From NCBI GenBank assembly GCA_947479905.1, contig CANKBJ010000020.1:1-34631 (forward strand): 34,631 nucleotides of DNA. The letters run 5' to 3'. Below, piece after piece: positions 1 to 34,631 of this stretch (position 1 is its first letter; the number at the start of each line of letters is the position of its first letter). The notes below the pieces were generated by a model. It searched no databases and was not told the DNA's origin. It saw nothing but the letters and a program-made list of their open reading frames with translations. The translations under genes were made by a program, and so were the position numbers. Source of the stretch: Bradyrhizobiaceae bacterium (GTDB lineage: Bacteria; Pseudomonadota; Alphaproteobacteria; Rhizobiales; Xanthobacteraceae).

Positions 1-1448
1 CCGTCGGCCATCGCGGCGGTAAGCCGCTTCGACGACGGCACGACGCGCTGACCGGCTTCGGTCAGGCCGAACATCGCCAAACCCGCCAGCGACAGCAGGA
101 CCAGAAGCGGAAAATAGGAATCGAACAATGCGGTGAATGCCGATTTGTCGAGACCCGGGATCATGTTTCCGAAGGCGGCGACGACACCGACGACCAGCAG
201 CGGTATGAGCAGCTTGCGCGGCCCCAGCGCCGTCTCGGGCGCCAGCGCGCTCATGACGAAAGCCAGCATGGTGGAATAGAAAACCGACAGCATCGGCGAA
301 TAGCCGACCACCATGAATATCACGACCGCGATCAGCGAAACGAAGTGGAAGCCGTAGCGCCTCACCATCTGCCCGAGCGGCATGTCCTGTTTGAAGATCA
401 CCTCGCGCGCACCGAAACGCGACGCATCGAGTTCGACCATGAACAAAAGCGATGCGTAATAGAGCAGCGTCGGAATGACCGCCATCCAGATCACGTCGAG
501 ATAGCTGATCTTGAGAAACTCGGCGATCAGGAACGCCGCCGCGCCCAGCACCGGCGGCGAGATGATGGCGCCGAGGCCGCCGGCCGCCAGCAGGCCGCCG
601 GCGGCATTGGCCTCGAAGCCCGCCTTCTTGAGCATCGGCCACGACACCGTGCCGATCATCACCGTGGTCGCAACACCCGAGCCAGACGGTCCGCCGAGCA
701 GAAACGACGAGGCCACCACCGCGCGCCCGGCGCTCGAGGGCTTGTTGCCCATCACCGCGAGCGAGAAGTCGATGAAGAACTTGCCGGCGCCGGAATGCTG
801 GAGAATGGCGCCATAGATCGTGAACATGATGATCAAGGTCGCCGACACATCGACGGCAACGCCAAAGATGCCCTCGAGCGTAATGAACAGATGGCCGATC
901 AGGCGCGGCAGGTCGTAAGGCCGGTGCGTCCAGGGCGGCGGCAGATAGTCGCCGAGCAGCGCATAGAGAATGAACAGCACGGCGACGATCGGCATGATCG
1001 GTCCGGTGGTTCGGCGCGCCGCTTCCAGCACCAGCACGATCAGCGCGATGCCCAGAATGACGTCCCACTTTTCCGGCACGGCGGCGCGGTCGGTGAAATC
1101 GTCGCCGCCCCAGAGCGCGTAAACCATGATGGCGACGGCGAGCATGCCGGCAATGACGTCGAACCATTCGATGCGGTTGCGAAACCGGTTGGCCAGCGGG
1201 AACAGCAGAAAACTCAGCACAAGCACGAAGCCGACATGCGTATAGCGCAGCGCCTGGGTCGGGATGATGTCGTAGGCGGCATAGAGATGGAACAGGGTCA
1301 TCGCCACGGCGAGGCCGGTGACGACGATGCCCGCCCAACCGGTGAGGCGGTTGCCGGCGCCCTCTTCCTGCTGGACGTATTCTTCCGCCTTGCGCAGGGC
1401 CTCCGCCGAAATCGCGGAATCGGAATCGTGTTTGACGTCGCTGGACAT
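1..1448 (-). CDS. TRAP transporter fused permease (4TM/12TM type), partial
   Basis: The start codon is the ATG at 1448-1446, preceded by a G-rich ribosome site, and the frame stays open to the left edge, so about 482 N-terminal residues are visible and the C-terminus lies outside. The protein opens with a short acidic cytoplasmic stretch (MSSDVKHDSDSAIS), followed by many hydrophobic helices. It carries the DctM-like signature 'LGGPSGSGVATTVMIG' and a glycine/proline run 'GGLLAAGGLGAIISPPVLGA', both typical of the large permease of TRAP carriers. The extra N-terminal four-helix segment before the 12TM part indicates the fused small-plus-large subunit form that usually works with a TAXI-type periplasmic binding protein. 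No such binding protein is in view; it may lie beyond the edge. The substrate cannot be told. It is divergent from the sugar kinase gene; the shared 202 bp region should hold both promoters. Confidence 0.85.
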   Translation of the reverse strand, partial: MSSDVKHDSDSAISAEALRKAEEYVQQEEGAGNRLTGWAGIVVTGLAVAMTLFHLYAAYDIIPTQALRYTHVGFVLVLSFLLFPLANRFRNRIEWFDVIAGMLAVAIMVYALWGGDDFTDRAAVPEKWDVILGIALIVLVLEAARRTTGPIMPIVAVLFILYALLGDYLPPPWTHRPYDLPRLIGHLFITLEGIFGVAVDVSATLIIMFTIYGAILQHSGAGKFFIDFSLAVMGNKPSSAGRAVVASSFLLGGPSGSGVATTVMIGTVSWPMLKKAGFEANAAGGLLAAGGLGAIISPPVLGAAAFLIAEFLKISYLDVIWMAVIPTLLYYASLLFMVELDASRFGAREVIFKQDMPLGQMVRRYGFHFVSLIAVVIFMVVGYSPMLSVFYSTMLAFVMSALAPETALGPRKLLIPLLVVGVVAAFGNMIPGLDKSAFTALFDSYFPLLVLLSLAGLAMFGLTEAGQRVVPSSKRLTAAMAD

Positions 1449-1563
1449 CGTCCCCCCGTAGCCGCCGGCGCAAAGCGACCGGCGGTCATTTTTGGTTTGC
1501 CGTTGATCCGGCCGTATGTCCCGGGCCCCCGCCGTTGGACGGTGACCTCCGTGCCCGATTTTA

Positions 1564-1582
1564 ACACATTTGTCGACTGTGT
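1564..1582. promoter_or_regulatory. candidate dyad in the TRAP / kinase divergent intergenic region
   Basis: ACACA and TGTGT arms are separated by nine bases that contain GTCGAC. The dyad lies about 116 bp upstream of the TRAP permease start and about 69 bp upstream of the kinase start, so it could be a shared operator. The arms are short and no matching second copy was seen; weak evidence. Confidence 0.2.
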
Positions 1583-1650
1583 AGGGCCGGAATGACCTCG
1601 TGGGCCGTCTCACGGGTGACGCCGCGAGTGCCTCCGTGATAGGCAGGGGC

Positions 1651-2577
1651 ATGAGCGAAGCCGCGAAATGGGCCGTCTGCGTCGGTGAAGCGACCATCGA
1701 ACTGGCGCGCGGCGGCGATGGCCGCTTTGCCCTCGCAAGTTCCGGCGATGCGTTCAATACCGCGATCTATCTGGCACGCGCCGGCCAGCCGACCGCTTTC
1801 GCCACCGCGCTCGGCGACGATCCTTATTCCGATGCCATCGTCTCCCTCGCCGCCGCCGAAGGCATCGGCACCGACCTGATCACGCGGGTCGCCGGGCGCC
1901 TGCCGGCGCTGGCCATGATCGACGCCAATTTGAAGGGCGAGCGCCGCAACCATGTCTGGCGTGACACCGCGCCGGCACGCGACCTGTTCGAGCTGCCGAA
2001 CTGGAGCGTGACCGCCGCCGCGCTGACCGCTGCGCGGCTGATTTATTTTTCCGGCATCACACTGTCGCTCTATTCCAACGCGGGACTCGGCCGCTTTCTG
2101 GCGGCGCTCGAACTCGCGCGCGCCGCCGGCGTGACGATCGCCTTCGATGGCAATTTCCGCGCCGATGGCTGGCGCGGCGATCTCGCGCGGGCGCGCACGG
2201 TTTTTGCCGAGACGCTCAAGCGCGTCGATATCGCCCTGCCGGCTTTTGACGACGAGGCGGTGCTGTGGGGCGATCCGTCGCCCGAGGCAACCGTCGAACG
2301 CCTGCGGGCATTCGGCGTCAACGAAATCGCCGTCAAGAACGGAGCGAACGGAGCGCTGCTGGCGAGCGCCGCGTCCCGCGACATGGTGCCGGTGCCGGAG
2401 ATTGTCACGCCGGTCGATACGACCGCCGCCGGCGACGGCTTCAATGCCGGCTATCTCGCGGCCCGCCTTGCCGGGCGCAACGCGATTGAGGCTGTGACGG
2501 CGGCGCATCTCCTGGCCGGCAAAGTGATCCGCCACCGCGGCGCGATCATGCCGCGCAGCGGCGCGGCCGTGCATTAG
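1651..2577 (+). CDS. PfkB-family carbohydrate kinase, probably 2-dehydro-3-deoxygluconokinase
   Basis: A 308-residue ribokinase-fold (PfkB) sugar kinase. The C-terminal PfkB signature DTTAAGDGFNAGYLAA is at about residues 256-271, with the catalytic base expected at Asp262 in AAGD and the anion hole formed by the neighbouring glycine/alanine. The N-terminal half has the usual substrate side (GDAFNTAIYLARAG, ALGDDPYSDAI), and 'FDGNFRADGW' resembles the FDxNxR stretch of KDG kinases. I use the ATG at 1651 (MSEAAKWAVCVGEATIEL), because it begins just ahead of the family's first beta strand; a frame-compatible ATG at 1600 would add 17 unlikely residues. KDG kinase phosphorylates 2-keto-3-deoxygluconate for the Entner-Doudoroff or uronate route. 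The divergent TRAP carrier could import a sugar acid, but that link is inference, and another sugar could be the substrate. Confidence 0.8.
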   Translation: MSEAAKWAVCVGEATIELARGGDGRFALASSGDAFNTAIYLARAGQPTAFATALGDDPYSDAIVSLAAAEGIGTDLITRVAGRLPALAMIDANLKGERRNHVWRDTAPARDLFELPNWSVTAAALTAARLIYFSGITLSLYSNAGLGRFLAALELARAAGVTIAFDGNFRADGWRGDLARARTVFAETLKRVDIALPAFDDEAVLWGDPSPEATVERLRAFGVNEIAVKNGANGALLASAASRDMVPVPEIVTPVDTTAAGDGFNAGYLAARLAGRNAIEAVTAAHLLAGKVIRHRGAIMPRSGAAVH

Positions 2578-2651
2578 TCCTGCCCCGCAGTTTACATATC
2601 GCCGAATTTCAATAAATCTGCGCGCGAAGCAATCGGGGCACCAGGAGCAGT

Positions 2652-3401
2652 ATGCGAGGCAAATTCAAATCGATCAGCGTGGCCCGCAGACTGGTAATCG
2701 ATCTGATGCACGCTTCCGTGCCGCTGGTCGTCGTCAGGCGGACGATGAAACTCGACCGGCTGGTGCAGGCCCGCGCCAAACTCGCGGTGCGCCCTGGCTG
2801 GACACCAATCATGGCCAAGGCCTTCTGCCTGGTGGCGCGGGAGGAAGCATGGCTGCGAACATTTTATTTGCGCTGGCCATGGCCGCATTTTTACGAATTG
2901 CCGCAAAGCGTCGTTATGGCAACCATCATTCGCGACAGCTTCGACAAGGAGGTGCCGCTGTTCTTGAAGCTCGGCGCCGCGGACGAGATGCCGCTGGCCG
3001 AGGTTGAAGCAATTCTCCAGCGGGGCAAGAATGCGCCGCTCGATGAGGTACCGGCGCTCAAACGCCTGTTCAAGATCATGCGCCTGCCTTTGCCGTTGCG
3101 GCGGCTGGTGTGGGCCTTTGCATTGAGTATCGGGCGGCAGCGCGCCAATCATTTCGGAACGATCGCAATCACCTCGATCGCTTCACTGGGGTCGGAAACG
3201 GTCGTCGCCAATGCACCGGGCCCGAACCTGATTTCCTACGGCATGGTGCGCGCCGACCGCACCATGGAATTGCTGCTTCACTGGGATCATCGCATTTACG
3301 ATGGCATCGTCGCCGCGCGCATATTGCAGAAGCTTGAAGACGTCTTGAACGGCGCGATTGCCGATGAACTGGAAGCCAGCGGCGCGGGCCTGAAGGCCTA
3401 G
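2652..3401 (+). CDS. stand-alone 2-oxoacid dehydrogenase E2-type acyltransferase domain
   Basis: A 249-residue protein that ends in the E2/CAT catalytic signature HWDHRIYDG at residues 210-218; His213 and Asp217 match the DHRxxDG active site of dihydrolipoyl acyltransferases. 'FGTIAITSIASLGSETVVANAPGP' before it matches the strand that precedes the active site in that fold. Lipoyl and subunit-binding domains are absent, so this is only the CoA-acyltransferase core, about the length of chloramphenicol acetyltransferase-fold proteins. The start is an ATG with AGGAG a few bases upstream. The central part (residues 60-150) is divergent, so the acyl acceptor is unknown. It lies 74 bp after the kinase and may share its transcript. 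Its stop overlaps by four bases with that of the convergent permease gene. Recognition of the family is firm; function is open. Confidence 0.7.
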   Translation: MRGKFKSISVARRLVIDLMHASVPLVVVRRTMKLDRLVQARAKLAVRPGWTPIMAKAFCLVAREEAWLRTFYLRWPWPHFYELPQSVVMATIIRDSFDKEVPLFLKLGAADEMPLAEVEAILQRGKNAPLDEVPALKRLFKIMRLPLPLRRLVWAFALSIGRQRANHFGTIAITSIASLGSETVVANAPGPNLISYGMVRADRTMELLLHWDHRIYDGIVAARILQKLEDVLNGAIADELEASGAGLKA

Positions 3402-3892
3402 GGCTTGCCGATTAAAATGGCCAATGCCGCGGCGAGCAGCGGCAAAGGCAGACAAACCAGAGCCCGCAGCCAGACGATGCGCGGCGGCATCATCGGCACT
3501 TCGTACAGCACCAGACGGTGTACCGCATAAAGCGCCCAGGCGGTCGAATAGGCGATGACCTGCGGCGCGCCGGCGCCGCCCTTCAGCGCCGCGGCGCCGA
3601 TGGCAAAGCCGACCACCGGCCCGCCCGGCGTCAGCGCGCCAGCCAGCATTGCAATCAGCACGCCCGTCAGTCCGGATTCCGGACCAAGCCACGGCGCGAT
3701 CAGCTCCTTCGGCAAGACTTCGGCGATATAGCCGGAGCCAATGACGCCGATGCCGATGCGCGGCAACAAATGCAGGAATTCGATGACGCCGGTGCGCAGA
3801 CCTTCATGCAACAAGAGGCGGCCGCGCAGGGCCGCGACCAGCGCCAGCACGCCGACAAACAGCCATAACAGGATATTGATAACGAAAGTCAT
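3398..3892 (-). CDS. half-size permease, ArsP/DUF318-like, second of a pair
   Basis: A 164-residue, very hydrophobic protein with about five predicted membrane segments. The core 'LPKELIAPWLGPESGLTG...LTPGGPVVGFAIGAAALKGG' matches one half of DUF318/ArsP-type permeases, where a loop after a glycine-rich helix lines the transport path. In ArsP-like proteins this loop commonly carries a CSCG motif; here it reads TPGGP and has no cysteine. The same core recurs in the upstream gene (LPREMVARWVGHESG, LPGGPFTAYPVAGAFLLAG), so the two products look like the two halves of one transporter. Start and upstream stop overlap as ATGA, implying translational coupling. Substrate unknown; family assignment is from motif resemblance only. 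Confidence 0.6.
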   Translation of the reverse strand: MTFVINILLWLFVGVLALVAALRGRLLLHEGLRTGVIEFLHLLPRIGIGVIGSGYIAEVLPKELIAPWLGPESGLTGVLIAMLAGALTPGGPVVGFAIGAAALKGGAGAPQVIAYSTAWALYAVHRLVLYEVPMMPPRIVWLRALVCLPLPLLAAALAILIGKP

Positions 3893-4566
3893 GGTTCCTT
3901 GCGCGCCTCGTCATCGGGCGCGTTGACCGGAAAGCCGGCGCGCACCGCGATGCGCGCCAATACGCCGGCCAAAATAGGCAGCGGCAACGCCATGACCATG
4001 CGCCACAGCACGAAGTCGGAGCCGAAGAACGGCAGTTCCCAGACCAGTGCGCGCGTATAGCCGATCACCGTCCAACTGACGATAAAGGCCACCACCGTGC
4101 CGGCATCCGCGCCGGCCAGCAGAAACGCGCCCGCCACCGGATAGGCAGTGAAAGGTCCGCCCGGCAGGATGAAGCCGAAAGCCGTGGCGATCGCCAGCCC
4201 GGCCATGCCGGATTCATGGCCGACCCAGCGCGCCACCATTTCACGCGGCAACAACAGCGTCACGAAAGCGCCAATGCAGCAGCCGGCCAGCACCTTGGGC
4301 AGCATCGCGGCAAACAGCATCAGGTCGCTGTCGAGGACGGTCAGAAATTGCTCCGCGCCATCCCGCCAGAAAACAAACAGCGCGGCTGAAATCGAAAGCG
4401 CGGCGATCGCCGCTGTCGACCAGTCGAAAGCGCGCCGGCGGCGGCGTGGCGATTGAGTTTGATTCAATTTGACCCGACGAAATGGCTTGGCGAGGCGGCG
4501 GACGAGACGCCGCCGCGAACTATAGCCCGCGCGCCTTGCGCCGATAAGCCCATCGACCGACGCCAC
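3889..4566 (-). CDS. half-size permease, ArsP/DUF318-like, first of a pair
   Basis: A 225-residue membrane protein. Residues 1-47 are strongly basic (RRAGYSSRRRLVRRLAKP, then SPRRRRRAF), which would keep the N-terminus in the cytoplasm; about five hydrophobic helices follow. The shared core LPREMVARWVGHESGMAGLA...LPGGPFTAYPVAGAFLLAGA lies near residues 100-155 and repeats in the next gene. The ATG at 4566 gives the longest form. No internal methionine comes before the helices, although a TTG (L-N-Q-T-Q) about 34 codons in is an alternative start. The 4-base ATGA overlap with the downstream half-permease suggests equal expression and a heterodimer. It sits after the terminator of the NCS2 permease, so it is probably a separate transcript. 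Confidence 0.6.
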   Translation of the reverse strand: MASVDGLIGARRAGYSSRRRLVRRLAKPFRRVKLNQTQSPRRRRRAFDWSTAAIAALSISAALFVFWRDGAEQFLTVLDSDLMLFAAMLPKVLAGCCIGAFVTLLLPREMVARWVGHESGMAGLAIATAFGFILPGGPFTAYPVAGAFLLAGADAGTVVAFIVSWTVIGYTRALVWELPFFGSDFVLWRMVMALPLPILAGVLARIAVRAGFPVNAPDDEARKEP

Positions 4567-4568
4567 GA

Positions 4569-4602
4569 AAATGGCCGCCGACCCAATAAGGACCGGCGGC
4601 CA
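4569..4602 (-). terminator. rho-independent terminator after the NCS2 permease
   Basis: Read on the minus strand, TGGCCGCCG and CGGCGGCCA form a perfect 9-bp stem (4602-4594 with 4580-4572), followed by ATTTTCG. It begins 37 bp after the permease stop. The U-run is short. Confidence 0.6.
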
Positions 4603-4638
4603 AAGCCGTGCGACGTCAGCGGATCGTCAGGAGTTCTA

Positions 4639-6231
4639 TTATTCCGCCGGTACCGCCTTTGCCGGCATCGTGGCGAAAGCCGGCTGTTTCGATATGGCGA
4701 ACAGGAAGCCGGCGACGATCAGATAGGCAAGCGTCACCGATGGCGTGACGCCAAAGCCGCCGCCGATACCGACTGCTTCGCCGTGCATAAATCCGAAATA
4801 GGTCAGCACCGCGCCGGCGAGCGAAAAGGCCGAGGCGTTGACGAACTTGCGGTCGATGACGAACACCGCGATGGCGCCAAGCACCAGCCCGGTCAGGATC
4901 GAACCGCCGCCCATCACTTCAAGGCCGTGGAACAGCACGCCGTTCTGCGCCATCTTGCCGACGAACTCCGGAGCGTGCTGGGCGCCGAAGTTCATGCCCG
5001 CCGCGCCAAGCGCGCCACCGAGAAGCACCGTCGCCCAGGCCGCGAGATGCGGCGTCAGGGACAGGGCAACCGCCGGCGCATGTTCGCGTGGCGTGGTCTG
5101 GAACGCCTGCGCGCAGATCAGCATGCCGATATACAAAAGGATCGGCGAGATCGCGACCACCGGCACAATCGCCAGCAACAGCGAGATGACGCCGAACCAC
5201 GACAGCACGATGACCATCACGCCGGTCGCCGCAGAGTAGCCGATGCGGCCGCCCATCGCTTTCCAGCCGGGATGGCCGATATAGACCGCGTTGATGAACG
5301 GGTTACCCATCAGACAGCCGATCAGGCTGACGACACCATCGGCGGTCAGCACGCGCGTGGTCGGATAATGATCGCCGGCGGCTTCCGCCGATTCGACGTT
5401 GTCCATCGCCTCGACCAGATCGTAGATGCCGTAGGGAATGGCGGTGACCAGAATGACGCCGAGATACTGGAAGCCCGAGAACACGTGATCGAAGGCCGGC
5501 AACGGCACCGAGAAGCCGAAGCTGGAGAACGCCGCCTTGACGCCGGCGACGCTGACGCCGCCGATGCCGGCGCCGAACAAAGTCGAGCCCCATGCGATCA
5601 ACATGCCGACCGCGATGGCGACCAGGCCCGCCGGAATGTTCTTCGGGTATTTATAGCCGCCGAACCAGCTCACCATGATGATGGCGAAGCAGGTCAGGCC
5701 GATGACCGGCGTCATGAACATTTCCAGCGCCGGCCGCATCGAGATGAATGTAATTGAGACGCCGGCGAGCGTACCGAGCAGCGCGGCGCGCGGCGTCACC
5801 TTGCGGATGAAGGGAGCGATGAAGCCGCCGATCATCAGGATGAAGCTCTGAAAGAACACCCAGACCAGGCCCGCTTCCCAGCCCTTGATGGGATCGCCGG
5901 TCGTGATCGCGATCGGCAGCATGATGACGAAGGTAACGATGAACATATGCGGCACCGACACGCCGGACGGCATGGCGCAGACATCGCTGCGGCCGGTCTT
6001 CTTGGCCAGATCATAAGCGAGGTACGCGTAGTAAAACGTACTCAGACACATCATCAGGCCGAGCGCCGGCAGGATGCGGCCGAAGACGATCGAGTCCGGC
6101 ATCTTGATGACGAAACGCAACAGGCCGGTCAGCACCAGCATGTTGACCAGAATGTTGGTGCCGAAGCCGAAGAAGGCATTCCAGTCACCCGGCGTCCAGA
6201 GTGTCGGTTTGAAAGTCGTTGTCGTTGCCAT
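4639..6231 (-). CDS. NCS2-family nucleobase / xanthine-uracil type permease
   Basis: A 530-residue polytopic membrane protein beginning MATTTTFKPTLWTPGDWNAFFGFG at the ATG 6231-6229. About 12-14 hydrophobic helices are visible. The segment 'IPYGIYDLVEAMDNVESAEAAGD' and the following 'LIGCLMGNPFINAVYIGHPGWKAMGGRIGYS' match the conserved helix-8 to helix-10 region of AzgA-like NCS2 carriers, where the acidic residue and the NPF/P-rich loop take part in substrate binding. Such carriers import purines, pyrimidines or related heterocycles by proton symport. The gene follows 56 bp after the cysteine hydrolase and likely shares its transcript, so the substrate may be a nitrogen compound linked to that enzyme (ureide, biuret or cyclic amide); this is inference. 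A hairpin terminator follows. Confidence 0.8.
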   Translation of the reverse strand: MATTTTFKPTLWTPGDWNAFFGFGTNILVNMLVLTGLLRFVIKMPDSIVFGRILPALGLMMCLSTFYYAYLAYDLAKKTGRSDVCAMPSGVSVPHMFIVTFVIMLPIAITTGDPIKGWEAGLVWVFFQSFILMIGGFIAPFIRKVTPRAALLGTLAGVSITFISMRPALEMFMTPVIGLTCFAIIMVSWFGGYKYPKNIPAGLVAIAVGMLIAWGSTLFGAGIGGVSVAGVKAAFSSFGFSVPLPAFDHVFSGFQYLGVILVTAIPYGIYDLVEAMDNVESAEAAGDHYPTTRVLTADGVVSLIGCLMGNPFINAVYIGHPGWKAMGGRIGYSAATGVMVIVLSWFGVISLLLAIVPVVAISPILLYIGMLICAQAFQTTPREHAPAVALSLTPHLAAWATVLLGGALGAAGMNFGAQHAPEFVGKMAQNGVLFHGLEVMGGGSILTGLVLGAIAVFVIDRKFVNASAFSLAGAVLTYFGFMHGEAVGIGGGFGVTPSVTLAYLIVAGFLFAISKQPAFATMPAKAVPAE

Positions 6232-6287
6232 CTGTTTTACTCCCCCATTGATCGATGAACCGGATTGACGAAGCCGCGCTTTGCGAT

Positions 6288-6968
6288 TCAGGCCGCCCTT
6301 TGCGTTGCCGACATCGCCGCCAGCAGTTGTTGCGAGCCGGAGACCCAGCCGAAGATGCCGCCCTGCGCCTTGATCATCGCCAGACCCATCTTGTGAAACT
6401 CCGGGAAATACGAGCCGCAGCAATCCGCCAGCACGATGCAGCGGAAGCCGCGGTCGTTGCCTTCGCGCACCGTGGTGTTGACGCAGACTTCCGTGGTGAC
6501 GCCGCAGACCAGAAGATTTTCGATTGAGCGATTGGCCAGGATCAGGCCGAGATTGGTGGCGTAGAACGCGCCCTTGCCGGGCTTGTCGATCACCGGCTCG
6601 CCGGCGATTGGATAAAGCTCCGGGATGATGTCGTGACCCGGTTCGCCCTGAATCAGAATGCGCCCCATCGGCCCGACGTCGCCGATGCGCTTCGATGGCG
6701 CCCCGCGCTCGACCTTGGCCGGCGGCGCATCGTTCATGTCCGGGCTGTGGCCCTCGCGGGTATGGATCACCAGCATGCCGGCCTTGCGCGCGGCGGCGAG
6801 CACCTGCCGGCACGGCTCGACCGCGGCTTTCAGCAGGCCGACGTCGTTGCCAAGGCTTTCGCCAAAGCCGCCCGGCTCGAGAAAGTCGCGTTGCATGTCG
6901 ATGATCACCAGCGCGGTGCGCGCGGGTTCGATCGCAATCGGTGTCGGTTCGGCTGCAAGCTGGATCAT
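6288..6968 (-). CDS. isochorismatase-superfamily cysteine hydrolase, biuret-amidohydrolase-like
   Basis: A 226-residue protein starting at 6968 behind AAGGAAAG; a longer in-frame start at 7058 lacks support. Motifs of the isochorismatase-like amidase fold are complete: VIIDMQRDF with the catalytic Asp24, DKPGKGAF with the likely Lys132, and GVTTEVCVNTTVREGNDRGF with the nucleophile Cys162. The stretches HTREGHSPD, GEPGHDIIPELYPIAGEPVIDKPGKG and 'VLADCCGSYFPEFH' are close in wording to characterised biuret amidohydrolase of Rhizobium, so hydrolysis of a small amide such as biuret is likely, though related ureide hydrolases share these motifs. Coupling with a nucleobase-type permease supports a role in nitrogen scavenging. 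Biuret activity is inference from similarity remembered, not computed. Confidence 0.7.
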   Translation of the reverse strand: MIQLAAEPTPIAIEPARTALVIIDMQRDFLEPGGFGESLGNDVGLLKAAVEPCRQVLAAARKAGMLVIHTREGHSPDMNDAPPAKVERGAPSKRIGDVGPMGRILIQGEPGHDIIPELYPIAGEPVIDKPGKGAFYATNLGLILANRSIENLLVCGVTTEVCVNTTVREGNDRGFRCIVLADCCGSYFPEFHKMGLAMIKAQGGIFGWVSGSQQLLAAMSATQRAA

Positions 6969-7044
6969 GGCTGGCTTTCCTTTCGACCGGCGCGGCGAAA
7001 TCCGTCCACGCGATAGCCGATGCCCCAGCCAGAAGGAGCAAGTC

Positions 7045-7060
7045 GTGTGCCAATGCACAC
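7045..7060. promoter_or_regulatory. perfect inverted repeat upstream of the cysteine hydrolase operon
   Basis: GTGTGC-CAAT-GCACAC, a perfect dyad with 6-bp arms, lies 77 bp upstream of the hydrolase start. An AT-rich block at 7081-7127 lies further upstream and could hold the promoter. Together they look like an operator for a dimeric regulator; the regulator is not in view. Confidence 0.4.
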
Positions 7061-7224
7061 AATAGGGAGGAGCTGCTCAGATTTTCAGCAAGTAAAAATA
7101 TTATCTCATAAATTCAGTTGCTTAACTAAGTCGCGCGCGTCGGGGCAGGTTTCGCGCAAAATCCCGGCCGGCCAGTGGACTTGCCAAAAACAATGACGAA
7201 ACGCTCAAAGCGATGGCGAGCGCT

Positions 7225-10200
7225 TTACTCCGCCGGTGTCGAGGCCGGCCACCGCGCAGCGCGGTAGTCGCGCCAGCGTTCAAGCCACATTTCTTTTTTG
7301 ACGGCCAGATTGGCGATACCCATCAGCGCCGCCGGGGTGACGATCAAGGTCAGGATGGTGGCGAAGCCGAGCCCGAACACAATCGCGGTCGACAGCGAAA
7401 TCCACCACTGCGTCGCCGGCGCGCCATGCGTGATCTCGCGGCCGATGAAATCCAGGTTAATGCCGAAGGCGATCGGCAAAACGCCAAGAATGGCGGTGAC
7501 CGCCGTCAGCACCACCGGCCGGGCGCGCTCGCGGCAGGTTTCCATGATCGCATCATAGGCGTTCTGCCCTTCGCGGCGCAGGCGGTCGTAGGTGTCGATC
7601 AGCACGATGTTGTTGTTCACGATCACACCGGCGTTGGCGATGATGCCGATACCGGTCATCACCACACCGAAAGGCTGGCCCATGATCATCAGGCCGAGCA
7701 GCACGCCGATGGTCGAGAGGACCACCGCCGACAGCACCAATATGACCGAGATGAAGCGGTTGAACTGCGCCAGCAGGATCGCGAAGATCAGGAAGATCGC
7801 GGTGCCGAAAGCCTTGCCGAGGAAGGCGCCGGCCTTTTCGCGCTCTTCGTCTTCGCCCTTGAGCTTGAAGGTAACGCCGTCGCCGAGTTGGGTCCCGGCC
7901 AGTCTGTCGATGACTTCCTTCTGCACAACGGCATTCTGCACACCCTCGGCGATATTGGCCGAGACCGTCATCACCCGCGCCGCATTGACGCGATTGATGT
8001 AACCGACGCGCGCCGCCGGCACCCGCTCGACGAAATTGCCGATCGGCACATAGCCGGCCGTCGTCTGCACCCGCAATTCGTCGATCTGGTCGAGACTGCG
8101 GCGGTCGCCGGGGAAGCGCACAATGATATCAACGGCCTTGTCGTTATCCGACGGGCGATACTCGGTGACCTTGACGCCATTGGTGACGAGCTGAACGGCG
8201 TTGCCGACGCTGCCCAGGCTGGCGCCATACTTTGCCGCTTCGGATTTGTTGACCTGGATTTTCCAGTCGATACCCGGCAGCGGTAAGCCATCGTCCAGAT
8301 CGCGAACCGCCGGCATCTGGGCAAGCACGGCAGCCACCTTCTTGGCCGCTTCGGGCAACCTGTCCGGATCGATCGCCGCGATCTGCACTTGAATGGCCTT
8401 GCCGGTCGGCGGGCCGGCGCGCGGCGCCGTAACCTCGACCAGAATGCCGGCAATCTTGCTGGTCTGTGCACGTATCTTGTCCATGATCTCATGCGCGGGG
8501 GCACGCTTCTGCCAGTCGTCGAATTCAAACTGAATGACGCCGATCGTGTCCTCGGTAATTTCGCTGGAGCCACGCGGCTGTTCGCCGACGCGCGTGTAGA
8601 CGGTCTTGATGCCGGGGGTCGCCAGCACGACCTTCTCCGCTTGCCGGATAGCCTTATCCTTTTCGTCGAGGGCGATATTGCCGCGCGCATGGACGATGAC
8701 CTGGCCGTAATCGGGCTCGACCGCGGGGAAGAACTCAACGCCTTTGCCGAACTTGCCGTAGACGCCGATCACCGCCACCAGCAGCCCCAGCGCCAGCAAC
8801 AGGACCGTACCCGGCCGATGCAGCGCGAGCTTGACCGTGCGCATATAGGGGCCACGCTCGGAGACGCGCTCATCGTGCGGGATAGGCGCAGCCCGCCCCA
8901 GCAGCGCGCCGAGCGTCGGCGTGAAAAACAGCGCGACCGCCAGAGACGCCGACAAAGTCGCGATCAACGTGATCGGCATATACATCATGAACTCGCCGAC
9001 GATGCCCGGCCAGAACAGCAGCGGCGAAAACGCCGCAACCCGGGTCGCCGTCGCGGCGATGACCGGACCCGCCATGCGCACCGCCGCGGTGCGGTAGGCT
9101 TCCTTCGGCGGCATGCCTTCCGACATGCGGCGCTCGGCGAATTCGGAGACGATGATGGCATCATCGACCAGCATGCCGACCGCCAAAATCAGCGAGAACA
9201 GCACCACGATGTTGACCGTCAGCCCGGCGAGCTGAAGACCGAGTACGCCAGCCAGAAACGACGCCGGGATAGCAATGCCGATGAACAGCGACGCGCGGAA
9301 GCCGAGCGCAAACAGGATGATCACCGTCACCAGCAGCACGCCAGTGGCGACCGAGTTCTGCAAATCCGCCAGCATCTGCCGGATGGTCTTCGATTTATCC
9401 TGCGTGAAGCCGACCTTGACGCCTTCGGGCCAGGTCTTCTCCAGAGTGGCAATCAGCTTTTTGACGGCATCGACCGTTTCGATCAGATTGGTGCCGGTGC
9501 GCTTCGACACTTCGATGGCCATCGCCGACTGGCCGTTGACCCGCGTGATCGAGGTCGCATCCTTGAAGGTTGGCCGGACGGTTGCGATGTCGCCCAGCGC
9601 CACGCTGGCGCCCGCGGTCGAAACGACGGGAATCTTCAGCATGTCCTCGGGCCGCTCAATCAGGCCCGGCACCTTAACCGCGAAGCGGCCGCTGGCGCCT
9701 TCCAAAGCGCCCGCCGCGATCAGGCTGTTGGACGACTGCGTGATCGAGATCAGTTGATCGATCGAAATGCCGTAGCTCTTCATCAGCATCGGCTCGGCGG
9801 TCACCTCGACGGCCTCGTCGCGCGCGCCGCGCAATTCGGCTTTCAGCACGCCGGGCAACTGTTCGATGGAATTCTTCGTATTGCGCGCGATACGCAGCAA
9901 AGAGCGCTCGGGCACTTCGCCGGCCAAGGTCACCACCAGCACCGGGTAGAGCGAGAGATTGACCTCTTGCACCGATGGCTCGTCGGCATCCTTCGGCAGA
10001 TCGCGCTTGGCCTGATCGACCTTGGCACGGACATCGGCGAGCGCCGCGTCGGCATTGAAACCGGCTTCGAACTCGAGCAGCACGTAACCGCCGCCTTCAT
10101 AGCCGGTCGCGCGCATTTCCTTGACGTTCGACACCGACTTCAACTGCGTCTCGACCGGGCGCAGCAGCAGGCGCTCGGCGTCCTCAGGACTGATGCCGCG

Positions 10201-10356
10201 CTGCGTGAGCTGGACATAGATGATCGGCACCTTGACGTCCGGCTCGGCTTCCTTCGGAATCGTCTGATAGGCGATGAAGCCCGCGACCAGCAGGAATGCC
10301 AGCGTCGCCAAGGTCAGGCGCGCATGCGTGATGGCGTAGTTGATGAAGCCGGTCAT
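7225..10356 (-). CDS. RND-family efflux pump, inner-membrane transporter subunit
   Basis: A 1043-residue AcrB-type protein, normal for the family. It has one N-terminal helix (residues 12-30), a large periplasmic porter region, a six-helix block, a second porter region and a final six-helix block. Helix 4 shows 'ILAVGMLVDDAIIVSEFAERR', giving the paired aspartates of the proton relay. In helix 10, where AcrB has a lysine next to Asn, this protein reads GVIVNNNIVLID, as in several other RND subfamilies. It would pump hydrophobic or amphiphilic compounds out using proton import, together with the adaptor encoded 15 bp upstream. No outer-membrane channel gene is present in the operon, so a TolC-like partner must come from elsewhere. 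Substrates are not predictable. Confidence 0.93.
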   Translation of the reverse strand: MTGFINYAITHARLTLATLAFLLVAGFIAYQTIPKEAEPDVKVPIIYVQLTQRGISPEDAERLLLRPVETQLKSVSNVKEMRATGYEGGGYVLLEFEAGFNADAALADVRAKVDQAKRDLPKDADEPSVQEVNLSLYPVLVVTLAGEVPERSLLRIARNTKNSIEQLPGVLKAELRGARDEAVEVTAEPMLMKSYGISIDQLISITQSSNSLIAAGALEGASGRFAVKVPGLIERPEDMLKIPVVSTAGASVALGDIATVRPTFKDATSITRVNGQSAMAIEVSKRTGTNLIETVDAVKKLIATLEKTWPEGVKVGFTQDKSKTIRQMLADLQNSVATGVLLVTVIILFALGFRASLFIGIAIPASFLAGVLGLQLAGLTVNIVVLFSLILAVGMLVDDAIIVSEFAERRMSEGMPPKEAYRTAAVRMAGPVIAATATRVAAFSPLLFWPGIVGEFMMYMPITLIATLSASLAVALFFTPTLGALLGRAAPIPHDERVSERGPYMRTVKLALHRPGTVLLLALGLLVAVIGVYGKFGKGVEFFPAVEPDYGQVIVHARGNIALDEKDKAIRQAEKVVLATPGIKTVYTRVGEQPRGSSEITEDTIGVIQFEFDDWQKRAPAHEIMDKIRAQTSKIAGILVEVTAPRAGPPTGKAIQVQIAAIDPDRLPEAAKKVAAVLAQMPAVRDLDDGLPLPGIDWKIQVNKSEAAKYGASLGSVGNAVQLVTNGVKVTEYRPSDNDKAVDIIVRFPGDRRSLDQIDELRVQTTAGYVPIGNFVERVPAARVGYINRVNAARVMTVSANIAEGVQNAVVQKEVIDRLAGTQLGDGVTFKLKGEDEEREKAGAFLGKAFGTAIFLIFAILLAQFNRFISVILVLSAVVLSTIGVLLGLMIMGQPFGVVMTGIGIIANAGVIVNNNIVLIDTYDRLRREGQNAYDAIMETCRERARPVVLTAVTAILGVLPIAFGINLDFIGREITHGAPATQWWISLSTAIVFGLGFATILTLIVTPAALMGIANLAVKKEMWLERWRDYRAARWPASTPAE

Positions 10357-10371
10357 ATCGGTCTGCTTTTT

Positions 10372-11469
10372 CTATTTCGCGGCGCGTTCGGTCGCCGCAT
10401 CGACAGTCGAGACCTTCTGGCCCTCGCGCACGAAGTCCTGGCCGCGCACGATGACGCGCGCGCCCTCAGTGATGCCGGACAGCCACATCGTGTCCTGCTG
10501 GTCCTCGACGATACGGACCGGCACGAATTGCACCTTGTCCTCGCCGTCAACGACCCGCACGCCAATATCGCCGGCCGAGGAAATGGTCAGCGCCGAACGC
10601 GGCACTTTGGCCGCCGGCACGGCCTTCAGCGACACCACCACTTCGGCGGTTATGCCGTCCGGAATCTTGCCGTCGGCGTTGGCCATCTCGACTTCGACGC
10701 GGTAGGTGCGCGTGGTCGCGCTCGCCGAACTCGACACATACCGCACGCGGCCGGTGACGGTCTGGTTGGTGACCAGACGAACTTCCGCCGTTTCGCCGAC
10801 CTTTATGCCGGCAAGCTTGCGCTCCGACACCTCGACCACCGCCAGCATCGGATCGAGCGCGACCAGAGTCGCAATCTCCTTGCCGGCCATCGAGAAAGCG
10901 GCGCCTCCGACTTCCGCCGGCACGTCGGTAATCACGCCGGCCCAGGGCGCACGCACGATGCTGCGTTCCTGCTCCGCGCGCGCCATGCCGAGGGCGGCTT
11001 CCGCCGACTTGTACTGGGATTCGAGATTGACCAGATCGAGCTTGGGCAGCGCGCCACTGGCGATCAACGTGCGCTTGGCGTCGAGTTCGGCCTTGCGCTG
11101 ATCGACCAGGGCTTCGGCCTGCGCTACCTGGGCGAGGCGCGCATCGTCGGACAGAACGGCGAGAATATCGCCCTGTTTGACCTGCTGGCCGCGCTTCACG
11201 CGCAATTCGGTTAGGACGCCGCCGGTGCGCGCCGTGACCGCGACCTTGCGATCGGCTTCGGTGCGGCCGGACAAAGTCAGCGTCGGACTGTGCGGCGCGA
11301 CCGTCGCCGGCGTGACCGCGACGCGAAACAGCGGCTGCGATTTCGCCTCGCTGGCGCGCACGGCGGCTTCGCCCTCGGCGCTGTCATGCGGCAGCAGATG
11401 GCCGGAGGCAATCCACAGAACAGCGGCAGCGACCATGCCGACGGCGGTGAGGCGGCTGGATTTCATCAT
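10372..11469 (-). CDS. RND efflux periplasmic adaptor (membrane fusion protein)
   Basis: A 365-residue adaptor. It has an N-terminal hydrophobic signal/anchor (residues 8-25), then the split lipoyl/barrel-sandwich halves 'VTARTGGVLTELRVKRGQQVKQGDILAVL' and 'IVRAPWAGVITDVPAEVGG', separated by an alpha-helical hairpin (residues about 110-165, rich in Ala/Glu/Lys). A beta-barrel and membrane-proximal domain follow. This order is diagnostic for HlyD/AcrA-type proteins that bridge pump and outer-membrane channel. There is no lipobox cysteine, so it is not a classical lipoprotein. Its start overlaps the tetR stop by four bases (ATGA) and the pump follows 15 bp later, so the three genes form one operon under the upstream regulator. 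Confidence 0.92.
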   Translation of the reverse strand: MMKSSRLTAVGMVAAAVLWIASGHLLPHDSAEGEAAVRASEAKSQPLFRVAVTPATVAPHSPTLTLSGRTEADRKVAVTARTGGVLTELRVKRGQQVKQGDILAVLSDDARLAQVAQAEALVDQRKAELDAKRTLIASGALPKLDLVNLESQYKSAEAALGMARAEQERSIVRAPWAGVITDVPAEVGGAAFSMAGKEIATLVALDPMLAVVEVSERKLAGIKVGETAEVRLVTNQTVTGRVRYVSSSASATTRTYRVEVEMANADGKIPDGITAEVVVSLKAVPAAKVPRSALTISSAGDIGVRVVDGEDKVQFVPVRIVEDQQDTMWLSGITEGARVIVRGQDFVREGQKVSTVDAATERAAK

Positions 11470-12092
11470 GACTTTTCTCCACGCGCAGGCGCTTCATCGT
11501 CGGGCTTGGCCAACAGACCGCGCACCATTGCCAGAATGAGCGGCAGGACTTTTTCAGGGTCAAAATTGGGATCGACCGAGCGGCGCCACGACATGCCGTC
11601 GCCGAGCAACATCAGCACGCTTGCGGCGGCGTCGAGATTGACGTCCTGACGGATCTCATCGCGGCCGGCCGCCTGCTTCAGCATGCCGGCGATGCGATCG
11701 CGGATATCCTTTTCGATGTCTTGATACAGTTTGGCGATGTCCGGGTGACGGCGGCTCTCGGCCATGATCTCGGAACACAATGCAACCTCGTCCTGGGTGC
11801 GATCGACCAGATGATGGCGCGCAAGGCCGGCAAGTCCCTCGAAAAATTCCGGCGCGGCATCGACCAGGACAAAGCTTGCGACCGCCTCGGCGCGGTTGCG
11901 CTCGCAAATGCCGGCGATCAGAGCCTCTTTGGACGGGAAGTAGCGATAGAGATTGCCCGGGCTCATCGCCGCTTCGCCGCAGATGTCCTGCATCGAGGCG
12001 CGATGAAAGCCGGCGCGGGCAAAGCAGCGCTCGGCGGCGTCGAGGATCTCGGACCGGCGATCGGATTGCCGTTGGGTCTTGGTTTCCAGCAT
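11466..12092 (-). CDS. TetR/AcrR-family transcriptional repressor of the RND operon
   Basis: A 208-residue regulator. The N-terminal helix-turn-helix is clear: 'ILDAAERCFARAGFHRASMQDICGEAAMSPGNLYRYFPSKEALIAGI' at residues 16-62, with the YRYFPSKE signature of TetR proteins. The C-terminal ligand domain ('SVLMLLGDGMSWRRSVDPNFD') is AcrR-like and poorly conserved, so the inducer is unknown. It is first in the operon and its own promoter region carries a palindrome (12166-12185), so it very likely represses itself, the adaptor and the pump, and is released by a pump substrate. Confidence 0.9.
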   Translation of the reverse strand: MLETKTQRQSDRRSEILDAAERCFARAGFHRASMQDICGEAAMSPGNLYRYFPSKEALIAGICERNRAEAVASFVLVDAAPEFFEGLAGLARHHLVDRTQDEVALCSEIMAESRRHPDIAKLYQDIEKDIRDRIAGMLKQAAGRDEIRQDVNLDAAASVLMLLGDGMSWRRSVDPNFDPEKVLPLILAMVRGLLAKPDDEAPARGEKS

Positions 12093-12165
12093 GGCGTCCC
12101 GTGTGTGTTGCGCGCCCAGCCGTCCTATGACCGCCCGAGCCTTGCTTTGTGCATCGCATCAAAAT

Positions 12166-12185
12166 GAGAATGAACGTTCACTCTC
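12166..12185. promoter_or_regulatory. TetR operator upstream of the efflux operon
   Basis: GAGAATGAACGTTCACTCTC is a 20-bp near-perfect palindrome with a perfect TGAACGTTCA core, and lies 74 bp upstream of tetR. On the minus strand a TTGTCA-N17-TTCATT arrangement overlaps it, so binding would block the promoter. It also lies 112 bp ahead of crcB on the other strand. Confidence 0.75.
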
Positions 12186-12296
12186 AATAATTGACAAAGG
12201 CTGAGGATGTCAAGTCAGCCTACCGCCATACCGGTTGACCCCGGGCAACCAGGGGCTTTTGCTGCTCAAAGGGCGCAAAAATCGAGGATACAGGCC

Positions 12297-12671
12297 ATGA
12301 CCTATCTGATTGTCTTTCTCGGCGGCGGCCTGGGCGCGGCAATGCGCCACGGCGTCAATATCGCCAGCGCCCGCGCCTTCGGCACCGGCTTTCCCTATGG
12401 CACCCTGTTGATCAATATCACCGGCTCGCTGCTGATGGGACTGGTCGCCGCCTATTTCGCGTTCAAGGGCGACGCCAGCCAGCACTGGCGGCTGTTCCTG
12501 ACCACCGGCATTCTCGGCGGCTATACGACCTTCTCGGCGTTCTCGCTGGATGCCGCTTTGCTCTATGAGCGCGGCGAGGTCGGTGCCGCCGCGACCTACG
12601 TTCTGCTGTCGGTCGCGCTGTCGATCGCTGGATTGTTCGCAGGCTTCGCCGTGGTGCGAAGTTTTACATGA
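12297..12671 (+). CDS. crcB: fluoride ion channel CrcB/Fluc
   Basis: A 124-residue protein with four hydrophobic helices. Family motifs are 'FLGGGLGAAMRHGV' at the start, GTLLINITGSLLMGL around residues 38-52 with the Asn that lines the pore, and GILGGYTTFSAFSLD around residues 72-86 with the two pore phenylalanines and the central Na+ site. Fluc works as an antiparallel dimer that lets cytoplasmic fluoride leak out. The ATG at 12297 follows a GAGGATACAGG ribosome site and starts exactly at the first helix; an in-frame ATG at 12207 would add 30 non-membrane residues. I looked for a fluoride riboswitch upstream and did not recognise one. The Kelch gene begins 10 bp after the stop. Confidence 0.92.
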   Translation: MTYLIVFLGGGLGAAMRHGVNIASARAFGTGFPYGTLLINITGSLLMGLVAAYFAFKGDASQHWRLFLTTGILGGYTTFSAFSLDAALLYERGEVGAAATYVLLSVALSIAGLFAGFAVVRSFT

Positions 12672-12681
12672 GGGAATGACC

Positions 12682-13749
12682 ATGATCAGCCGCCGCAGTG
12701 TGACAGCCGGCCTCGCGCTCGGCATCGCCGCTCCCGCGCTGGCGCAACATGCCAGCCACGATCCGCTTTATTCGGGTCTGAAGGATCCCAAGCTGACCGA
12801 TCTGCCGCACGACATGGCGGCGCAGCAGCGGGTATTCGACTCGCCGGCGCCGAAGGCCGCTAACCAGGGCCGCTGGGTGGCGCGCGCCAACCTGCCGCTG
12901 CCGCGCAGCGAAATGGCTTGGGCGACCGCGCTCGACAACAAAATGCATATCGTCGGCGGCTATGGCGAGCAGCGTGTCGACCGGCCCTATCATCACGTCT
13001 ATGACCAGAAGACCGATAAATGGCTGGATGCGCCGCAACTGCCGCGCGGCGCCAACCATGTCGGTGTCGTGACGATGGACGGCAAGCTCTACGCCATCGG
13101 CGGCCACACCGAACAGAACCGCAAGCCGGATAATCTGTGCTTCGTGTTCGAGAACAATGCCTGGCGCAAAATCGCCTCCTTGCCGCGCGCCTTCGCGGCG
13201 ATCGGCTGCGCCGCGCTCGGCGGCGTCATTCATGCGATTGGCGGCGCCATCGGCGACACGTTTGCCGACAAGAAGTCGGTCGACTGGCATTATGTGTACG
13301 ATCCGAAAGCCGATGCCTGGAGCGAGCGCCGGCCGATGCCGACGGCGCGCGACCATACCGGCACACTCGTCGCCGACGGCCGCATTCATGTCATCGGCGG
13401 GCGGGTCGACAGCTTCCACACCAATTCAAACCTGCATCACTCCTACGACGCCAAGGAAGACAAATGGTTTGCCCGCGCGCCGCTGCCGACCGCGCGCTCC
13501 GGCCATGGCGCGGTGCTCTATCGCGACAAGATTTTCATCATGGGCGGCGAAGGCACCAACCGCGTGTTCGGGCAGAACGAGGCCTATGACCTCAAGACCG
13601 ATAGCTGGATGAGCTATGCGCCGATGCTGACGCCGCGGCACGGTCTGGGCGCGGTCGCGATCGGCGACTACATCCACGTCGCCGGCGGCGGGCCTATCAT
13701 GGGCGGCGACGTGCAGAGCGCGGTACACGAGGCGTTTACGCTGGGGTAG
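12682..13749 (+). CDS. exported Kelch-repeat beta-propeller protein
   Basis: A 355-residue protein with an N-terminal export signal MISRRSVTAGLALGIAAPALAQ; the SRRS twin arginine suggests the Tat route, with cleavage after ALA. Six Kelch blades follow, each marked by a hydrophobic-GG pair (IVGGYG, AIGGHT, AIGGAI, VIGGRV, IMGGEG, VAGGGP), then a Tyr/Trp pair such as HVYDQKTDKW, YVYDPKADAW and EAYDLKTDSW. The start at 12682 is chosen over the ATG at 12676 because GAGGGA lies six bases before it. Kelch propellers are binding scaffolds or, in galactose-oxidase relatives, carry copper; no copper ligands are evident. It follows crcB by 10 bp in the same direction, so co-expression is likely. Function unknown; fold call is firm. 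Confidence 0.85.
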   Translation: MISRRSVTAGLALGIAAPALAQHASHDPLYSGLKDPKLTDLPHDMAAQQRVFDSPAPKAANQGRWVARANLPLPRSEMAWATALDNKMHIVGGYGEQRVDRPYHHVYDQKTDKWLDAPQLPRGANHVGVVTMDGKLYAIGGHTEQNRKPDNLCFVFENNAWRKIASLPRAFAAIGCAALGGVIHAIGGAIGDTFADKKSVDWHYVYDPKADAWSERRPMPTARDHTGTLVADGRIHVIGGRVDSFHTNSNLHHSYDAKEDKWFARAPLPTARSGHGAVLYRDKIFIMGGEGTNRVFGQNEAYDLKTDSWMSYAPMLTPRHGLGAVAIGDYIHVAGGGPIMGGDVQSAVHEAFTLG

Positions 13750-13763
13750 CTCGTCCGCCCAAC

Positions 13764-14747
13764 TTACTCCATCGCCCTTAACCCGAGCTTGTCGAGCAGC
13801 TTCATGTCGCTGTCGCGGCCGGGGTTCGGCGTGGTGAGCAATTTCGGGCCGTAGAAGATCGAATTGGCGCCGGCCAGGAAACAGAGAGCCTGCGTCTCCT
13901 CGCTCATGTCCTCGCGCCCGGCCGACAGCCGCACCATCGAGGCCGGCATGCAGATGCGCGCGACGGCAATCGTGCGGACGAAATCGAGCGGATCGAGTTT
14001 CGTCCGCTGCGCCAGCGGCGTGCCCTCGACCTGCACCAGCATGTTGATCGGCACGCTTTCCGGATGCTGCGGCAACGAGGCCAAAGTCGCGATCATGCCG
14101 ACGCGATCAGCGAGATTTTCACCCATGCCAACGATACCGCCGCAACACACATTGATCCCGGCCGAGCGCACATGGTCGAGCGTGTCGAGGCGATCCTCAT
14201 AGGTGCGCGTGGTGATGATCTCGCCGTAAAACTCCGGCGATGTATCGAGATTGTGGTTGTAGTAATCGAGGCCGGACTTTTTCAGCCGCGCCGCCTGCTC
14301 GCGGTTGAGCATGCCGAGCGTGGCGCAGGTCTCCAGACCCATTGCCTTGACGCCTTCGACCATGGCGCAGACGTTTTCGATGTCGCGATCCTTCGGCGAA
14401 CGCCAGGCCGCGCCCATGCAGAAACGCGACGCGCCGCCGGCTTTCGCCGCCGCGGCTTCCTTGAGCACGGCGTCGAAGGCCATCAGCTTCTCGGCCTTGA
14501 CGCCGGTGTCGTAGCGCGCCGCCTGCGGGCAATAGGCGCAGTCTTCCGGGCAGCCGCCGGTCTTGATCGACAGCAAGGTGGAGATCTGGACCTCGGTTGG
14601 ATCGAAATTCCGACGGTGCACGGTCGCCGCCTGGTACATCAGGTCGGGGAACGGCAGCTCGAACAAAGCGCGCACTTCGACGCGGGTCCAGTCATGGCGG
14701 GCTACTGCGGAGCCTGACGGCGCGGCGGCGTGATGGGAAAGCGACAT
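13764..14747 (-). CDS. bioB: biotin synthase
   Basis: A 327-residue radical SAM enzyme that inserts sulfur into dethiobiotin. The [4Fe-4S] motif is [12 protein letters not shown], with Cys66, Cys70 and Cys73 binding the SAM cluster. Further BioB marks are [15 protein letters not shown], '[36 protein letters not shown]' and [28 protein letters not shown], which provide the [2Fe-2S] cysteines. The C-terminal arginine-containing '[29 protein letters not shown]' completes the barrel. Length is normal. Other biotin genes are not in the window, so it is a solitary locus. It is convergent with the Kelch gene with only 14 bp between stops. Confidence 0.97.
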
Positions 14748-14938
14748 TCCTTTAAAGCCCTCTGCTGTCGGCCTTTCGCGGCCCGCCGCCCGCTGCCTTG
14801 ATTTGGACGGAAACGATCCAGATACATAGCCATATCCGGGCTTGCGGGCAATTGCGCAAGGATTTCATCGCATTGAGCGCATTGCCCCGGCGTGATAACC
14901 TGATCCGCTATAAAAGCGATGCCGATGGAGGACGCGCC

Positions 14939-15187
14939 GTGAAACGGCTGATAATCGCAACCGCATTGCTGGCCATTCTGGCCGCGCCGGCTCTGGCCCA
15001 GCGCAAGCCCTACAGCCTCATGAGCGACGAAGAAAAGGCCAACGAAAAGGTCAACGAATCCGTCGACAAGCAGTACCGCAATACGATGGATCGGACCCGC
15101 AAGGACGGGGCCGAAGCGCCGGTCGATCCGTGGGCGAATATGCGCGCAACGCCGCCATCGCCGGACGCCGCGAAGAAAAAGAACTAG
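14939..15187 (+). CDS. small exported protein of unknown function
   Basis: An 82-residue product. I choose a GTG start at 14939 because GGAGGA (14927-14932) lies six bases upstream and the resulting N-terminus is an ideal signal peptide: MKRLIIATALLAILAAPALA, then cleavage before QRKPYS. The mature part is about 62 residues, charged and helical, with acidic/basic runs (MSDEEKANEKVNESVDKQYRNTMDRTRKDG) and a proline- and lysine-rich end. It contains no cysteine. It is probably a periplasmic protein; no family function is recognised. A tiny membrane protein gene follows 7 bp later and may be co-transcribed. Confidence 0.7.
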   Translation: MKRLIIATALLAILAAPALAQRKPYSLMSDEEKANEKVNESVDKQYRNTMDRTRKDGAEAPVDPWANMRATPPSPDAAKKKN

Positions 15188-15194
15188 CGACACC

Positions 15195-15368
15195 ATGTAC
15201 CGCAGCAACCCCTATGCCCGCATGCTGGCGATCGGTGTCGGCACCGTCCTCGTGTTCGGTCTCCAGCAGGGACTGGAGCAACCTCTCTACGTCGCCGTGC
15301 CGGTAGCGATTGTCGGCTATGCGGCAACGCTCGCCCTTGCCTGGATGCTCGGCGCGCGCCCCGAATAA
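15195..15368 (+). CDS. 57-residue membrane protein
   Basis: The frame starts at ATG 15195, seven bases after the preceding stop, and encodes MYRSNPYARM followed by two hydrophobic segments (residues 11-24 and about 32-52) joined by a short QQGLEQP turn, ending MLGARPE. The hydrophobic pattern and tight spacing after the exported protein support a real gene, though no clear ribosome site beyond the previous coding end is seen. Function unknown. Confidence 0.5.
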   Translation: MYRSNPYARMLAIGVGTVLVFGLQQGLEQPLYVAVPVAIVGYAATLALAWMLGARPE

Positions 15369-15396
15369 AACCGGCGCGATGCCCCGTTGCCTGCGC

Positions 15397-15813
15397 CTAC
15401 CAGCGATGACGCCAGGGCCGCCCATAATAGTAAGGCCGGCCGTAATAATACGGCCGCGCGTAATAGGGCGGCGGCGGCACCTCGACATAAACCGGCGGCT
15501 CTTCGATATAGTCGGGACCTGGGGGCGGGCGGCGAACGGCGCTGCTGCGCGCCGGCACCCGGCCGCTCATATCGAGCGCGCTCTGGATGGTAAAACCGTT
15601 CTTGTCCTGCCAGGTGACGGCGCACCAGCCTTCGCTGCATTCGCCTGCATCGACCAGGCTGCCGCTCGGGATCTTGCCGACGATCTCGCTGGTGGTGCCG
15701 GGCGCCGCGCGCAGATTGACGGTCGAGGCCACATAGGCCGGCTTGGCCAGCGCGCCGGAAACCGCCGCCAGCAAAACGGCCACGACAGAAGTCCCGCTCA
15801 GAACATGCCGCAT
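15397..15813 (-). CDS. exported bacterial SH3-domain protein with Tyr/Pro-rich tail
   Basis: A 138-residue protein. A signal peptide (MRHVLSGTSVVAVLLAAVSGALA) is followed by a single bacterial SH3 (SH3b, type 3) domain at about residues 26-82: 'STVNLRAAPGTTSEIVGKIPSGSLVDAGECSEGWCAVTWQDKNGFTIQSAL'. The last 45 residues are low complexity, rich in Pro and Tyr, with YYYGRP repeated. The start ATG at 15813 has GGAGTGACT just upstream; a longer frame reaching 15978 reads through the tandem repeat and is not credible. Such small SH3b proteins are periplasmic or envelope proteins, often thought to bind peptidoglycan or other envelope ligands; the partner here is unknown. Confidence 0.8.
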   Translation of the reverse strand: MRHVLSGTSVVAVLLAAVSGALAKPAYVASTVNLRAAPGTTSEIVGKIPSGSLVDAGECSEGWCAVTWQDKNGFTIQSALDMSGRVPARSSAVRRPPPGPDYIEEPPVYVEVPPPPYYARPYYYGRPYYYGRPWRHRW

Positions 15814-15930
15814 AGTCACTCCGCGTCTGTTTGCCGAAAGCCAAAAACCCGCTCTTGCCGGGGCCATCGCCCCGGTCCGGCAATCATACCATGCGCCAAA
15901 AACGGCAGGAACGGGGCGGCCGGCCGGGCC

Positions 15931-15986
15931 GTCCAAGCCTGCTTGTCCAAGCCTGCTTGTCCAAGCCTGCTTGTCCAAGCCTTCTT
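15931..15986. repeat. four tandem copies of a 14-bp unit
   Basis: GTCCAAGCCTGCTT occurs three times exactly (15931, 15945, 15959) and a fourth time with one change (15973, TTCTT). It lies in the 206-bp divergent region between the SH3 protein gene and the DUF3297 gene; a degenerate fifth unit may follow (GCCTAAGCC). Copy number is likely to vary among strains. Confidence 0.9.
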
Positions 15987-16019
15987 GCCTAAGCCCTCGA
16001 CCCTGTGAGACAAGGCGCC

Positions 16020-16295
16020 ATGTCAGACAGCCAAACCGACCCCCAAACCGCCGACACCCTGCCCGACCGGCTCAGCATCGATCCGCGCAGCCCCTATTTC
16101 AATGCCGAGGTTTTGCAGCGCGACGTCGGCATCCGCTTCAAGGGCGTCGAGAAAACCAATGTCGAGGAATACTGCGTCAGTGAAAACTGGGTCCGCGTCG
16201 CCGCCGGCAACGCCAAGGACCGCTTTGGCAATCCGCTGACCATCAAGCTGACCGGCACGGTCGAGCCTTATTTCAAGGACAAGAAGTCGGCTTGA
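16020..16295 (+). CDS. DUF3297 family protein
   Basis: A 91-residue protein that matches the DUF3297 pattern almost throughout: 'LPDRLSIDPRSPYFNAEVLQRDVGIRFKGVEKTNVEEYCVSENWVRV', then 'GNPLTIKLTGTVEPYF'. The family is small, cytosolic and widespread in proteobacteria, with no known activity. ATG 16020 (MSDSQT) is preferred over the in-frame ATG at 16005, because MSD- starts are usual for the family. It is followed 28 bp later by a small membrane protein gene in the same direction. Confidence 0.85.
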   Translation: MSDSQTDPQTADTLPDRLSIDPRSPYFNAEVLQRDVGIRFKGVEKTNVEEYCVSENWVRVAAGNAKDRFGNPLTIKLTGTVEPYFKDKKSA

Positions 16296-16323
16296 CCGGC
16301 CTCTGTTGCGGACCGCGACGCGG

Positions 16324-16671
16324 ATGGATGACGGCACCGCCCAGCACGAGATCGTTCGCCTGGAAGCGCGGATCGAGGCGCTGACCGAGCAACTGGCGCG
16401 CTGCGCCAAGATTTCCCTCGCTTCGAAAATCGCCATCGGCGTCGGCGCATTGTGGTTTCTCCTCGCGCTGATCGGCATCTTGCGGCTCGATGTCACCGCC
16501 TTCACCGGTACCGTCGCCGCTATGCTCGGTGGGGTCGTGCTGCTCGGCTCGAATGCCACGACCTGGGACCAGACCGACGCGGCCTTGCGCGAAGCGGAAG
16601 CCGCGCGCGCGGCGTTGATCGGGACAATGCGGTTGCGCGTGGTGGGCGACGAGGCAAGGACGTTGCATTGA
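16324..16671 (+). CDS. small membrane protein with N-terminal coiled coil
   Basis: A 115-residue protein. Residues 5-28 form a helical, probably coiled-coil stretch (AQHEIVRLEARIEALTEQLARC). Two hydrophobic helices follow at about 36-57 and 64-80 (SKIAIGVGALWFLLALIGIL; TAFTGTVAAMLGGVVLLGSN), then a charged C-terminal helix. Both ends are likely cytoplasmic. The start at 16324 (MDDGTAQ) is preferred to the in-frame ATG at 16306, but ribosome-site support for either is thin. No function is recognised. A strong palindrome starts 8 bp after the stop and may end the transcript. Confidence 0.6.
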   Translation: MDDGTAQHEIVRLEARIEALTEQLARCAKISLASKIAIGVGALWFLLALIGILRLDVTAFTGTVAAMLGGVVLLGSNATTWDQTDAALREAEAARAALIGTMRLRVVGDEARTLH

Positions 16672-16678
16672 ATACCGA

Positions 16679-16743
16679 TGTCGTCCCCGCCATAGGCGGC
16701 GCGAAGCGACGCCGTCCTTCGGACGGCTATGGCGGGGACGACA
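16679..16743. repeat. intergenic palindrome, cruciform type
   Basis: Perfect 17-bp arms (TGTCGTCCCCGCCATAG and its complement, 16679-16695 and 16727-16743) enclose a second hairpin GCCGTCC-TTC-GGACGGC. The outer sequence GTCGTCCCCGC is shared with the palindromes at 25891, 30443 and 32027. It probably acts as a transcript end for both flanks. Confidence 0.85.
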
Positions 16744-16819
16744 GTTGAGCGCAGACGCGATTCATCGCCCGTATTCTTTACCGGCCCCGGGCAGGCCGTC
16801 GCTTGATCTCGCATCCTCT

Positions 16820-17279
16820 TTGCGTCCTCTAAGAACGAGGGCGCGCGGAACGCCGGGGTCGCAACAACCCCGTAGCCTCGTGAGATGTGTTGAGTTAGTT
16901 CTCACGAGCAAGTCACCACGCAGTTGCCGGAATTCCCGGCGCTCCGCGCGCGATGTTTATAGGTTTGCTCCGCTTGACCCCCGGTGGACTGACCTTTTCA
17001 GGCTCCCTCTTGCTTTAGGGACACCTATCCACCGCTGCGGGGTTTCCGTCCGGGCGGGGTGCCTGTCTCCGCTTCAAACCTTTCGGGACTTGAAGCTTCA
17101 ACCGCAGTTTCCGCACGGATTTCCGCCCCAGTGGCGCGCGGCAGGCGCGCCGGGACCAAGCGGCTTGGACCGCTGGTGAAGTCGTTGCGCCGCATCTCCG
17201 ACGCCTCCACCAGCCACCGCTTCCCGCCCCAGCATCTGACGACGCTGATCAAACGCCCCTCGGTAGATGAGGCGGGATA
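16820..17279 (-). ncRNA. candidate large structured non-coding RNA
   Basis: No convincing protein is encoded in 16.75-17.5 kb on either strand: frames overlap one another, are rich in Arg/Ser/Pro and show no domain. The minus strand has a near-consensus promoter (separate entry), and predicted stems start right after it: CCCGCCTC with GGGGCGGG (17276-17269 / 17230-17223), AGCGG hairpin (17174-17159), GGCGCGC hairpin (17151-17133), TTGAAGC/GCTTCAA hairpin (17096-17071), a 17-bp long-range stem with one mismatch (16951-16935 / 16857-16841), and inside it a perfect 9-bp CTCGTGAGA hairpin (16908-16877). I do not recognise it as tmRNA, RNase P, SRP or 6S RNA. The 3' end is an estimate, since no U-tract was found. 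Confidence 0.45.
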
Positions 17280-17285
17280 AGATTG

Positions 17286-17314
17286 TATATAGTCCTAGGG
17301 ATTTAAACAGTCAA
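17286..17314 (-). promoter_or_regulatory. sigma-70 promoter reading into the structured region
   Basis: On the minus strand, TTGACT (17314-17309), a 17-base spacer, then TATATA (17291-17286). Spacing is optimal and both boxes differ little from consensus. The predicted start is near 17279, just at the first stem of the candidate RNA. Confidence 0.6.
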
Positions 17315-17356
17315 GAGGGATTTTGACTAATAACCCTTCGCCAATCCGCCCGCTTC

Positions 17357-17437
17357 GTAGGGTGGCGCTGAGCGAAGCGAAGCCCACCACCTTGGCCAAT
17401 GGTGGGCTCGGCGCAAACGCGCCTTAGCCCACCCTAC
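17357..17437. repeat. 81-bp palindromic repeat
   Basis: Outer arms GTAGGGTGG / CCACCCTAC (17357-17365, 17429-17437) enclose an inner hairpin AGCCCACCA / TGGTGGGCT (17381-17389, 17400-17408). This 'GTAGGGTGG...CCACCCTAC' design resembles dispersed intergenic repeats known from many proteobacterial genomes. It lies 65 bp upstream of the APH-like gene. Confidence 0.8.
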
Positions 17438-17502
17438 AAAACTGTCGTGCCGGGCGAGCGTGCGAAAGTACGGCGACGACAGATACCCGCTATGGTGCCG
17501 CC

Positions 17503-18300
17503 ATGAATGTCTCCGCCGAAGCCCTCGCCCGCGAATTGCTGATGAAACACGACGGCGCCGGCGCGGGCGCCATCGCGCTGCGGCGGGTGACGACCGGCAT
17601 GAGCGACGCCGCCGTGTTCCGCGCCAGGCAAAAGGGCCGCGTGCCGCGCTATGTGAAGGTGGCGTTCGACGCCGCCGCCATCGCCTTGCGCGAGGAAATC
17701 GCGCGCACGCAATGGCTGTCCAAGCGCGGCATCGCCGTGCCGCCTGTGCTGCGGGTCGCGGATCGCGACGACGGCACGGCGGTGCTGATGGCGGCCATCG
17801 CCGGCGTTCCCGCCGACGTCAGCACGCTTGCGACAGCGCGGCTGATCGCGGCGCTGGCGCAAGCCGTCAAAGCCTTGCACGCGCTACCGCCGGCCAATTG
17901 CCCGTTCGACGAAACGCTCGCCGCGCGGCTCAACCGGGCGCAAGCCGCCATCGACGCCGGCGAAATCGACCCGGCCGAGTTCGAGCCACACAACCGGGAC
18001 ACAGCGCCCGCCGACCTGCTGCGGCGCCTGCGCGCCGCGCCGCCGCATGAAAACCCGACCGTCGTGCATGGCGACCTGACGCTCGGCAATATCATCGTCG
18101 ATGACAACGGCGCATGCGGCTTTATCGACTGCGGCAATGCCGGCCGCGCCGACCGCTATACCGATCTGGCGCTGCTGCATGCCGACATCGTCGCGCATCG
18201 GGGGGAGAAGGCCGGCGCGGAGTTCCTCGCCGCCTGCGGCATCACGCATTGGGACGCGGCCAAGGCGCAGTATTTCCTCGACCTCTATGAGCTTTTTTAA
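17503..18300 (+). CDS. aminoglycoside 3'-phosphotransferase-like kinase
   Basis: A 265-residue protein of the APH family, with the length and layout of APH(3') enzymes. The N-lobe carries 'TTGMSDAAVFRARQKGRVPRYVKVAF', with the ATP-binding lysine in YVKV. The C-lobe has the Brenner motif VVHGDLTLGNIIVDD with the catalytic Asp in HGD and the metal-binding Asn. It is followed by GFIDCGNAGRADRYTDLALL, whose Asp-x-Gly replaces the kinase DFG; the last motif is nearly word for word that of APH(3'). It could inactivate kanamycin-type drugs by ATP-dependent phosphorylation. Chromosomal, high-GC copies without mobile elements nearby often have other or silent roles, so resistance is inference. The start is the ATG at 17503; no clear ribosome site was seen. 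Confidence 0.8.
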   Translation: MNVSAEALARELLMKHDGAGAGAIALRRVTTGMSDAAVFRARQKGRVPRYVKVAFDAAAIALREEIARTQWLSKRGIAVPPVLRVADRDDGTAVLMAAIAGVPADVSTLATARLIAALAQAVKALHALPPANCPFDETLAARLNRAQAAIDAGEIDPAEFEPHNRDTAPADLLRRLRAAPPHENPTVVHGDLTLGNIIVDDNGACGFIDCGNAGRADRYTDLALLHADIVAHRGEKAGAEFLAACGITHWDAAKAQYFLDLYELF

Positions 18301-18449
18301 GCGGCGGGAAACGCCCCGACATCAACGATTTAATGCGCGGAACCCGGCATTTCCGGCAGATCCACTAAAATTCTAACGATCCCGAAGGGGCTGTTTTAAG
18401 GGGTCCCACGGCAGACTGACCCCAGGGATCAGACGTGTGGAGGTTTTTC

Positions 18450-18671
18450 GTGAACAAGATTTTCGTCAAGAACGGCGATTGGGACAAGGCGCGGTCCGAG
18501 CTGGGCGCCCAGCTCGAAGCGAGAAAGAACGCCTTCGACGCAAAGCTGGAGGCGGTCTTCGCACCGGTCCGCAAGGACGCCGCCGACGCGGCTCAGCCGT
18601 CGAAGACCAATGTGCCGCAGAACAAACAGTCCAACGGATTGCTTTTGTCGCGCTCGCGCATGCGCGGCTGA
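18450..18671 (+). CDS. small hypothetical protein
   Basis: A 73-residue product with a GTG start at 18450, chosen because TGGAGG (18438-18443) lies six bases ahead. It reads MNKIFVKNGDWDKARSELG, then a helical, Lys/Ala/Glu-rich middle (AQLEARKNAFDAKLEAVFAPVRKDAADAAQ), and a polar end. It has no signal peptide and no membrane segment. Likely a small cytosolic helical protein. No family is recognised; the ribosome site is the main support. Confidence 0.45.
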   Translation: MNKIFVKNGDWDKARSELGAQLEARKNAFDAKLEAVFAPVRKDAADAAQPSKTNVPQNKQSNGLLLSRSRMRG

Positions 18672-18728
18672 ACGGCGGCGGTTGCCGAATATCACGCCCG
18701 GCGCGCCGCGCGGGGACGACGGCTACCC

Positions 18729-21515
18729 CTACTCCGCCGCCTCGCTGCGCGGCACGGCCTTCTCGACCTTGGCGGCGCAGAACTTGAACTCCGGAATCTT
18801 GCCGAACGGATCGAGCGCCGGGTTGGTCAGGATGTTGGCCGCCGCTTCGACGTAAGCAAACGGAATGAACACCACGCCGTCCGGAATGGCATCGTCCTGC
18901 CGCGATTGCAGCTCGACCTCGCCGCGCCGCGTCGACACCTTCACCATATCGCCGGGCTGGATGCCGAGCTTTTGAATCGTGCCGCGCGACAATTGCGCGA
19001 TCGCCGACGGCTCGAGCGCGTCGAGTACCTTGGTGCGGCGGGTCATCGAGCCGGTGTGCCAATGCTCCAGCTGGCGGCCGGTGGAGAGGATGAACGGATA
19101 GTCGAGATCCGGCACTTCGTTCGGCGGCTGCAACTTGGTCGCAACAAGCTTGGCGAAACCGCCCGGACGCGGGAAGCCATCCTCGAACACGACGTCGCGG
19201 CCGGGAATGTCCGGTCCGGCGGTCGGATAGGTGACCGCGCTTTCACGTTCGACGCGGTCCCATGAAATGTTGGCGAGCGCCGGCATCATCGACGCCATTT
19301 CGGTGAACACTTCGCCGACATGCTTGTAGGTCCAGCCGCAGCCCATGCGGTTGGCGATGTCCTGGATGATCCACAGATCCTGGCGCGTATCGCCCGGCAG
19401 CGGCAGAGCCTGACGGCCCATCTGCACCTGACGATTGGTGTTGGTGACGGTACCATCCTTTTCCGGCCAGCCGGATGCGGGGAGAACGACGTCGGCATAC
19501 ATCGCGGTCTCGGTGAGGAAGAGGTCCTGCACGACGAGATGTTCGAGATGCGCCAGAGCCTGGCGCGCGTGGTTGAGATCGGGATCCGACATCGCCGGGT
19601 TTTCGCCCTCGACATACATGCCCTTGATCTCGTTGGCGTGCACCGCGTCCATGATCTCGACGACGGTCTTGCCGCGCTTCGGCGGCAGCTTGACGCCCCA
19701 CTTGGCTTCATAGAGCGCGCGGATTTCCGGATTTTCCACCGACTTGTAATCGGGAAAGAACATCGGGATGAGGCCGGCGTCGGACGCGCCCTGCACGTTG
19801 TTCTGGCCGCGCAGCGGATGCAGGCCGGTGCCGGGACGGCCGATCTGGCCGGTGATGAGCGCCAGCGCGATCAGGCAGCGCGCATTGTCGGTGCCGTGCG
19901 TATGCTGCGACACGCCCATGCCCCAGAAGATGATCGACGACTCGGCGCGAGCATAGGCGCGGGCGACTTCGCGCAAGGTGTCGGCGGGGATGCCGCAGAT
20001 CGGCTCCATTTCCTCCGGCGTAAAGTCCTTGATGTTTTCCGCCCACGCCTCGAAGCCTTCGACGTAAGTCTGGATATATTGCTGGTCGTACAGCTTTTCC
20101 TCGACGATGACGTTGAGCATGGCGTTGAGCATCGCCACGTCGGTGCCGTTCTTGAACTGCATCATCTTCCAGGCGTGGCGCTTCAGCGCTTGGCCGCGCG
20201 GGTCCATGACGACGAGCTTGGAGCCCTTCTTCGCCGCCTGCTTGAAGAAGGTGGCGGCGACCGGATGGTTCTCGGTCGGGTTGGCGCCGATGACGATGAT
20301 CAGTTCCGAGTTCTTCACCTCGTTGAAGGTCGCGGTGACCGCCGCCGAACCGACGCCTTCGAGCAGCGCCGACACCGACGAGGCGTGGCACAGCCGCGTG
20401 CAGTGATCGACATTGTTGGTGCCGAAGCCAGTACGGATCAGCTTCTGGAACAGATAGGCTTCCTCGTTCGAGCCCTTCGCCGAACCGAAACCGGCCAAAG
20501 CATCCGGGCCGTCGCGGTCGCGAATCTTGACGAGACCTGAGGCGGCGCGATCGAGCGCCTCTTCCCAGGTCGCTTCGCGGAAATGCGTCCACGGATTGGC
20601 CGGGTCGATCTCCTCGTGCGCGACCTTCGGCACACCTTCCTTGCGAATCATCGGCTTCAACAGGCGCTGCGGATTGGTCACATAGTCGAAACCGAAGCGG
20701 CCCTTGACGCAAAGGCGGTTCTCATTGGCCGGACCGTTGCGGCCGGTGACGGCGACGATTCTGTCGTTCTTGATCTGATAAGTGAGTTGGCAGCCGACGC
20801 CGCAATAGGGGCAGACCGAGTCGACGGTGCGGTCGGGCTTGCCGAGATAGACGTTGTTGTCGTCGACCATGGTCGCCGGCATCAAGGCGCCGGTCGGACA
20901 GGCCTGCACGCATTCGCCGCAGGCGACGCAGGTGGACGCGCCCATCGGGTCGTCGAAATCGAACACGATCTTTTCGAGATGGCCACGCCCGGCCATGCCG
21001 ATGACGTCGTTGACCTGGACTTCGCGGCAGGCGCGCACGCAGAGATTACATTGAATGCAGGCGTCGAGATTGACCGCCATGGCCGGATGCGAGCGATCCG
21101 GCGCCGGCACCGCGACGGCTTCGCGCTTGGGGAAGCGGCCGGCCTCGACGTTCTGCCGCTTGGCGGTTTTCCAGAATTCGGAATCTGTGTCGTGCGCGAC
21201 TTCCATCGCCGGCTGGTCGGTGACCAGCAGTTCGGCGACCATCTTGCGCGCGGTCTTGGCGCGATGGCTATCGGTGGTCACCTTCATGCCCGGATTGGGC
21301 GTGCGGATGCAGGAAGCGGCGAGCACGCGCTCGCCTTCAATCTCGACCATGCAGACGCGGCAATTGCCGTCGGCGCGGTAGCCGGGCTTGGGCGAATAGC
21401 ACAGATGCGGCAGCTTGATGTCGAGCCTTCGCGCGGCGCGGAAAATCGATTCACCCTCGCGGATGTCGATCTCGCGGTCGTCGATGAAGAAGGTTTTGGG
21501 TTGCTGATCGCTCAT
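18729..21515 (-). CDS. fdhA: NAD-dependent formate dehydrogenase, alpha (Mo/W) subunit
   Basis: A 928-residue catalytic subunit that oxidises formate to CO2 at a bis-pterin Mo or W centre. Order of parts: a [2Fe-2S] domain (Cys39, Cys52, Cys55, Cys69); a two-[4Fe-4S] ferredoxin domain (CIQCNLCVRAC about 153-163, CVACGECVQAC about 196-206); the proximal [4Fe-4S] motif CPYCGVGC (235-242) with Cys269; then the DMSO-reductase-type core. The metal ligand should be Cys376, followed by His377 (CTRLCHASS), so no selenocysteine is needed. This matches FdsA / Methylobacterium Fdh1A. Electrons leave through FdhB to NAD+. GAGGA sits ahead of the ATG. The start overlaps the stop of the inserted DUF559 gene (ATGA). 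No fdsC/fdhD or fdsD is seen downstream. Confidence 0.95.
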   Translation of the reverse strand: MSDQQPKTFFIDDREIDIREGESIFRAARRLDIKLPHLCYSPKPGYRADGNCRVCMVEIEGERVLAASCIRTPNPGMKVTTDSHRAKTARKMVAELLVTDQPAMEVAHDTDSEFWKTAKRQNVEAGRFPKREAVAVPAPDRSHPAMAVNLDACIQCNLCVRACREVQVNDVIGMAGRGHLEKIVFDFDDPMGASTCVACGECVQACPTGALMPATMVDDNNVYLGKPDRTVDSVCPYCGVGCQLTYQIKNDRIVAVTGRNGPANENRLCVKGRFGFDYVTNPQRLLKPMIRKEGVPKVAHEEIDPANPWTHFREATWEEALDRAASGLVKIRDRDGPDALAGFGSAKGSNEEAYLFQKLIRTGFGTNNVDHCTRLCHASSVSALLEGVGSAAVTATFNEVKNSELIIVIGANPTENHPVAATFFKQAAKKGSKLVVMDPRGQALKRHAWKMMQFKNGTDVAMLNAMLNVIVEEKLYDQQYIQTYVEGFEAWAENIKDFTPEEMEPICGIPADTLREVARAYARAESSIIFWGMGVSQHTHGTDNARCLIALALITGQIGRPGTGLHPLRGQNNVQGASDAGLIPMFFPDYKSVENPEIRALYEAKWGVKLPPKRGKTVVEIMDAVHANEIKGMYVEGENPAMSDPDLNHARQALAHLEHLVVQDLFLTETAMYADVVLPASGWPEKDGTVTNTNRQVQMGRQALPLPGDTRQDLWIIQDIANRMGCGWTYKHVGEVFTEMASMMPALANISWDRVERESAVTYPTAGPDIPGRDVVFEDGFPRPGGFAKLVATKLQPPNEVPDLDYPFILSTGRQLEHWHTGSMTRRTKVLDALEPSAIAQLSRGTIQKLGIQPGDMVKVSTRRGEVELQSRQDDAIPDGVVFIPFAYVEAAANILTNPALDPFGKIPEFKFCAAKVEKAVPRSEAAE

Positions 21516-21958
21516 GGAGTAACATCCTCGCGGCTTGCGCCGGCCTGTTCCCCTCCCCCTTGTGGGGAGGGGTTAGGGGTGGGGTCTTTCACGAGCGCGC
21601 TGCTTTCGCGCGCTGCCGACAAAATCGCTTCGCCGACCGAAGTTGGCGATTTCAGAACTTCGTTGTTCCAGAAACGCAGAACTCGATAGCCCTGCGATTC
21701 GAGCCATGCTGTGCGCTTGACGTCGTAAGCTTTCCGTTCGGTTGCATGCTGCGAGCCGTCGAGCTCAACAACAAGCTTTCCCGCGAGCCAAGCGAAATCG
21801 GCGATATAGCTGCCAATCGGCGTTTGACGGCGAAAGTGCAAGCCGAGCGGCTTCAATGACCGCAATAAATACCAAAGCTTCTTTTCGGCATCTGTTGGCT
21901 GACGGCGCAAACTCTGCGCCTGCCCTCGCGTTCGCATTGTAATCCCACTGTGCGGCAT
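21512..21958 (-). CDS. DUF559 (Vsr/MTES_1575-like) endonuclease-fold protein inside an inverted-repeat cassette
   Basis: A 148-residue protein with the DUF559 pattern: 'RRQPTDAEKKLWYLLRSLKPLGLHFRRQTPIGSYIADFAWLAGKLVVELDGSQH', then YRVLRFWNNEVL. Asp54, Glu65 and Asp67 are candidates for the PD-(D/E)xK-type metal site. The start ATG at 21958 has GGAG upstream; ATG 21937 is an alternative. Domain sequence ends near residue 120. The remaining tail (KDPTPNPSPQGGGEQ and on) is a translation of the flanking repeat and native leader, and the stop overlaps the fdhA start as ATGA. It sits between fdhB and fdhA, which are adjacent in the usual operon, so it looks inserted. DUF559 proteins are presumed nucleases; no activity is established here. 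Confidence 0.8.
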   Translation of the reverse strand: MPHSGITMRTRGQAQSLRRQPTDAEKKLWYLLRSLKPLGLHFRRQTPIGSYIADFAWLAGKLVVELDGSQHATERKAYDVKRTAWLESQGYRVLRFWNNEVLKSPTSVGEAILSAARESSALVKDPTPNPSPQGGGEQAGASREDVTP

Positions 21959-22027
21959 AAGCTTTCGCTCCAGACCCCACCCCGGCGCGCAGACGCGCGC
22001 CACCCCTCCCCACAAGGGGGAGGGGAA
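21548..22027. mobile_element. inverted-repeat-bounded DUF559 cassette in the formate dehydrogenase operon
   Basis: Left end 21550-21587 and right end 21972-22025 are inverted copies of one another: a 24-base palindromic block (CCCCTCCCC...GGGGAGGGGT) plus 12 bases GGGGTGGGGTCT. They differ only in the insert between these blocks: two bases TA on the left and an 18-base GGCGCGC hairpin on the right. Two further bases (TT/AA) extend the repeat outward. The DUF559 gene fills the inside. Without the cassette fdhB and fdhA would be about 60 bp apart. No target-site duplication is obvious. Mobility is inference. Confidence 0.6.
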
Positions 22028-22053
22028 AGGCAGCGCCTGCCTTGCCAAATGTA

Positions 22054-23790
22054 TCACCACTTCCCCATCGGTTTCGTCAGTTCCTCGGGGAAGTATTTCA
22101 GAACGCTCAAAAGCGGGTTCGGCGCGGCCTGGCCGAGGCCGCAGATCGAGGCGTCGCGCATCAGTGCGGCCAACTCGTTCAGCAGCTCGACGTTCCACGG
22201 ACCCTGCGCCATCAGCTTGACGGCTTTCTCGGTGCCGGCGCGGCACGGCGTACACTGGCCGCAGGACTCGTCCTCGAAGAACTTCAGGAGATTGAGCGCC
22301 ACCGCCTTCATGTCGTCCTTGTCGGATAAGATGACAACGGCGTGCGAACCGACAAAACCGCCATGCGGCTCGAAGGTGCCGAAGTCCATCGGCAGATCGG
22401 CCATGTTGGGCGCGAAGATACCGCCGGACGCGCCGCCGGGCAGGAAGCCCTTCAGCGTGTGGCCGTCGAGCATGCCGCCGGAAAATTCGTTGATCAGTTC
22501 ATTGATGGTGACGCCGGCCGGCGCCTGCTTGACGCCGGGATTTTTGACGCGGCCGGAGACCGAATAGCTGCGGAAGCCCTTCTTGTCGCGGCGGCCCTGC
22601 TTGATGAACCAGTCCGGGCCGCGCTCGACCAGATCGCGGATCCAGTAAAGCGTCTCGACGTTCTGCTCGAGGGTCGGCCGGCCGAACAGGCCGACCTGCG
22701 CCAGATAAGGCGGGCGATGACGCGGCAGACCGCGTTTTCCCTCGATCGATTCGATCATCGCCGATTCTTCGCCGCAGATATAAGCGCCGGCGCCGCGGCG
22801 CAGATGAATCTTGGTGTGCGGCATCAGGCCGGCTTTTTCGGCCTTGGTGATTTCTTCCGCCAGCATCAGGCGAATTTCCGGATATTCGTCGCGGACATAA
22901 AGATAAGTGTCGGCGGCTTCGACCACGTAGGCGGCGAGCAACATGCCTTCGATGAAGCGATGCGGATCGATTTCAAGGTAATAGCGGTCCTTGAAGGTGC
23001 CGGGCTCGCCCTCGTCGCAGTTGACGGCGAACAGACGCGGCGCGGGCTCAGCGCGCACAAGCGTCCACTTGCGGCCGGTCGGGAAGCCGGCGCCGCCGAG
23101 GCCACGCAGGCCGGCGTCGCTGACGATCTTGATGAGTTCGTCGCGCGTGCGTTTGCCGGCGAGAACATCCTTGAGCAGCGCATAGCCGCCGGCCTTTTGA
23201 TAGGCGGCGAAATCAGTCGCCGGATGCCAGGCATGCGCGTGCGGCTCGGCTTTCGCCGCGGCGGTAAGATTGTCGACCGTGGCGTGGAAGGTCTGCACAT
23301 GGCCGACGGCGGCGACCGGCGCACGGTCGCAGGCGCCCATGCACGGCGCGCGCACGACGCGCACATCCTTGCCGAGCGCGCCCGGCAGCGTTGCCAATAG
23401 CTTCTCGGCCCCCGCCATCGCGCAGGACAATGAATCGCAGACGCGAATGGTGACAGGCGGCGGCGCGGGGCCGTCCTTCACCACATCGAAATGCGCGTAG
23501 AAGGTGGCTACTTCGTAAACCTCGGCTTGCGCCATCTTCATTTCAAAGGCGAGCGCGGCCAGATGGGCTGCGGAGATGTGGCCGTAATGATCCTGGATGA
23601 GATGCAGATGTTCGATCAGGAGATCGCGGCGGCGCGGCCGGTCGGTGAGCAGCGCCTGAACGTCGCCAAGCGCGGCCGGGTCGATCTGGCGGCCCTTCGG
23701 CGTGCGCCCGGACTTGCGCCGGCCGGCGCCCTTGCCTTTGCCGCCACCATGTCCGTTACCGCCGTTTTGCGGCGGATTGTGCATGTTCAT
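22054..23790 (-). CDS. fdhB: formate dehydrogenase beta subunit, fused NuoE/NuoF-like (diaphorase)
   Basis: A 578-residue fusion. After a Gly/Lys-rich leader (1-35), a NuoE/FdsG-like thioredoxin-fold domain spans about 40-180 with [2Fe-2S] ligands Cys118, Cys123, Cys150 and Cys154. A NuoF/FdsB-like domain follows: GLRGLGGAGFPTGRKW (229-242) binds FMN, NCDEGEPGTFKDR (257-269) and the GAGAYICGEE region bind NAD, and CGQCTPC (510-516) with Cys550 holds a [4Fe-4S] cluster. It passes electrons from the alpha subunit to NAD+. The fused layout is that of Methylobacterium Fdh1B, not of separate FdsG and FdsB. The ATG at 23790 has AGGGAGA upstream and is preferred to 23868. It is first in the operon; the LysR gene is divergent. 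Confidence 0.94.
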   Translation of the reverse strand: MNMHNPPQNGGNGHGGGKGKGAGRRKSGRTPKGRQIDPAALGDVQALLTDRPRRRDLLIEHLHLIQDHYGHISAAHLAALAFEMKMAQAEVYEVATFYAHFDVVKDGPAPPPVTIRVCDSLSCAMAGAEKLLATLPGALGKDVRVVRAPCMGACDRAPVAAVGHVQTFHATVDNLTAAAKAEPHAHAWHPATDFAAYQKAGGYALLKDVLAGKRTRDELIKIVSDAGLRGLGGAGFPTGRKWTLVRAEPAPRLFAVNCDEGEPGTFKDRYYLEIDPHRFIEGMLLAAYVVEAADTYLYVRDEYPEIRLMLAEEITKAEKAGLMPHTKIHLRRGAGAYICGEESAMIESIEGKRGLPRHRPPYLAQVGLFGRPTLEQNVETLYWIRDLVERGPDWFIKQGRRDKKGFRSYSVSGRVKNPGVKQAPAGVTINELINEFSGGMLDGHTLKGFLPGGASGGIFAPNMADLPMDFGTFEPHGGFVGSHAVVILSDKDDMKAVALNLLKFFEDESCGQCTPCRAGTEKAVKLMAQGPWNVELLNELAALMRDASICGLGQAAPNPLLSVLKYFPEELTKPMGKW

Positions 23791-23859
23791 CGCATTCTCC
23801 CTCAGGCTTCTTTTTGGGACCGTTCCAGACAAGGCGCAATCCCGTGCTCCGCATGGGTT

Positions 23860-23876
23860 GATAGACAAAAGCTATC
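23860..23876. promoter_or_regulatory. LysR-type dyad near fdhB
   Basis: GATAG-ACAAAAG-CTATC, a perfect 5-bp dyad with a 7-base centre that extends to TTGATAG...CTATCAA (23858-23878). It lies 70 bp upstream of fdhB. Same arm spacing and near-identical arms as the dyad at 23942. Confidence 0.65.
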
Positions 23877-23941
23877 AATGATAATGTGATTGGTGCCCAA
23901 TTTTTGCCCAACGAAGCTTCGGTACTTCCAGCCAAGCCTCT

Positions 23942-23958
23942 GATAAACCAAGGTTATC
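23942..23958. promoter_or_regulatory. LysR-type dyad at the lysR start
   Basis: GATAA-ACCAAGG-TTATC, a perfect 5-bp dyad with a 7-base centre. It ends three bases before the GTG start of the LysR gene, overlapping its ribosome site. It matches the 23860 dyad in form (GATAR-N7-YTATC), which suggests one regulator and autorepression. Confidence 0.6.
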
Positions 23959-23961
23959 GGC

Positions 23962-24855
23962 GTGATCGATAAACTCGAATTCCTGCTGGCGTTGGCGCGC
24001 GAAAGGCATTTCGGCCGCGCCGCCGAAGCCTGCGGCGTCACCCAGCCGACTTTGTCGGCCGGGGTGAAGCAGATCGAGGAGCAGATGGGCGTGTTGCTGG
24101 TGCGGCGTGGCTCGCGCTTCCAGGGCTTCACGCCAGAGGGCGAGCGCGTGCTGGACTGGGCGCGCCGCATCGTCGGCGACACCCGCAACATGCGCGAGGA
24201 GATCAATTCGCTGCGCCACGGCCTGAGCGGCCGCCTGCGCATCGCCGCGATCCCGACCGCGCTGGCGATGGTGGCGGCGCTGACCACGCCGTACCGCGAA
24301 CGCCATCCCAATGTGCAGTTCACGATTCTCTCGCGCACCTCGGTGGAAATTCTCGAACTGCTGGAAAATCTCGAGATCGACGCCGGCATTACCTATGTCG
24401 AGAACGAACCGCTCGGCCGCGTCAGCATGATCCCGCTCTATCATGAGCATTATCGCCTGCTGACCTCCGCCGACGCGCCGCTCGGCAACCGCGACAAGGT
24501 GACGTGGGCCGAGGTGGCGCAGGTGCCGCTGTGTCTTTTGACGCCGGACATGCAGAACCGGCGCATCATCGACCGACTGCTCAAGAGCGCCGGCGGCGAG
24601 TCGCGGCCGACGCTCGAATCGGATTCGATGATCCTGTTGTATTCGCATGTCCGTACCGGCCGCTGGGCCAGCGTCATGCCGGAAAAGATCGCGCAGACTT
24701 TGGGACTGACCGACACCATCCGCGCCATTCCGATCGTCGAGCCCGAAGCGGTGCAGACCATCGGACTTGTCGTACCCAAGCGCGAGCCGATGACGCCAAC
24801 GACGACGGCGCTGGTCGAGGAAGCCAGAAGGCTGGCGCGGACGCTGAAGGACTAG
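23962..24855 (+). CDS. LysR-family regulator, probably of formate dehydrogenase
   Basis: A 297-residue LysR protein with a GTG start at 23962 (AAGG upstream). The winged helix-turn-helix is at residues 2-60: 'LEFLLALARERHFGRAAEACGVTQPTLSAGVKQIEEQMGVLLVRRG'. A linker helix follows, then the two-lobe periplasmic-binding-like effector domain from about residue 88 (GRLRIAAIPTALAMVAALTTPYRERHPNVQFTI). Divergent placement next to fdhB, and two dyads between them, fit the classic LysR arrangement of target activation plus self-repression. Regulation of formate dehydrogenase by formate or a related signal is inference from position; LysR regulators are known next to fds operons in other proteobacteria. 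Confidence 0.88.
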   Translation: MIDKLEFLLALARERHFGRAAEACGVTQPTLSAGVKQIEEQMGVLLVRRGSRFQGFTPEGERVLDWARRIVGDTRNMREEINSLRHGLSGRLRIAAIPTALAMVAALTTPYRERHPNVQFTILSRTSVEILELLENLEIDAGITYVENEPLGRVSMIPLYHEHYRLLTSADAPLGNRDKVTWAEVAQVPLCLLTPDMQNRRIIDRLLKSAGGESRPTLESDSMILLYSHVRTGRWASVMPEKIAQTLGLTDTIRAIPIVEPEAVQTIGLVVPKREPMTPTTTALVEEARRLARTLKD

Positions 24856-24946
24856 AGGGCACGCCACGGGCGGTTGAATCTGCAAGGCCGATGGAACCGA
24901 TCGGCGCGGCAGGCCGTTGGGCCCATGACCCACTGGTACCCGGCTA

Positions 24947-25240
24947 ATGATCACACAGCTCAATCCGCCGCTCGCCCTCGACACCGTCAAAGGTCAGGGC
25001 TGGGCGCATTTCGTCATCGACTACGGGCCGGAGCACGACCTGATGTGGGTCGTGTTCATGGATAAAGACGGCGCCTGCTGGACGGTGCCGAACCCGGAAA
25101 TACGCCTGCAATTCAACTGGACCATGGGGCGGCGCAAGCCAGAAACGGAAAAGAATGCCGCGCCGCTGGCGCCGGCTTCGCCCGAACCGCATCCCGCCAC
25201 CGCCAATGTGCGCGCCTTTCCGCGCGGCTCGGAAAGTTAA
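24947..25240 (+). CDS. conserved hypothetical protein
   Basis: A 97-residue protein. Residues 1-65 look folded and compact: 'LALDTVKGQGWAHFVIDYGPEHDLMWVVFMDKDGACWTVPNPEIRLQFNWTMGRR'. The rest is a Pro/Ala/Glu-rich tail. I recall similar small proteins from Bradyrhizobium-type genomes, always of unknown function. There is no signal peptide or membrane helix. It lies 91 bp after lysR and 9 bp before the flavodoxin-like gene, with which it is probably co-transcribed. Confidence 0.65.
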   Translation: MITQLNPPLALDTVKGQGWAHFVIDYGPEHDLMWVVFMDKDGACWTVPNPEIRLQFNWTMGRRKPETEKNAAPLAPASPEPHPATANVRAFPRGSES

Positions 25241-25249
25241 AGACTCAGC

Positions 25250-25885
25250 ATGGCAGAACCCATGGCCGCTTCACTCAAAGCGCTCGGGCTGAACTGCACG
25301 TTGAAGCCGGGCGGCAAATCGTCGTCGACCGACGTGCTGATGGAGCAGCTGTTTCAACAGATGGCCAGGCACGACGTCGAGGGTGAAATCCTGCGCCCCG
25401 CCGATTACAACATCAGGCCCGGCGTCAGCAGCGACGAAGGCAACGGCGACGCTTGGCCGGAATTGCTGGAGAAGGTACTGGCCGCCGACATCCTGGTGAT
25501 CGGCTCGCCGATCTGGCTCGGCCAGCCGTCGAGCATCTCCAAGCGCGTGCTCGAGCGCATGGACGCCTTCATCGACCAGAAGGACGAGCGCGGCCGCATG
25601 CCGTCATACGGCAAGGTCGCCATCTGCGCCATCGTCGGCAACGAGGACGGCGCGCATCACAGCGCCGCCGAGATTTTGTCGGCGCTGCTGGAAGTCGGCT
25701 TTACCGTGCCGTCGGGCGGGCCGACTTACTGGGTCGGCGAGGCGATGGGCTCAAAGGAATACAAGGACTTCAAGACCGCGCCGGATGTGGTGGCGAAGTG
25801 GAACACGATGCTGGCCTCGAACACGGCGCATCTAGCGCGGCTCTTGAAGGCGGCGAATTATCCGGGGATCGAAGGCGGAAGGTAA
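25250..25885 (+). CDS. flavodoxin-fold NAD(P)H-dependent FMN oxidoreductase-like protein
   Basis: A 211-residue flavodoxin-like protein. The phosphate loop follows the first strand (LNCTLKPGGKSSSTDVLMEQLF). The flavin-site segment 'ADILVIGSPIWLGQPSSISKRVLERMDAF' is the hallmark GSPIW motif of the NADPH-dependent FMN reductase / iron-sulfur flavoprotein family. The later VAICAIVGNEDGAHHSAAEIL and GGPTYWVGEA complete the isoalloxazine pocket. It probably reduces quinones or other acceptors with NAD(P)H via FMN; the substrate is unknown. Either ATG 25250 or 25262 could be the start. The gene ends 5 bp before a palindrome that probably terminates it and the convergent ppa gene. Confidence 0.75.
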   Translation: MAEPMAASLKALGLNCTLKPGGKSSSTDVLMEQLFQQMARHDVEGEILRPADYNIRPGVSSDEGNGDAWPELLEKVLAADILVIGSPIWLGQPSSISKRVLERMDAFIDQKDERGRMPSYGKVAICAIVGNEDGAHHSAAEILSALLEVGFTVPSGGPTYWVGEAMGSKEYKDFKTAPDVVAKWNTMLASNTAHLARLLKAANYPGIEGGR

Positions 25886-25890
25886 AGTTT

Positions 25891-25974
25891 GTCGTCCCCG
25901 CGAAGGCGGGGACCCATAGCCGCTACCCTATCGAGAGGACACGGCGTATGGGTCCCCGCCTTCGCGGGGACGAC
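25891..25974. repeat. 84-bp palindromic repeat, copy A
   Basis: Perfect 28-bp arms (25891-25918 and 25947-25974, starting GTCGTCCCCGCGAAGGCGGG) around a 28-base loop. Copy B at 30443-30525 shares the left arm exactly and most of the loop (ATCGAGAGGA). It fills the gap between two convergent genes, so it may act as a bidirectional terminator. Confidence 0.9.
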
Positions 25975-25976
25975 AA

Positions 25977-26537
25977 TTACTTCTTTGTCTTCTTCGCCGC
26001 CTTCTTCTTCGGCCCCTTCGCCCGCTTGATGCCGTCCATGATCAATTGCTCGGCCTCACGCGCGTCGAGCCAGCGCACGATCGACACCCATTTGCCCTTT
26101 TCCAGATCCTTGTAGTGCTGGAAGAAGTGCGCGATCTGCTCGCACATCACGTCCGGCAGATCACGGTAGCTGGTGATGCCCTTGTAGAATGGGTGCAGCG
26201 CATCGACCGGCACGGCCAATATTTTCTCGTCATTGCCGGCTTCGTCTTCCATCAACAGCGCGCCGACCGGACGGCAGCGAATGACCGCGCCGGGCACGAC
26301 GGGCACTTGGCTGATGACTAGCACATCGCAAGGGTCGCCGTCGTCCGACAACGTATGCGGGATGAAGCCGTAATTGCCAGGATAGAACATCGCCGTGTGC
26401 AGAAAACGGTCGACGAAAATCGCGCCGGAGGTCTTGTCGAACTCGTATTTCACGGGCACGCCGCCGAGCGGTATCTCGATAATGGCGTGGATGTCGTGCG
26501 GCGGGTTGCGGCCGGTCGAGATCAGCTTGAGGTCCAT
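25977..26537 (-). CDS. ppa: inorganic pyrophosphatase (family I)
   Basis: A 186-residue soluble pyrophosphatase that splits PPi to two phosphates and pulls biosynthetic and CoA-ligase reactions forward. It has the typical 'VKYEFDKTSGAIFVDR' and the metal-binding DDGDPCDVLVI (residues about 67-77, Asp triad), then KILAVP and HFFQHYKDLEKGKWV. Length is normal, plus a lysine-rich tail (KRAKGPKKKAAKKTKK) not needed for the fold. ATG 26537 is used because AAAGGAA precedes it; the in-frame ATG at 26567 lies in a repeat. Context gives no special role. Confidence 0.96.
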   Translation of the reverse strand: MDLKLISTGRNPPHDIHAIIEIPLGGVPVKYEFDKTSGAIFVDRFLHTAMFYPGNYGFIPHTLSDDGDPCDVLVISQVPVVPGAVIRCRPVGALLMEDEAGNDEKILAVPVDALHPFYKGITSYRDLPDVMCEQIAHFFQHYKDLEKGKWVSIVRWLDAREAEQLIMDGIKRAKGPKKKAAKKTKK

Positions 26538-26556
26538 AGCGGCGATTCCTTTCTTC

Positions 26557-26741
26557 ACCTCTCCCATAAGGAGAGGTCGACCGCCGAAGCATTAGCGAAG
26601 GCGGGCGGGTGAGGGGTTATAGCCTATCTCTAAGGTCCTTGCCCCCTCACCCCAACCCTCTCCCCATCCGAAGTCGGATATATCCGACTTCGGCATCTTA
26701 AATGCCCAACTCGGGTAAACCCGAGTTGGGTGGGGAGAGGG
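26557..26741. repeat. paired palindromic units without a gene (doublet 1)
   Basis: Two inverted units. Unit one is ACCTCTCC/GGAGAGGT (26557-26577), a CCGCC/GGCGG hairpin, then GGGTGAGGGG; the spacer is 26617-26641. Unit two is CCCCCTCACCCC, then CCCTCTCCCCA/TGGGGAGAGGG (26656-26666, 26731-26741), which encloses a perfect 26-bp palindrome (26668-26693) and a 12-bp-arm hairpin with a two-base loop (26705-26730). The outline (palindrome, variable hairpin, G-run facing inward) matches the DUF559 cassette ends. Confidence 0.75.
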
Positions 26742-26777
26742 AGCGCACTGCATTCTGCGCCACGCCTGCAAGCAGTA

Positions 26778-27464
26778 TTAAGCCACTTTCTCATGCATGT
26801 GGCGGAACATGGCCTTCTTGGCCTCATCGTCGAATTCGGCCTTGAAGGTATGCTTATCCTTGATCGCCAGCGCGCGGGCGGCGGCGGGCCGGGCGCTGAT
26901 TTCGTCGATCAGCTTTTTGACGTGCGGGAATTTGGCCCAGGCGGTGTCGCCAAGCGCAACCGGGATCAGACGCGCCCAGCCCCACAAAGCCATGTCGACG
27001 ATGGTGTAGCTGTCGCCGACCATGTATTTCTGCTTGGCCAGCCGCGCTTCGAGAATGCCGTAGTGGCGCTGCGCCTCGTACATGTAGCGGTTGGTGGCGT
27101 ATTCGATCTTCTCCGGCGCGTAATTGCGGAAGTGTACCGCCTGCCCCGAATAAGGGCCGACGCCGGAAGCAACGAACATCAGCCAGGACAGCAATTCGCC
27201 GCGCAGCTTGTCGCCTTTCGCCGGCATGAACTTGCCGGTCTTCTCGCCGAGATAAAGCAGGATGGCGTTGGAATCGAACACAGTCACATCGCCGTCGACG
27301 ATCGCCGGCACCTTGGCGTTCGGATTGATCGCGGTGTATTCCGGCTTGTGCTGGTCGCCCTTGCGGGTATCGACCGGGATCGGCTCGTAAGGCAGGCCGG
27401 TCTCCTCGAGAAACAGCGCCACCTTCATCGGGTTCGGCGCGCCGGAATAATAGAATTTGAGCAT
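26778..27464 (-). CDS. glutathione S-transferase
   Basis: A 228-residue cytosolic GST. The N-terminal thioredoxin-like domain has 'FYYSGAPNPMKVALFLEETGLPYEPI', with the APNPMKV turn resembling the TPNGxKV active site of YfcG/YghU-type enzymes. NPNAKVPAIVD carries the conserved cis-proline, and VFDSNAILLYLGEKTGKF binds the glutathione gamma-glutamyl end. The C-terminal helical domain ('YMVGDSYTIVDMALWGWA') contains the N-capping box. AGGAGGAAACGAG precedes the ATG. It may act in disulfide reduction or detoxification. It lies apart, between two palindromic doublets, so no operon partner is evident. Confidence 0.88.
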   Translation of the reverse strand: MLKFYYSGAPNPMKVALFLEETGLPYEPIPVDTRKGDQHKPEYTAINPNAKVPAIVDGDVTVFDSNAILLYLGEKTGKFMPAKGDKLRGELLSWLMFVASGVGPYSGQAVHFRNYAPEKIEYATNRYMYEAQRHYGILEARLAKQKYMVGDSYTIVDMALWGWARLIPVALGDTAWAKFPHVKKLIDEISARPAAARALAIKDKHTFKAEFDDEAKKAMFRHMHEKVA

Positions 27465-27578
27465 CTCGTTTCCTCCTGGGAGTTTTTAAAATCGGCGCAT
27501 AGCAGCACCGGGCTCAGGCGAGCGCAAGCGGGGGGTCCCGCGGGGCAGCGATACAACGCCAAGCGCGGCCACTTGCTT

Positions 27579-27714
27579 ACCCTCCCCTGGAGGGGGAGGC
27601 TCGCTTGCCGGTGCGTAGCAAAGGCAAGCGGGGTGGGGTGAACTCAATCACCCCACCCCGTCTCGCATTTCGCTTCGCTCAATGCTCGCCGACCCTCCCC
27701 TGGAGGGGGAGGGT
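27579..27714. repeat. paired palindromic units without a gene (doublet 2)
   Basis: Two inverted units: ACCCTCCCC-TGGA-GGGGGAGG (27579-27599), a CGCTTGCC...GGCAAGCG hairpin, CGGGGTGGGGTG; an 8-base spacer; then CACCCCACCCCG, a CG-rich arm, and ACCCTCCCC-TGGA-GGGGGAGGGT (27692-27714). The inner arms CGGGGTGGGGTG/CACCCCACCCCG (27629-27660) pair perfectly. Same plan and near-same words as the ends of the DUF559 cassette. It lies 24 bp downstream of the fhs stop and may also end that transcript. Confidence 0.8.
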
Positions 27715-27737
27715 GAAGGCGTCGCCTCGCTGCTAAA

Positions 27738-29435
27738 CTAAAACAGCCCGACGATCTTGCCGTCGGCGCCGACGTCAATCGAATCGGCCGACGGCACCTT
27801 GGGCAGGCCCGGCATGGTCATGATCTCACCGCAGATGGCGACGACGAACTCGGCGCCGGCGGAGAGGCGAACCTCGCGCACGGGAATCGAGAAGCCGGTC
27901 GGCGCGCCCTTGGCGTCCGGGTTGGTCGAGAACGAGTACTGCGTCTTGGCGATGCAGACCGGCAGCTTGCCGAAGCCCATCTCTTCCCAGGTCTTGAGCT
28001 GATCCCTGACCGACTTGTCGGCGGTCGCGTCACCGGCGCGGTAGATTTCCTTGGCGATGGTGCGGATCTTCTCGAACAAAGGCATGTCGTCCGGGTACAG
28101 GAACTTCAGCTTGGCGGTGTTGGCATCGATGGTCTTGACGACAGCTTTCGCCACATCGGCCGCGCCCTCGCCGCCCAAGGCCCAATGATCGGCCATCAGC
28201 GCCTCGACGCCGAGTGCCTTGCACTTTTCCTTGACCAGATTCATTTCGGCGTCGGTGTCGGCCGAGAAGCGGTTGATCGAGACCACCGCCGGCAGACCGA
28301 ACTTCTTGATGTTTTCGACGTGACGCTGAAGGTTCGACATGCCGGCTTCCAAAGCCTTCAGGTCTTCCTTCTTCAAATCTTCTTTCTTGACGCCGCCGTG
28401 CATCTTCAGCGCGCGAATGGTGGCGACAATGACGACGCAGGACGGCTCGAGGCCGGCCTTGCGGCACTTGATGTCGAGGAATTTCTCGGCGCCCAGGTCG
28501 GCGCCGAAGCCAGCTTCGGTGACGACGTAATCGGCGAGCTTCAGCGCGGTCGTTGTGGCGACGACCGAGTTGCAGCCATGCGCGATGTTGGCGAAGGGGC
28601 CGCCATGGATGAAGGCGGGCGTGCCTTCGAGCGTCTGCACCAGGTTCGGTGCGATGGCTTCCTTGAGCAGCGCGGTCATCGCGCCGTGGGCTTTCAGCTC
28701 CCTGGCGCGCACCGGCTTACGTTCGCGCGTATAGGCGACGATGATGTTGCCGAGGCGCTCCTTGAGATCGTCGAGGTCCTTGGCGAGGCAGAAGATCGCC
28801 ATGACTTCGGAAGCGACGGTGATGTCGAAGCCGGCTTCGCGCGGATAGCCGTTGGCGACGCCGCCGAGCGAGCAGACGATTTCGCGCAGCGCGCGATCAT
28901 TCATGTCCATAACGCGGCGCCAGACGACGCGGCGCGAGTCGATGCCGAGCGCATTACCCCAGTAGATGTGGTTGTCGATCAGCGCCGACAAAAGATTGTG
29001 CGCCGAGGTGATGGCGTGGAAGTCGCCGGTGAAGTGCAGGTTAATGTCTTCCATCGGGATGACTTGCGCGTAACCGCCGCCGGCGGCGCCACCCTTCATG
29101 CCGAAAGACGGCCCGAGCGACGGTTCGCGCAGGCAGCAGATCGCCTTCTTGCCGATGTGGTTGAGCGCGTCGGTGAGGCCGACCGTGGTCGTGGTCTTGC
29201 CCTCGCCCGCCGGGGTCGGCGAGATCGCCGTCACCAGGATCAACTTGCCGTTCGGCTTGTCCTTGAGCGACTTGACGAAATCCATCGACACCTTGGCCTT
29301 GTAGTGGCCATAGGGATCGAGGTTTTCCGCGGCGACGCCGAGCTTGTCCTTGGCGACGTCAAGGATGCGGCGTTTGGTGGCGGTCTGCGAAATTTCGATG
29401 TCGGATTTCGGCGACTGGTGCTGCGAGGCGGGCAT
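27738..29435 (-). CDS. fhs: formate-tetrahydrofolate ligase
   Basis: A 565-residue ligase that makes 10-formyl-THF from formate, THF and ATP. The P-loop [13 protein letters not shown] is at residues 74-86. Other family marks are '[36 protein letters not shown]', 'GRFANIAHG'-type [14 protein letters not shown], '[20 protein letters not shown]' and the C-terminal '[16 protein letters not shown]'. Length is normal. The start at 29435 (MPASQHQ) has GGAAA upstream; a longer frame to 29819 only reads the neighbour out of phase. It is the last gene of the gntR-oxc-frc-formyltransferase run, 50 bp after the formyltransferase, so formate from oxalyl-CoA breakdown can enter the folate C1 pool for biosynthesis. 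Confidence 0.97.
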
Positions 29436-29485
29436 TTGTGCGTTTCCAATAATGGTAGAGTGAACCGGCGATTTGTTTGTCGCGT

Positions 29486-30415
29486 TTATGAGAAGCGGGT
29501 CTTCGGCGCGAGATTGGCGGACGCGGCCCATTCGCCGGCGCTCATCTTCTTGCCGTCGGGCGGCTGCAAGCGGGTGATCTTGAAGCGGCCGTCGGCGCAG
29601 ACCACGGTGATGCTGTCGGCATCCTGCGCGACGATCTCGCCGAGCTTGCCGGCGATTCCTTTCGGGTCTTTCGCCGGCAGCGGCTTGGCGTCGAAAATCT
29701 TGATGGTCTTGCCGTCGAGCACGGTCCAGGCGCCGGGCGCCGGATTGCAGCCGCGGATCAGGCGGTCGATCTGCTCCCACGGCTTGCCCCAGTCGATCTT
29801 GGCGTTGTCGGCCTTGCACATGCCTTCATAAGTCGCCTTGGATTCGTCCTGCTTGATCTTGGGCGCCTTGCCGGCTTTCACCAGATCGACGCCTTCGAGC
29901 ATCGCCTCGACGCCCATCGGGAACAGGCGGTCAAAATAAACGGTGCCGAGCGTGTCGGTCGGGCCGATCGGCGTCTTGCGCGTGGTCAGGATATCGCCGG
30001 TGTCGAGGCCGTTGTCGGGCCAGAAGATCGACAGGCCGGCTTCCTTCTCGCCCTTGATGATCTGCCAGTTGATGGCGGATGCGCCGCGATAGGCCGGCAG
30101 CAATGACGGGTGATACTGGATCGAGCCGTGCGTCGGCGCGTTGAGGAATTCTTCCGGCACGAACAAAGTGACGAAGGCCATGACCTGGAGATCGGGCTTG
30201 AGCGCCTTGAACTCTTCCAGCACTTCCGGCTTTTTGTAGGAGTCGGGCTGCAGCACCTTTAGGCCGGCGGCCAGCGCTGCTTCCTTCAATGGGTCGGCCT
30301 TGGCGCCTTCCTTTTCCGGCGCGACATAGACGGCGACGACCTCATCGCCGCGCTTCAACAGCGCTTCGAGAACGGCTTTGCCGAAGGCCTGCTGGCCGTG
30401 GACGACGATACGCAT
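29486..30415 (-). CDS. formyltransferase / 10-formyl-THF hydrolase-domain protein
   Basis: A 309-residue protein with the Fmt/ALDH1L1-type fold. The N-terminal formyl-transferase domain (1-200) reads closer to the hydrolase domain of 10-formyl-THF dehydrogenase than to Met-tRNA formyltransferase: [21 protein letters not shown] with catalytic His102, and '[15 protein letters not shown]' with Asp138; also [17 protein letters not shown] and the C-terminal beta-barrel (206-309) '[23 protein letters not shown]'. The dehydrogenase part and carrier domain of ALDH1L1 are absent. It likely moves or hydrolyses the formyl group of 10-formyl-THF, releasing formate and THF. Position between frc and fhs ties it to C1 flux; a role with formyl-CoA is only a guess. 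Confidence 0.75.
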
Positions 30416-30442
30416 GAGTAAGACTCCCCAAATTCATTTCTG

Positions 30443-30525
30443 TCGTCCCCGCGAAGGCGGGGACCCATAGCCCCTGCGCCATCGAGAGGATTCGGCGTAT
30501 GGGCCCCCGCCTTCGCGGGGGCGAC
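30443..30525. repeat. 83-bp palindromic repeat, copy B
   Basis: Arms of 28 bases (30443-30470, 30498-30525) with two mismatches. The left arm is identical to copy A at 25891. It lies between frc and the formyltransferase gene, on the transcript, where it could attenuate or process the message. Confidence 0.9.
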
Positions 30526-30533
30526 ATTTTTAT

Positions 30534-31958
30534 TTACGCCGCCTTCTCTTTCTTCTCCGGCGCCGACAAGGCACCGGAGTTCTTGATCTCGGCGACTTCA
30601 CTGGCCTTGAAGCCGAGCACCTTGGTCAGGATCTCGTCGGTGTGCTCGCCCAACAGCGGCGAACGCTCAACTTGAGTGATCGAGTCCGACATCTTGATCG
30701 GGTTGCCGACCGACAGATACTTGCCGCGCACCGGGTGATCGACTTCGACCACCGTGCCGGTATCGCGCAGCGACTTCTCGTCGGCAATTTCCTTCATCGA
30801 CAGGATCGGACCGACCGGAATGTCGACCGCGTTGCAGGCGTTCATGACGTCGAACTTGGTCATGGTCATGGTCCAGGCTTCGATACGGGCGAATATCTGG
30901 TTGAGTTTCGGCAGGCGCGCGCGCGGCGTGGCGAATTCCGGATCGGTCTTCCAGGTCGGCTCGCCGATCAGATCGCAGATCGGGCCCCAGACCGGCGCTT
31001 GCGTAATGAAATAGATGTAGGCGTTAGGGTCTTCCGGCGCGCCCTTGCACTTCAAGATGCGGCCCGGCTGGCCGCCACCCGAATCGTTGCCGGCGCGCGG
31101 CGTCGCGTCGCCGAACGGAATGCCCTCGCCGTACTGCGAGTATTCGGTGAGCGGCCCGTGCGCCAGGCGCTGCTGATCGCGCAGCTTGACGCGCGCGAGG
31201 TTCAAGACGCCGTCCTGCATGGCGCACAGCACCTTCTGGCCGCGGCCGGTGCGGATGCGCTGATAGAGCGCCGAGACGATGCCGAGTGCGAGATGCAGGC
31301 CGGTGCCGCTATCGCCGATCTGCGCGCCGGTCACCAAAGGCGGGCCATCGCGGAAGCCGGTGGTCGAAGCCGAGCCGCCGGCGCATTGCGCGACGTTCTC
31401 ATAGACCTTGCAGTCCTCGTAGGGACCGGGGCCGAAGCCCTTGACCGAAGCGACGATCATGCGCGGGTTGAGTTTGTGGATGTAGTCCCAGGTCAGGCCC
31501 ATGCGGTCGAGCGCGCCGGGCGCGAAGTTCTCGACCAGCACGTCGCACGACTTGATCAACGCATTGAGCACGCGCATGCCCTGCGGGTGCTTCGAGTCGA
31601 TGGTGATCGACCGCTTGTTGTGGTTGAGCATGGTGAAGTACAGCGAGTCCGCGCCCTTCACGTCGACAAGCTGGCCACGCGTGATGTCGCCGACACCGGG
31701 ACGCTCGACCTTGATGACGTCCGCGCCGAACCAGGCGAGCAACTGCGTGCAGGTCGGGCCCGACTGCACATGCGTGAAATCGAGAATGCGCACGCCGGTT
31801 AGCGCCTTGCCGTCCATGCCGAACGGCTTCTTCGAGATGCGCGGCGCCGCCGGCTTGGCGGAAGTTTTCTTCGCAGGCTTCTTGGCGGCAAGCTTCACCA
31901 CCATGCGGGCGGGCTTTTTCGCCGGTTTCGCCTTGGTCTTCGATTTCTTCTTGGCCAT
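30534..31958 (-). CDS. frc: formyl-CoA:oxalate CoA-transferase (class III)
   Basis: A 474-residue enzyme that moves CoA from formyl-CoA to oxalate. Core motifs match Oxalobacter Frc closely: '[30 protein letters not shown]', [37 protein letters not shown], then [12 protein letters not shown] with the catalytic Asp216 (Frc Asp169), the glycine loop SGGGQPG, and [11 protein letters not shown]. Gln96 (RGQL) stands where Oxalobacter Frc has Trp48. The odd part is residues 1-47, a Lys/Ala/Pro-rich tail ([18 protein letters not shown]...) absent from the usual enzyme. GGAGGACC sits ideally before ATG 31958, so I accept it, while Met48 (31817, MDGKALTG) is the usual family start. Works with oxc upstream. 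Confidence 0.95.
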
Positions 31959-31980
31959 CACTGGTCCTCCACTATCTCTC

Positions 31981-32057
31981 GCTGTCATGCCCGCGAAGGC
32001 GGGCATCCAGCTCTAACAATCAAAGCGCTGGGTCCCCGCCTACGCGGGGACGACAGC
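31981..32057. repeat. 77-bp palindromic repeat, copy C (divergent)
   Basis: Imperfect 31-base arms (31981-32011, GCTGTCATGCCCGCGAAGGC; 32027-32057, ending GGGGACGACAGC). The right arm shares GGTCCCCGCC and GCGGGGACGAC with copies A and B. It lies between oxc and frc. Confidence 0.8.
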
Positions 32058-32062
32058 GGGGG

Positions 32063-33793
32063 TCATTTCTTCTTCAACTTGCTCTGCGGATTGAGATTGC
32101 CGATGCGGCCCGACTCGGAGCCGGCGGCGGGATCGAGAACCGCGTTGATGAGGGTCGGCTTGCCGGAATCCATCGCCGCGTTGACGGCGCGCTTGAGCTC
32201 GTCCGGCGAGGTGGCGTTGACGCCGACGCCGCCGAAGGCCTCCATCATCTTGTCGTAACGCGCGCCCTTGACGAACACGGTCGGCGCCGGATCGGAGCTG
32301 CCCGACGCGTTGACGTCGGTGCCGCGATAGATGCCGTCATTGTTGAAGATGACGATGCAGACCGGCAGCTTGTAACGGCAGATGGTTTCCACCTCCATGC
32401 CGGAGAAGCCGAACGCCGAATCGCCTTCGACGCACAGCACCGGCTTGCCGGTTTCGATGGCGGCGGCGATGGCATAGCCCATGCCGATGCCCATGATGCC
32501 CCAGGTGCCGACATCGATGCGCTTGCGCGGCTGATACATGTCGATGATGCCGCGCGCGAGATCGAGCGTGTTGGCGCCTTCGTTGACCAGAATGGCGTCC
32601 GGGCGTTCCTTGACGATGGTGCGCAGCACGCCGAGCGCGCCGTGATAATCCATCGGCACGTTGTTGTTCATCAGCTTGGGCGCCATTTTGGCGATGTTGT
32701 CGTCGCGCTTGGTCGTGACCGCCTTGATCCAGTCGGCGGAAGCGGCTGGCCAGTTTCCGCCCATGCCATTGAGCAGCGCCGTGACGCAGGAGCCGATATC
32801 GCCGACCACGGGCGCGACGATCTCGACGTTGCTATCCATTTCCTTCGGCTCGATGTCGATCTGGATGAACTTCTTCGGCGCATCGCCCCAGGCCTTGCCC
32901 TTGCCGTGCGACAGCAGCCAATTCAACCGCGCGCCGATCAGCAACACGACATCGGCGTCCTTCAGAACGGTCGAGCGCGCGGCGCCGGCGCATTGCGGAT
33001 GGGTGTCGGGCAGCAATCCTTTCGCCATACTCATCGGCAGGAACGGCGCGCCGGTCTTTTCGACGAAAGCACGCACGGCGTCGTCAGCCTGCGCGTAGGA
33101 CGCGCCTTTGCCGAGAATGATCAGCGGCTTCTTGGCGCTTTTCAGCACCTCAAGCGCGCGCTTGATCGAATCCGGCGACGGAATCTGCGCCGGCGCGGCG
33201 TCGATGACTTTCACCAGCGACTTCTTGCCGGCGTCGGCATTCATGACCTGGCCGAACAATTTGGCCGGCAGGTCGAGATAGACGCCGCCGGGACGGCCCG
33301 ATACCGCCGCGCGGATGGCGCGGGCAACGCCGATGCCGATATCGGCGGCGTGCAGCACGCGGAATGCCGCCTTGCACAACGGCTTGGCGATGGCGAGCTG
33401 GTCCATTTCCTCGTAATCGCCCTGCTGGAGATCGACGATCTCGCGCTCGGACGAACCGGAAATCAGGATCATCGGGAAGCAGTTGGTGGTGGCGTGCGCC
33501 AAAGCGGTCAGGCCGTTGAGGAAGCCGGGCGCCGACACGGTGAGGCAGACGCCGGGCTTCTTGGTCAGGAAGCCGGCGATCGAGGCGGCGTAGCCGGCGT
33601 TCTGCTCGTGACGGAACGACAGCACGCGAATGCCGGCGGCCTGCGCCATGCGGCCGAAATCCGTGATCGGAATGCCGGGCACGCCATAGATCGTGTTCAG
33701 GCCGTTGAGCTTGAGCGCGTCGATGATGAGATTGAAGCCGTCGGTGAGATTCTCTTCGGCTTCGGTTGATGCGCTCTGTACGACTGCGGACAT
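32063..33793 (-). CDS. oxc: oxalyl-CoA decarboxylase (ThDP-dependent)
   Basis: A 576-residue ThDP enzyme that converts oxalyl-CoA to formyl-CoA and CO2. The N-terminal PYR domain has '[19 protein letters not shown]', with the ThDP-activating Glu63. A central domain (about 205-330) in the family binds ADP. The C-terminal PP domain has the ThDP/Mg motif '[35 protein letters not shown]'. The wording is that of Oxalobacter/E. coli oxalyl-CoA decarboxylase, not acetolactate synthase. GAGGAG precedes the ATG. It is 33 bp after gntR; frc follows after a palindrome, and the two enzymes cycle CoA between oxalate and formate. Confidence 0.96.
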
Positions 33794-33826
33794 CCCGCTC
33801 TCCTCTACAAATTCAAAGTGTTTCGT

Positions 33827-34588
33827 TTAATCGAGATAGTCGGCGTATTGCTTGACGTGATCGGCGAGGCCGAGCGCGTGATCGCGCACCAGCACTTCGG
33901 CGCGGTTCGTGTCGCGCGCTTCCAAAGCTTCGATGATCTTGATGTGGTCGCGGATCGAGCGATCGACGCGGTCCTTTTCGACGATGGTCTTGCGCCGGAT
34001 CATGCGCATGTGGGTGAACAGGTTTTCCGCCATCTCGATCAGCACGCGGTTGCCGCTGAGCTTGATGATGGTCTGGTGGAATTCGATATTGACCTCGGAA
34101 TATTCGTCGAGGTGGGCGCGCACTTCGTCGCCCTCGAAAGTGGTGAACATCTTGCGCAGCGCCGCGATCTCTTCGGCCGTCGCGTTCTGGGTGACCAGCC
34201 GCGCCGCCATGCTTTCCAGCGCGGCCCAGGCGTTGATCATCTCGATGACTTCGCTTTTGGTCTTGCGCACGACATAGATGCCGCGGCGCGGCACTGAGCG
34301 GACGAAGCCTTCGCTCTCAAGCTGCGCCATCGCTTCGCGCACCGGCGTGCGGCTGATGCCGAAATCCTGCGCCAGCTTGCGCTCGTCGAGGCGGATGTCG
34401 TCGCGGCTGCGATAGATGTCCATCGCAACGATGGCGTTCTTCAAAGCGGCATAAGCCTTGTGCTTGAAGCTCGGCGCCGCATCGATCGGCGCCAGAGACG
34501 GTTGGACGGCAGCCACCGGCAGCCGCGCGGCGGTGGCGCCGCGGGCGCGGATCGAGTCCCGGCGAGGAGTTGAATCTCGTGTGTTCAT
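33827..34588 (-). CDS. GntR-family regulator (FCD/FadR type) of the oxalate operon
   Basis: A 253-residue regulator. After an unusual 40-residue Ala/Arg-rich leader, the GntR winged helix is at about 42-108: 'AYAALKNAIVAMDIYRSRDDIRLDERKLAQDFGISRTPVREAMAQLESEGFVRSVPRRGIYVV'. The FCD effector domain follows, with metal-ligand histidines in EVNIEFHQTI, DHIKIIEAL and RDHALGLADHV. It leads the run gntR-oxc-frc and is only 33 bp from oxc, so it probably controls its own operon in answer to oxalate or a CoA ester (inference). No Shine-Dalgarno precedes ATG 34588; a dyad ends three bases upstream, so the message may be leaderless or begin at a later start such as the GTG at about codon 25. Confidence 0.88.
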   Translation of the reverse strand: MNTRDSTPRRDSIRARGATAARLPVAAVQPSLAPIDAAPSFKHKAYAALKNAIVAMDIYRSRDDIRLDERKLAQDFGISRTPVREAMAQLESEGFVRSVPRRGIYVVRKTKSEVIEMINAWAALESMAARLVTQNATAEEIAALRKMFTTFEGDEVRAHLDEYSEVNIEFHQTIIKLSGNRVLIEMAENLFTHMRMIRRKTIVEKDRVDRSIRDHIKIIEALEARDTNRAEVLVRDHALGLADHVKQYADYLD

Positions 34589-34591
34589 GGC

Positions 34592-34608
34592 TGGTATACA
34601 ATATGCCA
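34592..34608. promoter_or_regulatory. GntR-type operator overlapping the gntR start region
   Basis: TGGTATACAATATGCCA: symmetric as TGG-N-ATA-NNN-TAT-N-CCA, in keeping with FadR-type GntR operators. It is three bases upstream of the gntR ATG and overlaps a possible -10 (TATACC on the minus strand). No second copy was found in front of oxc or frc. Confidence 0.6.
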
Positions 34609-34631
34609 GCAGGTCTCTGCGAGCGCAATGC

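Follow-up and report, generated by a model that had tools for sequence, protein, structure and literature searches.

What is kept in several hundred bases of a bacterial genome that fold into many stems and hold no convincing gene? The window, i.e., the whole stretch of 34,631 nucleotides analysed from a Bradyrhizobiaceae bacterium (contig CANKBJ010000020.1), contains such a region, for which the original prediction proposed a large structured RNA on the minus strand. The explanation that we hold with slightly more confidence than doubt is a multicopy family of large noncoding RNA genes, with their own promoters, a conserved chassis, and a transcript acting in trans. The prediction of a large structured RNA is supported by conserved and covarying helices, a promoter at a near-fixed distance, the lack of a coding signal and the lack of an Rfam family. 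The multicopy nature of the element, its spread over an order and its 3' end are what the earlier reader missed.

The RNA part of the window copy has a length of about 540 nt (Table 1), with the 3' boundary at about 16741 set by homology between copies. A structured RNA was rightly proposed, while the proposed length of about 460 bases proved too short. The minus strand of 16815-17280 folds with -239 kcal/mol against -193.2 ± 5.6 kcal/mol for 100 dinucleotide shuffles (z = -8.2). The long-range stem of 17 pairs described earlier is present in the minimum-energy fold, and the 9-pair hairpin CUCGUGAGA/UCUCACGAG that it was said to close is nested within it. Likewise, the first stem, P1, does begin no more than a few bases from where the transcript is expected to start. 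The 3' tail is the least certain part. A loose pattern for the window-type tail was non-specific (106 occurrences within 220 nt of the core, 261 elsewhere), and another tail type, found in other genera, followed the core in 47 of 56 distinct occurrences.

Table 1. Features of the window copy (positions of the window; alignments A2, A3 and A4 and model R2 are described in the text)
Feature	Position	Strand	Basis
Structured RNA element	16741..17282	-	A2 alignment row L001:1452-1993:- beside 38 other near full-length copies; limits by BLAST against 76 loci
-35 hexamer TTGACT	17309..17314	-	Promoter scan
-10 hexamer TATATA, spacer 17	17286..17291	-	Promoter scan
5' hairpin P1, with inner hairpin P2 (17232-17256)	17223..17276	-	Covariation across genera in A4
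Hairpin P3 GCUGGUG...CACCAGC, inner GCGUCG/CGGCGC	17172..17214	-	RNAalifold on A2: columns 69-79 with 108-116, 81-86 with 93-98
Hypervariable arm	17050..17125	-	A2 columns about 165-355
Helix GGUGGA/UCCACC (other genera GGAGG/CCUCC instead)	16979..17036	-	Pattern counts
3' core, source of model R2	16837..16973	-	A3 alignment
Core helix H1 (14 pairs), 5' strand	16938..16951	-	Partner 16841-16854; A3 pairing test
Core helix H1, 3' strand	16841..16854	-	Partner 16938-16951; A3 pairing test
Apical 9-pair hairpin	16877..16908	-	Minimum-energy fold; helix 2 of A3 pairing test
3' tail with short G+C-rich hairpin	16741..16836	-	A2 alignment, RNAalifold

Comparison between copies was based on several alignments. 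A1 and A2 comprise 39 of the 40 copies judged full length among 76 loci, L023 being left out as it lies at the same place as L070. A3 covers the 3' core. Its 53 sequences come from the own genus, from g18 (a genus of the same family) and from other genera, and were drawn from 56 cores hand-picked among 123 pattern-matching loci (L073, L160 and L103 left out). A4 covers the 5' hairpin in 50 of 66 extracted sequences; L005 and L070 had been mis-extracted, 14 were removed for redundancy, and L006 is absent. RNAalifold on A2 predicted 96 pairs, of which 32 have at least one change on both sides, and its covariation term amounted to only -8.3 of -131 kcal/mol over the 813 columns. In the A3 core, 93.4% of the cells are paired against 83.0 ± 0.5% after shuffling and at most 57.1% after sliding, and 156 cells are changed on both sides against 55.5 in shuffles, these controls ignoring relatedness. 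Helix H1 is 99.3% paired in A3, and three of its pairs are doubly changed in 17 sequences each. Two of the five measures on A3, the numbers of doubly changed pairs and of pair types, were not clearly above the shuffles (52 and 130 of 500 reached them). The 5' hairpin in A4 is 90.3% paired against 83.8%, with 53 double-change cells against 19.3, in shuffles that again ignore relatedness; its outermost pair is weak, being unpaired in 22 of the 50 sequences. The helix next to the core occurs as GGUGG/CCACC 73 times against 13 for the GGAGG/CCUCC of other genera, and 24 other combinations include clear pattern mis-hits. The relatives in other families, read by eye, have their parts in the same order; the arm that links the 5' domain to the core could not be aligned across the family. 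Secondary structure with compensatory changes is therefore conserved, as for large structured noncoding RNAs.

The same alignments bear on whether the region encodes a protein. Open reading frames of more than 60 aa do overlap it (e.g., 16745-17179 on the plus strand, 144 aa, and 17025-17252 on the minus strand, 75 aa), and in some copies stop-free runs extend up to the whole element. The earlier statement that no plausible protein is present thus holds for the absence of a kept frame and fails for the absence of overlapping frames. The substitution rate is flat over the codon phases (0.305/0.305/0.292), 463 among 560 indels have lengths not divisible by three, the median copy stays in the frame of the window copy over 40% of positions, and whole-element open frames are at chance (3 of 39 copies vs 5% of shuffled sequences). 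The flat phases, the indel sizes and the unkept frame rule out a protein-coding gene. Homologues that keep a frame over the stems, named earlier as an outcome that would speak against the RNA, did not appear in the codon-phase, indel or pairing tests. With the fold at z = -8.2, the covariation in A3 and A4 and no frame kept, we give practically no credence to a protein-coding gene or to a chance fold of G+C-rich DNA.

A minus-strand promoter was also rightly recognized, with TTGACT and TATATA 17 bases apart ahead of the element. Of the 39 own-genus copies, 37 have a TTGAC/TATA-like promoter with a score of 9 or more out of 12, against 3.8% of shuffled upstream sequences scanned in the same manner, and the -10 box ends 5-7 bases ahead of the first base conserved in the RNA. 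The DNA between and upstream of the hexamers diverges while the hexamers persist. As the promoter is held at a near-fixed distance within diverging sequence, function rather than DNA seems to be kept. Copies of other genera reach 9 of 12 in 13 of 20 cases (one of the 20 from g18) against 3% of shuffles, at 5-8 bases. The element is thus predicted to be transcribed from its own sigma-70-type promoter. Since the own-genus upstream DNA is unconserved beyond the promoter, while promoter and fold are kept, the transcript would be the product under selection. In the own genus, the word CCTAGG or CTAGG recurs, by eye, in the spacer or immediately ahead of the promoter hexamers, where it could serve as an operator.

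The copies of g18 form a separate case. Their upstream region is conserved and hardly scores as sigma-70 (mean 7.2 vs 6.5 shuffled), so that a sigma-70 promoter is unsupported by score, although 17 of 20 copies have AAAAATAT upstream. Two blocks, CAAAAATATT and GCAAATCA, unlike the sigma-70 consensus, recur with similar spacing about 20-70 bases upstream of these copies (L166-L185, L096-L105). Another promoter may be used in g18, or the upstream blocks may just reflect recent common descent.

The check by BLAST for a dispersed repeat, suggested along with the original prediction, found the element to be one, in its own genome and in relatives. With 16790-17340 as query, the own genome gave 21 matches on 16 contigs, some of which are pieces of one copy. 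Among 40 genomes, 16 were matched, namely the own genome and 15 of the 23 further members of its genus, and at the nucleotide level none of the 16 genomes of other genera in the set was. A copy of g18 used as query matched 31 of 31 g18 genomes. The unit varies from 454 to 609 nt across copies, which makes a family of roughly 450-600 nt, and the flanks of the copies are unrelated except at a few shared sites. Model R1, built on the 5' domain, matched 32 of the 43 genus genomes (22 of the 28 rated good), 50 of 248 genomes of the family in 16 of 47 genera, and 2 of 297 genomes of the order. The own-genus genome G004 had a single R1 match. The 11 of 43 genus genomes with no R1 match include 6 of the 28 good ones, and the strict filters may miss weak matches. 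Model R2, built on the 3' core, matched 33 of 397 genomes of the order, including families f35, f14, f3 and, weakly, f20, and 3 of 385 genomes of the class. The third class-level match is a 270-contig draft genome of another order with 5% contamination (G1002, good matches L345 and L348), and its matches outside the order may be due to contamination or transfer. All these distribution counts are lower bounds because few candidates were scored per genome and the filters were strict.

True-strand R2 matches above 60 bits numbered 54 in the complete genome G258, 45 in G577, 17 in G403, 11 each in G627 and G638, 10 in G003, 5 in G372, 3 in G327 and 1 in G171, whereas G277 and G076 had two weak matches each, below 40 bits. 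Opposite-strand matches near 28-44 bits were left out as shadows of the palindromic core, and weaker true-strand matches were omitted from the counts (e.g., one of 33 bits in G258, four in G627, two in G638). Both the 5' and the 3' model found 9 of the 11 loci in the one-contig genome G003, and the other 2 are partial copies. Some own-genus copies lie at contig ends (e.g., L030, L035); the family thus probably breaks assemblies, which would make the counts in draft genomes too low.

Such a distribution could also be that of a selfish non-autonomous mobile element, similar to a SINE or MITE of bacteria, that is spread by an enzyme in trans and whose fold serves its own movement. The dozens of dispersed copies in some genomes, the partial copies at 2 of the 11 G003 loci and the genomes with no match would be expected from it, and many copies per genome are part of the definition of the 'mobile/repeat sequence candidate' category (PMC11109978). 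This explanation is a serious rival since some genomes have no copy and sites come and go. However, the DNA ends, which a transposase usually needs in conserved form, look unconserved, the own-genus upstream region keeping little beyond the hexamers. Copies made by retrotransposition of the transcript would land without a promoter, whereas nearly all own-genus copies have one. Nearly all aligned copies retain the structure and the promoter, in a set where decayed copies are under-represented because copies were chosen as near full length. Searches with the window copy in phages and plasmids, with one g18 copy in plasmids and with two exact patterns in IMG/VR gave no match, which tells against the selfish element and against a phage, plasmid or viral origin. 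On balance, a selfish element is possible and clearly the less probable of the two, and we favour the trans-acting RNA gene family over it.

The intergenic site of the window copy illustrates gain and loss. At the orthologous site the element is present in G055, and in G058, G012 and G053 it is present in interrupted form, divided between contigs or truncated where a contig ends. The site is empty in G023, G011, G005 and G013, with 23 to 200 bp of other sequence instead, so that occupancy of this one orthologous site varies between relatives. Same-site presence and absence in close relatives suits the selfish element. Other sites are common on both flanks, such as L006/L009/L012, L014/L045 and L015/L060; the shared-flank list also pairs L039 with L042 within G000 and links several copies through a single flank. 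Identity between the elements of a same-site pair was 71-84% over six such pairs. It was below that of the matched flanks in four of them and within the flank range in two (L006/L009, L014/L045), and hence overall element identity alone is not decisive. The nearest relatives of a copy change segment by segment, and this mosaicism fits an exchange of segments between copies.

The position of copies along the chromosome was followed in G258 alone. There, GC skew and the count of the octamer GGGNAGGG, which we take to be the FtsK motif, switch sign at 3.77-3.91 Mb and, less sharply, around 6.9-0.6 Mb. With two copies beside the origin left out, 38 of the remaining 52 point in the direction of replication. 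This differs from an even split with a two-sided p = 0.0012, and exceeds the 53.8% of coding bases that were on the leading strand in 18 samples with a one-sided p = 0.0035. The proportion is 37/51 without the copy in the terminus interval, 35/47 without five doubtful copies and 39/54 for all. A simple ORF finder was applied to the surroundings of 20 of the 54 copies, and in two of the 20 an ORF overlay the span assumed for the element. Convergent genes enclose 10 of these copies and divergent genes 1, while 9 are in tandem contexts, and the next downstream gene is opposed in 16. No recurrent neighbour gene was found beside these 20 copies (7 homologous pairs among 137 neighbour proteins), which argues against the selfish element, while a bias towards gene ends and replication direction is also shown by tolerated insertions and would suit it.

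The convergent contexts, with only 1 divergent, and the replication orientation in G258 would suit a cis-acting device at gene ends, i.e., an insulator, terminator or nucleoid-contact site that is transcribed and lies where two genes converge, with a role like that of REP-derived RNAs. A promoter and an elaborate structure of about 540 nt exceed what a terminator needs, the 9 tandem contexts do not suit it, and the window copy, judged by its ORFs, is not between convergent genes. Such a device is therefore unlikely.

The trans-acting RNA gene family is favoured by the covariation, the promoter placement, the missing coding signal, the G003 loci found with both models, the replication orientation and opposed downstream genes in G258, and the mosaicism. 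Against it count the genus genomes with no match, the empty orthologous sites, the low g18 promoter score, the lack of a recurrent neighbour gene, the small covariation term of RNAalifold, the two A3 measures near shuffled level and the weak outermost pair in A4. With this family as the preferred explanation, we infer the following course. Each copy would be transcribed from its own sigma-70-type promoter into a conserved chassis made up of a 5' hairpin domain, a long-range helix bearing the hypervariable arm, the core helix of 14 pairs with two hairpins inside it, and a 3' tail. The object of selection would be the transcript and not the DNA, most likely as the RNA part of a ribonucleoprotein that acts in trans, and its dosage would be set by copy number. 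Copies would be made and mixed by recombination between them (gene conversion) together with occasional intergenic insertion. The RNA looks dispensable given the genus genomes with no match and a copy number ranging from 1 to 54. A further elaboration would be a combinatorial RNA system of dozens of paralogues per chromosome, in which a constant chassis binds a protein or acts as a catalyst, an exchangeable arm determines the partner of each copy, and concerted evolution as in rRNA keeps the set together. The hypervariable arm would be its exchangeable part; most aligned G003 copies share nearly the same arm, so that arms are not private to copies, and we consider this system improbable.

Is the family already known under another name? 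Rfam 15 covers introns, RNase P, tmRNA, 6S, HEARO, OLE, GOLLD and ROOL. The claim that no known class could be assigned agrees with the Rfam 15 search, which gave no match at the gathering threshold for the whole window and none at E ≤ 1 for 16600-17600; a hit to a known Rfam family, also named earlier as an outcome that would speak against the prediction, thus did not appear. Six relative loci gave 9 Rfam matches, all to microRNA families and far under their gathering scores. A group II intron, RNase P and HEARO, suggested by words such as GGAGCAAG, are ruled out as no Rfam model matched, and no tRNA or tmRNA was found in the window. OLE, GOLLD and ROOL occur in one or few copies per genome, in contrast to the 1 to 54 copies of the present family in the genomes counted and its lack of an Rfam match. 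As far as their available descriptions go, they resemble it in being noncoding, several hundred nt long and of elaborate conserved structure; the function of OLE is unclear in published abstracts.

Structured RNA can also arise out of a repetitive intergenic element, as do the naRNA4-type RNAs of E. coli REP325, which differ from the present family in size, promoter and phylogenetic breadth. The available text on REP repeats of GTAG and CGTC type (20-40 bp; PMC3733652) and on Br-REP1 and Br-REP2 of Bradyrhizobium (short palindromes in 3' UTRs; PMC5082802) describes elements that, like the present family, are dispersed, often intergenic, palindromic and found in related bacteria. The present unit differs from both in its promoter and its length of about 540 nt, and a REP/BIME, which in the definition given there is a 20-40 bp palindrome with a GTAG or CGTC tag (PMC3733652), is ruled out by this length. 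BjsR1-BjsR10 are small RNAs of Bradyrhizobium japonicum, some in 2 to 4 imperfect genome copies, and are set apart, as there described, by at most 4 copies against up to 54 here (PMC5082802). The open-licence literature, to which the search was confined, gave no description of the present RNA family. Set against that literature and Rfam 15, we regard the family as new, both in its RNA and in the way it is maintained, namely large, individually promoted, dispersed and high in copy number.

If transcribed, the family would add a substantial and so far uncatalogued RNA component to Bradyrhizobium-like bacteria and their relatives in soil, with up to 54 genes of about 550 nt per chromosome in the genomes counted, and it would extend over several families of one order. 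Structured RNAs of such size are often machines or scaffolds, and we know of no other large structured RNA that exists as a dispersed, high-copy gene family with individual promoters. Public RNA-seq data of laboratory rhizobia could test the family directly, including whether the small proteins predicted there are spurious.

By eye, REP-like palindromes lie on either side of the window element (16680-16745 and 17357-17440); compared with the repeats in the available text of PMC3733652, one resembles the CGTC type (TGTCGTCCCC...) and one the GTAG type (GTAGGGTGG...).
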